A stretch of DNA of 50,610 bases from Synechococcales cyanobacterium GL140_1_metabinner_5_sub (GTDB lineage: Bacteria; Cyanobacteriota; Cyanobacteriia; Cyanobacteriales; Chamaesiphonaceae), in the NCBI GenBank assembly GCA_025359065.1, contig JANYHM010000010.1, positions 1-50,610 of the forward strand, written 5' to 3'. The notes under the pieces are model-generated. The model was not told where the DNA came from and made no database searches. It saw nothing but the letters and a program-made list of their open reading frames with translations. The translations under genes and the position numbers were made by a program. Below, in pieces: positions 1 to 50,610 of this stretch. Numbering within the stretch: position 1 is the stretch's first letter; every line of letters begins with the position of its first letter.

Positions 1-78
1 GACTCTATGGAGCTTACTGTATAAAAATTACCTGCTTTATTCATTTAATGGACTTCATTCGAGCTGAAACCGCTATAG
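1..78. repeat. Left arm of an exact 78-bp inverted repeat at the window ends
   Basis: These 78 bases are the exact reverse complement of 50472-50549. The match starts at the first base of the window, so the true repeat may extend further left. It stops abruptly after base 78. Read on the minus strand, the arm carries the same C-terminal codons (ending ARMKSIK and a stop) as the short reading frame at the right end. Seen directly: identity and inverted orientation. Inferred: the end of an insertion sequence or MITE, or a repeat at which a draft contig was broken. Confidence 0.9.
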
Positions 79-507
79 GGATCCTCTGCTGCCGTTGATC
101 AGAATAAATTTGATAAAATGTGTTTTCGTATACAAACAATCTAACAATAAAGGTTAAATCGATTGGATTATATTTCTCACTATTACAATAGCGTAAATAC
201 TAAATCCAGAGAACGCTCTAACCTTAAGATTTCTTGAGGACTTTTGAGCCTTTAAGTATTAAGAATTGTTTGGCTTGCCATGAATTATATTTCTCAAACT
301 ATTATATATGTAGGTTAGCAGCTCCTGCTTCTAATCACAGAGAAAGGTTACTTCAGGATTTAGTTCTCTAAGACTTCCAAGAATTGTTAATCTTTGTAAT
401 GCCGCTGATCACAATCATCCTGAACGACCGTTCGTTTGTTTCTAGATCAAAAAAAGCTGCATGCTGTTGACTTTATTACTGCATTTATTTTATTGAAGTG
501 ATTTACT
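79..507. other. AT-rich intergenic region upstream of the alpha-dioxygenase gene
   Basis: No convincing gene is seen in these roughly 430 bases. A minus-strand frame of about 50 codons runs through the left repeat arm but has no start codon, and it is probably chance in AT-rich DNA. Two loosely similar stretches beginning attatatttctca occur near 165 and 284. The part nearest 508 probably holds the promoter of the downstream gene; a TTGACT at 467-472 could be a -35 box, but the matching -10 is poor. Confidence 0.4.
422..433. promoter_or_regulatory. Candidate operator palindrome
   Basis: GAACGACCGTTC has perfect 5-bp arms around a 2-bp centre and lies 74 bp before the start of the alpha-dioxygenase-like gene. 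Short palindromes of this shape are typical of TetR-type repressor sites. No such regulator is encoded beside it, so the role is inference. Confidence 0.25.
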
Positions 508-2241
508 ATGAGCAAACCTTGGCATCGCTTACCACTACCATTTGCTGTCTTGGCACTAGCTAAATTCCGCGATCGGCTGCGCAAAAACAACCTCCACAGC
601 ACAGCAGACTTCTCTACTAAACTTACCGCTCCCCCAGCACCAGCGGGGCATAAAACCGTTCGTACCTCAGATGGTAGCTATAATGATTTAAGTCAGCCAG
701 AAATGGGCATGACCGGCAGTCGTCTGGGCCGCAATACTCCCTTGGCAGAAATCCCCGATCCTGCTGCCGATTTACTAAATCCTAGTCCTCGGGAAGTAAG
801 TCGGCGGTTGATGACCCGCAAGGAATTCATTCCAGCTACTAGTCTGAACGTGTTGGCAGCAGCCTGGATTCAGTTTCAAAACCACGATTGGTTTTCTCAT
901 GGAGATAATCAGCCCAATCGACACATCGATATTCCCTTAGCCCCAGATGATCCTTGGCCACAGGAACACCGACCCATAGCCATCAAGGAAACTGCTGGTG
1001 ATAATACTCGCACCGATGCCACTCCGCCCAAAACCTTTGTTAATCATGTAACTCAATGGTGGGACGGCTCACAGATTTATGGCAGTACTGCTGAAAAAGT
1101 CGATCGGCTACGCAGTCACCACAAAGGCAAAATGACTATTGGTGAAGATGGGCTGCTGCCGTTAGATCCAGCGATTGGCGTTGACGATACCGGCTTTAAT
1201 GATAATTGGTGGGTGGGCTTAAGTCTCCTACACACCCTGTTTGTGAAAGAACACAACTACATTTGTGATGAGCTGCATCGACGTAATCCAGAATGGAACG
1301 ACCAAGAACTATTCGATCATGCCCGGTTGATAGTTGCTGCCCTCACCGCCAAAATTCATACAGTGGAATGGACTCCCGGCATTTTATCGCACCCCGCCGT
1401 GCAGGTAGCCATGAGTGCTAACTGGTGGGGACTATTAGGTCAAGGAATTAAAAAAGCGATCGGGCGAGTCAGCGATAACGAAAGTATTAGCGGGATCATT
1501 GGCTCCTCTACGGATCAGCATGGAGCACCCTACGCTATGACCGAAGAATTTGTCTCGGTGTATCGACTGCATCCGCTGATTCCCGATGATCTAACTATTC
1601 ATGCTGTCTCTGATAACCGGGTATTACTAGAAACCAACTTTTTTGATGTATCTGGCAAACGCACCAGAGGTTTATTTGATCACGCTGAAGTGGCCGATGT
1701 CTTTTATTCTTTGGGCATCGCTCATCCTGGGGCACTGTGTCTGAATAACTATCCGCGTTTTCTTCAGCAAATGCAGCGAGACAGTGGCGAAGTATTTGAC
1801 CTGGCAATGATCGATATTTTACGCGATCGAGAGCGGGGCGTGCCGCGCTACAACCAGTTCCGCGAAATGATTGGCAAAGAACGAGTCAAGTCTTTTGCCG
1901 AAATTACCAGCAACACAGCCTGGGCAAAGGAGATGGCTGATCTCTATCAAAACGACTTAGAAAAAGTCGATTTAATGGTGGGATTATTTGCAGAAGATTT
2001 ACCAGCAGGCTTTGGGTTTAGCGATACGGCATTCCGAGTATTTATTTTGATGGCCTCCAGACGGTTGAAGAGCGATCGGTTTTACACCAAAGATTACCGC
2101 GCCGAAATCTATACTCAGTTTGGCCTAGACTGGATTGATCGCACCACCATGTCAGATTTGTTGAAACGTCATTACCCTGAACTAGCACCGAGCTTAGAGG
2201 GAGTCAAAAATGCTTTCGCTCCCTGGCGGCGGACGTTCTGA
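508..2241 (+). CDS. Alpha-dioxygenase-like haem peroxidase (fatty-acid oxygenase family)
   Basis: 577 residues of the animal-type haem peroxidase superfamily, closest by motif memory to plant alpha-dioxygenases, which put O2 on the alpha carbon of fatty acids. Residues 123-130 hold the distal haem histidine (His126 in FQNHDWF). Residues 346-355 read TEEFVSVYRLH, giving the Tyr352 radical site and the proximal His355 spaced as in that family. Other family-like blocks are LLHTLFVKEHN, DRERGVPRYN and ASRRLKSDRF. The length is close to the plant enzymes (about 640). No signal peptide is obvious. The ATG at 508 lacks a strong Shine-Dalgarno site. The BrxD-like gene follows after 67 bp on the same strand and may be cotranscribed. 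Substrate and product are inferred from the family; a peroxidase role remains possible. Confidence 0.85.
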   Translation: MSKPWHRLPLPFAVLALAKFRDRLRKNNLHSTADFSTKLTAPPAPAGHKTVRTSDGSYNDLSQPEMGMTGSRLGRNTPLAEIPDPAADLLNPSPREVSRRLMTRKEFIPATSLNVLAAAWIQFQNHDWFSHGDNQPNRHIDIPLAPDDPWPQEHRPIAIKETAGDNTRTDATPPKTFVNHVTQWWDGSQIYGSTAEKVDRLRSHHKGKMTIGEDGLLPLDPAIGVDDTGFNDNWWVGLSLLHTLFVKEHNYICDELHRRNPEWNDQELFDHARLIVAALTAKIHTVEWTPGILSHPAVQVAMSANWWGLLGQGIKKAIGRVSDNESISGIIGSSTDQHGAPYAMTEEFVSVYRLHPLIPDDLTIHAVSDNRVLLETNFFDVSGKRTRGLFDHAEVADVFYSLGIAHPGALCLNNYPRFLQQMQRDSGEVFDLAMIDILRDRERGVPRYNQFREMIGKERVKSFAEITSNTAWAKEMADLYQNDLEKVDLMVGLFAEDLPAGFGFSDTAFRVFILMASRRLKSDRFYTKDYRAEIYTQFGLDWIDRTTMSDLLKRHYPELAPSLEGVKNAFAPWRRTF

Positions 2242-2308
2242 AAGATTATTCGCCAGATAAGGTATCTGGTCAGAAAGCCTGAGCCACTGACCCGTAAGGA
2301 CTGGTACA

Positions 2309-3661
2309 ATGGCGGGAAATTCTGCTGACCAAATAATGACCATTAACCCCCGCGATATTGAGCATATTTTTGAACGCCTGCGATCGGGGGTAGTACCCGA
2401 TCGAGGTCTAGAAGCTTTTGCGGTGGGCATTGATATGCAGCGGGGCGAAGTTCATCGCCAGCTTACATTAGCCAGTGACAACGAAGGCACCTTCAAGTTT
2501 TTGCGGGGTGGCTATGGCTGCGGTAAGACTTTTATGTCGCGGCTAGCTTTGCTAGATGCGCAGGCTCAGGGCTTTGCGACCAGTTTTGTAGTGGTTTCTG
2601 ATAACGATTTACACTTTCATCGGTTTGATGATGTTTATCGTAAAGTAGTGCAAGAGCTAGGTACCGCATCCTGTGAGCGAGGAGCTTTAAGTGACATCAT
2701 CGATCGATGGATTGCTCGGGTAGAAGATGCCTTGGTGGCCACTGGTGCTGACGTGGAAGCAGAAGATTTTGATCAAAAAGTGCAGGCCAGAATCGAAGAA
2801 GATTTAGCATCTTTGACTGGGGGCAAAGCACCCGAAGATATGATCAGGGTACTGCGGACAATTTTTGAACTGAAACAGAAGGGCGATATTGTAGAAGCCA
2901 GCGCGCTGCTTTCTTGGCTATCGGGCAGTGAAAACGTGGCGGGAAGCGCCAAACGGTTGGCCAGCATTAAGGGTGATATTGGTAGCCGGGAAGCGCTGGA
3001 TTACCTACAGGGAATTTTGGAAATCACTAAAGCCGCAGGTTATAAGGGTTTAGTGATTGTGATTGATGAAGTAGAGACTATTTTGCGAATGCGTCATGAT
3101 GTACGCGGTAAGTCGCTAAATGGGATTCGCCAAATTTGTGATGCAGCCGATCGATATCGCGGTTTGTTTTGGGTATTTACTGGCACCCCGGAGTTTTTTG
3201 ATACCAATCGAGGGGTGGCCGGGTTGCCGCCGCTGCATGATCGAATTAAGTTTTTGCAGTCTGGCAGTTTCGCCAATCCTCGCCAGCCTCAGCTAGCTTT
3301 GCAGCCGTTTAATGCCGAGCGGTTACGGGAGGTGGCCATGAAGTTACGGGAGTTGTACCCGATCGAAGACCGACTGCCTTTGATTCAGAAAGTGACTCCA
3401 GTGTTTATTGATCGGCTGGTGGCCAGTGTCACTGCTGGTTTCCGTGGGGATGTGGGAGTGGTGCCGCGCCAGTTTCTGCGCCAGTTTGTGAATATCTTAG
3501 ATTTGGCTGCGACTTTCCCGGATTTTGATCCAATGACCGCAGAAGGGCTAGAAGTAGCTTCGGCTGAACTAAACGCCGAAGAACTCCGCATCCAGCAAGG
3601 TTTACCAGCATTCGTTCCAGAACCAGAAGATGAAAAAACTTATGAATTAGTTGAGTTCTGA
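2309..3661 (+). CDS. BrxD-like AAA-type ATPase (DUF2791 family), orphan
   Basis: 450-residue P-loop ATPase of the family that includes BrxD of BREX phage-defence systems. The Walker A motif is GGYGCGKT at residues 67-74. The Walker B motif ends in Asp253-Glu254 (LVIVIDEVETILR), and the ETILR tail is typical of this family. The N-terminal block (PRDIEHIFERLRSGVVPDRGLE) and the C-terminal helical part also fit. No other BREX gene (pglX, pglZ, brxC, a helicase) lies in the window: upstream is an alpha-dioxygenase gene and downstream is rpmH. Family membership is well supported. A defence role is only inferred, and a housekeeping DNA-related ATPase is equally possible. Confidence 0.8.
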   Translation: MAGNSADQIMTINPRDIEHIFERLRSGVVPDRGLEAFAVGIDMQRGEVHRQLTLASDNEGTFKFLRGGYGCGKTFMSRLALLDAQAQGFATSFVVVSDNDLHFHRFDDVYRKVVQELGTASCERGALSDIIDRWIARVEDALVATGADVEAEDFDQKVQARIEEDLASLTGGKAPEDMIRVLRTIFELKQKGDIVEASALLSWLSGSENVAGSAKRLASIKGDIGSREALDYLQGILEITKAAGYKGLVIVIDEVETILRMRHDVRGKSLNGIRQICDAADRYRGLFWVFTGTPEFFDTNRGVAGLPPLHDRIKFLQSGSFANPRQPQLALQPFNAERLREVAMKLRELYPIEDRLPLIQKVTPVFIDRLVASVTAGFRGDVGVVPRQFLRQFVNILDLAATFPDFDPMTAEGLEVASAELNAEELRIQQGLPAFVPEPEDEKTYELVEF

Positions 3662-3799
3662 TTTTCTTACTGCCATCAACCCACTGAAAGCCCATAATCT
3701 GATTCGCAGCATTTATCGAAAAAAGCCCTAACATCTGCTAAGCTAAAGAATTGTGGCTTTTCGGCGACAAAATCCCCACTTGTAAAACATCAACGTACC

Positions 3800-3937
3800 A
3801 TGACACAGCGTACCCTGCGCGGCACCAACCGCAAGCAAAAAAGAACCTCCGGCTTCAGAGCACGGATGCGTAGCCACACTGGCCAAAACGTGATCAAAGC
3901 CCGCCGTGCCAGAGGCCGTCGTCGCCTGTCGGTGTAG
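3800..3937 (+). CDS. rpmH: 50S ribosomal protein L34
   Basis: 45 residues, [15 protein letters not shown] at the start and [11 protein letters not shown] at the end, highly basic throughout. This is the standard L34 sequence and length. It is a small component of the large ribosomal subunit. It is followed after 2 bp by rnpA, the universal bacterial order, and the whole downstream block to YceD is probably one transcript. The 138-bp gap upstream after the BrxD-like gene should contain the promoter. Confidence 0.98.
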
Positions 3938-3939
3938 CC

Positions 3940-4338
3940 ATGTCCTTGCCGAAAACCTATCGGCTTCGACGCAGACAAGATTTTCAGCAGGTCTATCAAA
4001 AAGGTCGGCGGCGGACAGGGACACACCTGTCAGTCACAGTCTTACATAGACCCCGTTCTTTAGACAATCCTGCCGCTCAGCGTCTCGATGCCACATGCTT
4101 CGGGATTTCGATCGGCAAAAAAGTCAGCAAAAAAGCGGTAGTGCGTAATTTGATCAAAAGACGCATCAAAGGCGCTCTGCGACAATCGATCAGCCAAATT
4201 TTGCCCGGAAAAATGGTGGTGATCACCTGCAAACCGAGCATCATAGGATGTGATTATGACGAAATTTTGCGAGAATTAAAGAAATTATTGCTAACACTTG
4301 AGGTAATGCATGGGCATCAAGGAAACAACCTTCTATGA
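3940..4338 (+). CDS. rnpA: Ribonuclease P protein component
   Basis: 132 residues. The protein binds the RNase P RNA and helps it cut the 5' leader from pre-tRNA. The family signature is visible as KKAVVRNLIKRRIKGALR at about residues 68-85, with the N-terminal LPKTYRLRRRQDFQQVYQKGRR block before it. The gene starts 2 bp after rpmH, and its last 29 bases overlap the start of the next gene in another frame, indicating tight translational coupling. Confidence 0.97.
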   Translation: MSLPKTYRLRRRQDFQQVYQKGRRRTGTHLSVTVLHRPRSLDNPAAQRLDATCFGISIGKKVSKKAVVRNLIKRRIKGALRQSISQILPGKMVVITCKPSIIGCDYDEILRELKKLLLTLEVMHGHQGNNLL

Positions 4339-4720
4339 AGGCGGTCCACACATCGGCGATTTGATTTTTAATCTTCTGCTCGGGATTTTTGTTGTTTTTA
4401 TTCCCCTCTCGATCGGTGCCGTCACCAGAGCACTCTGGCTACGCTACAAAATTACTGATCGGCGGGTCTCAGTCGTAGGTGGCTGGATGGGACGCGATCG
4501 AACTGATATTATTTATGCAGACATCGCCGATGCCATTAAAATTCCTCGGGGTCTTGGCCTCTGGGGTGACATGGTATTGGTGCTGCAAGACGGCAGCCGC
4601 TTAGAAATGCGTGCCGTACCTAAATACATTGAGATGTATGAATACATCAACGAAAGAGTTCAGGCCAAAACTGGTGAACCTTTCAAATCTGTTGCTGCCA
4701 AAGCTGCTCAGGCCGCTTAG
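4310..4720 (+). CDS. PH-domain (bPH2/DUF304-type) membrane protein
   Basis: 136 residues. One hydrophobic segment at about residues 15-35 (DLIFNLLLGIFVVFIPLSIG) is followed by a beta-rich bacterial PH-like domain with YKITDRRVSVVGGWMGR and DIADAIKIPRG. A gene like this sits between rnpA and yidC in many cyanobacteria, which suggests a role at the membrane near the insertion machinery, but no biochemical function is established. It overlaps rnpA by 29 bp. The MGIKET start matches what I recall for relatives. Confidence 0.85.
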   Translation: MGIKETTFYEGGPHIGDLIFNLLLGIFVVFIPLSIGAVTRALWLRYKITDRRVSVVGGWMGRDRTDIIYADIADAIKIPRGLGLWGDMVLVLQDGSRLEMRAVPKYIEMYEYINERVQAKTGEPFKSVAAKAAQAA

Positions 4721-4810
4721 ATCAGTGATACGACTGTTCACATCATGACTGTGGCCACGACCAGTCCGATCGTCGTGGTATCCCCCTTTTCCTTTACAGC
4801 GGACTGACTA

Positions 4811-5986
4811 ATGGACTTTGGTATCGGGTTTATTTCCAACAACGTCATGTTGCCAATCCTAGATTTTTTCTATGGAATTGTGCCCAACTATGGTTTGGCG
4901 ATCGTCGCTCTTACCGTCGTAATTCGTTTTGCGCTCTACCCGCTCACTGCCGGGTCTACCCGCAGTATGCGCCGCACTCGCATCTCCCAACCCCTCATGC
5001 AAAAACGGGTGAAGGAAACACAAGAGAAGTACAAAAACGACCCGCCCAAACAGCAAGAAGAAATGAGTGCCATCTATAAAGAGTTTGGCAACCCATTGAG
5101 CGGCTGTTTACCGCTGGTGTTTCAAATGCCGGTATTGTTTGCGTTATTCGCAACTCTAAGGGGGTCGCCATTCTCTAACATCGACTACAGCATTAATGTG
5201 AACGTTGTACCCAAAGACCAAATTGCTCAAATTCAGCCTCAGCCATTTAACAGCGAACCCCACAGCATTTACTTCAGCGATAACTTCCATGCTCCAGTCG
5301 TTGCCGATATTGCTACTGGTAACGTGTTAGGCGAAGGTCAGTCAGCTAAAGTCACTTTTCAGACCGTCGATGGCAAAGCTTTATCAGAAGTATTGACTCA
5401 GTATCCTGGTACCAAGATTGCACCAACATGGACTGTAGCCAAAGGTGAAGACAAAGTTAAAATTTCTGCCGATGGTTCGATCGAAGCCCTCGCTGCTGGT
5501 GAAGCCACTATCAAAGGCACAGTGCAAGGAATTGCCGCCGATACCGGATTCCTGTTTATCGATGCCCTTGGTCACGTTGGAGCCAGAGATCCAGACGGCA
5601 CTATCCATTGGGATGTGTTGGGCATGATTATTTTCTTTGGTCTGAGCTTGTATGTGAGCCAAACTCTCACTGGGCCTAAGCCTGATCCTGCCGGTTCTGA
5701 CAACCCCGAAAAAGATGCTAGCCAGCAGGCTGTGAACAAGTTCACCCCGATTATTTTCTCGGGCATGTTCTTGTTCTTCCCCTTGCCAGCGGGAGTTTTG
5801 ATGTACATGGTGATCGGCAACGTTTTTCAGACTGTCCAGACCTACATTATTTCTAAAGAGCCGCTGCCAGCCGATCTGCAAAAGATTGTAGACTCTCAAG
5901 AAAAAGAGAAAAAAGCCAAAGAAGGCCGCGAAAGCCTGCCTTTTGAAAAAGGTAAAAATTCTAAGAAAAAGGCTACCGATTCATGA
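4811..5986 (+). CDS. yidC: Membrane protein insertase YidC/Oxa1/Alb3 family
   Basis: 391 residues. Inserts and folds membrane proteins, in cyanobacteria including thylakoid proteins. The conserved core is present: an N-terminal helix, the cytoplasmic basic loop ([20 protein letters not shown]), the [20 protein letters not shown] helix at about 94-115, and C-terminal helices ([20 protein letters not shown]). Between the second and later helices lies an insertion of about 140 residues (130-270) containing a stretch like a bacterial Ig-like domain ([20 protein letters not shown]). The tail is very lysine-rich, as expected for ribosome contact. Its last four bases overlap the next start (ATGA). 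Confidence 0.96.
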
Positions 5987-6447
5987 GTATTGCCGCTAAG
6001 CAATGGTTGGAAGAGGTCTTAGACCTAGCTGGCTTCGCTGTCGGTGTAGATAACCAGTCGATCGACGGTCAGGAATGGCTGACGATCAACTCCCAATCTC
6101 TTACTCCGGGGCAAGTCACCACTCTAATTGGCACTGACGGTGCTGCCCTAGATGCCCTGCAGTATTTAGCCAACGAGGCTTTTGCTGGAGAAGCTAAACC
6201 CGCCATTGTGGTGGAGCTAGACGGCTATCGGCAAAAAAGATCTTCGGAACTGAAAATCATCGCTGATCGAGCCGCTGAGCACGTGCGTAGTACTGGCACC
6301 GAATACGAAATGCCTCCCTTATCGGGCGCAGCTCGGCGAGAGCTGCATAGCTTTTTTGAAGCCTCTGAGGACTACCCAGATTTGACAACAACCAGTCGGG
6401 GAGTGGATGCCGATCGCCGGTTGGTAGTAGAGCTGAAATCGCTCTAA
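5983..6447 (+). CDS. KH/R3H-domain RNA-binding protein (Jag/KhpB-like)
   Basis: 154 residues. A KH-like part (residues about 40-85, [19 protein letters not shown]) is followed by an R3H domain with the R-x3-H core in ARRELHSFF at about 111-119. The N-terminal Jag domain of Firmicute homologues is missing, as usual in cyanobacteria. It is translationally coupled to yidC by an ATGA overlap. RNA binding is inferred from the domains; the targets are unknown. Confidence 0.9.
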
Positions 6448-6469
6448 CGTAAAATCGTCTAAGCAAACC

Positions 6470-6985
6470 ATGGAAAAAGTCTTTATTCCCCATCTGTTTC
6501 GTCACGAATGCCATACCCTAAAAATTCCAGTGGATGGCATGGTTCTGGACTTAGAAACTCTGACCCCGGTGCGTGGTCAAATTACCGTGCAGCACCAGGG
6601 CACTTTTTTGAATGTGTCGGCAGAAGCCGAATCGATTATTACCCTAGCCTGTCATCGCTGCTTACAGCAGTACAATCATCGGCTGCAACTAGATGCCAAA
6701 GAAGTGATTTGGTTAGATGAAGCGGCTGATGATACCTATGATGGGCCGATCGAACTGCGAGTAGATTTTAATGATCTGGTGGAGTCCCTGAATCCGGAAG
6801 GTCATTTTGATGCTGAAACTTGGCTATATGAGCAGCTCTGCTTATCTTTACCTCATCGGCAGCTTTGCAACACAGATTGTCCCGGCCTGTTGCCCCCAGA
6901 TAGTCAACCGGTAGCCATAGAAGAGACTAAGGTAATCGACGGTCGTTGGGGCAGTCTAAAATCTCTGTTAGAGAAGTCTGAATAA
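6470..6985 (+). CDS. YceD family protein (DUF177)
   Basis: 171 residues. YceD/DUF177 proteins are linked to 23S rRNA metabolism or large-subunit biogenesis in bacteria and plastids. A paired CHRC (about 63-66) and CNTDC (about 138-142) could bind a metal. The closing DGRWGSLKSLL block is characteristic of the family. It is the last gene of the rpmH cluster, 22 bp after the KH/R3H gene, and is followed at once by a strong terminator. Confidence 0.9.
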   Translation: MEKVFIPHLFRHECHTLKIPVDGMVLDLETLTPVRGQITVQHQGTFLNVSAEAESIITLACHRCLQQYNHRLQLDAKEVIWLDEAADDTYDGPIELRVDFNDLVESLNPEGHFDAETWLYEQLCLSLPHRQLCNTDCPGLLPPDSQPVAIEETKVIDGRWGSLKSLLEKSE

Positions 6986-6987
6986 GT

Positions 6988-7022
6988 AAGCAAAAAGCGC
7001 AGCTTAGCTGCGCTTTTTGCTT
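6988..7022 (+). terminator. Rho-independent terminator of the rpmH-YceD operon
   Basis: Perfect inverted repeat with 17-nt arms around one central base (AAGCAAAAAGCGCAGCT and its complement), with a T-rich right arm. It starts three bases after the YceD stop codon. The stem is symmetrical, so it could also stop transcripts of the opposing strand downstream of the tRNA. Confidence 0.9.
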
Positions 7023-7027
7023 GTCTA

Positions 7028-7114
7028 CGGAGAGAGAGGGATTCGAACCCTCGTTAAAGTTTCCCCCAAACAGCATTTCCAGTGCTGCGCCTTCAACCGC
7101 TCGGCCATCTCTCC
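7028..7114 (-). tRNA. tRNA-Ser (anticodon GGA)
   Basis: 87 nt on the minus strand. The acceptor stem GGAGAGA pairs with TCTCTCC, the discriminator is G, and no CCA is encoded. The anticodon arm CAGCA-CTGGAAA-TGCTG places GGA at positions 34-36. There is a long variable arm, as in class II tRNAs, and a T arm with GGTTCGAATCC. It reads UCC and UCU serine codons. It lies 49 bp downstream of the CheA gene on the same strand. Confidence 0.97.
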
Positions 7115-7163
7115 AGAGCTTATCTAGGATAGCTTGCGGTAATGACCAGTGTCAACAGCAGAT

Positions 7164-9776
7164 CTAAATATTTCCTGGCTGCAAAAGTAAATCTACGGTG
7201 TCCACCAACTTAGCAGTAGAAAAACCTTTGCTCAAATAGCCATTGGCACCCAAGCGGATAGCTTCCTTGCTCCATTCTGGAGAGAGGCGTGAAGAAATCA
7301 CCAAAATTGGCATGTGTAGGCCCAGCCGCCGACAGCGATCGATCAAAGTATAGCCGTCCATCCCGGGCATCTCAATGTCGGTGATGATCAGAGCTGGTGG
7401 TTCGTTGGTCTGCAACCAGTTCAAAGCGTCCATCCCATTGCCAAAGCTCTGGGTCGCAAAGCCATGACCACCTAGGCTACTTTCTAAGCGACGGCGAATC
7501 AAGGCCGCATCATCCACAATTACAATGCGGGTTTTGCCCGATCGAGGAGCTTGGGGAGCTAAAGTGGAAGCCTCTTGCCAATTATTTAAAATTGCTGCCG
7601 GATCCAAAACGGCGATTGGTTGACCATCGATCGTGGAGCTAATGCCCAAAATTCCGGCTGGTGGGACTAATGGTTTGGGGAAAGGTGAGACTAACAATTC
7701 GGTCTGACTTACCAAATCATCAACAATCAACCATCTGGTGCCTTGCGGTAACTTAATACTCACGGCTACAGCGGTTTCGGACAACTGTTCATCGGCCTGT
7801 TGCCAATAGGCATTCAAATTAACCGCCAAAACGCGCTGATCTCCAACTAATACATCCCAGCCATTTTCTACTTTGACTGCATCATCAAAAATTGAAACTG
7901 TTTCAGTAATAGTATCGATCGGTAAAGCTACTACTTGATCTGCTACCTGCAATAGCGCACAGGGCAACAACAATTGAGTAACAGGTAACTGGAGAGCAAA
8001 AGTCGTGCCTTGTCCCAAAACCGTACTTAAACTTAGGGTAGCACCAATCTCTGCTACTTGATTCGTCACTACATCCATACCAACCCCTCGCCCAGAAACT
8101 TCGTTAATTGTTTCACGAGAGGTCAGTCCGGGCTGACAAAGCACTTCTAGCAACTTTTGGTTATTGCTGGTATCAGTGAGCTTAAAGTTACCAGCCGTAG
8201 CTTTTTGAGATAACTTTTGGGCATTAATTCCAGCACCATCATCACTGATTTCTAAGATGTAGATATGACCTTGGCGCTGCAAAGTAATTTTAATGGTGCC
8301 GATCGCCAGTTTACCCGATGCAATTCGGTCTTCGATCGACTCAATGCCGTGATCATAAGCATTGCGAATTAGGTGTAACATCACTGGCTCAAGTTGATGA
8401 ATTAAGCCCACATCTAATTCAATATCTTCATTGGTGACTTCTATTTCAGCGAGCTTATCGTAGCGTTCTACCAAATTTCGCAAAATGCCGCGTGCTTTGG
8501 TAGTCAAAGTCCGAAATGGCAACAACCGACAAGATTCAATGCCATCGCGGAGCTTAGAAACATTTCGTTCTAGAGCAGTAAATTGGGTAAAACTATTGTT
8601 ACCCAACGTTTCGATTTCTTGGGCTAGTTCCGCAGTGCGCAAAATGTTTTCCAATAAACCATTAATGGTGTTATATCCCTGGCGATAGCGCTCGGGGGCA
8701 GTACTGGCAGTAGCTTGGCGTAAAACAGCATAGTCATCTTGCATTTGGCGCAGGCGAGCGATCGACTGGACATTTTCATCTACCAGCAAGTTCAACTGGG
8801 CTATTTGAGCCTGAAATTTGTGGCTGACCTCAATCATCCCTTTGGCCGAGAGCAACGCTTCAGCCGCTTGCTGACTGGATAGATCTAACCTAGTCAGCAA
8901 AATCGGAATTTGGATCGCTTGGCGATTATCTTTGCGATTGCCGAAGGCAGATCTATCACCGAAGGCAGAGCTATCAACCGGTGGCGGAGCTGGAGCGATA
9001 TTTTCTAACTCACCACCATTGGCTGCACAATCTTTGAGCATCGCCAAATAATTTGGCAAAGTAGATTTCCAGACATAGCTATCTACATGCTCTACCACCT
9101 GTTGACAAAGTTCTAATACCTTCGTCCAACCTCGACCCAGCTCTAGATCACTACCAATTTGCTGAAGTTGATTGATGGTTACTGCTGCTGTTTGGCGGAG
9201 TTTGTCTGGAACCGCAATATCGGTAGCCAGGGCATCGAGCTGCATCTCTAGGGGCAGCACCACAAAATCAAAACCCTGCTCGACAAATTCTTGTTGTAGC
9301 TGCTGGTTACTACTCCAGTTTGGTAAATAGACGCTTTTAACCTGAGAGTGAATAGTTTCTAAGCGCTCTTTAGTATGAATAATTGATTGGAGCGAATCGA
9401 CTTGGATGTTAATACTAGCCGAAAGCAAGTCTCCGGCATTAACTAAGATGCCAATCAAACCTTGATCAGATAAATCTGGGGCAACTTTTAAATAGCGCAG
9501 GTCATCCAATAAGTTTTCTAAGATGGTGGCTGCCTGCAAAGTACATTCAGCACCTACCGTCACCGCGCCACCTTTAATAGTATGAACTGCTCGATAAATA
9601 GACTGCACATCGGCTGTCCAAGAACTAGAGTTTAGCTGGTTTACTAACCGAAAATAATCTGATAAATGCTGAGCGGTATCAACTGCAAACATTTCACGTA
9701 GCTCTTGCTGAAGCTGCGCTTCAGCTTCATCTATTTCCGCATCCATGACCCGAGCTAAGTTTTTTAGTGAATTCAT
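7164..9776 (-). CDS. CheA-type hybrid histidine kinase with receiver (PilL/TaxAY-like)
   Basis: 870 residues. Domains in order: Hpt with phospho-acceptor His65 (HTIKGGA), a long linker, a dimerisation region, an HATPase domain with N box at 467-478 (HLIRNAYDHGIE) and G boxes DDGAGIN (512-518) and GRGVGMDVV (562-570), a CheW-like domain about 600-740, and a receiver about 749-868 with Asp755/Asp756 and phospho-site Asp800 (ITDIEMPG). It is the kinase of the pilus chemosensory operon, 4 bp after the MCP gene. The order PatA-CheY-CheW-MCP plus CheA matches the Synechocystis slr1041-1044/slr0322 phototaxis set. A short in-frame duplication (SAFGDRSAFGNR) lies in the linker near 270-281. Confidence 0.93.
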   Translation of the reverse strand: MNSLKNLARVMDAEIDEAEAQLQQELREMFAVDTAQHLSDYFRLVNQLNSSSWTADVQSIYRAVHTIKGGAVTVGAECTLQAATILENLLDDLRYLKVAPDLSDQGLIGILVNAGDLLSASINIQVDSLQSIIHTKERLETIHSQVKSVYLPNWSSNQQLQQEFVEQGFDFVVLPLEMQLDALATDIAVPDKLRQTAAVTINQLQQIGSDLELGRGWTKVLELCQQVVEHVDSYVWKSTLPNYLAMLKDCAANGGELENIAPAPPPVDSSAFGDRSAFGNRKDNRQAIQIPILLTRLDLSSQQAAEALLSAKGMIEVSHKFQAQIAQLNLLVDENVQSIARLRQMQDDYAVLRQATASTAPERYRQGYNTINGLLENILRTAELAQEIETLGNNSFTQFTALERNVSKLRDGIESCRLLPFRTLTTKARGILRNLVERYDKLAEIEVTNEDIELDVGLIHQLEPVMLHLIRNAYDHGIESIEDRIASGKLAIGTIKITLQRQGHIYILEISDDGAGINAQKLSQKATAGNFKLTDTSNNQKLLEVLCQPGLTSRETINEVSGRGVGMDVVTNQVAEIGATLSLSTVLGQGTTFALQLPVTQLLLPCALLQVADQVVALPIDTITETVSIFDDAVKVENGWDVLVGDQRVLAVNLNAYWQQADEQLSETAVAVSIKLPQGTRWLIVDDLVSQTELLVSPFPKPLVPPAGILGISSTIDGQPIAVLDPAAILNNWQEASTLAPQAPRSGKTRIVIVDDAALIRRRLESSLGGHGFATQSFGNGMDALNWLQTNEPPALIITDIEMPGMDGYTLIDRCRRLGLHMPILVISSRLSPEWSKEAIRLGANGYLSKGFSTAKLVDTVDLLLQPGNI

Positions 9777-9780
9777 GATG

Positions 9781-11817
9781 TTAGTTTAGGACTGCTTTTT
9801 GAGCCAGCAGATTGTGCGGTTGAACCTTACATGGTTGAAAAGTGGCGATTGCAGCCGTTGCCGTAGTGAAGATTTGCTGAGAATCACCAGCTTGGGTAAT
9901 CAACTGTTGTATTAGTCGATCGCTTTCTGACACATCTTCATGGAGTCCAGAAGTTACCGTTTGAATTTGGGTGGTGTGCTGAAGCAGCATTCGCAAACTG
10001 AGGTTAGTGGTCGCCGATAAACTACTTACTTGATTAGCCACCGCTTCAAACTCCCGAGCAATGCTATTAAATTGAGATGGCTCTTGCTCTTGAATTGCCC
10101 GGTTAGAAAGCAGCACAGCATTGAAAGCCAATACCTTCGTCAATGCCGCCATCCGTTTTTGCTGGCGCGAAAACTGGGTAGCCATTTCCACAAAGTCATC
10201 TAAAGCTATAGTACGATTGCTAATTTGGCCATTACCCTGCTGCAACACTTCTAATCCGGCCAACAAATTGTTTAATTCTTGGCGACCATGGTCAATTGCC
10301 GAACTCACAGCTTGTAGTGCTGCCACACTAGTCGTATCATTACTTGGGTCTGATAGCACATTGCTTTTAATACCCAGATCTAACGAACAAGATAAAAAGC
10401 TAGTAGAAGCCTCAGGCTGCGCATCTGGCCAAGGGGTTAAGGTATCATTTTCATTCTCAATAGGCAGCAAACTATTGGGTAATTTAAAAACCTGAATGTT
10501 ACCAAGTAGCTGGTAAGAAAGCTGATTCAAATGAATTCCGGCTTTTTGGGCATCTTTGGCCTGGGTGGAAATTTGCTGAGAAAGTATGACAATGCCATCC
10601 ATTGCTGCCGCTGTGAGATCGGTTGCATCCAAAATTCTTTGGCCAGTGCGATTAACTGTTTCCCCGGCTTCTACGGCTTTTTTGGTAACTACTTGCACTA
10701 CTTCAAAAGCTTTGGTCGCCTCTTTGACTTCTCTGGTGAATTCCTTAACTAAATCTCCCATGCTTTGAACCTCCCGATCGACCATAGATACTACTAAATC
10801 TATCTGGGAACTGCGCTGCTCTAAATTTGTCAGGCTCACGCTGGTATGTTGTGCTAATTTACCAATCCGATCGGCGATCGATTCAAACTCGCGGGCGACT
10901 ACTGCAAACTGTTCAGGGTCTTTTTGCTCAGCGGCACGAGCAGCCACCAAGGAGGCATTCAACGCTAAAATTTGGGTCTGGGTAGCAATCTCACTTTGAT
11001 CATGAACAAATCGATCGGTTTGGCCAACGAATTCACCCAGAGTTTTAATTTGTTGAACTATTCGATCGCTGCCCTGCTGTAATACTTCGCTGTCTCTTTC
11101 TAAATAGTGAATTGATGCTTGACTTTCGGCTACCGTAGCCTGTAAATTTCGCAGAGATTCATTGGTCTCGGCCAACTGCTGGGCTGCTGCCCAAGCAGCA
11201 CTGCGCACATCTTTGGTCAAAGACTGTACCGATCGAGCTGCATAGGTCTGTTCAATAGTATCTCTAGCTACCATTTCCGCAATTCTTTGACGATTTTTAC
11301 TACCAGCAGCCACTTGCTGAGCGGTGTTGGCTGCTTGATAAATAACTCGACTCAGTTCTTCGGTTAGACGATTTAAGGTATCACCTACTAGTCCCACTAC
11401 ACCTTCAGACATGGGCACCCGGGTAGTTAAGTCTCCCGATTCCATAGCCGACACCGCATTGAGCAAAATGCTAACATCTTGCTGTAAGATTTTGCTTTCT
11501 TTACTAACGGTCTTTTGTTCTTTATAACGCCGCTTGACTTCAGATTGTAGCTCTAACTGCATAGCTTTTTCGGTAGCAACGTGATCTCGAATAGTAACCA
11601 AAAGCGTTAACCAGCTTACTAGTAAAAATGTAATACTCAAGATCAAGAAAAAGAGTGATTGGGGCGGATGATCCTTGACAAATTCTATGGTGTAAAAACC
11701 AACAAAAATCAAGTTGCAAAGCATTGTAATCATCCCTGTTGCTAAAAGATGTGCTTGTACAAATCTTTGCAGAGATTGGAATGATCGTTGTATTTGTCGA
11801 AAAAAAGGAATTCTCAT
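9781..11817 (-). CDS. Methyl-accepting chemotaxis protein, PilJ-like, with two signalling modules
   Basis: 678 residues. Two membrane helices lie at about 24-44 and 54-76 with only a short loop between them, so there is no large external sensor. A HAMP-like segment (AMESGDLTTRVP) is near 124-135. The MCP hairpin tip is at 276-300 (EIATQTQILALNASLVAARA). A second, weaker hairpin tip with the same following REFE block is at 552-592 (LAFNAVLLSNRA). It overlaps cheW by 4 bp. By position and similarity it is the receptor for pilus-based movement. The signal it senses is not evident. Confidence 0.92.
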   Translation of the reverse strand: MRIPFFRQIQRSFQSLQRFVQAHLLATGMITMLCNLIFVGFYTIEFVKDHPPQSLFFLILSITFLLVSWLTLLVTIRDHVATEKAMQLELQSEVKRRYKEQKTVSKESKILQQDVSILLNAVSAMESGDLTTRVPMSEGVVGLVGDTLNRLTEELSRVIYQAANTAQQVAAGSKNRQRIAEMVARDTIEQTYAARSVQSLTKDVRSAAWAAAQQLAETNESLRNLQATVAESQASIHYLERDSEVLQQGSDRIVQQIKTLGEFVGQTDRFVHDQSEIATQTQILALNASLVAARAAEQKDPEQFAVVAREFESIADRIGKLAQHTSVSLTNLEQRSSQIDLVVSMVDREVQSMGDLVKEFTREVKEATKAFEVVQVVTKKAVEAGETVNRTGQRILDATDLTAAAMDGIVILSQQISTQAKDAQKAGIHLNQLSYQLLGNIQVFKLPNSLLPIENENDTLTPWPDAQPEASTSFLSCSLDLGIKSNVLSDPSNDTTSVAALQAVSSAIDHGRQELNNLLAGLEVLQQGNGQISNRTIALDDFVEMATQFSRQQKRMAALTKVLAFNAVLLSNRAIQEQEPSQFNSIAREFEAVANQVSSLSATTNLSLRMLLQHTTQIQTVTSGLHEDVSESDRLIQQLITQAGDSQQIFTTATAAIATFQPCKVQPHNLLAQKAVLN

Positions 11818-12248
11818 TGGTGCTTCTTATTCAGCGGTTGCCAAAGATGATTAGGTAATAATTGAGCGTTTGCCAGCACAAATAAATTTTGTGGCTTAGA
11901 TGGCAGGTCTTTTTTCACCATACTGCCCAAGACTCGATCGATCACTACTCCAATATTTTGCCAACCTCTCATAGTTGCTCCTAAGCGCACCACTGTAAGA
12001 TGATCTATTCTGCTGGGTTGGTTCTCAGGTAAAAATTGCCATCCTGCAACCAAGGTTAAAAAGTCATTATGATGGTTAGCAACACCCAAAATTGCTGGTG
12101 AGTAATGGGGTATTTTTAAAACTTTATTTTGTTCTACTTGCAACACCTCACTCACCCAATTAGCTGGAAAAACTAAGGTGTATTTACCGACTTCCGTTAG
12201 CAAATATCGATCGACTAAAGCAGTAGGTTCACTGGTAGTTAAAAGCAT
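11814..12248 (-). CDS. CheW-like adaptor (PilI-like)
   Basis: 144 residues, one CheW domain. Such adaptors link receptor to CheA kinase at the membrane array. The beta-barrel pattern is visible in YLLTEVGKYTLVFPANWVSEV and the PAILGVANHHNDFLTLV segment, which is the usual receptor-binding surface. It overlaps the CheY-like gene by 10 bp and the MCP gene by 4 bp, so the three are translationally coupled. Confidence 0.9.
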   Translation of the reverse strand: MLLTTSEPTALVDRYLLTEVGKYTLVFPANWVSEVLQVEQNKVLKIPHYSPAILGVANHHNDFLTLVAGWQFLPENQPSRIDHLTVVRLGATMRGWQNIGVVIDRVLGSMVKKDLPSKPQNLFVLANAQLLPNHLWQPLNKKHQ

Positions 12249-12610
12249 TGAGCTAACCGTTTCTGGAAAATATTTTCTAGCCCTTCACGGGTTGCTGGCT
12301 TAGGAAGATAATCATTAGCCCCTGCTCGCTCCAGACCGTAATTAATTTCTAGTGGCGTTTTCTTCACTGAGTAAATCACCACATACTGATTACCAATAAT
12401 GGGGTCAAGACGAATATTTCTCAGCAGGCGATAGCCATCAAGATCTGGCATTACTACATCTAAAAAGACCATTTTATAGGGCTTGCTAGCAATTAGTTCC
12501 ATCACCTTATTGGGTTCGGCACATTGATCTACTTCATGACCAAGAGATTTCAGTAGTGAAACTAAGTGGTATCGATCTACCGCACTATCATCAATTACTA
12601 ATACATCCAT
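12239..12610 (-). CDS. CheY-like response regulator (PilH-like)
   Basis: 123 residues, a stand-alone receiver domain. The acidic pocket is Asp7-Asp8, the phospho-acceptor is Asp51 (FLDVVMPDLDGY), and the conserved lysine sits in YLPKPAT near 103. There is no output domain, so it acts by protein contact, probably on pilus motors. It lies between the PatA-type gene (15 bp upstream) and cheW (10 bp overlap). Confidence 0.92.
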   Translation of the reverse strand: MDVLVIDDSAVDRYHLVSLLKSLGHEVDQCAEPNKVMELIASKPYKMVFLDVVMPDLDGYRLLRNIRLDPIIGNQYVVIYSVKKTPLEINYGLERAGANDYLPKPATREGLENIFQKRLAQCF

Positions 12611-12625
12611 AATAGACCTCTGAAT

Positions 12626-13846
12626 TTAATCCCGATTAGAAACTTTAGATGTTAATGTAGTTGGTTGAAGTAGCTTACTAATCAACTCTTGTAAAACCAC
12701 TTGGAAGCCAGTATTTTCGGCAGTAGAAGCTGGTTTGGCTAAGAATTCACAACCTCCCCATTGAGCGCGCCATTTATTGGAAAGCTTACTATCACCAGTT
12801 AAAATCACCACTGGTAAGTTAGCCCACTCTGGGTTAGCTCGGATTTTCTCCATTAATTCAAACCCAGAAATTATTGGCATATTCACATCTAGAAATACTA
12901 CCGAAGGTTTAGCTTGAGCAATAGTGTTAATGGCTTTTTCTGCATCTGAACAAGGTAAAAAGGAATAGCCAATATTGTTTGTCCAATGATTGAATTGCTT
13001 TAAGAATAAAGGAGAATCATCTATTACCAGTATAGAGGGAGTTTCGGTAGAGGATGATTGAAATTCGACAATTCCAGCTCGATATAACTTTAAAAAAGTT
13101 TGAGCTACTTCTAAATTGTCTTTGCCAGTTGCCTTGGCAATTTCACTAAGACTAGCTCCATTAAAAGTTGCTATTTCAGTGCGCTCTTGATCATTTAATT
13201 TAGCTAGCCCTTCTGGTTTAATAGTAGGAATTAGCTTCATTGAATAAATAGTCTGATTAACTTTCCCCCAAGCTTGCCGACGCTGTTGCGTGGCAGCTAA
13301 CAAGTTAGCAACATCAAAACCAGGAATCAGAATACGACCTAATTCTGGAGCGGAAATAAATTTTGCCGAGCCATCACTAAAAGACAAATAAGCATCAAAG
13401 TCCATCAAGATCTTTGCTAGAATAGCATGTTCTAATACTTCGGGTGTGAGCAAATTAATAGCATATAGTTTTTCAATCAGGCCATTAATATCAATCTGTT
13501 TGGCTTCTACCGCTCCTTGTAATACTCTCCAATGTGCCTTAGAGTTGGCAATATCAGTTGGTGGTACAAAGCGGATCAAAATTTTCATCAGACCGGCTGC
13601 GGAAATTTTATTGCCGCCGCTGTAAAGAATTTTTCCTTGATCTACTGCCAAATACCAGGGCAAGTTTTTGGTGTGAGAGAGGCGGTCAAATTGGTGCTCC
13701 CAATAGCCAGTTCCAGACTCTGGCAAGCGCTCAATTAGCGTTGTCAGCAACTGTCCCGCAGCAAAGGTGAAAGGTCTGGGTTGTTTACTAGAGTCGGTCA
13801 TAGGTGTACAGCGATTATTGGTAATCCCACTATTCAGAGTACCCAT
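12626..13846 (-). CDS. PatA-type response regulator (PATAN + receiver, PilG-like)
   Basis: 406 residues. The N-terminal 250 residues resemble the PATAN/DUF4388 region of cyanobacterial PatA proteins (LSHTKNLPWYLAVDQGKILY, then a helical part ending in a winged-helix-like LSEIAKATGKDNLEVAQTF). The C-terminal receiver has PSILVIDDSPLFL and the phospho-site in VVFLDVNMPIISG. It is the first gene of the chemosensory operon. Two starts are possible, 13846 and 13801; the first has a weak AGGA-like site. PATAN proteins contact pilus ATPases in Synechocystis, which suggests this is an output of the pathway. Confidence 0.88.
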   Translation of the reverse strand: MGTLNSGITNNRCTPMTDSSKQPRPFTFAAGQLLTTLIERLPESGTGYWEHQFDRLSHTKNLPWYLAVDQGKILYSGGNKISAAGLMKILIRFVPPTDIANSKAHWRVLQGAVEAKQIDINGLIEKLYAINLLTPEVLEHAILAKILMDFDAYLSFSDGSAKFISAPELGRILIPGFDVANLLAATQQRRQAWGKVNQTIYSMKLIPTIKPEGLAKLNDQERTEIATFNGASLSEIAKATGKDNLEVAQTFLKLYRAGIVEFQSSSTETPSILVIDDSPLFLKQFNHWTNNIGYSFLPCSDAEKAINTIAQAKPSVVFLDVNMPIISGFELMEKIRANPEWANLPVVILTGDSKLSNKWRAQWGGCEFLAKPASTAENTGFQVVLQELISKLLQPTTLTSKVSNRD

Positions 13847-13872
13847 TTATCCTGTTCGATTCACCGTTTGTC

Positions 13873-15252
13873 TTAAGAGTTTTTGCCACAAATAGCTTGG
13901 AGCTGTGCTTGGGCTTTTTGTAATGACTCCGCCCATTCTCTGATTGGATCACTATCCGCTACAATGCCAGCACCTACTTGACCCCATAGTTGACCGTTTT
14001 GACAAAGCAGGGTTCTGATCAAAATATTTAGGTCTAAATGACCGCGCTGGTCTATATAACCACAGGAACCGTAGAATAGACTGCGAGGATAGGGTTCTAT
14101 CTCTGCAATAATTTCCATACAGCGCAGCTTGGGGCAACCCGTAATCGTCCCGCCAGGAAAAGTAGCCACAATCAGATCGATCGGGCTATGGCTCGCAGCT
14201 AATTGTCCTCGCACATTACTGACCAGGTGCATGACGTGGCTATAGCGCTCTACCTGTAGCAACTCATCGACTTCTACGCTGCCCCAGGTGCAAACTTTGC
14301 CCAAGTCATTGCGTTCTAGATCTACCAGCATAACGTGTTCGGCAATTTCTTTGGCGTTGCTGAGCAGCTCTTGTTCTAACTGTAAGTCGGTGGCCAGATC
14401 GGCTCCTCTGGGTCTGGTGCCTGCGATCGGTCGAGTACTAGCAATATCTTGACGTAAATCAACTAGTCGCTCCGGCGAACAGCTTGCGACTTCTCCCCAA
14501 GGAGTCTGCCAGTAGCTGGCAAAAGGCGAGGGATTAATGGCTTGCAATCGACGATAGATATCCCAGCCAGAGGAGGCGACTTGAGCCGTAAAACGGACTG
14601 ATAAATTGGCCTGATAAATATCACCAGCTTGAATGTAGTCTTGGACTTTCCGAACTGCGGTTTGATATTGCTGGGCGGTGGTCAAGTAAGTAATTTGGGG
14701 TGGATCTAAATACTTGGGGCTAGAAATTTTTTCTGGGATCTGGAGTTTGGCGATCAACACCTCTAACTGCCTGGGATCTGTGACAGCTAGGTGCAACAGA
14801 TTAGTTTGGTGGTCGAGCACCGCAAAATTAGCTGGTTCATACCAATAGGCCACCGGAAAAGGCAAAGGATCTGGGGAGCAAACTTGGAGCTTTTCTAATT
14901 CCCAAGCAGCTTCATAGCCCAACCAACCCAACCAGCCACCAGTAAAAGGCAAGTCTGTGGGGGCATTACTGAGATGAACAGGTTGCACAATCAAATTAGA
15001 GAGCCAGCTAAAAATTTCGCCACTGGCTGGAGTCCAATAACGGGCTTGACCATTGACAATGCGCGGTGCCCCAGCACAAATTGAGTAACGAGCTAAAGCA
15101 GTGACTGGGGTGGGGCTTTCGAGTAGGGTGGCGATAGCGTTGCTTGTGCCGTCTGCACTCGGTTCACCCAAAAACAGCGCAGCAAAAATTTCTGAACCTG
15201 TGCGGTCTTTGAGGGGCATGGAATGCCAGTGCCAGGGAAGTGCTGTGAGCAT
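13873..15252 (-). CDS. pabB: Aminodeoxychorismate/anthranilate synthase component I family (PabB-like)
   Basis: 459 residues. Chorismate-binding enzyme giving either 4-amino-4-deoxychorismate (folate) or anthranilate (tryptophan). The catalytic half is complete: IQAGDIYQANLSVRF, SPERLV, ELLSNAKEIAEHVMLVDLERNDLG, and GGTITGCPKLRCMEII near the C-terminus. The GGTITG form of that motif is PabB-like, while TrpE usually has AGTVSG. In contrast, the PIAGTRPRG motif carries Ala where E. coli PabB has its catalytic Lys. I lean to PabB. It is 26 bp upstream of the PatA gene and could share its transcript. Confidence 0.75.
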   Translation of the reverse strand: MLTALPWHWHSMPLKDRTGSEIFAALFLGEPSADGTSNAIATLLESPTPVTALARYSICAGAPRIVNGQARYWTPASGEIFSWLSNLIVQPVHLSNAPTDLPFTGGWLGWLGYEAAWELEKLQVCSPDPLPFPVAYWYEPANFAVLDHQTNLLHLAVTDPRQLEVLIAKLQIPEKISSPKYLDPPQITYLTTAQQYQTAVRKVQDYIQAGDIYQANLSVRFTAQVASSGWDIYRRLQAINPSPFASYWQTPWGEVASCSPERLVDLRQDIASTRPIAGTRPRGADLATDLQLEQELLSNAKEIAEHVMLVDLERNDLGKVCTWGSVEVDELLQVERYSHVMHLVSNVRGQLAASHSPIDLIVATFPGGTITGCPKLRCMEIIAEIEPYPRSLFYGSCGYIDQRGHLDLNILIRTLLCQNGQLWGQVGAGIVADSDPIREWAESLQKAQAQLQAICGKNS

Positions 15253-15279
15253 TAACCAACAATATCGTAAATGGCCTAG

Positions 15280-17139
15280 TTACCGATCGCTTGATGCCGA
15301 GTTTTCCCATTGCTGAATGGCTTTTTGGGCACTGTTGTAGGCAGCGGCACCAGGTGGAATTACCCGGGCGATGTTCAGCGCCCTTCCTAGATCTTGATTA
15401 GCAATAGCTTGGGCTTGTTGGAGCATAGAGCTGCTCCATTTATCGATCGAAGTTCTGGCTGATTTGTAAGAGCCGGAACCTTGAGGAATTTTGTCCGCAG
15501 CATCGATCGCTCCTAGCAGAGCTTCAGGGGTACCTTGGCTTGCTAGCTGTTGAGCTGCTGCTAACTGTTGTCCAGCTTGGCTGTCGCCGCTCCAAGCGCC
15601 GATTCTTTCTTGGGCTTGGCCATAGAGTGCCCGACCAGCTCCTATTTTGCGGGCTAGGGCGATCGCGGCGGTGGTGTTGCCGCTGCGGGCTTGTTGTTCA
15701 GCGCTTTCTAAAATCGGCGCATCTTCCATGCGCTGCAGTTGGCCAGTCCACTGCTGAATTTTTTGCTGCCCTTGGTTGAATAGTGCTCGACCAGGCCGAA
15801 TTTGTTGCATTTGGGCAATACCCTGGAGCAGGGCTGCTGGAGTGCCGCTGCTAGCAGCCTGTTCGGCAGCCTGGTAATAGGGTTGATCTTGATTTACTTG
15901 AATCTGATTCCGCCACTCGTTGATGGTATTTGCAGCTTGTTTGGCTAGGGGGTTATTGGCCGGAATTTGGCTAGCTTCTTTTATAGCTAGCCCCAGGTCA
16001 TCTGGTTTGCCAGAAGCTGCCATATTTCTGGCGCGCTGCAAATAGGCTAGATCAGAGATCTCTAACTGCCAGCCCGTCAAAAGTTCTTGGGCACGAGCAT
16101 AAACCGAGCTTTCGGTTTTGATTGCTTGTGCCATGCCAATTGCTTTCTCCAGATCGCCGATGGTGTTGTTTCTAGCAAAAGATTGAGCTTGGGCGATCGC
16201 ACTTACATCGTTTAACTCGGCTTGAATTTCTGGTGAAGAAGGTATTTGGCGAGTAATTTCTAATACTGTTTGCCAGTTATTTTGGTTGAGCTGGGTTTTG
16301 GCAATGCTCAGCATCTGTTTGCCAGATTCAGCAATTAAATCTTGAGATTCTTTATAGGCGTAGCTTTTTTTGTCGATTTTGCGGGCAATGGTAATGGCTT
16401 TAAGTAAGTCTTCGAGTTTGTTGCTCTTAATTAGTTTATGGGCGACATCAAGTTTGGCGCTGTCTTCTTTAGCTACTTGTACTCGATCAGATAGTTCCTG
16501 AAACCTGGTAACGCCCCAGTATTCGTTGCCCAGCTTGGTGAGTTTGGCGGCATATTGATAAGCCTCTGCCCAACGAGAATCACGCAGCAACCGCTCGGTT
16601 TTGGCATACAGTTCTTCGGCTTCTTTCCAATTCTTCTGCCATTTCTCTACTCGCTTTTGGACTGCACCGTAGGCTTTGACGTTTTTAGGGACTAATTTAG
16701 TGGCTTCTATAGCTCCTTTGATGTCACCTTTTTGATAGGCTCCTTCGGCTAACCGCAATAGTTCGATCGACCATTGTTGAATGTTGGCATCTACAAAATC
16801 TCGTAAGGGGTCATCAGCCGGAATATCTTTAACAAAACTGAAAGCGGCGATTAGATCTTTGAGGGTTTTCTTTCCGGCAGCAGCTTGACCACAAGACACC
16901 CGCAGCGAGGACGGAGCCATTGGCAGAAATAGTTCAGGACAGTTGGGGACTGCTTTGGGGTTCAAAAGCATTTGCAGAGCAATGTATCCCATGCCACCAC
17001 AAAGCCCACAGGTCATAATTGCCCAAAAAACCCAGCTACGTAAAAATGGCAGTTTTAACCACTGGGGCATTTGCGTCATCAAGGTTTTAGTGACCGTAGA
17101 TGACTGATTGAAGTCAAAGCGCAAGTGTGTCTTAGGCAA
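15280..17139 (-). CDS. Membrane-anchored protein with helical repeats, function unknown
   Basis: 619 residues. One N-terminal membrane helix at about 31-53 (FWAIMTCGLCGGMGYIALQM) follows a short basic leader. Nearly all the rest is built of degenerate alpha-helical repeats of roughly 35-45 residues, with recurring pieces such as AIALARKIGAGRALYGQAQ, AIDAADKIPQGSGSYKSA and ALNIARVIPPGAAAYNSAQ, and a tryptophan near the end of most units (INEWRNQI, IQQWTGQL, IGAWSGD). This looks like a TPR-like scaffold facing the periplasm or lumen. Relatives in cyanobacteria are often labelled chromosome segregation ATPase, but no ATPase motif is seen here. It ends 27 bp before the pabB start on the same strand. 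Confidence 0.8.
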   Translation of the reverse strand: MPKTHLRFDFNQSSTVTKTLMTQMPQWLKLPFLRSWVFWAIMTCGLCGGMGYIALQMLLNPKAVPNCPELFLPMAPSSLRVSCGQAAAGKKTLKDLIAAFSFVKDIPADDPLRDFVDANIQQWSIELLRLAEGAYQKGDIKGAIEATKLVPKNVKAYGAVQKRVEKWQKNWKEAEELYAKTERLLRDSRWAEAYQYAAKLTKLGNEYWGVTRFQELSDRVQVAKEDSAKLDVAHKLIKSNKLEDLLKAITIARKIDKKSYAYKESQDLIAESGKQMLSIAKTQLNQNNWQTVLEITRQIPSSPEIQAELNDVSAIAQAQSFARNNTIGDLEKAIGMAQAIKTESSVYARAQELLTGWQLEISDLAYLQRARNMAASGKPDDLGLAIKEASQIPANNPLAKQAANTINEWRNQIQVNQDQPYYQAAEQAASSGTPAALLQGIAQMQQIRPGRALFNQGQQKIQQWTGQLQRMEDAPILESAEQQARSGNTTAAIALARKIGAGRALYGQAQERIGAWSGDSQAGQQLAAAQQLASQGTPEALLGAIDAADKIPQGSGSYKSARTSIDKWSSSMLQQAQAIANQDLGRALNIARVIPPGAAAYNSAQKAIQQWENSASSDR

Positions 17140-17238
17140 CGCTACACTTCCTGATGCTGATAAGGATCGTTAAGAACCATTGTGTTTTTGTTATTATCTC
17201 ACTTTCGATCGTAAGACTGTCAAGCGTAAGATGGCAGA

Positions 17239-17322
17239 TTTTACCAGTTTTCGCGGCGTTTTAGCGCAAAAGTGTCACTGTAAAATGACTGGTAAAAACG
17301 CCTAGTAAAACGATGGGTAAAA
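17239..17322. promoter_or_regulatory. Four phased GTAAAA repeats and an overlapping inverted repeat
   Basis: GTAAAA occurs at 17280, 17292, 17305 and 17317, spaced 12, 13 and 12 bp. The second and fourth copies extend to GGTAAAAAC, so the unit may be a 25-bp pair present twice. An inverted repeat with 10-bp arms, TTTTACCAGT at 17239-17248 and ACTGGTAAAA at 17288-17297, overlaps the first two copies. It lies upstream of the repeat-protein gene (minus strand, start 17139) and downstream of hslO. Regular helical spacing suggests a multimeric regulator site; the regulator is unknown. Confidence 0.45.
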
Positions 17323-17382
17323 ACTAGAGTCAGCTTAGTATACCCACAGAGATTCAAGATTTTATTAAGCCTACAATAAGCC

Positions 17383-18276
17383 TTAAGCGCAGGGCATTCC
17401 AGAAATTAATGATTGCAATTGTCGATCGTCTAGACGGTAAACGTCAGCACAAAATTCACAGGTAACTTCTGCACCGCACTCTTGGTTTAGCATATCTTCT
17501 AGTTCTTGCTTGCCGAGCATTTTTAGCGCTTCTGCCATGCGATCGATCGTGCAACCACATTGATAGCGCAGCATTTGGATTTCGGGGAAAATTTCCAATC
17601 CCAAATCACCCAAGATTCCTTCCATCATTTGGGGCAGAGTCATGCCCGCTTGCAGCATGGGGGTAAAGCCCTGCACGGCACTGAGCCGAGACTGTAACAA
17701 GTCTACCAAGTCTTCGTCGCGCGCCGCTTTGGGTAATACCTGAATCAGTAATCCACCGGCTGCGGTCACGCCGCTGGCATCGACAAAGACACCCACAATC
17801 AAAGCTGAGGGAGTTTGCTCAGAGGTGACTAGGTAATGGGCTAAGTCTTCACCGATTTCGCCAGAAACTAGCTCTACAGTGCTGTTATAAGGTTGGCCGC
17901 TGCCACTGTCTCGGACTACATAAAGATAACCTCGCCGCCCGACGGCTCCGCCCACATCTAGCTTGCCTTTTTCGTTGGGGGGTAGTTCGATCGACGGGTT
18001 GCCCACATAGCCTCGCACGGTGCCATCGGTACCGGCATCTACCAAAATTCCTTGCAGTGGGCCTTGGCCTTTGATCCGAATATTCACTCGGGATTCAGCT
18101 TTTTTCATACTAGAAGCAAACAATAAGCCAGCGACCATGGTGCGCCCCAAGGCTGCCGTGGCCACGTGGGATAATTTGTGCCGCCCGCGTGCTTCTTCAG
18201 TGAGCTGGGTAGTAATTGCCCCCACCACCCGAATACCGCCGTCTGCTGCTGTTGCCCGAATTAGTTTATCTGCCAT
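17383..18276 (-). CDS. hslO: Redox-regulated chaperone Hsp33
   Basis: 297 residues from MADKLIRATAADGG, the usual start of the family; longer in-frame starts up to 18381 exist but add an unlike N-terminus. Hsp33 is a holdase activated by oxidation when four zinc-bound cysteines form disulfides. Those are present: QCGC followed about 30 residues later by CEFC. The core RGYVGNPSIELPP and VGRRGYLYVVRD blocks are also present. It stands alone, divergent from the MlaD-type gene, with about 140 bp between starts. Confidence 0.95.
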   Translation of the reverse strand: MADKLIRATAADGGIRVVGAITTQLTEEARGRHKLSHVATAALGRTMVAGLLFASSMKKAESRVNIRIKGQGPLQGILVDAGTDGTVRGYVGNPSIELPPNEKGKLDVGGAVGRRGYLYVVRDSGSGQPYNSTVELVSGEIGEDLAHYLVTSEQTPSALIVGVFVDASGVTAAGGLLIQVLPKAARDEDLVDLLQSRLSAVQGFTPMLQAGMTLPQMMEGILGDLGLEIFPEIQMLRYQCGCTIDRMAEALKMLGKQELEDMLNQECGAEVTCEFCADVYRLDDRQLQSLISGMPCA

Positions 18277-18417
18277 AGTGCTGCTGGATTTTCCCATGAT
18301 TATTGTATCTTTAAAATTTCCAGAAGCGGGGAGAAAGAAATAGACATTTCCCATCGGGTACAATTTAGGCACGGGTAACATTTATCTACCTCGATCGAGG
18401 TACATGGAGAAAAGTCA

Positions 18418-19836
18418 ATGCAGTCACGGGCAATGCGAGAAGGTTCGGTAGGCTTAATGCTCATTGCTGGTCTGGGTATCTTCGCGGCTGCGGCTCTCTG
18501 GCTCAGAGGCATCGGCCCCAGCAACCAGAAATATATAATAAATGCGCAGTTTACTGAAGCTGCTGGGATTCAGCAGGGCGGAGCCGTGAGGTTTCGGGGC
18601 ATTCGGGTGGGCAAAATTGCCAACATCAAACCCAGTGAAAATGGGGTAGAAGTGGCCTTAGAAATTACTGACCCTACCCTCAAAATTCCTCGTAATTCGA
18701 TCGCTGAAGTTAGTCAAACTGGCTTAATTGGTGAACCGGTGATCGAAATTGTGCCTCAAGGCTCGGTGACTTTGGCTGCCAATGCCGCTAATGCGGTAGA
18801 TAGTAGCTGTGATGGCAATGCCATTGTTTGCAATAACGCCCAAATGTCTGGCCGAGCTGGTGCTAGCTTTAATGAATTGCTGCGCAGGGCGACAGCATTA
18901 GTCAGCCGCTACGAATCTCCCGAGATTGTGGATGGTTTAAAGAAGACTTTAGCTAATGCCAGTCAGGCTGCTGCGGATATTTCGGTGCTCAGTAAAAAGT
19001 TTGGCGATTTGCCTGATTCGATTAAAAAAGAGCTAAGTACAGTGTCTGCTAGTGCTAATACTGTCACCAAATCTTTGGATACTACGGTGCGCAATGCCGA
19101 CACTGCCATTCAGAAGGTTGGTAGGGCTACCGATACGATTACGATTACGGCCAATAAATTTGGTGCTACTGCCGATAAGTTTGGAGAGACTGCTGATCAG
19201 GTAAACAAAACTGCTAATGGTATCAATACTACTGCCGCAGACTACAGCAAGTTAGCCCAGTCGGTAGATGGTTTGATTGCCGAAAATCGCCAGACTTTTA
19301 AGACTACTCTGACTAGTTTTAATGCTTTGAGCGTGGATCTACGGAAGACGGTAAATAGTCTAGACCCCACAATTAGCAAGCTAAATACCACGATTGCGAA
19401 AGTGGACTCTGATGCTTTGGCTAGAGATTTAAAAAGCGTGCTGGCAAATGCCAATAAAACCACCGAAAATCTGCGGGATGTTTCGGCTAGATTAAACAAC
19501 CCTAAAACTCTAGATACTTTGCAAGAAACTCTGAATTCTGCGAGGCTGACTTTTCAGAATGTCCAAAAAATCACCGCAGATTTAGATGAAGTCACCGGAG
19601 ATCCAGGCTTCCGTAACAATATTAAAAAGTTAGTAAATGGCTTGGGACAATTGGTATCTTCGGGAGAAACCATGGAACAGCAAATCAAGCTGGCTCAAGA
19701 TCTAGAGCCAATTAATCAGTCGTTGGCTGCCAACAGTGCTGAGTTGGCTAGGGTCTATGGCGCTACTCTGACTTTTCCACCAGTTAAGGCTACTACCGGT
19801 AAATTAACTGAAAAACCTGTGGAGAATAAGCCCTAA
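18418..19836 (+). CDS. MlaD/MCE-domain lipid-transport protein
   Basis: 472 residues. The N-terminal membrane anchor at about 8-30 (GSVGLMLIAGLGIFAAAALWL) is followed by an MCE domain (AAGIQQGGAVRFRGIRVGKI and IGEPVIEIVPQG) and a long helical tail of about 300 residues rich in coiled-coil heptads (ADKFGETADQVNKTANGINT). MlaD-type proteins form hexameric rings that pass lipids between membranes. The long tail is typical of cyanobacterial and plastid (TGD2-like) forms. The partner ABC genes are not in the window. The giant membrane protein starts 29 bp downstream on the same strand. Confidence 0.9.
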   Translation: MQSRAMREGSVGLMLIAGLGIFAAAALWLRGIGPSNQKYIINAQFTEAAGIQQGGAVRFRGIRVGKIANIKPSENGVEVALEITDPTLKIPRNSIAEVSQTGLIGEPVIEIVPQGSVTLAANAANAVDSSCDGNAIVCNNAQMSGRAGASFNELLRRATALVSRYESPEIVDGLKKTLANASQAAADISVLSKKFGDLPDSIKKELSTVSASANTVTKSLDTTVRNADTAIQKVGRATDTITITANKFGATADKFGETADQVNKTANGINTTAADYSKLAQSVDGLIAENRQTFKTTLTSFNALSVDLRKTVNSLDPTISKLNTTIAKVDSDALARDLKSVLANANKTTENLRDVSARLNNPKTLDTLQETLNSARLTFQNVQKITADLDEVTGDPGFRNNIKKLVNGLGQLVSSGETMEQQIKLAQDLEPINQSLAANSAELARVYGATLTFPPVKATTGKLTEKPVENKP

Positions 19837-19865
19837 CTTTTACGCTACTAAACGCTTTACGTTAC

Positions 19866-22800
19866 ATGGCTCGGCCAGAGTCGCCAGCGCCTCAAATTGA
19901 CTTATTAACTCAGCATCCATCAATCATGAAACTCAACCCAGCTTTGAATTTTTCTGCAAATAGCCAAAATAATCGATCTCACAGTGATTCTGTTGAATAT
20001 TTGAGCTGTTTTATCCCAGAATTAATTTCACTCTTATTACTGATGGCTGGGCACAAACATTTTTCTAGCCCAGCTATCAGCGATTTGGAGAAAAGCTGTT
20101 TGTTTTTCACTGCTGTTCTATTGACCAGATTTATTTGGAATGTCGCAATATTAATTCATGGCTGTGGCCATAGCATCACTAAAGCTCTAATCGACCAAGA
20201 ATTATCTGATATAAGCATTAGTAATATTATAGAAAATAGAAATTCAGACGAATTATTCAAGTCTTTTTTGCCATTTAATCCAACATTTATACCCTTTCTC
20301 ACACAGCGATCGGCTCTCTCCATCACAGCCGGAAACAAGGCTCCCTGGAAAATTCGCATCAAAGCATCCGGTGGATTACTATTCAATTTCATTACTTTTT
20401 TACTAGGAATAATCTATCTACAGCAGCCAAGCATTTCTTTGACTGGTGAATACTCGGCGATTGCCGTGATCACCGCTAACTTACTCTTAATTCTCAGCTC
20501 TCGATCGGACATGGTAGCCATAGTTACCGGAACAGCCGATCGATTCTACTGTGGCAACTTTGGCTTTATTGGCTGGCAGCAACAAATCGACAAAAGCGAA
20601 CTGCTGCCCAAAACCCTGCTAGATATCTCCCAAACCATGGGTCGAGAAACCGAAATTCGCGGTGAACAAGCAGGCGGCGGACTGACCCTAGGCCGCGACA
20701 AAGCAGGCAACGTTGTTTTCGTCGGCCACAAAATTGTCAACCCCAAACGGGGCAACCTCACCACCACCCTAGAAGCAGCCTTTGCCAAAACCCGCCAACA
20801 AGCCGCCCGATCGGGCATCAAACCTATGGAATCTACCATTGGGGCATGGCACTATCGCTTTGGCACCAGTGGCCCCCCAGCCGTAATTGAAACCCACTGG
20901 CACGAATGGACTCCTGGTAAAATCGAAACTGTCTGGCAAATCGAAAACGGTCAGTGGATTGCCCGACCCAAAAACATCAACAACCGCATTACCCACAACG
21001 GCGACTTTAGTAGCTGGACATTATTTGGCGAACCAGTAGAAAATGGCACGATCGGACTATGGCTAGAACGAGTACTGAACATCCCCAACAATACTGTCGG
21101 TGACTCGCCGAAGCTGGCCGGAATGATGGATTTACTCATTACCCAAGGCATGTGGGCAGCCTCTGTGCGGCTGGCCTACCAATTGACCGTTGCCAGCAAT
21201 GTAGAAGATGCTTTTGGTGGCCAAGAGCCCAGTAAAACGGCTCCGAATACGGCTCCTTCCGTTGCAGATTTAAACCACTGGGCAAGTATTTTTGAAGCGG
21301 TTTTTTCGGCTCAAATCGGCGGCTTAACTATTCCAGAAAGTATTTCGACGACACAGAATCTCAATAAATTACAGCAGGATACTATCCAGCAGCTCAAATC
21401 GGAGCTGCTGCTCGCCAAGCTGACTCAAAAACAGCTCCAGGCTTTTGTAGAAGAAACCATCCAGGCGTTTCTAAAAAACAACTTGTATCAGGCCACCAAA
21501 CTCTTCCTGGCGAATGCCCAGGGCAGCTTTGGGCTAGCCACTGTTTCTACTCTAGAAACCGATCATTTGATTGTGAGCGCTTTAGGGCAGCCAATTACCT
21601 TGGGGTTCGATCGGCAAAATCAATACGCTGTCTATGCCTCGGAGCCCACTGCTGTAGATGTTGTCCTCGCCGACCAGCCCGGAAACTACCGCCTAGATCT
21701 GAACCAAAACACTGGTGAGATAGCTGTTCTCAGCGCCACCAGTCTAGTCATTTATTCTATGACCGAAGATCGGGAACTAGATGAAACTGAGATGCTGCGA
21801 CGACGGGTGCCTTTCCAGGGACATCCCTATGTGCAAACTTCCACCGGTCAAGCAACCGACCCAGTAGAAAGAGATCTGCGAGATATTCCTCGGATCATGA
21901 ACAAAATTCAGACTAATTGGGAAGATCCAGAATCACTAAATCGCCAAAGCGCCGAATACTTACTCCAGTTATTTGTTACCAAAGCCAAGTACCTCAACGA
22001 AAAACAAGAAAAATTAAAATCCCTCGGCTTGGATCCTTTACTCGCTGAATCTAGACACGTAGATTTTTTGGTAACTGGAGTGGAAAACAGTCTGTGGTTA
22101 GGGGAAAGATTTGCCGAAGATCTCAAAACAATTTACCCGGCCTTGTCGATCCAAACCATGTCATCTAACGAACTGCTGCATAAAGTGCAGTACGACTTTG
22201 ATAGCCTGAACCTAGCCTCAAAATCGATTATTTTTGGGATCAGTCAATCGGGTCAAACCTTCCCCACCCGCCAAGTTCTTCATGCTTGCGATCTATTAGT
22301 TCGTCAAAAAATTATTCAAGAATTCTTTATTCTGACCGGTGAACCTACCAGCTTTATTGGTTCACCTCTGGGTCAACCAATCTTTTTGAAAGATGCCTTT
22401 AGCCGCCGGATTTTTACTAACGAAAGTGGCCGCAGAACGGTGGAACCAGCTACTGCCTCTGTCGCAGCCATACACCAAACCTTGACCGAGCTAATATTTT
22501 ATTTGACTCGGCGAATGCAGAAGTATTTCACCGAAGGCCAACCACTGGGGATGACTCTATCACCAGCAGGTTTAATGCTGCTGGAACAAGAAAACGAATT
22601 TCTGCAGCAGAACATCACCGAAATGGTGGGAGCCAGCGCCACTGGACAATCCCAGACAAGCCATTTATATCAGCAGCTCATTCAAGGTGGCAAAACCTGG
22701 GCTGTGCATATCACTGAGGCACCCTTGGCCTGGGCAATTCATTCTCTATATGTATTGGTGACAGTGGGCTGGGCGATTCCCTTTGGCTATACGATACCTC

Positions 22801-23636
22801 TAGTCCAGACTATTTTTAGGGGCATCCAACTGATCTTGCCTCTGCCACCAGAGAGTTTGGCTTACAAAATTGTGTCTCCGATCGTCACCGTAGCCGATAT
22901 CATTATTTACATTTTTGGTGCCTGGTTCTGGACAATGGGTTTGCGCATTATCCAAAAACGCCAGCTATTTGCCCGTACCGGCAAACGCACCCTGGTAATT
23001 GGCGATACCCATTGGATTCATCAAATTCTCAAGAACTATGTAAGCAAATTGTTCTCGCTTAGCTATGGCATTGCTTCTTTAGAAATCCATGGAGATAATC
23101 CTCAAGATCATTTACTCCACAATTTTGGGCATCGAGTAGTCCGGGGCACTTTGCTGTTTTTGGGCGTACCCGATGGCCGTCGCAATCCCAAGTATCAAAG
23201 CCAAGAAAACTCAGTATTGATGACTGGCAAACAGTCCAGCGGGATTCATAACCTTAAAACCGGGCCAGAGATTGTAGCAGTGGGTGCCAATCCCAGCATT
23301 GGCAAACAGGGTTTTGCCGGTTCGATCGTCCTCCCCAGCACCCTGAGCACATTGACCAAACATCAGCCTCAAATCCCCGATAAAGTAGTGGAAACTTTAC
23401 GGGAATCGCGCTTTGGCTCTTTTAGAAGATTAATAGCTAGCTACGTATTTTTCTGGGCATTAGCCAAACAGGTAGCTTCTTTTCCAGTAATTAAATACAG
23501 CTTCTGGAAATCTCAAAGTCGCTCTAAGATAATGACTACTGCTGCACCAGTGGCAGCGATCGATCTAGATCACCCCGAAGGTGAGGAAACCTCTATTTTG
23601 ATGCGGGCTGGCATGATCAATCGAGAACAGAGCTAA
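19866..23636 (+). CDS. Giant fusion: degenerate M50-like membrane domain, class II glutamine amidotransferase, SIS domain
   Basis: 1256 codons; ATG 19926 (MKLNPALNF) is an equally good start. Residues 1-225 hold membrane helices with IHGCGH (His98 to His102), like a site-2 protease HExxH lacking its Glu, then SGGLLFNF and RSDM. At Cys229 begins CGNFGFIG, which matches the CGIVGYIG start of GlmS-type Ntn amidotransferases. WHYRFGTSG (Arg331) and THNGDF (Asn378, Gly379) match the glutamine-binding motifs. Residues about 730-900 form a SIS sugar-phosphate domain with FGISQSGQT (790-798). Two further helices lie near 955-985 and 1010-1035. GlmS needs the Cys at the N-terminus, so this Cys would have to be exposed by cleavage. 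Function not known; argH is convergent, 8 bp away. Confidence 0.75.
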   Translation: MARPESPAPQIDLLTQHPSIMKLNPALNFSANSQNNRSHSDSVEYLSCFIPELISLLLLMAGHKHFSSPAISDLEKSCLFFTAVLLTRFIWNVAILIHGCGHSITKALIDQELSDISISNIIENRNSDELFKSFLPFNPTFIPFLTQRSALSITAGNKAPWKIRIKASGGLLFNFITFLLGIIYLQQPSISLTGEYSAIAVITANLLLILSSRSDMVAIVTGTADRFYCGNFGFIGWQQQIDKSELLPKTLLDISQTMGRETEIRGEQAGGGLTLGRDKAGNVVFVGHKIVNPKRGNLTTTLEAAFAKTRQQAARSGIKPMESTIGAWHYRFGTSGPPAVIETHWHEWTPGKIETVWQIENGQWIARPKNINNRITHNGDFSSWTLFGEPVENGTIGLWLERVLNIPNNTVGDSPKLAGMMDLLITQGMWAASVRLAYQLTVASNVEDAFGGQEPSKTAPNTAPSVADLNHWASIFEAVFSAQIGGLTIPESISTTQNLNKLQQDTIQQLKSELLLAKLTQKQLQAFVEETIQAFLKNNLYQATKLFLANAQGSFGLATVSTLETDHLIVSALGQPITLGFDRQNQYAVYASEPTAVDVVLADQPGNYRLDLNQNTGEIAVLSATSLVIYSMTEDRELDETEMLRRRVPFQGHPYVQTSTGQATDPVERDLRDIPRIMNKIQTNWEDPESLNRQSAEYLLQLFVTKAKYLNEKQEKLKSLGLDPLLAESRHVDFLVTGVENSLWLGERFAEDLKTIYPALSIQTMSSNELLHKVQYDFDSLNLASKSIIFGISQSGQTFPTRQVLHACDLLVRQKIIQEFFILTGEPTSFIGSPLGQPIFLKDAFSRRIFTNESGRRTVEPATASVAAIHQTLTELIFYLTRRMQKYFTEGQPLGMTLSPAGLMLLEQENEFLQQNITEMVGASATGQSQTSHLYQQLIQGGKTWAVHITEAPLAWAIHSLYVLVTVGWAIPFGYTIPLVQTIFRGIQLILPLPPESLAYKIVSPIVTVADIIIYIFGAWFWTMGLRIIQKRQLFARTGKRTLVIGDTHWIHQILKNYVSKLFSLSYGIASLEIHGDNPQDHLLHNFGHRVVRGTLLFLGVPDGRRNPKYQSQENSVLMTGKQSSGIHNLKTGPEIVAVGANPSIGKQGFAGSIVLPSTLSTLTKHQPQIPDKVVETLRESRFGSFRRLIASYVFFWALAKQVASFPVIKYSFWKSQSRSKIMTTAAPVAAIDLDHPEGEETSILMRAGMINREQS

Positions 23637-23644
23637 TCTAACCT

Positions 23645-25027
23645 CTAGGGGTCGGATAAAATTTGCTCAGATCGATCGATCGCTTTCCGTACCTGATTAA
23701 AGCCAGTACCACCATAGCTATTTCTAGCTGCCACCACTTGCCGAGGCTTAATGGCATCATAAATATCATCCTCAAAAGCCGGATGAATTGCCTGCCATTC
23801 TGCCAAAGTTAAATCTTTCAACAGCTTATTTGTTAGCAGACAGGTTTTTACCACCTGCCCCACCATGCCATAAGCCTCCCGGAAAGGCACCTGCTTAGTC
23901 ACCAAATAATCGGCCACATCAGTAGCATTTGAGAAATCCTCATTCACGGCTGCCTCCAATCTTTGGGGCTGGAACTCTAGACCCTCTTGGAACAACACAA
24001 TCATCGCCGTCAAACAGACCTGCACAGTTTTCACCGTATCAAACAATCCTTCTTTGTCCTCTTGAAGATCCTTGTTGTAAGCCAAGGGCAAACCCTTCAT
24101 AACTGTCAGCATCGCCTGTAAATGACCAAATACCCGCCCGGTTTTGCCTCGTACCAGCTCCGCCACGTCCGGGTTTTTCTTTTGAGGCATGATGCTAGAG
24201 CCAGTGGCACAGCGATCGGTTAACTTAATAAACCCGGCTTCTTGAGTCGCCCAAAAAATCACTTCTTCGGCAAGGCGGCTGAGATGCACCATGATAATGC
24301 TGGCGGCACCCAGGAATTCGATCACAAAATCTCGATCGCTCACCCCGTCCAAACTATTGGCATATGTATCAGCAAAGTTCAATAAGTCCGCAGTAAAAGC
24401 TCGATCGATCTTCAAAGTAGTTCCGGCCAAGGCACCGCAGCCCAAAGGCGAGATATTGACTCGTTTGCGCACATCGCCCAATCTTTCCCAATCTCGATCG
24501 GCCATCTCAAAGTAGGCCAACAGGTGATGAGCGAGGCTAATAGGCTGGGCGCGTTGAAGGTGGGTATAGCCAGGAATTAAGGTTTCTACATTTTCTTTGG
24601 CCAGATCAAGTAATACTTGCTGCCAGTCTCGGAGCTGCTGGCGAATAATATCGATTTGGGCACGAAGATATAGGCGGGTGTCGGTGCCCACTTGGTCGTT
24701 ACGAGAGCGGGCAGTATGCAGCTTTTTACCCACGTCGCCCACAATGGCAATAAGTCTTTTTTCAACGGCGAAGTGGACATCTTCTAGATCTAGACTGATC
24801 GGAAGGTTACCATCCCAGTACTCTTGGCGAATTTGTTGTAGTCCAGCGACTAATTGCAGACCCTCGTCATCGCTAATGATGCCAGTATAAGCCAGCATTT
24901 GAGCATGGGCGATCGAGCCATCCAGGTCATATTCGATCAGTTGAATATCGAAGCTGATACTGGCGTTGAATTCAACGATGGCGGGATGAAGTGTTCCGTC
25001 GAAGCGTTGGCTCCAGGTCTGTGACAT
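23645..25027 (-). CDS. argH: Argininosuccinate lyase
   Basis: 460 residues, the normal family length. Splits argininosuccinate to arginine and fumarate, the last step of arginine synthesis; cytoplasmic tetramer. Visible signatures are WSQRFDG at the N-terminus, [30 protein letters not shown], and the fumarase/aspartase-family loop [12 protein letters not shown] with its catalytic serine. It is monocistronic by position, convergent with the SIS fusion gene. Confidence 0.98.
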
Positions 25028-25108
25028 AGCAGTACCCTAAAAAATCTTTGGTCTTTAGCATTTTAGCGGTTTGTGGTCTGCTGCTGATTGACCGATGATT
25101 GAGTGTGG

Positions 25109-25435
25109 CTATTCTGATATTTTTTGGTAGACAGCACAAAGACGGCTAGGGGTCATGATTTTGGCGTGGAACATAAAGTTGGCAGGCACGTTGATGATCA
25201 CATGATCAGGAGATTTAAAGTATTTCTCAAAGCTGGCGGGCATTCCGTGGGGAGTGTTGGCGCTGTAAGGCACTGGTTGAAAGAGTTCTTCCGTAAACTT
25301 CACTGTACTGCACTGGGCCTGAGAAACAATCTGCTGTAGGAATTTTTCGCTGGTCAACGATTGAAAGAGGTCTGCTTGAGCAGCCGTTTCTAGGGTGAAG
25401 CTGCCGTCGAAGTTATCAATGATTTTGATTTCCAT
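25109..25435 (-). CDS. Hypothetical protein
   Basis: 108 residues from the ATG at 25435 (MEIKIIDNFDGSFTLE); the frame is open further to a GTG at 25456. It is slightly acidic at the N-terminus and has no membrane segment, signal or metal motif. DGSFTLETAAQADLFQ and PVPYSANTPHGMPASFEKYF look like real coding sequence and codon use matches the neighbours. I do not recognise the family. It lies upstream of argH on the same strand with an 81-bp gap. Confidence 0.6.
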   Translation of the reverse strand: MEIKIIDNFDGSFTLETAAQADLFQSLTSEKFLQQIVSQAQCSTVKFTEELFQPVPYSANTPHGMPASFEKYFKSPDHVIINVPANFMFHAKIMTPSRLCAVYQKISE

Positions 25436-25908
25436 GTGGATCTGAAAAAAGAACACCGATTTCTATTATGTGCAAGAAGGCGATCGGCTGTATTTGACTG
25501 TTACGAATCTTTTTCAGTTTTATGTGACTACGATGGTTCATAGAACACAGTGATGACTAATAAAGCCTCATAAAACGCTGAGGCTGTTTGCTTTGGAGAT
25601 TTCGTCATCAAACTAACGTAAGGTTAAAAACTACGTGTTACCTCCATTTTTCCTCGCATTGATAACGAAGAGAATTATCTTGGATCTAGATTTTTAGCGC
25701 TTGTTTTTGTAAGGCAATGTATTTCATCGAGATTTCATCCAAATAGATTATTACTAAAGTAATGATTATAGAACGCTATGCCTATTGCTAAAGTCAGGTT
25801 CTTTTGATGATAAGATAGTGACCTTGGTTAGATGTAAAACAGGAGTAAAATCAATAAAATAGCAATATGGATAACATTCCCTATCTACCACGAACCCGAG
25901 TAATTACA
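25436..25908. other. Intergenic region between divergent genes, with a small hairpin and a palindrome
   Basis: No gene is seen. A hairpin AGCCTCA/TGAGGCT lies at 25564-25585 with T-rich flanks on both sides; it resembles a terminator but follows no gene. A perfect palindrome ATTACT-AA-AGTAAT lies at 25750-25763, about 160 bp before the secreted-protein start, and could be an operator. The rest is AT-rich. Confidence 0.4.
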
Positions 25909-26478
25909 ATGAAAAAAAACGTCGTTGCACTGACAGTGCTTTTTGCTCTAATTCCAGCTTTTAGCTTCATTAAACCAGCTCAAGCGCAATCGCAAGTGCA
26001 AATTAGCCCTAACACGAGTGAAACACCACAAGTAAAACCAGAAATAAACCCAGTCCCAAATACTAATGTGCCACCACCATTAGCCAAACCGGAAGTAGGC
26101 AAAAATACGATCGGGCCGTCAATTTCCCTAGGGCGTGGTGCCGCTATTGGGGTCGATTCCAGATTTGGTATTTCCGAGAATCTTTCACTGCGACCGTTTA
26201 TTTACTTTGGCAATGGTGGCACTGATTTTGGTACTGCTCTTACCTATGATATTAATCTTAGAACCACCAACAGCAGCAATAAAATCACCCCTTTTATTGG
26301 CGGAGCCGTAGATATTGCAACTGGCAATAATACCAGTGTAACTACTGCCAGTCTAGTGGCTGGAGCTGAATATGAATTAACTGAGACTATTCAGTTAAAA
26401 GGAGCCATAAATGTCCCCTTAAGCAGTGGCCAAGGTCAATCGGCTAATGTCACAATTGGAGCTGGTTTTAGGTTCTAA
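25909..26478 (+). CDS. Secreted protein, probably outer-membrane beta-barrel
   Basis: 189 residues from the internal ATG at 25909, chosen because it opens a classic signal peptide (MKKNVVALTVLFALIPAF, cleavage after AQA at about 26). An upstream ATG at 25867 would bury the signal. The mature part has a Pro/Gln/Asn-rich linker, then about 120 residues of alternating polar and hydrophobic strands (LSLRPFIYFGN, ITPFIGGAVDIATG, SLVAGAEYELTETIQLKG) ending in VTIGAGFRF. The terminal phenylalanine is typical of outer-membrane barrels. Function unknown; it could be a small porin-like protein. Confidence 0.75.
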   Translation: MKKNVVALTVLFALIPAFSFIKPAQAQSQVQISPNTSETPQVKPEINPVPNTNVPPPLAKPEVGKNTIGPSISLGRGAAIGVDSRFGISENLSLRPFIYFGNGGTDFGTALTYDINLRTTNSSNKITPFIGGAVDIATGNNTSVTTASLVAGAEYELTETIQLKGAINVPLSSGQGQSANVTIGAGFRF

Positions 26479-26577
26479 TTTTGACAACGAAAGACCTTTT
26501 CTGATTTCGCTGGCATTATCAATACTAGAAGGCTAATCTACTCAAGCTGGGAATTAGCAATGTAAAGCCCAGGGGTT

Positions 26578-27813
26578 TTAATTGGCGTTGACTGTAAAAA
26601 AATCAAGAGCAACCTCCATATAAATATCAGCTATGGCGGGAAAGTTCTTGTTGATCGGTATATTAAGTGTTTTGCTGATGGTTTTATCCCTGCGCCTTTT
26701 GATAGTAGAACTAGCCCCGATCGACTGTAGCTTAGCGATTTGTGAGTCGTTATGCCCAGAAGCACTTAGCCAAAAAGCCTCCATCTGAATAGGTGAGAGA
26801 TTTTTGAGCTGTTGATGCACTTGCTGCTTGAGTTCTTGAGCTTGCTCCTGTAGCTCTAGCTTCAGGCAATTTTGAAACGGGTCAATGTAGCTGTGATTAC
26901 TGAATATATCCAGTAATTCACTACCAGGTTCGCCCACTTCTTCGTTGAGCGATCGCAGACTGCTGTTTCCATAGTTGCGAATTGATGAACCTAGCTCAGT
27001 CAAGCGCTCTTGAGTTTTTTGCAAGCTGCAAGTAGGCAGATCTTTGACAATCAAAGCCTTTTGGTACGCCTCATGTAACCTTTGATAATCAGCTTCTTGT
27101 GGTTGGGGCGTATAGAAATCTTTGGACTCAGCTAACACCTTATGTAGGATTAACATTGAGGTGTTAGCATTTCCCCTTTGGTTTAGAGCTTCGCGCATTT
27201 TTAGCTGCGATGTGCGCTTTAGTAAGCCGTTGTTAGTCCTTTTGAATTCATTTGCACCATCGCATTGACGGATGCGATCGGTCAGTAGTAACATGAATTT
27301 TTTCTTCAGGTAAAGCTGGAGTGGCTGACGACCTAACCGAAAGTCTGCAGTAGACAAATTCCAGTTATCTTCTGAACATTGTCGAAGCTCAAAACCGTGG
27401 AATAAATGTAGCGGATGATCTTGTTTATATGGCTCGCTAAGTATTTCCATGCCCATTTGTAGCAAATCAGCAAATTCTATATTGGCAGACCGATGATAAA
27501 AATTTAGCTGCTGCCAAGTGCTCTTTAAACTATAAAGATTTGCTGCTGCAAAAATTGTACTAGCTGCAAAGGCTTGACAAGTAAGGATAGTCTGGTGATT
27601 TGCTGGTGTTGGGTGAGCTGTAACCGGAATTTTTAATAGACGCAGCAATAGCGTAGATAGAATGCTTGGTAAGGGCTGATTACCAAATCTTTCCAGGTTT
27701 TTGCAAACTGGCTTAGAGTAAGCCCATGTAATTTGAGGCATATTACTCAGGCTGGGTAGCCGAAACATATTTAAGATACTTGCAAATTCTATCGACTTAA
27801 TAGCATCAGACAT
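26578..27813 (-). CDS. Putative sigma-factor-like DNA-binding regulator
   Basis: 411 residues, not recognised by name. The C-terminus (about 345-395) resembles sigma region 4 or a LuxR-type HTH: LSPIQMEAFWLSASGHNDSQIAKL then SIGASSTIKRRRDKTISKTL. The middle part (about 190-215, LYLKKKFMLLLTDRIRQCDG) is basic and helical, like a sigma region 2 core, but too diverged to be sure. The gene is divergent from the HTH-NACHT gene, sharing a 217-bp control region. Regulation of that gene is a reasonable inference. Alternatives are a cyanobacterial-specific transcription factor or a cell-differentiation protein. Confidence 0.65.
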   Translation of the reverse strand: MSDAIKSIEFASILNMFRLPSLSNMPQITWAYSKPVCKNLERFGNQPLPSILSTLLLRLLKIPVTAHPTPANHQTILTCQAFAASTIFAAANLYSLKSTWQQLNFYHRSANIEFADLLQMGMEILSEPYKQDHPLHLFHGFELRQCSEDNWNLSTADFRLGRQPLQLYLKKKFMLLLTDRIRQCDGANEFKRTNNGLLKRTSQLKMREALNQRGNANTSMLILHKVLAESKDFYTPQPQEADYQRLHEAYQKALIVKDLPTCSLQKTQERLTELGSSIRNYGNSSLRSLNEEVGEPGSELLDIFSNHSYIDPFQNCLKLELQEQAQELKQQVHQQLKNLSPIQMEAFWLSASGHNDSQIAKLQSIGASSTIKRRRDKTISKTLNIPINKNFPAIADIYMEVALDFFTVNAN

Positions 27814-27862
27814 ATATGCTCCTTAGAATGATGTTCGGATAACTTTCAGTTAGTTTAATGTA

Positions 27863-27897
27863 TGAGTAAAGGCTGTGTCAAGCCTGCCTGAGTAAAG
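27863..27897. promoter_or_regulatory. Repeated TGAGTAAAG flanking a small inverted repeat
   Basis: TGAGTAAAG occurs twice, at 27863-27871 and 27889-27897, 26 bp apart. Between and overlapping them is AGGCT/AGCCT at 27870-27885. The block lies 50 bp from the start of the sigma-like gene and about 100 bp from the -10 box of the NACHT gene. It is a candidate binding site controlling one or both; this is inference. Confidence 0.35.
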
Positions 27898-27999
27898 TTC
27901 TGTATACATAAGTTCAAATGTCTTTGCAATGGCTGAGCAGAATGAGCAAACCCTGATTCTGTAAGCATCAAGAGATACATTTAGATCAGCAAATGTGGG

Positions 28000-28005
28000 T
28001 ATAAT
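28000..28005 (+). promoter_or_regulatory. Candidate -10 box of the NACHT gene
   Basis: A perfect TATAAT. No good -35 is seen 17 bp upstream (ACATTT). Transcription from here would begin near 28012, which favours the ATG at 28031 as translation start over the earlier GTG at 27995 and ATG at 28004. Confidence 0.45.
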
Positions 28006-28030
28006 GACCTTATGGACTCTGAAAAACTTT

Positions 28031-30361
28031 ATGGCTAGACCATCTCTCACTCCCACCCCTAGCGGTTTAGCAGCAGCTCGCCAAGCGTTGTCACAGAAAG
28101 GATTAACCCAAGTTGAGCTAGTGCGTGAGCTGCATTGCAGTCGGCAACCCATTTCCAACTTCTTTGGTGGCCGAGCGATCGAGCAAAGACTGTTTATTGC
28201 TATATGCAATCGGGTAGGTTTAGATTGGCAAGAAATTGCGGGGATGAAAGCCGCCGCCTCACAAGCAGTTGAGGTTATTCAGTCAAAAAACACTCAATCT
28301 TTAGTCAGACAGCAGCGAGAACAAGTACGGGCTGAGATTGCCCGTCGCTGTGGACCAATCAGAATTTTGGGCTTGAATACACCGATTAACCCTGAAGAGA
28401 TTTATACAGAAGTTAAGGTGCTGGAAAAAATCCCGGCTTATCGCTGGCAGACGATCAGCGATTCAATGGCGGAAACTAAAATTGATGATCGCTGGAGTTT
28501 GGGTAAAGTTGACCTTGATCGTATTCCTGGCATCAAAGCTTTAGAAGAATATAAGCTGCTAATTTTATCTGGAAAGCCAGGTGCTGGCAAAACAACTTTT
28601 TTACAGCACTTAGCGACTAAATGTAGTCAAGGAGAACTAGCTACCGATAGCTCTCACTGTGCCTTCGGCGATCGGGTGCCGATAATCTTGAGTCTGAAAG
28701 ATTGGTCACAAGCAGACCCTGAGCAATCGCTGTTAGAATACGTTGAGCATAGCTATGGAACTGGTTCAACTATGGCAATCTGGAAACAAATTTTTCAGGC
28801 TGGCCAAGGTCTGCTGCTACTTGATGGTCTAGATGAAATCCCCAAGGCACAGGAAGAAAGGATTCTGGGCAAAATGCGGGAATTTGTAAATGAATTTAAT
28901 GACAACTACATTGTTATTTCTTGCCGGGTCGCAGTTTGGGAAGGAGTACATGGCTTTGAGCGATTTACTGAAGTAGAACTGGCTGATTTTGATGACGAAC
29001 AAATTGCCAAATTTATCTACAAATGGTTCAAAGATAAACCCCAAGGCCAAGAGCTAGCCGCCAAGTTCCTGAGCGAATTAGCTCGCAACCCAGAACTCAA
29101 AGATTTAGTAGTAACTCCTATTTTGTTACCGTTAGTCTGCTTAGCTTTTGAAGATCAAGGTACTTGCCCTCATACCAGAACTAGGCTGTATCAGGTAGGC
29201 ATTGAGATTTTGTTGACTAAGTGGGATGATCGTAGAGGCATTGATCGATATCCGGTATATCGCTGGCTTTCCCCAGAATTGAAAATGAAACTGCTAGCTA
29301 GAATTGCGCTGCAAACTTTACAAGAACGCCAATATTTTTTTACAGGTGCAGTTGTTGAAGAATACATTCTGGAATTTTTAAAGCAGCATACTCAAATTGA
29401 ACCGCAAGAAATTGATGCTCGATCGATCCTCAAGGCAATTGTGGCTCAACATGGACTGTTGGTAGAAAGATCTAGAGATATTTATTCTTTTTCTCATCTC
29501 ACCTTCCATGAATACTTTGCAGCGCGGGATTTAATACCAACTCCTACCCATCATCCAGCGCCAGAATCATTAGCAGTTTTAATAGATCATTTAGACGATG
29601 ATTCTACCTGGCGGGAAGTCTGGCTATTGGCTGTAGAACTATTGAGTCATGGTAGTCGCCTACTTCAGCCTTTACAGAAGAATGTTTGGGAGTTAATCAA
29701 TGAGAATCCAGAAATAGCCGAGTATTTGCGCCAGCTTCCCAAGATTGCTCCTGAGTTAGATCAAATGCGTCAGCCACTGACTCCGGCTGCTTGTCTGGCG
29801 CTGCGCTTTGATATCGATTTCGACCTAGACCACAATCGATCAGTAGCCTTTGCGCTTGATCCGCGCAGCAGTATTTTTGTAGCGGCCAGCTTTGCTCATC
29901 GCATGTTAGGAACCAATTTGCAGCAGGCGATCGAACAGGCCGAAGCAGATCCACAAATAGCAGCAGCGAAGACGGCAAATGAAGCGATGAGGTTAGTAAT
30001 TGAAAATGTCCTAAAAGATCAAGGACTGGCTACAGAAAATCACCATAAACTAGAGGAACTCAAGCAAAAGTATGAACAGGTCGGTAGTTTAACTAATGAT
30101 GAGGAAGTGTTAGATCAAATGGCCACTGATGCCCGTACTCTTGCTCGCAATCAAGTCAGAATGGGTGATTTGGGTCATAGAACCGAAGATTTCAGAAAAA
30201 CTCTCAAAAAATACTACAATAGAGTCAGCATCGTTGTAGAATGTCTACAAAATCGTGATTGTCAGATGTCGCTCACTGAGCGAAAGCAGTTAAAAGAGTT
30301 TTTGTTTCAGGCTAAAGATGCAAGTGATTTAGAGACAAATGGAGCAAGGCTGACTTTTTAA
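28031..30361 (+). CDS. HTH-NACHT STAND NTPase
   Basis: 776 residues from ATG 28031. The N-terminus is an HTH-like domain (LSQKGLTQVELVRELHCSRQ, residues about 15-60). The central NACHT domain has Walker A GKPGAGKTT at 181-189, Walker B LLLLDGLDE at 261-269, and the later FSHLTFHEYFAARDL block typical of NACHT winged-helix ends. The C-terminus of about 270 residues is helical and charged, without WD40 or TPR repeats. Proteins of this plan are NLR-like; several bacterial NACHT proteins defend against phage, and others regulate transcription. No nuclease, protease or TIR effector is fused, so the HTH may be the output. It is divergent from the sigma-like gene. Confidence 0.88.
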   Translation: MARPSLTPTPSGLAAARQALSQKGLTQVELVRELHCSRQPISNFFGGRAIEQRLFIAICNRVGLDWQEIAGMKAAASQAVEVIQSKNTQSLVRQQREQVRAEIARRCGPIRILGLNTPINPEEIYTEVKVLEKIPAYRWQTISDSMAETKIDDRWSLGKVDLDRIPGIKALEEYKLLILSGKPGAGKTTFLQHLATKCSQGELATDSSHCAFGDRVPIILSLKDWSQADPEQSLLEYVEHSYGTGSTMAIWKQIFQAGQGLLLLDGLDEIPKAQEERILGKMREFVNEFNDNYIVISCRVAVWEGVHGFERFTEVELADFDDEQIAKFIYKWFKDKPQGQELAAKFLSELARNPELKDLVVTPILLPLVCLAFEDQGTCPHTRTRLYQVGIEILLTKWDDRRGIDRYPVYRWLSPELKMKLLARIALQTLQERQYFFTGAVVEEYILEFLKQHTQIEPQEIDARSILKAIVAQHGLLVERSRDIYSFSHLTFHEYFAARDLIPTPTHHPAPESLAVLIDHLDDDSTWREVWLLAVELLSHGSRLLQPLQKNVWELINENPEIAEYLRQLPKIAPELDQMRQPLTPAACLALRFDIDFDLDHNRSVAFALDPRSSIFVAASFAHRMLGTNLQQAIEQAEADPQIAAAKTANEAMRLVIENVLKDQGLATENHHKLEELKQKYEQVGSLTNDEEVLDQMATDARTLARNQVRMGDLGHRTEDFRKTLKKYYNRVSIVVECLQNRDCQMSLTERKQLKEFLFQAKDASDLETNGARLTF

Positions 30362-30400
30362 GCCTGTGTCTACCATGAATGTGTTCAAAAGTGTTGGGTT

Positions 30401-31105
30401 ATGAGTATTGAATTTGTAGATGTGGCGGCTAATATCGACCAAGATTATCCTTACAGTTGCTATACGCTGCAAACATGGAGCGATCGAGAGATTGCTCTGA
30501 CCGATCATGGCGCACATTTTGGCTATGTTTTTACTGGTCGAGCACAGATTACCCAAGTTGATGGCAGTGAATATTTGTTGAATGCTGGAATGTATTTTTC
30601 GTTACCAGCCGGTTTAATTGGTGGTGAAAAATCTAGCGGTTTTGTACTTACCTGCACTGGTTTTAATCATGCTTTTACGCTAGGTGGTCCAGTCGCAGCT
30701 CCCGGTGAATTTGCCTACATTGATGGTGGTAGAACCGATATTTTGCTGTCGCCAATGCGCAAAGGTGATCCGGGCTTATATGGTTTGCATTTTCCGCCGG
30801 GGGTTGATCAGACAATGCACGACCATGAGAGCGATCGGGTGGTATTGGTAGTCAGTGGTTCTGGCTGCTGTTTAACTCCCGATCAACGCTGTGATTTTGT
30901 GCCGGGAATGGTATTGCGGATTCCTCGCAAGGAGCAGCACAAATTTATGACTTGCACTGAAAACTTATCCCTAGTGATTTTCCACCCCGATAGTGAGATC
31001 GGTTTTAGTGATAATAATCATCCGATGTTGTTACAGACTTATATAGATGGAGTTTCGGCAGCCCAGTTAACCCATTTGCATACTTCGACTTCACTTAAAA
31101 GTTGA
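30401..31105 (+). CDS. Double-cupin-like protein
   Basis: 234 residues. Two beta-barrel halves are suggested: residues about 35-80 (FGYVFTGRAQITQVDGSEYLL) and a clearer cupin at about 130-190 with HFPPGVDQTMHDHESDRVVLV and PGMVLRIPRKEQHKF, giving likely metal ligands His-x-His and a later His. Substrate unknown. It starts 39 bp after the NACHT gene on the same strand and may be read through from it. Alternatives are a cupin-type regulator or a sugar isomerase-like enzyme. Confidence 0.75.
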   Translation: MSIEFVDVAANIDQDYPYSCYTLQTWSDREIALTDHGAHFGYVFTGRAQITQVDGSEYLLNAGMYFSLPAGLIGGEKSSGFVLTCTGFNHAFTLGGPVAAPGEFAYIDGGRTDILLSPMRKGDPGLYGLHFPPGVDQTMHDHESDRVVLVVSGSGCCLTPDQRCDFVPGMVLRIPRKEQHKFMTCTENLSLVIFHPDSEIGFSDNNHPMLLQTYIDGVSAAQLTHLHTSTSLKS

Positions 31106-31145
31106 ATTGACGAACTACCAAAGTTATCATGGAGGATTGACCGAC

Positions 31146-31823
31146 ATGCCCACTATCACCTGGATCTCTAACTTCGTCAGAAAAGGCATTCTGATTCTTG
31201 GTCTTTTGTGGACTCTGAGCCTTAGCGGCTGCGTCAAATATCAAACTACGATCGACTTCCACAGCTTTAACAGTGGCGACTTGATTCAGCATATTGCTTT
31301 AGATAAACAGTTTTATCAGATCAGCCAAGCAGCGATCGATATCTGGCTGGAGTCGATCGAGCAACGCGCTCACCAAATCAACGGCACTGTCAGCAAAACC
31401 AGCCCCCAAGAACTCACCGTTACTGTTCCTTTTCGCCGGACACCTGAACTAGTGAGCAAATTCAACCAGTTTTTTGCTAGTGATCAACAAAATTTGGCTT
31501 CGCAGCTCTCGATCGCTGAAAGCAACTTTTTATTAGCCAGCCGCTACCAACTCACCTATAACATTGACCTCCGCTCCCTCACCGTCAACAGTTTAGAGCG
31601 CGATAAAGCCCTCAATTTGCAATTTGCCCTGCAAGCTCCCAGTATCCCCGGCAGTCCGGCCATGACTCAGCAGTGGCAACTGCAACTTGGCCAAGCTAAT
31701 CATCTCACCTCTACTTTCTGGATTCCAAACCCGCTGGGGATCGGGGGCGTAATGATTGGAATTTTGGTGGCGATCGGCTATTTTCTCAAGTCATTGCTCA
31801 TTCCTCGCCGACTGACGACCTAA
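31146..31823 (+). CDS. DUF3153-type lipoprotein with C-terminal membrane helix
   Basis: 225 residues from ATG 31146, preceded by GGAGG at 31131-31135; an upstream TTG in frame is less likely. The signal peptide ends in the lipobox LSLSGC, so Cys29 would be lipidated. The body is mixed alpha/beta, and the C-terminus has a membrane helix (IGGVMIGILVAIGYFL) and a short basic tail. Such proteins are common in cyanobacteria and plastids, and their role is unknown. Confidence 0.8.
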   Translation: MPTITWISNFVRKGILILGLLWTLSLSGCVKYQTTIDFHSFNSGDLIQHIALDKQFYQISQAAIDIWLESIEQRAHQINGTVSKTSPQELTVTVPFRRTPELVSKFNQFFASDQQNLASQLSIAESNFLLASRYQLTYNIDLRSLTVNSLERDKALNLQFALQAPSIPGSPAMTQQWQLQLGQANHLTSTFWIPNPLGIGGVMIGILVAIGYFLKSLLIPRRLTT

Positions 31824-31855
31824 GTGAATATGTCCTAACCAGCTTAAAAGTTGCT

Positions 31856-32188
31856 ATGAATAAAACATCACTCCCTTGCTCGGAATCTACATTAACCGAT
31901 CAATATCAAACAACTGTTCCCGATGCCATTCGCAAAGTATTGGGTTTGAACAAACGCGATAAAATTTGCTATACCATTGAGCCGGATGGACAAGTGACCA
32001 TCTCTCGCGCTGAAGGTTCTACTTGCGATTCAATTCTGGAAAAGTTTCTAAATTTTTTAGCTCAAGATATGCAGTCTAATCCTCAGCATTTATACTTGTT
32101 TAGCTCTGATTTAGTCGATCGAATTCAATCGTTAGTAGCCGATGTTGATATTGACCTTGATGCACCACTGGCGGACGAGGATGAATAA
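31856..32188 (+). CDS. PrlF/SohA-type antitoxin (AbrB fold)
   Basis: 110 residues. The N-terminal swapped-hairpin AbrB domain is visible as DQYQTTVPDAIRKVLGLNKRDKICYTI. The C-terminal toxin-binding part (FLNFLAQDMQSNPQHL and VADVDIDLDAPLADEDE) matches the PrlF family, whose partner is the ribosome-dependent RNase YhaV. The stop overlaps an ATG in another frame (ATGAATAA), as in intact prlF-yhaV pairs, but the toxin here is broken. The antitoxin may survive as a free regulator. Confidence 0.88.
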   Translation: MNKTSLPCSESTLTDQYQTTVPDAIRKVLGLNKRDKICYTIEPDGQVTISRAEGSTCDSILEKFLNFLAQDMQSNPQHLYLFSSDLVDRIQSLVADVDIDLDAPLADEDE

Positions 32189-32314
32189 GCGCGACCAAAC
32201 CTCAGCCATTAATTACTTAACGGCTGGAGCATATTTCTCTCTAAAGTCGAAGAGCTTGTAATTAAAGTAGATAGTCTGTGCCAGAGCAATTCATTTGGAA
32301 AGAAACAGAGATAA
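32181..32314 (+). pseudogene. Remnant of a YhaV-like toxin gene
   Basis: The frame from ATG 32181 reads MNKRDQTSAINYLT and then goes out of frame. After a one-base shift near 32219 it continues as NGWSIFLSKVEELVIKVDSL and stops at 32314. NGW followed by a hydrophobic pair and L-x2-VEEL-x3-VDSL matches the first 40 residues of YhaV toxins, minus about six residues. No trace of the catalytic C-terminal half is seen downstream. The start overlaps the antitoxin stop, as in functional pairs. Confidence 0.65.
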
Positions 32315-32409
32315 AAACTTAGATCTCCATGATGACTTCTTCCGTTTCTCCTCTATCTTTTCTCTCGAACCAACTACCGATCGATAATATTCCAGAGCAT
32401 AGGTAGAAA

Positions 32410-32588
32410 CTAATTTAGCTCTAATTCCAGTTTTCGAGCTAAATTGGTTTCTACCTGATGGGCGACTTCTACTGTGAGCCTCATCACTGACTCTAATTTT
32501 CCTGCAATCATCTGAGCATCTTGTTTTTTGAGATTTAGTTCGATTTTACTAAGGTCATACTCTGTTGATTTTTCACTTATCTTTCCAT
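32410..32588 (-). pseudogene. Possible decayed short gene, unknown family
   Basis: A minus-strand frame ends at 32410 and codes for about 58 charged residues (ISEKSTEYDLSKIELNLKKQ through VEVAHQVETNLARKLELELN). It has no start codon. An ATG at 32588 in the neighbouring frame reads MER and a stop; one added A in its second codon would join it to the long frame. This suggests a recent frameshift or a sequencing error. It lies in the 450-bp gap before hisA. Confidence 0.3.
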
Positions 32589-32765
32589 CAAATAAAATGA
32601 GATAGCATGTAGATGATCGATGATAAACTCTCCCAGTTTAGCCGATCCGGTAATTTTGGTATCAATTTGGCATTGCAAAGATGTTTGATGAGAAGATCTC
32701 CAGCAGGTCTTAGAATGGCTAAATACTTTTTTGCTGGTGGCCACAGATTTTTTTGTGGATATTTT

Positions 32766-33530
32766 ATGGAAATTTTTCCCGCGATCGATCTACTTGGTGG
32801 TAACTGTGTGCGTCTGTACCAAGGCGACTATGCCCAGTCCCAAGTTTTTAACGAAAACCCGATCGCCGTGGCCACCGAATGGCAAGCCACCGGTTGCACC
32901 AAGTTGCACCTAGTAGATTTAGATGGAGCCAAGAGCGGTGAACAAGCCAACCTGGCGATCATCGGCCAAATAGTTCAAGCAGTGCCAGAGATGACCATTC
33001 AAGTTGGTGGTGGGCTGCGTAGCGCCGATAACGTCAAGGCTTTGTTAGATCTGGGAGTTGATCGGGCGATTTTAGGCACAGTGGCGATCGAACAGCCTCA
33101 ATTGGTAGCAGAACTCTGTAAACAATACCCCGGCCAAATAGTGGTGGGCATCGATGCAAGGGACGGCTGGGTGGCCACCAAAGGCTGGATCGAAACCTCT
33201 CAAGTAAAAGCCACCGACCTGGCACAGCAAATGGCTGATTGGGGTGCGGCGGCAATTATTTACACGGACATTCAAAGAGACGGCACTTTAGTCGGGCCAA
33301 ACTTACCTGCTTTACGAGAACTAGCCCAAAACACCGCAGTACCAGTGATTGCTTCTGGTGGCGTGGGTTCTTTGGCAGATTTACTGAATCTTTTGACCTT
33401 AGAACCCTTGGGAGTGACCGGCACCATCGTGGGCAAAGCCCTATATACCGGAGCCTTTACCCTGACCGAAGCTTTACAAGCCGTGGGGTCAGGGCGGCGG
33501 CAAGATGTTACCAATTCTAGTTTTGCTTAG
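32766..33530 (+). CDS. hisA: Phosphoribosylformimino-5-aminoimidazole carboxamide ribotide isomerase
   Basis: 254 residues from [12 protein letters not shown]; upstream in-frame codons to 32613 do not resemble the family and are excluded. HisA performs the fourth step of histidine synthesis, an Amadori rearrangement of ProFAR. The TIM-barrel signatures are present: catalytic Asp in AIDLLGG, VGGGLRS, and catalytic Asp in YTDIQRDGT, plus the phosphate site SGGVGS. It overlaps the convergent Hpt gene by 14 bp at its 3' end. Confidence 0.97.
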
Positions 33531-34503
33531 GCTGGTTGATCGCCCGGTGCAGCAAACTAATCATGTCAGAAATTTGCTGACGGCTGAAGTTGCGCAAGAT
33601 TAATTGAGCAGCACCGCGAGCATCTAACGGAATAGAGAGTTGAGCAGGAGCAGCTTGTACCGGCGCGGCTGCGGTGGCGATCGCCAGTGCTTGCAATGCA
33701 GGACTGGGCACAATTTCTTGACTTCTGCCGGCTGCTAACAAATCACCGGCCAGCTTCAGCTCTTTAATTACCACTGGAGCTAGCGCTTCATAAGCATTGG
33801 CCGAGTTGCCGATCGCCTGAGCCGAGATTTTGAGAATATTTTGCCAAGAGGCGGTATTGACATCTAGGTGAGCTAAGTTTTGGCAATAGCTAGCAATTTG
33901 AGGACGAGCAGCAGCGGCTTCGCCCTGCTTGAACGAATTCAACATCGCCTTGAGGTTTTCCATGACCTTAGCAGATAGATTGACTGGTGGAGCCATCACC
34001 GCAGTATTGGAGTTGACGGCAGCTACACTTCTGGTATAAGTAGCTTGAGGTACAGGTAACGGTGACTCGATCGTGGCCATGCCTAACAATTCATTGAGAT
34101 ATTCTTTGAGTTCGGCAAAGTTGCTCAAAGAGTTTTGGACGATTGGTTCAACAATTTGGGGACGGAGAGTAAGAGTTGGAGATTCTGCTAACTCAGCTAC
34201 CAGCTCTTTTAGAGCATCATAACCTCTAAGAAACATGCTTTCTAGCTGCCGATCGACCGGGATGGAGTGGTCCCGTAAAGTCTTAAAGCAGTCTTCTAGC
34301 TGGTGAGAAGTTTTTTGAATGCTATCAAAGCCCAGCATAGCTGCGCCGCCCTTGATCGAATGAGCTGCCCGAAATAGTTCGTTAACTCGATCTGCATCTT
34401 TAATTACTTCGCCAAGATCTAACAGACCATGTTCTACTGTATCCAAGTGCTCTTGAGCTTCTTCGATGAAATAGTGAATGATTTGCTGTTTACTGTCGTC
34501 CAT
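33517..34503 (-). CDS. Hpt-domain protein, PilL-N-like
   Basis: 328 residues. The N-terminal 110 residues are an Hpt domain with His48 in AAHSIKGGA. The remainder is helical and of low complexity, with no kinase, CheW or receiver domain. In Synechocystis the pilus chemotaxis CheA is split into an Hpt-containing PilL-N (slr0073) and PilL-C (slr0322). This gene resembles the first, although the CheA in this window also keeps its own Hpt. It is likely a phosphotransfer partner in the same motility pathway; this is inference from similarity. Confidence 0.8.
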
Positions 34504-35017
34504 TTTTCAACTCCTAAGAGATGTACCTTGAATAGTGTGCGGGCTACCGCCAAAGCCCTAGCCAGAGCATTGAGGTGATTGCCAAATATATCTGCCCAAT
34601 TATTTGGTCATTAACTAGCAGCTAACAGCCGATCATTGAAGACCAGTCACTGGAAACTAATTATTAGAAGACCTTGGGCTTTTGCAATAAACTTTTTTAA
34701 AAAATTTGTTGGTTGGCTGGTTTTCATAAGTGGTAAATGATTACCTCTATCAATCATGCCCAAAAAAATTTTGTAAATAGCACCTTTGATCACTCAGCTT
34801 CTGTGAGTGCTTTCTTCGATCGGTCACACCGATGGGGAAGATCTTAGCCGGAGGATGGCTAACCATGCTTGATTTGGATCACCAAGCAATACATAATAAC
34901 TATTTGAGTATCCTGAATGAAAATTGTTGTTGCAGCTCCTCTCAGATTAACCGACAGAAGGTGTAGCATTGATGGCTAACCCAAGACAATCTTAAAGAGT
35001 GCTGCCTGCTCCGAATC
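34504..35017. other. 514-bp intergenic region with a run of hairpins
   Basis: Three short hairpins follow each other: 34792-34810 (CACTCA/TGAGTG), 34820-34834 (ATCGGT-CAC-ACCGAT) and 34845-34863 (TTAGCC-GGAGGAT-GGCTAA). The third exposes GGAGG in its loop, just before a small reading frame. An 11-base repeat GATGGCTAACC occurs at 34855 and 34971. The region should also hold the promoters of the Hpt gene (minus) and the TIGR02652 gene (plus). It matches no RNA family that I can name. Confidence 0.4.
34866..34979 (+). CDS. Candidate small protein or leader peptide, 37 residues
   Basis: ATG 34866 follows GGAGG at 34851-34855 with a 10-base spacer, one of the best ribosome sites in the window. 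The product begins MLDLDHQAIHNNYLSILNE and ends in RRCSIDG. The ribosome site sits in the loop of a hairpin whose right arm overlaps the spacer, so folding could modulate initiation. It lies 38 bp upstream of the TIGR02652 gene. Coding status is uncertain; no homologue is recognised. Confidence 0.3.
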
Positions 35018-35518
35018 ATGAATCCAGCTTTTCAGTATCCTATTTTTGGCCCCGAAACTCTTTGTCCGCACTGTCAGCAAGTTGTCCCGGCCTTGACTCT
35101 AACTGACACTTACCTATGTCCACGACACGGGGCATTTGAAGCCGACCCTCATACTTTAGAACTGGTTCACTTACAATCTGGTAGGCAGTGGCGACTTTGG
35201 GAAGGACAATGGTATCGGCAGCATACTCATCCTGACGGCATTCGGTTTGAAATTCATGATGCTTTAGATAGACTCTATACTCAGGGCTATCGAGCAATTC
35301 ATTTGGTGTTGGCTGATCGATATCGCGAACTAATGACCAACCACTTAGAAAAAGGCGCGCCTTGGGTGGCCGAAGGCGATCCACCCCGCTTGTTGGGTTT
35401 GCCCGTCTCTTTTAGCCCCAGCAGCGAGATAGAACCCTGCTGGGCGACGATCAATTTTCAATTAGCAAAAGAACCGGGGATTCCGGTGCATTACCCTTAT
35501 TTTCGTATGACTCCCTAG
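35018..35518 (+). CDS. Conserved cyanobacterial protein, TIGR02652-type
   Basis: 166 residues. It starts MNPAFQYPIFGPE and has CPHC (17-20) with a later CPRHGAFEADP (about 33-43), a small zinc-ribbon-like module. The body is conserved-looking but of unknown function (YTQGYRAIHLVLADRYREL). The family is confined to cyanobacteria as far as I recall. The VOC gene follows after 2 bp, so the two are probably cotranscribed. Confidence 0.85.
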   Translation: MNPAFQYPIFGPETLCPHCQQVVPALTLTDTYLCPRHGAFEADPHTLELVHLQSGRQWRLWEGQWYRQHTHPDGIRFEIHDALDRLYTQGYRAIHLVLADRYRELMTNHLEKGAPWVAEGDPPRLLGLPVSFSPSSEIEPCWATINFQLAKEPGIPVHYPYFRMTP

Positions 35519-35520
35519 CC

Positions 35521-35937
35521 ATGCTGCACCATGTTTCTATTCGCACCGCTAACATTCATCGATCGATCGCCTTCTACGAGTGCTTGGGCTTTGAGATGAG
35601 TGAGCGGTTTACCACCGGTTATACCCTGGCTTGCTGGTTGACGGGTCAACAGTCTCGCTTAGAACTAATCCAAATTCCTCAACCCCATCCGGCTCCCGAT
35701 GCTTTTAATGATGAGCACTATGTGGGCTACTATCATTTATCTTTTGATGTGGCAGATCAAGGAGTTGATTTGACTAATTGGCTGCAAAAGTTCCAGCGCC
35801 GCTTAACAGAAAGCCCTGAGCACAAACTAGATTTAAAGGTTTTACTGTCTCCGCATCAGCAGATGATTGGTGATCGCACCTACGAAGTAGCTTTTATTGC
35901 TGATCCCGATGGACTGTCGATCGAGCTGCTTTGCTAA
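35521..35937 (+). CDS. VOC-family (glyoxalase-like) protein
   Basis: 138 residues. The vicinal-oxygen-chelate fold is visible: HHVSIRTANIHRSIAFYECLGF at the start, RLELIQ in the middle, YYHLSFDVAD, and FIADPDGLSIELL at the end. His3, Glu in RLELI and Glu in SIELL are positioned as metal ligands. It could be a lactoylglutathione lyase or a related lyase or dioxygenase; the substrate cannot be told. It sits 2 bp after the TIGR02652 gene. Confidence 0.88.
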   Translation: MLHHVSIRTANIHRSIAFYECLGFEMSERFTTGYTLACWLTGQQSRLELIQIPQPHPAPDAFNDEHYVGYYHLSFDVADQGVDLTNWLQKFQRRLTESPEHKLDLKVLLSPHQQMIGDRTYEVAFIADPDGLSIELLC

Positions 35938-36043
35938 CAAAGTTAGCACTTTAGTGATCAGCATCTCGGCAATGCTTGCTGTTTTTAGACGATCGCTAAA
36001 AACGAATTTTCTGTAAAGATTTTTTCAGATATACATGAATAAC

Positions 36044-36084
36044 AAAAGACCCTGATCGAATACAAGTTCAGATCAAGGTCTTTT
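36044..36084. terminator. Bidirectional terminator between VOC and BtuR-like genes
   Basis: Inverted repeat AAAAGACCCTGATC and GATCAAGGTCTTTT (one mismatch) with a 13-nt loop, A-rich on the left and T-rich on the right. It is placed between two convergent genes and so can serve both. Confidence 0.8.
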
Positions 36085-36102
36085 AATTTGTGAAGAACGA
36101 AC

Positions 36103-36558
36103 TTAGGAAGCTTGTAACTCTAAATTATTTTCTAGCAGCATACCGGGGATGATTACTTCTACCGAAGCGGGGAGTTTTGTTAAAAGCCGATCGACTTCTA
36201 ATTGCTCCACAATTCTGAGATTAACCAACTCTACCAGGTCTTCTAAAACCACGAGTTGATATTCCACCGATCGCATTAATTCTTGAACGTGTTGCCATAG
36301 ATTAAGCAAAGACTTAGTCTCCGACTCATCTAACTCGCCAGAATTAAGCTGCCTAGCAGAATCTGACCTGATCCAGTCCAGATTCTGCGCTAAATTAACC
36401 ATGTGCCCTTCACCTTGGTGAATACCACCTTTGAGGAATTGCACTACCAAAACCCGCCGACCAGCAGCCGCTGTTTTAAGAGCTTCGCCAATTACTTTAC
36501 TAGTATTGAACTTTGAACTTTTCGTAATAGTACCGAACCGATTTGTTTGAACAGCCAT
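36103..36558 (-). CDS. CobA/BtuR-like P-loop-fold protein lacking the P-loop
   Basis: 151 residues from ATG 36558 (MAVQTNRFGTITKSS). The body follows cob(I)alamin adenosyltransferase of the CobA/BtuR type: RRVLVVQFLKGG, YQLVVLEDLVELVNLRIVE and VEVIIPGMLLENNLEL. The usual nucleotide loop GNGKGKT near the N-terminus is replaced by RFGTITKSSKFNTSK, and the DE pair of the DEINYA motif is altered. It is therefore probably not a standard adenosyltransferase. Similar proteins labelled P-loop NTPase family exist in cyanobacteria; their function is unknown. Longer starts to 36696 use TTG and look spurious. Confidence 0.75.
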   Translation of the reverse strand: MAVQTNRFGTITKSSKFNTSKVIGEALKTAAAGRRVLVVQFLKGGIHQGEGHMVNLAQNLDWIRSDSARQLNSGELDESETKSLLNLWQHVQELMRSVEYQLVVLEDLVELVNLRIVEQLEVDRLLTKLPASVEVIIPGMLLENNLELQAS

Positions 36559-36734
36559 ATGGAGGTGTAAATCTGATATGAGAGCACCACTCAGGTTGCC
36601 AGAAGCCCCTGAGATATGTAGCGTTTTTAGCCGACAGAACTCATAGTGAAACACTAAATACAAAGATCCGTCAAGGACTTTCTTATCTGGGATCAATCAT
36701 GTAGAATGACTTGTTCGGTCTTTACCCCTCAGCT

Positions 36735-37472
36735 ATGATTACGCCGCTACAAAGTAGTATTCGTCAGGATGGTCGCCAGTTCGATCAACCGCGCCCCCTG
36801 AGCTTTCAGCCAGATTTTGCCGGTTTTGCCACCAGCTCGGTGTTGACCTGCTGTGGCCAGACCAGGGTGCTGGTGACGGTATCGATCGAAGACAAAGTGC
36901 CCAGGTTTCTTATCGGCAGCGGCCAGGGCTGGCTCACTGCTGAGTACCGCATGTTACCTGGAGCCACCCACGAGCGTTACAGCCGAGAATTTATGAAGCT
37001 CTCTGGGCGCACTCAAGAAATCCAGCGCCTCATTGGCCGCAGCCTGCGCTCTTGTCTCGATATGAAGCTACTAGGTGAAAAGACTATCACGATCGATGCA
37101 GACGTGCTTCAGGCCGATGCTGGCACCAGAACAACCTCAATTACGGGGGGATATGTGGCTTTGGCCTTGGCCATCGATAAATTGCTAGCCGCCGGCCGTC
37201 TTACTCAGACTCCCCTAGTAAACCAAGTAGCCGCAGTCTCTGTCGGTCTGTTGCAGGGTGCAGCGCTGCTAGATTTAGATTATCCAGAGGACACGGCTGC
37301 CAGCGTAGATTTCAACGTCGTTATGAATAGCAAAGGCCAACTTATTGAAGTGCAAGGTACGGCAGAAGAAGGCAGTTTCAGCCGATCTGAACTGAATCAG
37401 CTCTTAGATTTAGCGGAGATCGGAATTAATAAGTTTTTTATTGCGCAGCGAGAGGCTTTGAGACTGGGTTAA
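36735..37472 (+). CDS. rph: Ribonuclease PH
   Basis: 245 residues from [15 protein letters not shown]. Phosphorolytic 3'-5' exoribonuclease that trims tRNA 3' ends. Family blocks are seen: [73 protein letters not shown] and [12 protein letters not shown]. The first ATG giving a normal N-terminus is 36735. It is followed by a Ca2+/H+ antiporter gene after 100 bp on the same strand. Confidence 0.97.
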
Positions 37473-37572
37473 CATTGCCAAAAGTGAGGTCTGTTGTGGG
37501 TATGCTAAACAAAAGTTCTGGCGCAGCAGTCGAGATCTTTGATCTTGCATCTCCACCGATTTAAAATATTTT

Positions 37573-38640
37573 ATGTCAATCAAAAAGATTTTATCAATTG
37601 TCTTACTAGTATTTGTTCCGATTTCGATCGCCGCCGAAAATTTGCACTGGGGCACGATGCCCGTTTTTATCACTTCAGCGCTGGCTATTGTGCCGATCGC
37701 CATTTGGCTGAGCACTGCTACAGAGGAAGTTGCGCTGGTCACGGGGCCATCGGTAGGTGGCTTATTAAACGCGGTGTTTGGTAACGCTACTGAAGTAATT
37801 ATTAGCCTAGTAGCTTTAAATGCAGGACTGATTGATATTGTCAAAGCCAGTATCACCGGCACCATTATCAGCAACTTGCTGCTGGCCATGGGTTTATCGA
37901 TGTTTTGCGGTGGATTGAAATATAAAGAGCAAGAATTTAAGCCGATCGTCGCACGAGTAAATGGGTCTTCTATGACTTTGGCGGTAGTTGCTATTTTGCT
38001 GCCCACTTTGGCTACTTACACTTCGCCAAAAACCAGCGCGGTATCGATTGAGAATTTATCCTTAACGGTCGCATTAGTCCTGATTGTGGTGTATCTGTTG
38101 ACCTTGGTTTTCTCACTAAAAACTCATAGCTACCTGTACGAAGTGAGCGTGGTGGAATTAGACGAAGAAAAACACGTGAAGCCGAATTTATGGCTGTGGC
38201 TGGGTGTGTTGCTGGTTTCGACTTTAGCAGTAGCCTATGAGTCAGAGATGTTTGTAGGAGTAGTAGAAGAAGCCACTAAGGGTCTGGGCTTGACTCCGCT
38301 GTTTACCGGAATTATTTTGCTGCCTTTGGTCGGCGGAGCCGCTGAGTATGTGACGGCGGTAGGGGTGGCGATGAAAAACAATATGGATTTGTCGGTGTCG
38401 GTGGCAATGGGTTCTAGTTTGTTGGTTGCGCTTTTGATGGCTCCTTTGCTGGTGTTGGTAGGCTATGCGATCGGGCAACCCATGAACCTCAGTTTTAATT
38501 TGTTGGAAGTAGTGGCTGTGGCGATAGCAGTAATTGTGGCTAATTTGATTAGTCTGGACGGTCGATCGGACTGGTTAGAAGGAGTTTTACTCCTGGCCAC
38601 CTACGTTATTTTGGGAGCGGTTTTCTATTTTCAGGCGTAG
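37573..38640 (+). CDS. Ca2+/H+ antiporter (CAX), paralogue A with altered second motif
   Basis: 355 residues, about 11 membrane helices, CaCA superfamily. The first alpha repeat has the normal FGNATEVIISLVAL. The second repeat reads GGAAEYVTAVGVAMKNNMDL, where the family and the second copy in this window have GNAAEH. The following segment is SSLLVALLMAP instead of SSLQIALFVAP. These changes replace residues lining the ion path, so cation choice may differ. It lies between rph and rpsB. Confidence 0.9.
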   Translation: MSIKKILSIVLLVFVPISIAAENLHWGTMPVFITSALAIVPIAIWLSTATEEVALVTGPSVGGLLNAVFGNATEVIISLVALNAGLIDIVKASITGTIISNLLLAMGLSMFCGGLKYKEQEFKPIVARVNGSSMTLAVVAILLPTLATYTSPKTSAVSIENLSLTVALVLIVVYLLTLVFSLKTHSYLYEVSVVELDEEKHVKPNLWLWLGVLLVSTLAVAYESEMFVGVVEEATKGLGLTPLFTGIILLPLVGGAAEYVTAVGVAMKNNMDLSVSVAMGSSLLVALLMAPLLVLVGYAIGQPMNLSFNLLEVVAVAIAVIVANLISLDGRSDWLEGVLLLATYVILGAVFYFQA

Positions 38641-38806
38641 GAGCGATAATTAGTCACTTGGCGAGCCTCAGACAGCTATTGTCTAAGGTCATCACCTTTG
38701 GTATGCTGAGAAGGTTGTCTAAAAATTCGCACATCTGAGAATTCGGGTGTTTCCAGCTTATTGGAGATGCACTCAGATGGAGGATAAACCCGGAAGGAAA
38801 AAAATA

Positions 38807-39580
38807 ATGGCTGTAGTATCTCTCGCGCAAATGATGGAGTCTGGCGTTCACTTCGGGCACCAAACCCGTCGGTGGAACCCCAAGATGGCTCCCTACATCT
38901 TCACCGCCCGCAACGGCGTACATATCATTGACCTGGTGCAAACGGCCCAGCTCATGGAAGATGCTTACGATTATATGCGTACTGCTTCCGAACAAGGCAA
39001 GCGCTTCTTGTTTGTAGGAACCAAACGCCAAGCAGCAGGCATCATTGCCCAAGAAGCAACTCGCTGTGGCGCTTCGTTTATTAACCAGCGCTGGTTGGGT
39101 GGAATGCTCACCAACTGGACGACCATTAAAGGTCGGGTCGATCGCCTCAAAGATCTAGAGCGCCGGGAAGCTAGCGGGGCTTTAGATATGTTGCCTAAAA
39201 AAGAAGCCTCGGTATTACGCCGGGAAATGTACAAACTTCAAAAGTACCTGGGCGGCATCAAAAACATGCGCAAGGTGCCTGATGTAGTAATTGTGGTAGA
39301 CCAACGCCGCGAATATAACGCCATGTTGGAATGCCAGAAACTGAACATCCCGATCGTCTCTTTACTAGATACCAACTGCGATCCTGATATTGTTGATGTG
39401 CCCATTCCGGCCAACGATGATGCAATTCGATCAGTTAAATTAATCTTAGGCAAACTAGCCGACGCGATCTACGAAGGTCGTCATGGTCAGCTCGACACCG
39501 AAGACGAGTACGCCGACTACGCTGAAGAAGACTTCACCGACGAAGAAGTCTCCGGCGAAGAAGCACCAGCTCAAGCATAG
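38807..39580 (+). CDS. rpsB: 30S ribosomal protein S2
   Basis: 257 residues from [19 protein letters not shown], preceded by a GGAAGG site at 38792-38797; upstream in-frame codons to 38747 are excluded. Family blocks include [40 protein letters not shown] and [14 protein letters not shown]. The tail is very acidic ([16 protein letters not shown]), as in many cyanobacterial S2 proteins. The leader of about 165 bp after the antiporter gene probably carries the promoter. tsf follows after 40 bp. Confidence 0.98.
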
Positions 39581-39620
39581 GCAAATACATTTGCCACCTT
39601 ATATCTACAACTAACTAACC

Positions 39621-40565
39621 ATGGCTGAAATTACTGCAAAAATGGTCCAGGAGCTGCGCAAACAAACAGGCGCAGGTATGATGGACTGCAAAAAAGCCCT
39701 CGGTGAAACTGAAGGCGACTTAACTAAAGCATCAGAGTGGCTGCGCCAAAAAGGCATGGTCGCTGCTGGTAAAAAGAGCGATCGGGTAACTGCCGAAGGC
39801 TTAGTTGATAACTTCATTGAAGCCGATGGTAAATCGGGTGTATTGCTAGAAGTCAACTGCCAAACCGACTTCGTAGCTCGCAATGAAGCTTTCAAAGAAT
39901 TGGTAGTCAACTTAGCTGCTCAAGCTATCACTGCCAATACTGTTGAAGAGCTGATGGATCAGTCATTTGCTCAAGACACCAGCATTAAGGTCTCAGAAGC
40001 AATGATCAAATCGATCGCTACTTTGGGTGAAAACCTCAACGTGCGTCGTCTGGCCAACTACAAACTGGCCGCAGGCGAAGCTGGAGTCGTAGACTGCTAC
40101 ATCCACACTGGCGGTCGGGTAGGTGTATTGCTAGAACTGGGTACTGACAGTGCCGCAGCCGCTGGTAGCGACGATTTCAAAGCTTTGGCGCGCAACTTAG
40201 CCATGCAAATTGCCGCTTGCCCCAACGTAGAATACATCAATGTCTCCGAAATTCCTGGCGAAATTGCCACCAAGGAAAAAGAGATTGAAATGGGTCGCGA
40301 TGACATCGCCAATAAGCCCGATGCCATGAAAGAAAAGATTGTTCAAGGTCGCATTGACAAGCGCCTGAAAGAAATGACTTTGGTTGACCAGCCTTACATT
40401 AAGGATCAAAGCCTGACTGTAACTGAGCTGATGGGTCAAACTGCTAAGCAGTTGGGCGGAGCAGTTACAGTGCGTCGTTTCACTCGGTTCATTCTGGGTG
40501 AGGGCATTGAAAAGCAAGAGTCTAACTTTGCTGATGAAGTAGCTGCTCAAATGGGTCAGCTTTAA
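39621..40565 (+). CDS. tsf: Elongation factor Ts
   Basis: 314 residues. Guanine nucleotide exchange factor for EF-Tu. The N-terminal UBA-like domain has [21 protein letters not shown], and the core has [21 protein letters not shown], whose TDFVARN is the EF-Tu contact motif. The rpsB-tsf pair is the universal order. The stop codon forms the base of a strong terminator. Confidence 0.98.
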
Positions 40566-40604
40566 ATTAAAAAAGGCAGGCGGCTAGCCTGCTTTTTTTA
40601 ATTT
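40564..40604 (+). terminator. Terminator of rpsB-tsf
   Basis: Hairpin with GGCAGGC/GCCTGC core and A-rich/T-rich flanks that extend the stem on both sides, followed by TTTTTTT. It begins within the tsf stop codon. Confidence 0.9.
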
Positions 40605-40703
40605 AAAGCTGAGCGGAGTCATGAGTCTTGGCAGCCACTAACAAAAAACTTGTCGATCGATGGCCAAACCGACTAAAATACGGCCTAAAGCCCCAAAACT
40701 ATC

Positions 40704-40919
40704 ATGCTTATTCTTGTTGCTCTATTGTACCTAGCCATCGGTGGTGCCTACCTGTTCGTCATCCCGGCTGGTATTTACTTCTATTTTCAAAAAAGATTCT
40801 ACACGGCTAGCTCTCTAGAGCGGGGCTTCATGTATTTCATGATGTTCTTCTTTTTCCCCGGTATGTTGGTGCTAGCACCTTTCATCAATTTGCGTCCCCA
40901 ACGCCGTCAAATCATCTAG
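40704..40919 (+). CDS. ndhL: NAD(P)H-quinone oxidoreductase subunit L
   Basis: 71 residues with two membrane helices (LILVALLYLAIGGAYLFVIP and FMYFMMFFFFPGMLVLAPFI) and the family ending NLRPQRRQI. NdhL is a small subunit of the photosynthetic NDH-1 complex in the thylakoid, needed for cyclic electron flow and CO2 uptake. An overlapping frame from 40628 is not real. A DUF3007 gene follows after 22 bp, the order seen in most cyanobacteria. Confidence 0.95.
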   Translation: MLILVALLYLAIGGAYLFVIPAGIYFYFQKRFYTASSLERGFMYFMMFFFFPGMLVLAPFINLRPQRRQII

Positions 40920-40941
40920 CCAAATTATTTAGGCCAAAACT

Positions 40942-41250
40942 ATGCGCCGGATCGATGCTCTTTTAATCACGCTGGTAGTCTTTGCAGGTGGTGGTTTAAG
41001 CTACCTCATATTGCAGGCGGTGGGTCTAGATAGCATCAATGCTGGAATCTGGAGCCAAGTGGCGTTGATTTTGGTGGTTTTAGGTTGGTCAGGTACCTAT
41101 ATATTTCGAGTATCCAATCGCAACATGACCTACGATCAGCAGCGAGCAGACTACGAAAATGCAGTGTTGCAGCAGCGTCTAGATTCTATGACTCCTGAAG
41201 AAATCGCTAAACTTCAGGCTGAGATAGAGGCAGAGAAAGCTCAAGGCTAA
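40942..41250 (+). CDS. DUF3007 membrane protein
   Basis: 102 residues. Two membrane helices (IDALLITLVVFAGGGLSYLIL and SQVALILVVLGWSGTYIFRV) precede a charged coiled tail (MTYDQQRADYENAVLQQRLD). It is typically found next to ndhL in cyanobacteria and conserved in plants, so a link to NDH-1 or the thylakoid is likely but unproven here. Confidence 0.9.
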   Translation: MRRIDALLITLVVFAGGGLSYLILQAVGLDSINAGIWSQVALILVVLGWSGTYIFRVSNRNMTYDQQRADYENAVLQQRLDSMTPEEIAKLQAEIEAEKAQG

Positions 41251-41278
41251 ACGGCTGATCAGGTTTTTAGATTAGATT

Positions 41279-42391
41279 TTAGCCCAGCACCGGCATCACC
41301 GGATGGAAATAGAAGGCAAAGCCCAGCACCAAGTAAGCCGCTAAGAGTAAAGTACCTTCTAACCAGTTCGATCGACCATCAGAACTAATTGAGTTGGCGA
41401 TCGCCACCGACACCATCACCGCTACCAGCTCAAACGGATTAAAATCTAAATCCATCGGTTTACCCAAGATCCAACCAGTCAAAACCAGCACCGGCGCTAC
41501 AAACAAAGCAATTTGCAAACTAGAACCCACCGCTACAGACACAGATAGATCCATCTTGTTCTTCATAGCCACTGTCACAGCAGTAGCATGTTCAGCCGCG
41601 TTGCCAATAATGGGCACCAAAATCACCCCAGTAAACAGAGCGCTCAGACCCAAAGCATTAGTCGCTTCCTCTAAACTAGAAACCAACAGCTCCGATTCGG
41701 CAGCCACCAACAAAGTACAACCCAGCAATACCCCAATCCACAGAGGTAAATTCACCGTATGTTCACCATCGGGCGCTAAATTAGCATCAGCCAAATCTTC
41801 TGGATCCATTTCTGCCAAGCCCACATCGTACAAATAAGTGTGAGTTTTCATCGAAAAAAGCAGAGTTAATCCATAGACTGCAATCAACACAAAAGCCACC
41901 GCCACCGAAAGCTTTTGGATAGTAGCCTCATCGATGCCCGTAGAAGTGTAATGAACCGCCGTAGGCAACAGCAGAGCAATCACCGCCAGATTCATACTAG
42001 AGGCATTGACTCTGGCGACCGTAGGCTGAAATTCTTGCTCCTTGTACCGCAGACCGCCCAGCAACATCGAAAGACCCATTACTAGCAACAAGTTACCAAT
42101 GATCGAACCAGTTAAACTGGCCTTGACCACATCAACTAACCCGGCATTGAGAGCGACGATCGCAATAATCAGCTCCGTGGCATTGCCAAAAGTAGCATTG
42201 AGCAAACCACCCAATGACGGACCCATCACCACCGCAATTTCTTCGGTAGCGGTGCCCATCCAGGCTGCTAACGGAATAATGGCCAAACAAGAGGTAATGA
42301 AAATCACTGGCGCACTCCAATTTAAGAAGTGGCCAGCGATCGAAATTGGAATAAATAATAGCAGGACAGACAGAAAGTTTTTAAAATTCAT
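41279..42391 (-). CDS. Ca2+/H+ antiporter (CAX), paralogue B
   Basis: 370 residues, about 11 membrane helices. Both signature repeats are canonical: FGNATELIIAIVAL and IGNAAEHATAVTVAMKNKMDL, with SSLQIALFVAP after the second. It exports or sequesters Ca2+ in exchange for protons. It is strikingly similar over its length to the gene at 37573 and lies on the opposite strand, with rpsB, tsf, ndhL and DUF3007 between them. A local inverted duplication is likely. Confidence 0.95.
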   Translation of the reverse strand: MNFKNFLSVLLLFIPISIAGHFLNWSAPVIFITSCLAIIPLAAWMGTATEEIAVVMGPSLGGLLNATFGNATELIIAIVALNAGLVDVVKASLTGSIIGNLLLVMGLSMLLGGLRYKEQEFQPTVARVNASSMNLAVIALLLPTAVHYTSTGIDEATIQKLSVAVAFVLIAVYGLTLLFSMKTHTYLYDVGLAEMDPEDLADANLAPDGEHTVNLPLWIGVLLGCTLLVAAESELLVSSLEEATNALGLSALFTGVILVPIIGNAAEHATAVTVAMKNKMDLSVSVAVGSSLQIALFVAPVLVLTGWILGKPMDLDFNPFELVAVMVSVAIANSISSDGRSNWLEGTLLLAAYLVLGFAFYFHPVMPVLG

Positions 42392-42459
42392 TGCAGGCGG
42401 CAGAATGCGGTGACAATTTAGGATACCGGATTTAAGCTGTCTGCAATTCAGTGTTTCTA

Positions 42460-42825
42460 CTAGGTTTCTGTATTTTCTTCTTTGGGTTTAGGAGCTTCAT
42501 CAAATCCCAAGCCATTTTCAGCCGCATAGCGATCCATAAAACGAATAAACCGATCCCATTCTGCCGGAGATTTTATCAGATATATTGCTTCCAAAGCAGC
42601 AGGCTGACCGTCTAAAAACTTGGCCTTCACTTCTCTGGTGACAATTTCACCCTCTTCGTCAATCATGTATAAACCGGTAACAGCATCCACGTCGTTACCA
42701 CAAAGAGCGTCGGGCTTATTGAAATACAAAATAGCTGTGCCTTCTTGGCCATTGCGCGACTTTGTCAATCTAATATCTGGCACGACCGGTTCGGTTCTGC
42801 CGCGTGCAAACTGCATTTCAGCCAT
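42460..42825 (-). CDS. psb28: Photosystem II assembly protein Psb28
   Basis: 121 residues from [20 protein letters not shown], the normal start; upstream codons to 42936 are excluded. Psb28 binds assembly intermediates of photosystem II at CP47 on the cytosolic side. FYF-like [31 protein letters not shown] and [20 protein letters not shown] match the family. The acidic C-terminal tail is ordinary. Confidence 0.93.
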
Positions 42826-42891
42826 AACAAAAAAATATAAATAATTGTCAATAATATCATTCACTCGTAATTTCAGGTTAAAGTCCAACAC

Positions 42892-42916
42892 AAAAAAGCG
42901 CCCCTTATGAGGCGCT
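42892..42916 (-). terminator. Terminator of rpsA
   Basis: Read on the minus strand, AGCGCC and GGCGCT form a hairpin with an 8-nt loop, followed by six T. It begins 24 bp after the rpsA stop codon. Confidence 0.85.
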
Positions 42917-42939
42917 GTATCAAAATCAACTAGCAAAAA

Positions 42940-43926
42940 TTAGTCTTCGGTAGCCGAAACCAAGTCTTCTTCCAAGATTTCTGTATCTTCTTCTTCTTCC
43001 ACTTCTTCTGACTCTACAGTGATGCCAGCAGCCTTAGCAGCCATTGCTTCACGGTACTTCTGAGCCATTTCTTCAGCCATTTCATACACCCGATCGCGGT
43101 CTTTGATCATGTCGCCGGGTTCTGGCTCAAGCTGCTTAGTAGAGAGCGAAATACGGCCTCTTTCAGCATCAAGGTCAATGATCATTACCTTAACTTCGTC
43201 ATTCACGTTAAACACGCTATGAGGCGTATCGATATGGTCGTGAGAAATTTCGGAGATGTGCAACAGACCACTCACTCCACCGATGTCGATGAAGGCACCA
43301 TAAGGCTTGATGCCACGTACTGAGCCAATTACTACTTCGCCTACTTCTAGACGATTCATTTTGCGCTCTACCAGGGCGCGACGGTGGCTGAGTACTAAGC
43401 GGTTGCGCTCTTCGTCTACTTCCAAAAACTTCAAAGGCAGCTCTTCGTTGAGCAACTCTTCTTTGGGCTTGCGAGTACTGATGTGTGAACCAGGAATAAA
43501 GCCGCGTAAACCTTCGATGCGTACCAGCGCACCACCTCGGTTGGTCGCAAACACCTGAGAGCGCACAGTGGCATCTTCGGCTTGCAATTGGCGTACCCGT
43601 TCCCAAGCGCGCATGTATTCAATGCGACGAATGGAGAGAGTAAGCTGACCGTCTTCGTTTTCATCGGTAAGGATGAAGAACTCGCGGGTTTCGTTTGATT
43701 GCAGCACTTCTTCAGGAGCATCAACGCGGTTGATAGACATTTCCTGAATTGGCAGATATGCAGCGGTTTTAGCACCGATATCAATCAGAGCGCCTCTGGG
43801 TTCTAGGCTAAACACTGTCCCGGCCACAATGTCCCCAGGGCTAAAGTGATAGTCGTATTTGTCCAGTAAGGCAGCGAAATCGTCGAGAGTGAAGCCGATG
43901 TCGGCGGTTTTTTTCTGATTGACCAT
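42940..43926 (-). CDS. rpsA: 30S ribosomal protein S1
   Basis: 328 residues with three S1 RNA-binding repeats (about 29-98, 115-180, 195-265), the short cyanobacterial/plastid form rather than the six-repeat enterobacterial one. Clear blocks are GDIVAGTVFSLEPRGALIDIG, GLRGFIPGSHIS and GSVRGIKPYGAFIDIGGVSG. The C-terminus is strongly acidic (ESEEVEEEEDTEILEED). The start follows an AAGGAAAT-like site. It is probably monocistronic, with its own terminator. Confidence 0.97.
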   Translation of the reverse strand: MVNQKKTADIGFTLDDFAALLDKYDYHFSPGDIVAGTVFSLEPRGALIDIGAKTAAYLPIQEMSINRVDAPEEVLQSNETREFFILTDENEDGQLTLSIRRIEYMRAWERVRQLQAEDATVRSQVFATNRGGALVRIEGLRGFIPGSHISTRKPKEELLNEELPLKFLEVDEERNRLVLSHRRALVERKMNRLEVGEVVIGSVRGIKPYGAFIDIGGVSGLLHISEISHDHIDTPHSVFNVNDEVKVMIIDLDAERGRISLSTKQLEPEPGDMIKDRDRVYEMAEEMAQKYREAMAAKAAGITVESEEVEEEEDTEILEEDLVSATED

Positions 43927-44052
43927 GCAAATTTCCTAAGGTTATTTTCTCCGTAGTTACTACGCCTCCTGCTGGCTAAAACAAGTTGCAAATACCTGTC
44001 AAAGTCAACATAGCTCTACTGTTCCCCGCCTAAACGAGGTCTGAGAGTGAAG

Positions 44053-44058
44053 ATTATA
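44053..44058 (-). promoter_or_regulatory. Candidate -10 box of rpsA
   Basis: TATAAT on the minus strand, with GGTACA 17 bp upstream as a weak -35. It would give a leader of about 120 nt before the rpsA start, long enough for the autogenous control common in S1 genes. The rest of 43927-44153 shows no gene. Confidence 0.4.
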
Positions 44059-44153
44059 GAATCCAAACATCACATTGTACCACCTCTGGCTGGAAATGGG
44101 TAATTTAGGCTCATTTGGTTTGGTTCCACGGATACCAAAGTTTTTAAGACTGC

Positions 44154-44699
44154 TTATTTTCTTGGACTGGGCTTTGCGGGATTGGGACTAACTGGGGTAG
44201 GCAAAGCAGGGCTAGACGTAGCATCAGCTTTTTTGCCTTTGCTGCAATAATTATTGATTCCATCAACTAGATCTTTTTCCGGGCTGGCTACTTGCCGAAG
44301 ATTTTCCATGCCCTTAGCTGCATCTGTGCTTTTTTTCTGGGCTTGACTCGTCAAAATTTGCTTGGTGATTTGGCTAGAGTTTTGATACATTGTGGCCAAC
44401 TGGTTCTTGATTTCCAGCAATTTCTCATCGCGCACATCCAAACCCATCATTTCTTTGGCTCCCTGAGCAAAAGCATCGGCAGATTTACTGGCACTGCTAG
44501 TATCGCCTTTGGTACCAGTATCTAAAACTTTTTTGGCTTCGAGCACAACCTGATTGTGAACTTTGATAATTTTCTGACATTGGGAGACTTTGCTTTCGCA
44601 GCTTGTGAGCAAAATCAAGGAAATCGAGGCTAGAACAACAGAACGAGGGTGCAGCACAATGTTTTCTGAAAGAGATGAATGCTTAATAAAATATCCCAA
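44154..44699 (-). CDS. Putative lipoprotein, unknown function
   Basis: 181 residues. The hydrophobic stretch VVLASISLILLTSC places a lipobox cysteine at residue 34; a GTG start at residue 15 would give a more normal signal length. The mature part is helical, with about 110 residues of charged sequence (NQVVLEAKKVLDTGTKGDTS, LATMYQNSSQITKQILTSQ) and a second and third Cys, then a Pro-rich end. No family is recognised. It is on the same strand as rpsA and 227 bp upstream of it. Confidence 0.7.
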   Translation of the reverse strand: MGYFIKHSSLSENIVLHPRSVVLASISLILLTSCESKVSQCQKIIKVHNQVVLEAKKVLDTGTKGDTSSASKSADAFAQGAKEMMGLDVRDEKLLEIKNQLATMYQNSSQITKQILTSQAQKKSTDAAKGMENLRQVASPEKDLVDGINNYCSKGKKADATSSPALPTPVSPNPAKPSPRK

Positions 44700-44770
44700 A
44701 CTGATGGACTTTTGCTAGTGGCTAGAATTAAGGCCATCCAGCAAAAATATTCGAGATCAGATAAAGATCA

Positions 44771-44805
44771 AAAAAAAGCCAAGTGAGATTCGATTACCAC
44801 CTGGC
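44771..44805 (-). terminator. Terminator of the COP23 gene
   Basis: Minus-strand hairpin GCCAGGTG with CACTTGGC (one G-U pair), followed by TTTTTTT, 16 bp after the stop codon. Confidence 0.8.
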
Positions 44806-44821
44806 CAGCGACAGATTTTAG

Positions 44822-45352
44822 TTATTCATTGGCAAAATTCAACCAATCTTCTACATCTACTTGAGTATCAGTAGAAGGGTTAGCAGCGATCGAACTAGAG
44901 CTTTCATTCACTGCTGCACTATTAGCAGCACGGTTACGTACTGCATTTAACTGTCGCAGCACATTGCGGGGATCAGAGTCGGGCTTAATTGTAAACAGCA
45001 TATTTTCGCTGTTACAGCTAGCCCTGCTGACCTTTAAACCACAAATCACCGACTGACTGCGCACTTTGCCCACGGCCAAATATTTGAGTTGACCACTGCC
45101 ATAGAGATTGGTAAAGCGCTGAGTTACTTTTTGGCAGCGCACTTGGGGACTAAATCCGGCACTGTTAAATGCAGCCGAATCCCAGTAGACTAATGGCACA
45201 TTGCCTTTTTTGGTTTGTACCGCAGTAGCCAAGCGCCCAGATACATCAGTACAAGTGAAAACCACTGATTTTTTGGCTTCTGCTGGTGGCACAGCCAACC
45301 AAAAAGCTGTAGGAACCGATAGAGTGAGTAGAATAGTACTTAGTAACTTCAT
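44822..45352 (-). CDS. COP23-domain secreted protein
   Basis: 176 residues from MKLLSTILLTLSVPTAFWLA, a signal peptide with cleavage after AEA. The COP23 domain is recognised by FTCTDVSGRLATAVQTKKGN, YWDSAAFNSAGFSPQVRCQKV, VIC, and LFTIKPDSDPRNVLRQL; four cysteines are likely paired. COP23 was described as a circadian-oscillating membrane protein in Cyanothece/Synechococcus; its function is unknown. The C-terminal 30 residues are Ser/Asn-rich. Confidence 0.85.
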   Translation of the reverse strand: MKLLSTILLTLSVPTAFWLAVPPAEAKKSVVFTCTDVSGRLATAVQTKKGNVPLVYWDSAAFNSAGFSPQVRCQKVTQRFTNLYGSGQLKYLAVGKVRSQSVICGLKVSRASCNSENMLFTIKPDSDPRNVLRQLNAVRNRAANSAAVNESSSSIAANPSTDTQVDVEDWLNFANE

Positions 45353-45460
45353 AAAATATTCGATCGAGAGACATATATCCATCAGGATAACCTGATCTCA
45401 AAAGAGGTTCCCCAAGTTTTTTCTAGTCTCCATTTACATTCACCCAAAACCTGGCCAAAC

Positions 45461-45489
45461 AAAAAGCTGAGCTACTTGCTCAGCTTTTT
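45461..45489. terminator. Terminator of the hli gene
   Basis: Perfect 12-nt arms AAAAAGCTGAGC and GCTCAGCTTTTT with a 5-nt loop. It lies 31 bp downstream of the hli stop on the minus strand. Confidence 0.88.
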
Positions 45490-45520
45490 AAAATATTCAA
45501 AAAATATTTAGACGGAATGA

Positions 45521-45667
45521 TTACATCAGACCTAAGAAATGTAATACACCTTGGCCAGTCACTAACTCAGTTACTACGGCGGCAATAAAGCCAATCATAG
45601 CTGCCCGGCCATTGAGGTTTTCGGCTGAAGGGGTGAAACCGAATTTAGCATCGTTTTGGTTTTGCAT
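45521..45667 (-). CDS. High-light-inducible protein (HLIP/SCP family)
   Basis: 48 residues, [20 protein letters not shown] then [20 protein letters not shown] and a short LHFLGLM tail. It is a single-helix relative of LHC proteins with the chlorophyll-binding E-x2-N-x-R motif in ENLNGR and the paired AMIGF. These proteins bind chlorophyll and carotenoid, protect photosystem II assembly, and are induced by strong light. An AGGA-like site precedes the start. Transcription is independent, with its own terminator. Confidence 0.95.
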
Positions 45668-45791
45668 AGTCCTAACTCCGTTGTGTGGCATAGATTTTAG
45701 CCTTATGTTAATTAATGTAACTAATTTTTAAGTGGAAAGCAAACTAAGTAGAATTTAAATTCGGTAGTGATTCCCACACCCTCCCCTCACC

Positions 45792-48700
45792 ATGCTTCGA
45801 TCTTCTGCGACTCAAACTCCCTCCCAGTATTCCAAATCTCAGCAGGCGCTAGACCGCTACTACCAAGAAATCTACGATACAATCCTTAGCCGTCAGCATC
45901 CCATTACCGGATTGTTACCAGCGAGTACCGCTGTGACTGCCCATGGGGACTATACCGATGCCTGGGTGCGAGACAATGTTTACAGCATTTTGGCTGCATG
46001 GGGCTTGGCCTTGGCTTATCGACGAGCTGGTTCGCCCCCGGGTCGGTTACATTTGCTGGAAAACAGCGTGGTGAAGCTGATGCGCGGCTTATTGGTTTGC
46101 ATGATGCGACAGGCGCAGAAGGTCGAAAAATTCAAATATAGCCAGTCGCCGCTGGATGCTTTACATGCTAAATACAGCACTACTACTGGCTTAGAAGTGG
46201 TCGGTGATGATGAATGGGGACATTTACAGCTTGATGCCACCTCGCTGTTTGTCTTGACCCTGGCTCAAATGATCAGCAGCGGTTTGGTAATTATTTACTC
46301 GATCGATGAAGTCAATTTTGTTCAGAACTTGGTCTATTACATTGGTCGCACCTACCGTACCCCAGATTTTGGGCTGTGGGAACGGGGAAATAAAATCAAC
46401 CATGGCAGCGCCGAGCTAAATGCCAGCTCGATCGGGATGGCCAAAGCCGCTTTAGAAGCCATCAATGGCCTAGATCTTTTTGGAGCCAGTGGTTCCCAGG
46501 CTTCCGTAATCTATGTATTGCCCGACGAAATTGCTCGATCGAGGATCACTCTGGCTTCTCTCTTACCCAGAGAATCAGCTTCCAAAGAAACCGATGCCGC
46601 ACTGTTAAGCGTGATTGGGTTTCCGGCGTTTGCGATCGAAGATCCGCAGCTAGTGAAACGCACCCGCGAAAAAATTGTTAATCAACTTGGTGGTCGCTAT
46701 GGCTGCAAACGATTTTTAAGAGATGGCCACCAGACGGCGATCGAAGATCATACCCGGTTACATTATGAGCCTGCCGAGCTGCAAGCTTTTGAAAACATCG
46801 AGTGCGAATGGCCATTATTTTTCACCTACTTGTACTTAGACGCTCTGTTTCAGGGCGATGAAGAATCGATCGTGCACTATCGCAATGCCCTCGCCGCAGT
46901 GACTGTAGAGCGCCAAGGCTATCAGTTGCTGCCAGAGCTATACTTTGTACCCGAAGCACAGATTGATGCCGAAAAGCGCAACCCCCAAAGTCAGACCAGA
47001 CTACCCAACGAGAACTTGCCTTTAGTCTGGGCACAGAGCCTATATCTGCTGGGACAAATGATCGATGCTGGTCTGTTGGCTCCTGGTGATTTAGACCCCC
47101 AAGGACGACACCTACGCATTGGCCGACAGCGCCAGCCGACGATTCAGATTGCCCTGATCGCCGAAAATCAGGAATTACAAGGACAGTTGGCAGAATATGG
47201 CATTGCCAGCCAAACCTTAGAACAAATCGCCCCTACTCAAGTGCGATCGTCCACCGAACTCGGCAGAGTCTTTAACCATCTGGGCGAAAATTCTAAGCTA
47301 GGTCTCAGCGGTCGCCCGATTCGACGTTTGCGCAGTTTAATGACTTCTCGGGTGTTTCAAATTCAAGGTCAGCAAATTGTATTTTTGCCTGCTTTCTTGG
47401 ATCAACAACAGTTTTACATCACCCTAGATTATCACTTCCTAGTTTCCCAAATGCGCGCCGAGATCGCCTACATCAGTCGCCATTGGTATCAACTGGGGCG
47501 TGCCACCATGACTTTATTACTGACCAAAGAGCTACTGCAAGAAGGTCAAGCCGAGTTCCAAAATCAGGAATATAATTCGCCGCTGTTAGCTCTGCTCCAT
47601 GAATTACAAGGCGGTCGCTGTCAGGGCGTGGCGATTCGCCTCGGCTCTCTGAGTCAATTGATGTTGACAGCGGGCACCGAGCAAATTAACTTACCAAATT
47701 TTGAATTTGACGATCGACCCACCGATGCCCTGATTGTGTCTCCCACTAACTATTTGCGTTCGGCTAATAACGACGTACCGCTTACCACTAACCAAGAATT
47801 CCGATTAGAATCAGCCACCGATTTACTCTGGCTTCTAGATACCCTGCGTCAAACCGACAATATCTATCAACAGGTGGAGCTATTGCATCGGCTGGTAAAA
47901 ATCAAAAACCTCAATTTTGATACTGGCTGGGGCGGCTCCGGTCACTCAGTAACTTTGGCACAGTTGCTTACCGAAGTTTATCTGCGAGCCGGTCAAGCTC
48001 AACCCCATCCCAACTGGGCGGTGGTTCGCTATAGCGCTGGAGTGTTGGGTAAGGTCGATATGAGTCTTTCTGATTCTGTCACCGAGATTTTAGTCAGAGG
48101 CAAGCAGATTGCGGTGGGCATGGCCTACAGCGAAGATTCGCTCATTGATGCCCCGATCGCCCATTCGGAATTAGTCGAAAAAATAGATACTTTTTGTCGG
48201 GAAGATATCCGCGATCGAGTACTAACTCAAGAAATTTTGATCTATTTGAGCTTATTGATTAAGGCTGAACCTCGATCGCTCGACGGAATGCTGACTTTAC
48301 GGGTTGGTTACTTAATTCTACTGATCACCAGTGAAATTGCCATCGAACAGCACTTAACTCAAGATGAAGCCTACGAAGCATTAATGGGTCTGAGTCCTTT
48401 TGATATCAAAACCCGTCTGCGTCATGTAGCTATTGATTACCAAAAAGTCGATCGATTAGTATTCCAGCAAGAATCTCTGCATATCAGCCAAAACCAAGAT
48501 ATTCAGTGGAATCTGCAATCTGAGGCTGAACCAATGCCCACACCAGTAAGTGGCTGGCTTCGTCAACGTCGCCGCGATGGTGCAGTCAACAGGCTGGCGA
48601 CAAACTTCTACCCCAGCATCTGGCAATTGTTAGAACACTGCCCCGGCGTGATCGTGGGTGACAAACTGGAAAAGCGTAATCGGCTAGAAAGTGCGCCAAT

Positions 48701-49079
48701 CTTGGCTGAGATGACTCCCGGCGAGCGCAATTTTGCCCTGCGGGTGGAGCATTTACTCAACAAAATCCCCGCCCCAGAATATCGCCAGGTGAATATTGAG
48801 GCACTAATGGCTTTGGCTGCGCTCTCTGAACAAAACCCCAATCTGCGGGTCGCAGAATATATTGTGCTAGATGTATTAATTGGTCATGCCGTGCGCTTGG
48901 CTTGGCTAGACCCAGATCTACCCAAACCTCTAGCTACTGGTAAGTTAGATCTTAGAGAAGCTGTGTACGCCCAATACAAAGCCCAAGCTTGGAGCAATTT
49001 TTATGAAACTTCGCCCCAAATCTGCGCTAGCTATATTGTGAAATCATTACAGTTCTTAAGCCAGTTAAGCATGGGCTGA
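45792..49079 (+). CDS. Glycoside hydrolase family 15 / phosphorylase-kinase-alpha-like protein
   Basis: 1095 residues. The N-terminal half is an (alpha/alpha)6-barrel like that of glucoamylases and of eukaryotic phosphorylase kinase alpha/beta subunits: ITGLLPASTAVTAHGDYTDAWVRDNVYS (28-55), DEWGHLQLDATSLFVL and GLWERGNKINHGSAELNASS. The C-terminal half is helical and has no named domain that I can place. The likely role is in alpha-glucan or glycogen metabolism, as hydrolase or as a glucan-binding regulator. Glu and Asp residues are present in the barrel, but I cannot confirm the catalytic pair. It is divergent from hli. Confidence 0.88.
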   Translation: MLRSSATQTPSQYSKSQQALDRYYQEIYDTILSRQHPITGLLPASTAVTAHGDYTDAWVRDNVYSILAAWGLALAYRRAGSPPGRLHLLENSVVKLMRGLLVCMMRQAQKVEKFKYSQSPLDALHAKYSTTTGLEVVGDDEWGHLQLDATSLFVLTLAQMISSGLVIIYSIDEVNFVQNLVYYIGRTYRTPDFGLWERGNKINHGSAELNASSIGMAKAALEAINGLDLFGASGSQASVIYVLPDEIARSRITLASLLPRESASKETDAALLSVIGFPAFAIEDPQLVKRTREKIVNQLGGRYGCKRFLRDGHQTAIEDHTRLHYEPAELQAFENIECEWPLFFTYLYLDALFQGDEESIVHYRNALAAVTVERQGYQLLPELYFVPEAQIDAEKRNPQSQTRLPNENLPLVWAQSLYLLGQMIDAGLLAPGDLDPQGRHLRIGRQRQPTIQIALIAENQELQGQLAEYGIASQTLEQIAPTQVRSSTELGRVFNHLGENSKLGLSGRPIRRLRSLMTSRVFQIQGQQIVFLPAFLDQQQFYITLDYHFLVSQMRAEIAYISRHWYQLGRATMTLLLTKELLQEGQAEFQNQEYNSPLLALLHELQGGRCQGVAIRLGSLSQLMLTAGTEQINLPNFEFDDRPTDALIVSPTNYLRSANNDVPLTTNQEFRLESATDLLWLLDTLRQTDNIYQQVELLHRLVKIKNLNFDTGWGGSGHSVTLAQLLTEVYLRAGQAQPHPNWAVVRYSAGVLGKVDMSLSDSVTEILVRGKQIAVGMAYSEDSLIDAPIAHSELVEKIDTFCREDIRDRVLTQEILIYLSLLIKAEPRSLDGMLTLRVGYLILLITSEIAIEQHLTQDEAYEALMGLSPFDIKTRLRHVAIDYQKVDRLVFQQESLHISQNQDIQWNLQSEAEPMPTPVSGWLRQRRRDGAVNRLATNFYPSIWQLLEHCPGVIVGDKLEKRNRLESAPILAEMTPGERNFALRVEHLLNKIPAPEYRQVNIEALMALAALSEQNPNLRVAEYIVLDVLIGHAVRLAWLDPDLPKPLATGKLDLREAVYAQYKAQAWSNFYETSPQICASYIVKSLQFLSQLSMG

Positions 49080-49130
49080 AAATAGGCTTGGTGTAACAGA
49101 ATCGATCGCTTAGCAGTTTTGGATATTTCA

Positions 49131-50282
49131 ATGCAAGGAAAGACAATTTTAGTTTGGATAGTTGGTGTAGTTTTAGCATTGTTAGCCACTACTGGCTATT
49201 TTGTTGGCTATGAGCATATTTGGGCAATCTGGAAAATTCCACCAATGTCCATGAGTTTTTCAGATACCAGGAACTTAACAGGTGCTGCTGAATCACTGGC
49301 ACTAGGCCATGACCCATTATATTATAATCCCCAAGATCCCTGGAACCGACCATTAAATCATCCTAGATTGGTACAGCACATCTTAAGATTTATCCATATT
49401 AATCAAGGACATACGGTATTGCTCGGGATTCTATTTGGATTATTATTCCTAACCGGCATTTTTATTGCTTTCCGCAAATTAGATAAGCCCAGCGCTATAA
49501 TTATTGGCTTTTTGATGTTCTCACCAGTAGTAGTTTTAGGCATAGAAAGAGGAAATCATGATTTACTAATATTTTTTTTGGTAGCTCTAGCAATTTATTT
49601 GGCCGATCGAGCATGGATTTCGATGTTCATATTATTATTGGCCTCATTTATCAAGTTATTTCCAGTTTTTGCGATGCTATATCTTGTCAGGTATTCAACT
49701 AAGAAAAGTATTGTGGTTTGCTCTGTGTTCTTCCTGATTTTCCTGTCATATATCATCTACAATCTTCCAGATCTACCGCAGGTTTTCAAATCTACTCTTA
49801 AGGGATCTTATTACTGGGCTTATGGAGTCATGGCCTACGATGAAAAAGCTACGCCTACGTCTTATATTCCAGTAGCAGCAGTTTTAATTAGCACAATTAT
49901 TTTTTATCTCAACAATCTCCGTTTGCAGGGCTGGCAACAGAGTGAGCTGACACATCTGGATGCTTTTCGGGCGGGTTCAGGAGTGTATGTGGGGACTTTT
50001 TTGTTAGGGAATTGCTGGTCTTATCGCATGATATTTTTAATTTTTATGGTGCCACAGTTAGTGACCTGGATTAAAACCGATCGCAACCGTAAGCTAATTT
50101 CAATTGTGGCGATGGTTTCTACGATTGGCTCTTGTTGCCCAACTTGGATTGATTCTGGTATTTTAGATGAGATTTTTAACTGGTTATTATTTATTTCTCT
50201 GCTTTATTTACTCATGAGTTCATTGCCATATTCTATCCAGAAAATATTACTGCGATCGAAGCATACGACTGAATATAATTAA
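49131..50282 (+). CDS. GT87-like multi-span membrane glycosyltransferase (DUF2029 type)
   Basis: 383 residues from ATG 49131 (MQGKTILVW); an earlier TTG is possible. About ten membrane helices. The first loop holds TRNLTGAAESLALGHDPLYY with an acidic residue, as in the polyprenyl-phosphate-sugar-using GT-C enzymes, and GIERGNHDLLIFFLVALAIYL resembles the GT87 conserved stretch. The sugar and the acceptor are unknown. It stands alone, 51 bp after the GH15-like gene, and codon use is more AT-rich than upstream. Confidence 0.7.
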   Translation: MQGKTILVWIVGVVLALLATTGYFVGYEHIWAIWKIPPMSMSFSDTRNLTGAAESLALGHDPLYYNPQDPWNRPLNHPRLVQHILRFIHINQGHTVLLGILFGLLFLTGIFIAFRKLDKPSAIIIGFLMFSPVVVLGIERGNHDLLIFFLVALAIYLADRAWISMFILLLASFIKLFPVFAMLYLVRYSTKKSIVVCSVFFLIFLSYIIYNLPDLPQVFKSTLKGSYYWAYGVMAYDEKATPTSYIPVAAVLISTIIFYLNNLRLQGWQQSELTHLDAFRAGSGVYVGTFLLGNCWSYRMIFLIFMVPQLVTWIKTDRNRKLISIVAMVSTIGSCCPTWIDSGILDEIFNWLLFISLLYLLMSSLPYSIQKILLRSKHTTEYN

Positions 50283-50398
50283 TTTCGTAGAAGTTCACGG
50301 GGGTAGAAAAGAAAGAGACAAGCTGGTAGAGTAGACAGCATGGAAAAGTCAGTGTCGGAACTAATGACAACAATCGTCCAGAAGAGTGGGCACAAGTT

Positions 50399-50509
50399 AT
50401 GACGAACATCCTTGAGCTAATTCAGGAATTAATGAGGAGAATGGATAGATTTGAGAAAGAAGTGCAGCCAACTATAGCGGTTTCAGCTCGAATGAAGTCC
50501 ATTAAATGA
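50399..50509 (+). CDS. Candidate 36-residue ORF ending inside the right repeat arm
   Basis: ATG 50399 to TGA 50509. The product MTNILELIQELMRRMDRFEK is an amphipathic helix; the last residues (IAVSARMKSIK) are encoded within the inverted repeat. The frame stays open upstream to 50330 without another ATG. It could be the tail of a broken gene or a short mobile-element product. The 50283-50398 stretch holds nothing else that I can see. Confidence 0.3.
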   Translation: MTNILELIQELMRRMDRFEKEVQPTIAVSARMKSIK

Positions 50510-50549
50510 ATAAAGCAGGTAATTTTTATACAGTAAGCTCCATAGAGTC
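50472..50549. repeat. Right arm of the 78-bp inverted repeat
   Basis: Exact reverse complement of bases 1-78. Sequence continues for another 61 bp past the arm to the window end, so the right copy is fully inside while the left copy may be cut by the window start. The bases beyond the arm show no gene. Confidence 0.9.
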
Positions 50550-50610
50550 ATGACCGTAGCAATCATGTGTGAACCAACTGCGAATATCTTGAGTAGAAAT
50601 TTGTTCATAA

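Follow-up and report, generated by a model that had tools for sequence, protein, structure and literature searches.

An internal catalytic cysteine in a cyanobacterial GlmS-like amidotransferase probably becomes N-terminal through removal of a site-2-protease-like membrane domain

The gene at positions 19866 to 23636 of the window (the whole 50,610-nucleotide stretch of contig JANYHM010000010.1 that was analyzed) probably encodes a membrane-anchored glutamine amidotransferase/SIS enzyme that is made as a precursor and cut at the Xaa228-Cys229 bond. An entire membrane domain occupies the place of a propeptide and has apparently been lost about four times, each time with the start codon falling on the catalytic cysteine, and these repeated, exact losses amount to a natural experiment that predicts precise cleavage. 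Because the relatives without the membrane part begin precisely there, the precursor apparently needs to be cut at that exact cysteine in order to work. The gene is one open frame of 1,256 amino acids with an ATG start and no internal stop, and it is present as a single copy in its own genome. Its start codon is uncertain because residues 1 to 40 are unconserved and Met21 is an alternative start. The positions of the motifs CGNFGFIG (from Cys229), WHYRFGTSG (328 to 336), THNGDF (376 to 381), ISQSGQT (792 to 798) and IHGCGH (97 to 102) were confirmed. The features of the region, all on the forward strand (+), are as follows.

18418..19836 (+): mlaD-like gene ending 29 bases upstream of the gene under study (Pfam MlaD)
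19866..23636 (+): whole gene, consisting of membrane prodomain, split GATase, SIS, membrane helices and conserved C-terminal domain (ORF read)
19866..20549 (+): N-terminal membrane domain, residues 1 to 228, a site-2-protease-like, Glu-less prodomain (alignment of 33 fused rows)
20157..20171 (+): HGCGH, residues 98 to 102, with putative metal ligands H98 and H102 and Gly at the place of the catalytic Glu (fused-row alignment)
20508..20510 (+): Asp215, putative third metal ligand, 14 residues before Cys229 (33/33 fused rows)
20547..20552 (+): Tyr228/Cys229 junction, the inferred cleavage point, with Cys229 the predicted catalytic nucleophile (Cys in 39/39 rows; Met-Cys start in 6/6 standalone)
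20550..21185 (+): residues 229 to 440, first part of the class II GATase (Ntn) domain (profile alignment, residue 1 on GlmS residue 1)
20856..20858 (+): Arg331 (kept in 35/35 rows outside the pseudoenzyme clade)
20997..21002 (+): Asn378-Gly379 (kept in 35/35 rows outside that clade)
21102..21104 (+): Asp413 (35/35 rows outside that clade; Ala in 4/4 within it)
21186..21455 (+): residues 441 to 530, variable and probably helical insert within the GATase (gap in the GlmS profile alignment; helices in a low-confidence model)
21453..21800 (+): residues 530 to 645, second part of the GATase domain (hhalign against GlmS 131 to 232)
21843..22391 (+): residues about 660 to 842, SIS domain with SQSGQT at 793 to 798 (structure search)
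22710..22952 (+): residues 949 to 980 and 1002 to 1029, hydrophobic stretches, likely a membrane anchor (hydropathy)
22971..23549 (+): residues 1036 to 1228, highly conserved domain ending WKSQSR..MTTAAP (family alignment)

The preliminary description had read the protein as a GlmS-type amidotransferase with an internal catalytic cysteine, and profile comparison bears this out. In an alignment of the GATase profile from our larger set with cyanobacterial GlmS, Cys229 falls on Cys1 (hhalign probability 90, E 1.6e-6; reversed control 0.2; the forward runs here and in the later M50 comparison used a laxer realignment than the reversed runs, which presumably alters the alignment shown and not the probability). 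Residues 530 to 645 match GlmS residues 131 to 232 with a probability of 93 (E 3e-7; reversed control 0.4), while residues 229 to 440 alone match weakly (17.7 with 27 rows and 4.8 with the larger set). NCBIfam GlmS models are matched weakly by 27/27 rows at E ≤0.1, the best at 6e-9, and C229, R331, N378, G379 and QSGQT (794 to 798) are invariant in the first 27 aligned rows. We take Arg331 to be the equivalent of GlmS Arg73 (E. coli numbering), Asn378-Gly379 to be the oxyanion-hole pair, and Asp413 to be a possible equivalent of GlmS Asp123, matched by eye. With that reading of the Asp, the active-site set of Arg, Asn-Gly and Asp is present in 35/39 rows, the window protein among them.

As in GlmS/GFAT (TIGR01135), a SIS domain carrying S-Q-S-G-x-T comes after a class II GATase that has Cys, Arg and Asn-Gly in order. 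In contrast to GlmS, the window protein reaches only 17.5 and 12.9 bits with GlmS models whose cut-offs are 381 and 418 (the latter pair being for TIGR01135), its GATase is split by an insert, very roughly 100 residues long (about 440 to 530), hydrophobic stretches follow the SIS part, a membrane prodomain is fused in front, and no second SIS domain was found by profile against GlmS in residues 1030 to 1256 or 1030 to 1235. A separate true GlmS is encoded in the same genome, and its distance from Cys to Arg is 71 residues (C1, R72), compared with 102 in the window protein. The order of the motifs is therefore GlmS-like, as had been described, but their spacing is not.

Residues about 660 to 842 look like one SIS domain. 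A structure search returned SIS/GlmS proteins for this region (Z 6.0 to 7.6), in agreement with the earlier assignment; the profile match of the SIS part to GlmS (probability 6.0; reversed control 2.7) is unconvincing alone. The hydrophobic stretches that had been reported after the SIS part are likewise evident from hydropathy. The conserved domain at residues 1036 to 1228 has no detectable GlmS match by profile alignment. The window protein has no meaningful Pfam domain (its one match, at E 0.28, is at chance level), and PDB sequence searches with the single sequence or a profile gave nothing at E ≤1. Two AlphaFold models from three-row alignments were poor (mean pLDDT 40 and 37), and a structure search with the first returned no recognized Ntn or M50 protein at a confidence too low to judge the alpha-beta-beta-alpha Ntn fold.

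The family is cyanobacterial and patchily distributed, and no relatives were found on viral contigs or plasmids. We compared 39 aligned sequences (rows), 33 of them fused and 6 standalone. Excluded before counting were L003 (the same gene as L018), L033 (a copy of L015), L002/L035 (frameshifted), L024 (a split gene), L026 (internal stop), the fragments L004/L007, L027-L029 and L149, and L005/L006/L030/L031, which are apparently GlmS itself; the counts also leave out some further copies and pieces, such as a third copy in G366. A literature search judged by title or start of abstract, with partial coverage, found no paper describing this architecture.

All six standalone homologues begin Met-Cys-Gly-Asn exactly at the position of Cys229. 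Five of the six have an in-frame stop 2 to 5 codons upstream of the Met-Cys, and L042 has 29 open codons upstream that contain no ATG, GTG or TTG. A search for an N-domain encoded by a separate gene was negative: its profile had no match at E ≤1 in four genomes in which only the standalone form was seen (G613, G627, G487 and G311). The 39-row tree has four switches between fused and standalone forms, at least three of which are forced by well-supported branches. The fused form is likely ancestral, and we put this no more firmly because the midpoint root of a smaller, 27-row tree fell on the long branch of a standalone member (L025). The reading of the membrane part as a propeptide that can be removed, raised in the preliminary description, thus gains support from six homologues, representing about four independent events, that lack this part and start exactly with Met-Cys.

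The junction of the fused forms is fixed as well. Cys229 is conserved in 39/39 rows, and the spacing from Asp215 is 14 residues in 33/33 fused rows, in which P2 is Phe (27) or Leu (6) and P1 is Tyr (20), His (6), Asn (4) or Cys (3). Of the two residues whose invariance had been at issue, the cysteine is therefore invariant and the tyrosine is not. The codon preceding Cys229 is TAC, TAT, CAC, CAT, TGT, AAC or AAT in 33/33 fused rows and is never a start codon, which rules out an internal translation start at Cys229. An in-frame ATG, GTG or TTG does lie 6 to 40 codons upstream of the Cys in 29/33 fused rows (an ATG 13 codons upstream in the window), but such starts do not rescue internal initiation because the Cys would then not be N-terminal. 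Based on the Met-Cys starts, the fixed junction, and a P1 codon that is never a start codon, the mature fused enzyme most likely begins at Cys229 following proteolysis.

The membrane domain has hydropathy peaks at residues 43 to 61, 79 to 97, 167 to 185 and about 192 to 217. The order of its features is that of the site-2 proteases (MEROPS M50; SpoIVFB and RseP): an early helix carries HxxxH, a Gly..Asn region follows, and a later helix carries an Asp. The His/His/Asp ligand pattern is kept in 33/33 fused rows. H98, H102 and D215 match the pattern of the SpoIVFB zinc ligands H43/H47/D137 given in a passage of PMC11486902. In contrast to the site-2 proteases, Gly replaces the catalytic Glu in 32/33 fused rows, the window included (HGxGH, with HELGH in L018), which agrees with the earlier description of a degenerate HxxxH domain without Glu. 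The cyanobacterial M50 proteins compared carry an NxxPxxxxD motif that the family lacks, and the profile match is weak: the N-domain (21-row profile) gave hhalign probabilities of 8 to 68 against M50 over short stretches, and comparison with five M50 groups and a pooled set gave 4.6 to 40 (reversed controls 0.2 to 6), group S2P505 being no better than its control (4.6 versus 5.2). Pfam M50 had no match at E ≤1 in 27 family members. M50 homology is thus suggestive, and the membrane domain is probably a prodomain resembling a dead protease.

From the domain order, the invariant residues, the fixed junction and the Met-Cys starts, all of them observed, we infer a scheme for the cleavage, its agent, the glutaminase activity and the product. 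The first 228 residues would form a membrane domain on the plan of a site-2 protease, with the metal-ligand residues kept and the catalytic Glu not, and the chain would leave the last helix and run through a fixed 14 residues to Phe/Leu-Xaa-Cys229. Cutting of the Xaa228-Cys229 bond would leave Cys229 with a free alpha-amino group at the head of a mature enzyme starting CGNFG, which would hydrolyze glutamine and hand the ammonia on to a substrate in the SIS part that resembles a sugar phosphate. The membrane domain would anchor the precursor and control the timing of maturation. The most likely cutter would be the Ntn domain, acting on its own chain as other Ntn hydrolases do; a passage of PMC9140057 states that every known Ntn hydrolase cleaves itself at the nucleophile and that class II members autocatalytically lose a few residues ahead of the Cys. 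Three probable PurF ORFs from the same order have 30 to 53 open codons ahead of CGVFG (start codons unassigned), which speaks for our model; their P1 residue is Ala, compared with Tyr, His, Asn or Cys in the window family, which counts against our model. We also consider it possible, though doubtful, that the pseudo-site-2-protease is a built-in prodomain whose metal site and 14-residue linker position the Xaa-Cys bond, with a membrane or kinase signal triggering maturation.

It is unlikely that the cut is made instead by the Glu-less site-2-protease-like domain, or by a separate host protease acting there. The 14-residue spacing from Asp215 would bring the bond between Tyr228 and Cys229 close to the metal site, H98, H102 and D215 are kept in every fused row, the pseudoenzyme clade included, in a pattern that fits the SpoIVFB ligands, and L018 retains HELGH. 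Against this, Gly stands for the catalytic Glu in all other fused rows, an E44Q change abolishes SpoIVFB activity (a passage of PMC11486902), and the M50 homology is only suggestive. We think it quite improbable that the fused forms are never cut, with the N-domain blocking the Cys, the protein sensing glutamine or amino sugars at the membrane, and only the standalone forms being enzymes. Such a sensor would suit the signaling genes often found nearby and the existence of a degenerate clade, but a blocked site would need none of Cys, Arg331, Asn378, Gly379 and Asp413, which are kept in 29/29 intact fused rows as in the standalone forms, and Met-Cys starts arose repeatedly. A nonfunctional or decaying fusion of no importance is very hard to credit: although the distribution is patchy and some copies are broken (L002/L035 by frameshift, L026 by a stop, L131 by an inserted ORF, and L004/L007 and L027-L029 as fragments), 39 rows have long open frames, those with listed identities are 39 to 55% identical to the window protein, and 153 positions are invariant across the 35 intact rows.

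Autocatalytic maturation of the precursor, which we favor, has partial parallels. PurF and glutamate synthase likewise carry their catalytic Cys behind a stretch that has to come off, but their propeptides are short and soluble, and class II amidotransferase propeptides are known as short tails, whereas the window family has about 170 to 228 residues of membrane domain. Acid ceramidase and NAAA, lysosomal enzymes of another Ntn subfamily that are not known to have a membrane prodomain, resemble the window family as Ntn hydrolases with large N-terminal fragments. Their long precursors self-cleave, turning an internal Cys into the N-terminal nucleophile (a passage of PMC9140057). If our reading is correct, the family would count as zymogen-type amidotransferases in which a dead intramembrane protease has found a use; if the prodomain were also signal triggered, nitrogen transfer would be governed by regulated proteolysis at the membrane.

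In one nested clade (4/39 rows), Arg331, Asn378 and Asp413 are lost together, while Cys, Gly, the fused domain and the HxxxH/Asp ligand pattern are kept. Homologues lacking Cys, Arg and Asn-Gly, which the preliminary description had named as evidence against its reading, thus exist with respect to Arg and Asn only. Because the three residues disappear together, we read the clade as a secondary loss, and their retention in 35/35 intact rows suggests that they function as a set in the other members. A clade without catalytic residues yet with the Cys and the fused domain indicates that the fusion does not require activity, a point against our model.

The mlaD-like gene is possibly cotranscribed with the gene under study; none of the other 30 loci clustered has a homologue of it. 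The surroundings of family members resemble signaling or conflict islands. Since no single partner gene is conserved, we do not claim a role in a defense system. PADLOC gave no match for the three family proteins scanned; neighboring genes match its kinase and repeat models, and the kinase at L119 matches the PD-T4-6 models.

The open reading frame at 19866 to 23636 (+) encodes 1256 residues and is free of internal stops, and the preliminary description had placed its motifs correctly: CGNFGFIG at Cys229, WHYRFGTSG at 328 to 336, THNGDF at 376 to 381, and ISQSGQT at 792 to 798. A Pfam scan of the protein gave no domain above threshold, and an NCBIfam scan gave GlmS matches that are weak. The source genome (3.92 Mb, 99.8% complete) carries a single copy of this gene and also encodes an ordinary GlmS and a second match, which is probably PurF.

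To ask where the mature enzyme begins is to ask about the junction before Cys229. Our comparison set has 39 usable rows, comprising 33 fused homologues, with the N-terminal membrane domain, and 6 standalone homologues without it. In 33/33 fused rows, the distance from Asp215 to Cys229 is exactly 14 residues. The residue just before Cys229 is Tyr in 20 of these rows, His in 6, Asn in 4, and Cys in 3, and the one before that is Phe (27 rows) or Leu (6 rows). None of the 33 has ATG, GTG, or TTG as the codon before the Cys; therefore, Cys229 can become N terminal in the fused form by proteolysis only. All six standalone homologues start with Met-Cys-Gly-Asn-Phe-Gly, which makes the catalytic Cys residue 2, and normal Met removal would expose it. 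An in-frame stop lies 2 to 5 codons upstream of the start in five of them, and the sixth, at locus L042, has no ATG, GTG, or TTG among 29 open upstream codons. A search with the N-domain profile of four genomes in which the standalone form alone was seen (G613, G627, G487, and G311) found nothing at an E value of ≤1.

In the 39-row tree, the standalone label requires 4 changes, of which at least 3 are forced by well-supported branches. With midpoint rooting, this tree has a fully fused side of 12 rows, and on the opposite side the window and L008, which branch deepest, are fused as well; the fused form therefore looks ancestral. In an earlier tree of 27 rows, the midpoint lay on the long branch of a standalone homologue, L025. 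Pairwise distances computed for the N-domain correlate with those for the remainder of the protein (Spearman, 0.80; 528 pairs), as would fit a single ancient fusion followed by several losses. The N-domain tree matches the other tree only in part, with L008 changing its position. We read this as about four independent losses of the N-domain, each with a start exactly at Cys229.

It is very probable that the mature enzyme begins at Cys229 through proteolysis, whichever agent makes the cut. The precursor would be inserted into the membrane, and the bond before Cys229 would be cut. We favor, as a likely version, self-cleavage by the Ntn domain, the mode described for other Ntn hydrolases (PMC9140057). 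The less likely rival assigns the cut to the membrane domain or to a protease of the host. Invariant across the 33 fused rows are H98, H102, D215, R88, W91, K166, and G222; the first three correspond by pattern to the SpoIVFB zinc ligands H43, H47, and D137, and the E44Q substitution in SpoIVFB abolishes cleavage (PMC11486902). Position 99 is Gly in 32/33 rows and Glu in 1 (L018, HELGH). Against five cyanobacterial M50 groups and a pooled set, the N-domain profile scored probabilities of 4.6 to 40 (reversed controls, 0.2 to 6), with one of the five groups no better than its reversed control; a smaller N-domain profile gave 8 to 68, mostly over 11 to 31 columns around HxxxH. We label the domain site-2-protease-like and do not call it M50. 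The freed Cys229 would hydrolyze glutamine, the SIS part would use the ammonia on a putative substrate, and the membrane domain might exert control. Amidotransferases with removable propeptides are already known; one with a whole Glu-less protease-like membrane domain as propeptide was not found in the literature searched, the coverage of which was partial.

Arg331, Asn378, Gly379, and Asp413 are unvarying in the 35 rows outside one clade, in fused and standalone homologues alike. In that clade (L135, L146, L147, and L148, all fused with long open frames), Arg331, Asn378, and Asp413 are all replaced, as are Thr798 of the SIS motif and, near the C terminus, Thr1225 of the tail. Altogether, 17 of 153 otherwise invariant positions are altered in 4/4 rows, with a weak enrichment in the GATase parts (12/70 versus 5/83 elsewhere; Fisher P = 0.039). 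Cys229, Gly379, the H/H/D set, and the membrane domain are retained. We read these four as one putative pseudoenzyme branch, whose joint loss argues that Arg331, Asn378, and Asp413 act as a set in the other rows and which warns that activity may be no requirement for the fusion.

GlmS models were matched by 27/27 first-aligned members (best E value, 6e-9), and the full 27-row profile matched GlmS with a probability of 64.5, covering the second GATase part only. The GATase is interrupted by an insert at about 440 to 530. With the larger set, the 229-to-645 profile aligned residue 1 on residue 1 of cyanobacterial GlmS 1 to 232 (probability, 90; E value, 1.6e-6; reversed control, 0.2). The 530-to-645 profile alone reached 93 (reversed, 0.4), and the first GATase half alone matched weakly (17.7 with 27 rows and 4.8 with the larger set). 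The 655-to-850 profile reached only 6.0 (reversed, 2.7). The predicted model of 640 to 1256 is poor (mean pLDDT, 37), with blocks at 57 to 77 around residues ~700 to 789. In a structure search with it, the 50 listed matches were SIS-type proteins, all but a few recognizable as such from their titles, GlmS and GFAT included; the Z scores of 6.0 to 7.6 are modest, and the weight of this predicted likeness comes from the uniformity of the list. C-terminal to the SIS part are hydrophobic stretches at 949 to 980 and 1002 to 1029 and a domain at 1036 to 1228 (window 22971 to 23549) that is among the best conserved parts of the family, with the tail WKSQSR..MTTAAP and no known-domain match. The GlmS C-terminal tail takes part in catalysis, and the 1036-to-1228 tail may do likewise, because it is degenerate in the putative pseudoenzyme clade.

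The distribution of homologues is patchy. Matches occurred in 4/292 genomes of a phylum sample (2 of them weak and apparently GlmS itself), 25/388 genomes sampled from an order (of these, G293 and G518, at least, have GlmS only, and G378, G422, and G497 have C-terminal fragments only), 5/42 of one family, 12/299 of a second order, and 3/386 when the phylum was searched by profile under stricter criteria, where G289 has pieces only. Named carriers are Pleurocapsa sp. CCALA 161 and one Hyellaceae MAG. Among broken copies (L131, L002/L035, and L026), one is split, one is frameshifted, and one has a stop, which suggests rapid gain and loss of the gene; L131 (G429 contig 1) is split by an inserted 551-residue ORF on the opposite strand.

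Close same-strand upstream partners differ between loci, as follows.

L127, L128, L129, and the L125 standalone copy, gap of -1 to 9 bases, and L113, gap of 426: upstream response-regulator/histidine-kinase proteins (by clustering in L129, by Pfam scan in the others)
L119, L120, and L121, 43 to 72 bases upstream, and L109 and L112, one gene farther: Ser/Thr kinase cluster (L119 and L109 members scanned with Pfam)
L105 4655 to 7435, 234 bases upstream: TPR-CHAT
L125 4931 to 8497, 117 bases upstream of the fused copy: NB-ARC-WD40 type protein, assigned because it clusters with the Pfam-scanned gene of L118
L118 12105 to 15665, here downstream on the other strand and so not an upstream partner: NB-ARC-WD40 gene (Pfam)

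The L119 kinase (2431 to 4815) has an additional periplasmic-binding-protein domain, and the scanned L109 kinase is without one. In the second order, a divergent neighbor of 230 to 246 residues adjoins 10/12 copies and is Crp/Fnr-like in 3/4 scanned, with L150's showing no family match; the partner gene in the window is MlaD-like. Across these loci, the family gene is often close to signaling genes and has no fixed partner system.

The NB-ARC-WD40, TPR-CHAT, and kinase plus periplasmic-binding-protein neighbors recall signaling or conflict islands. At L128, the protein encoded at 3648 to 5771, collinear with a standalone homologue, combines in a single chain a ParA/MinD-type ATPase with HisKA, receiver, and HAMP domains. 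In the window, 27995 to 30361 encodes a 788-residue protein that, by reading of its sequence, has a helix-turn-helix and NACHT-type NTPase look.
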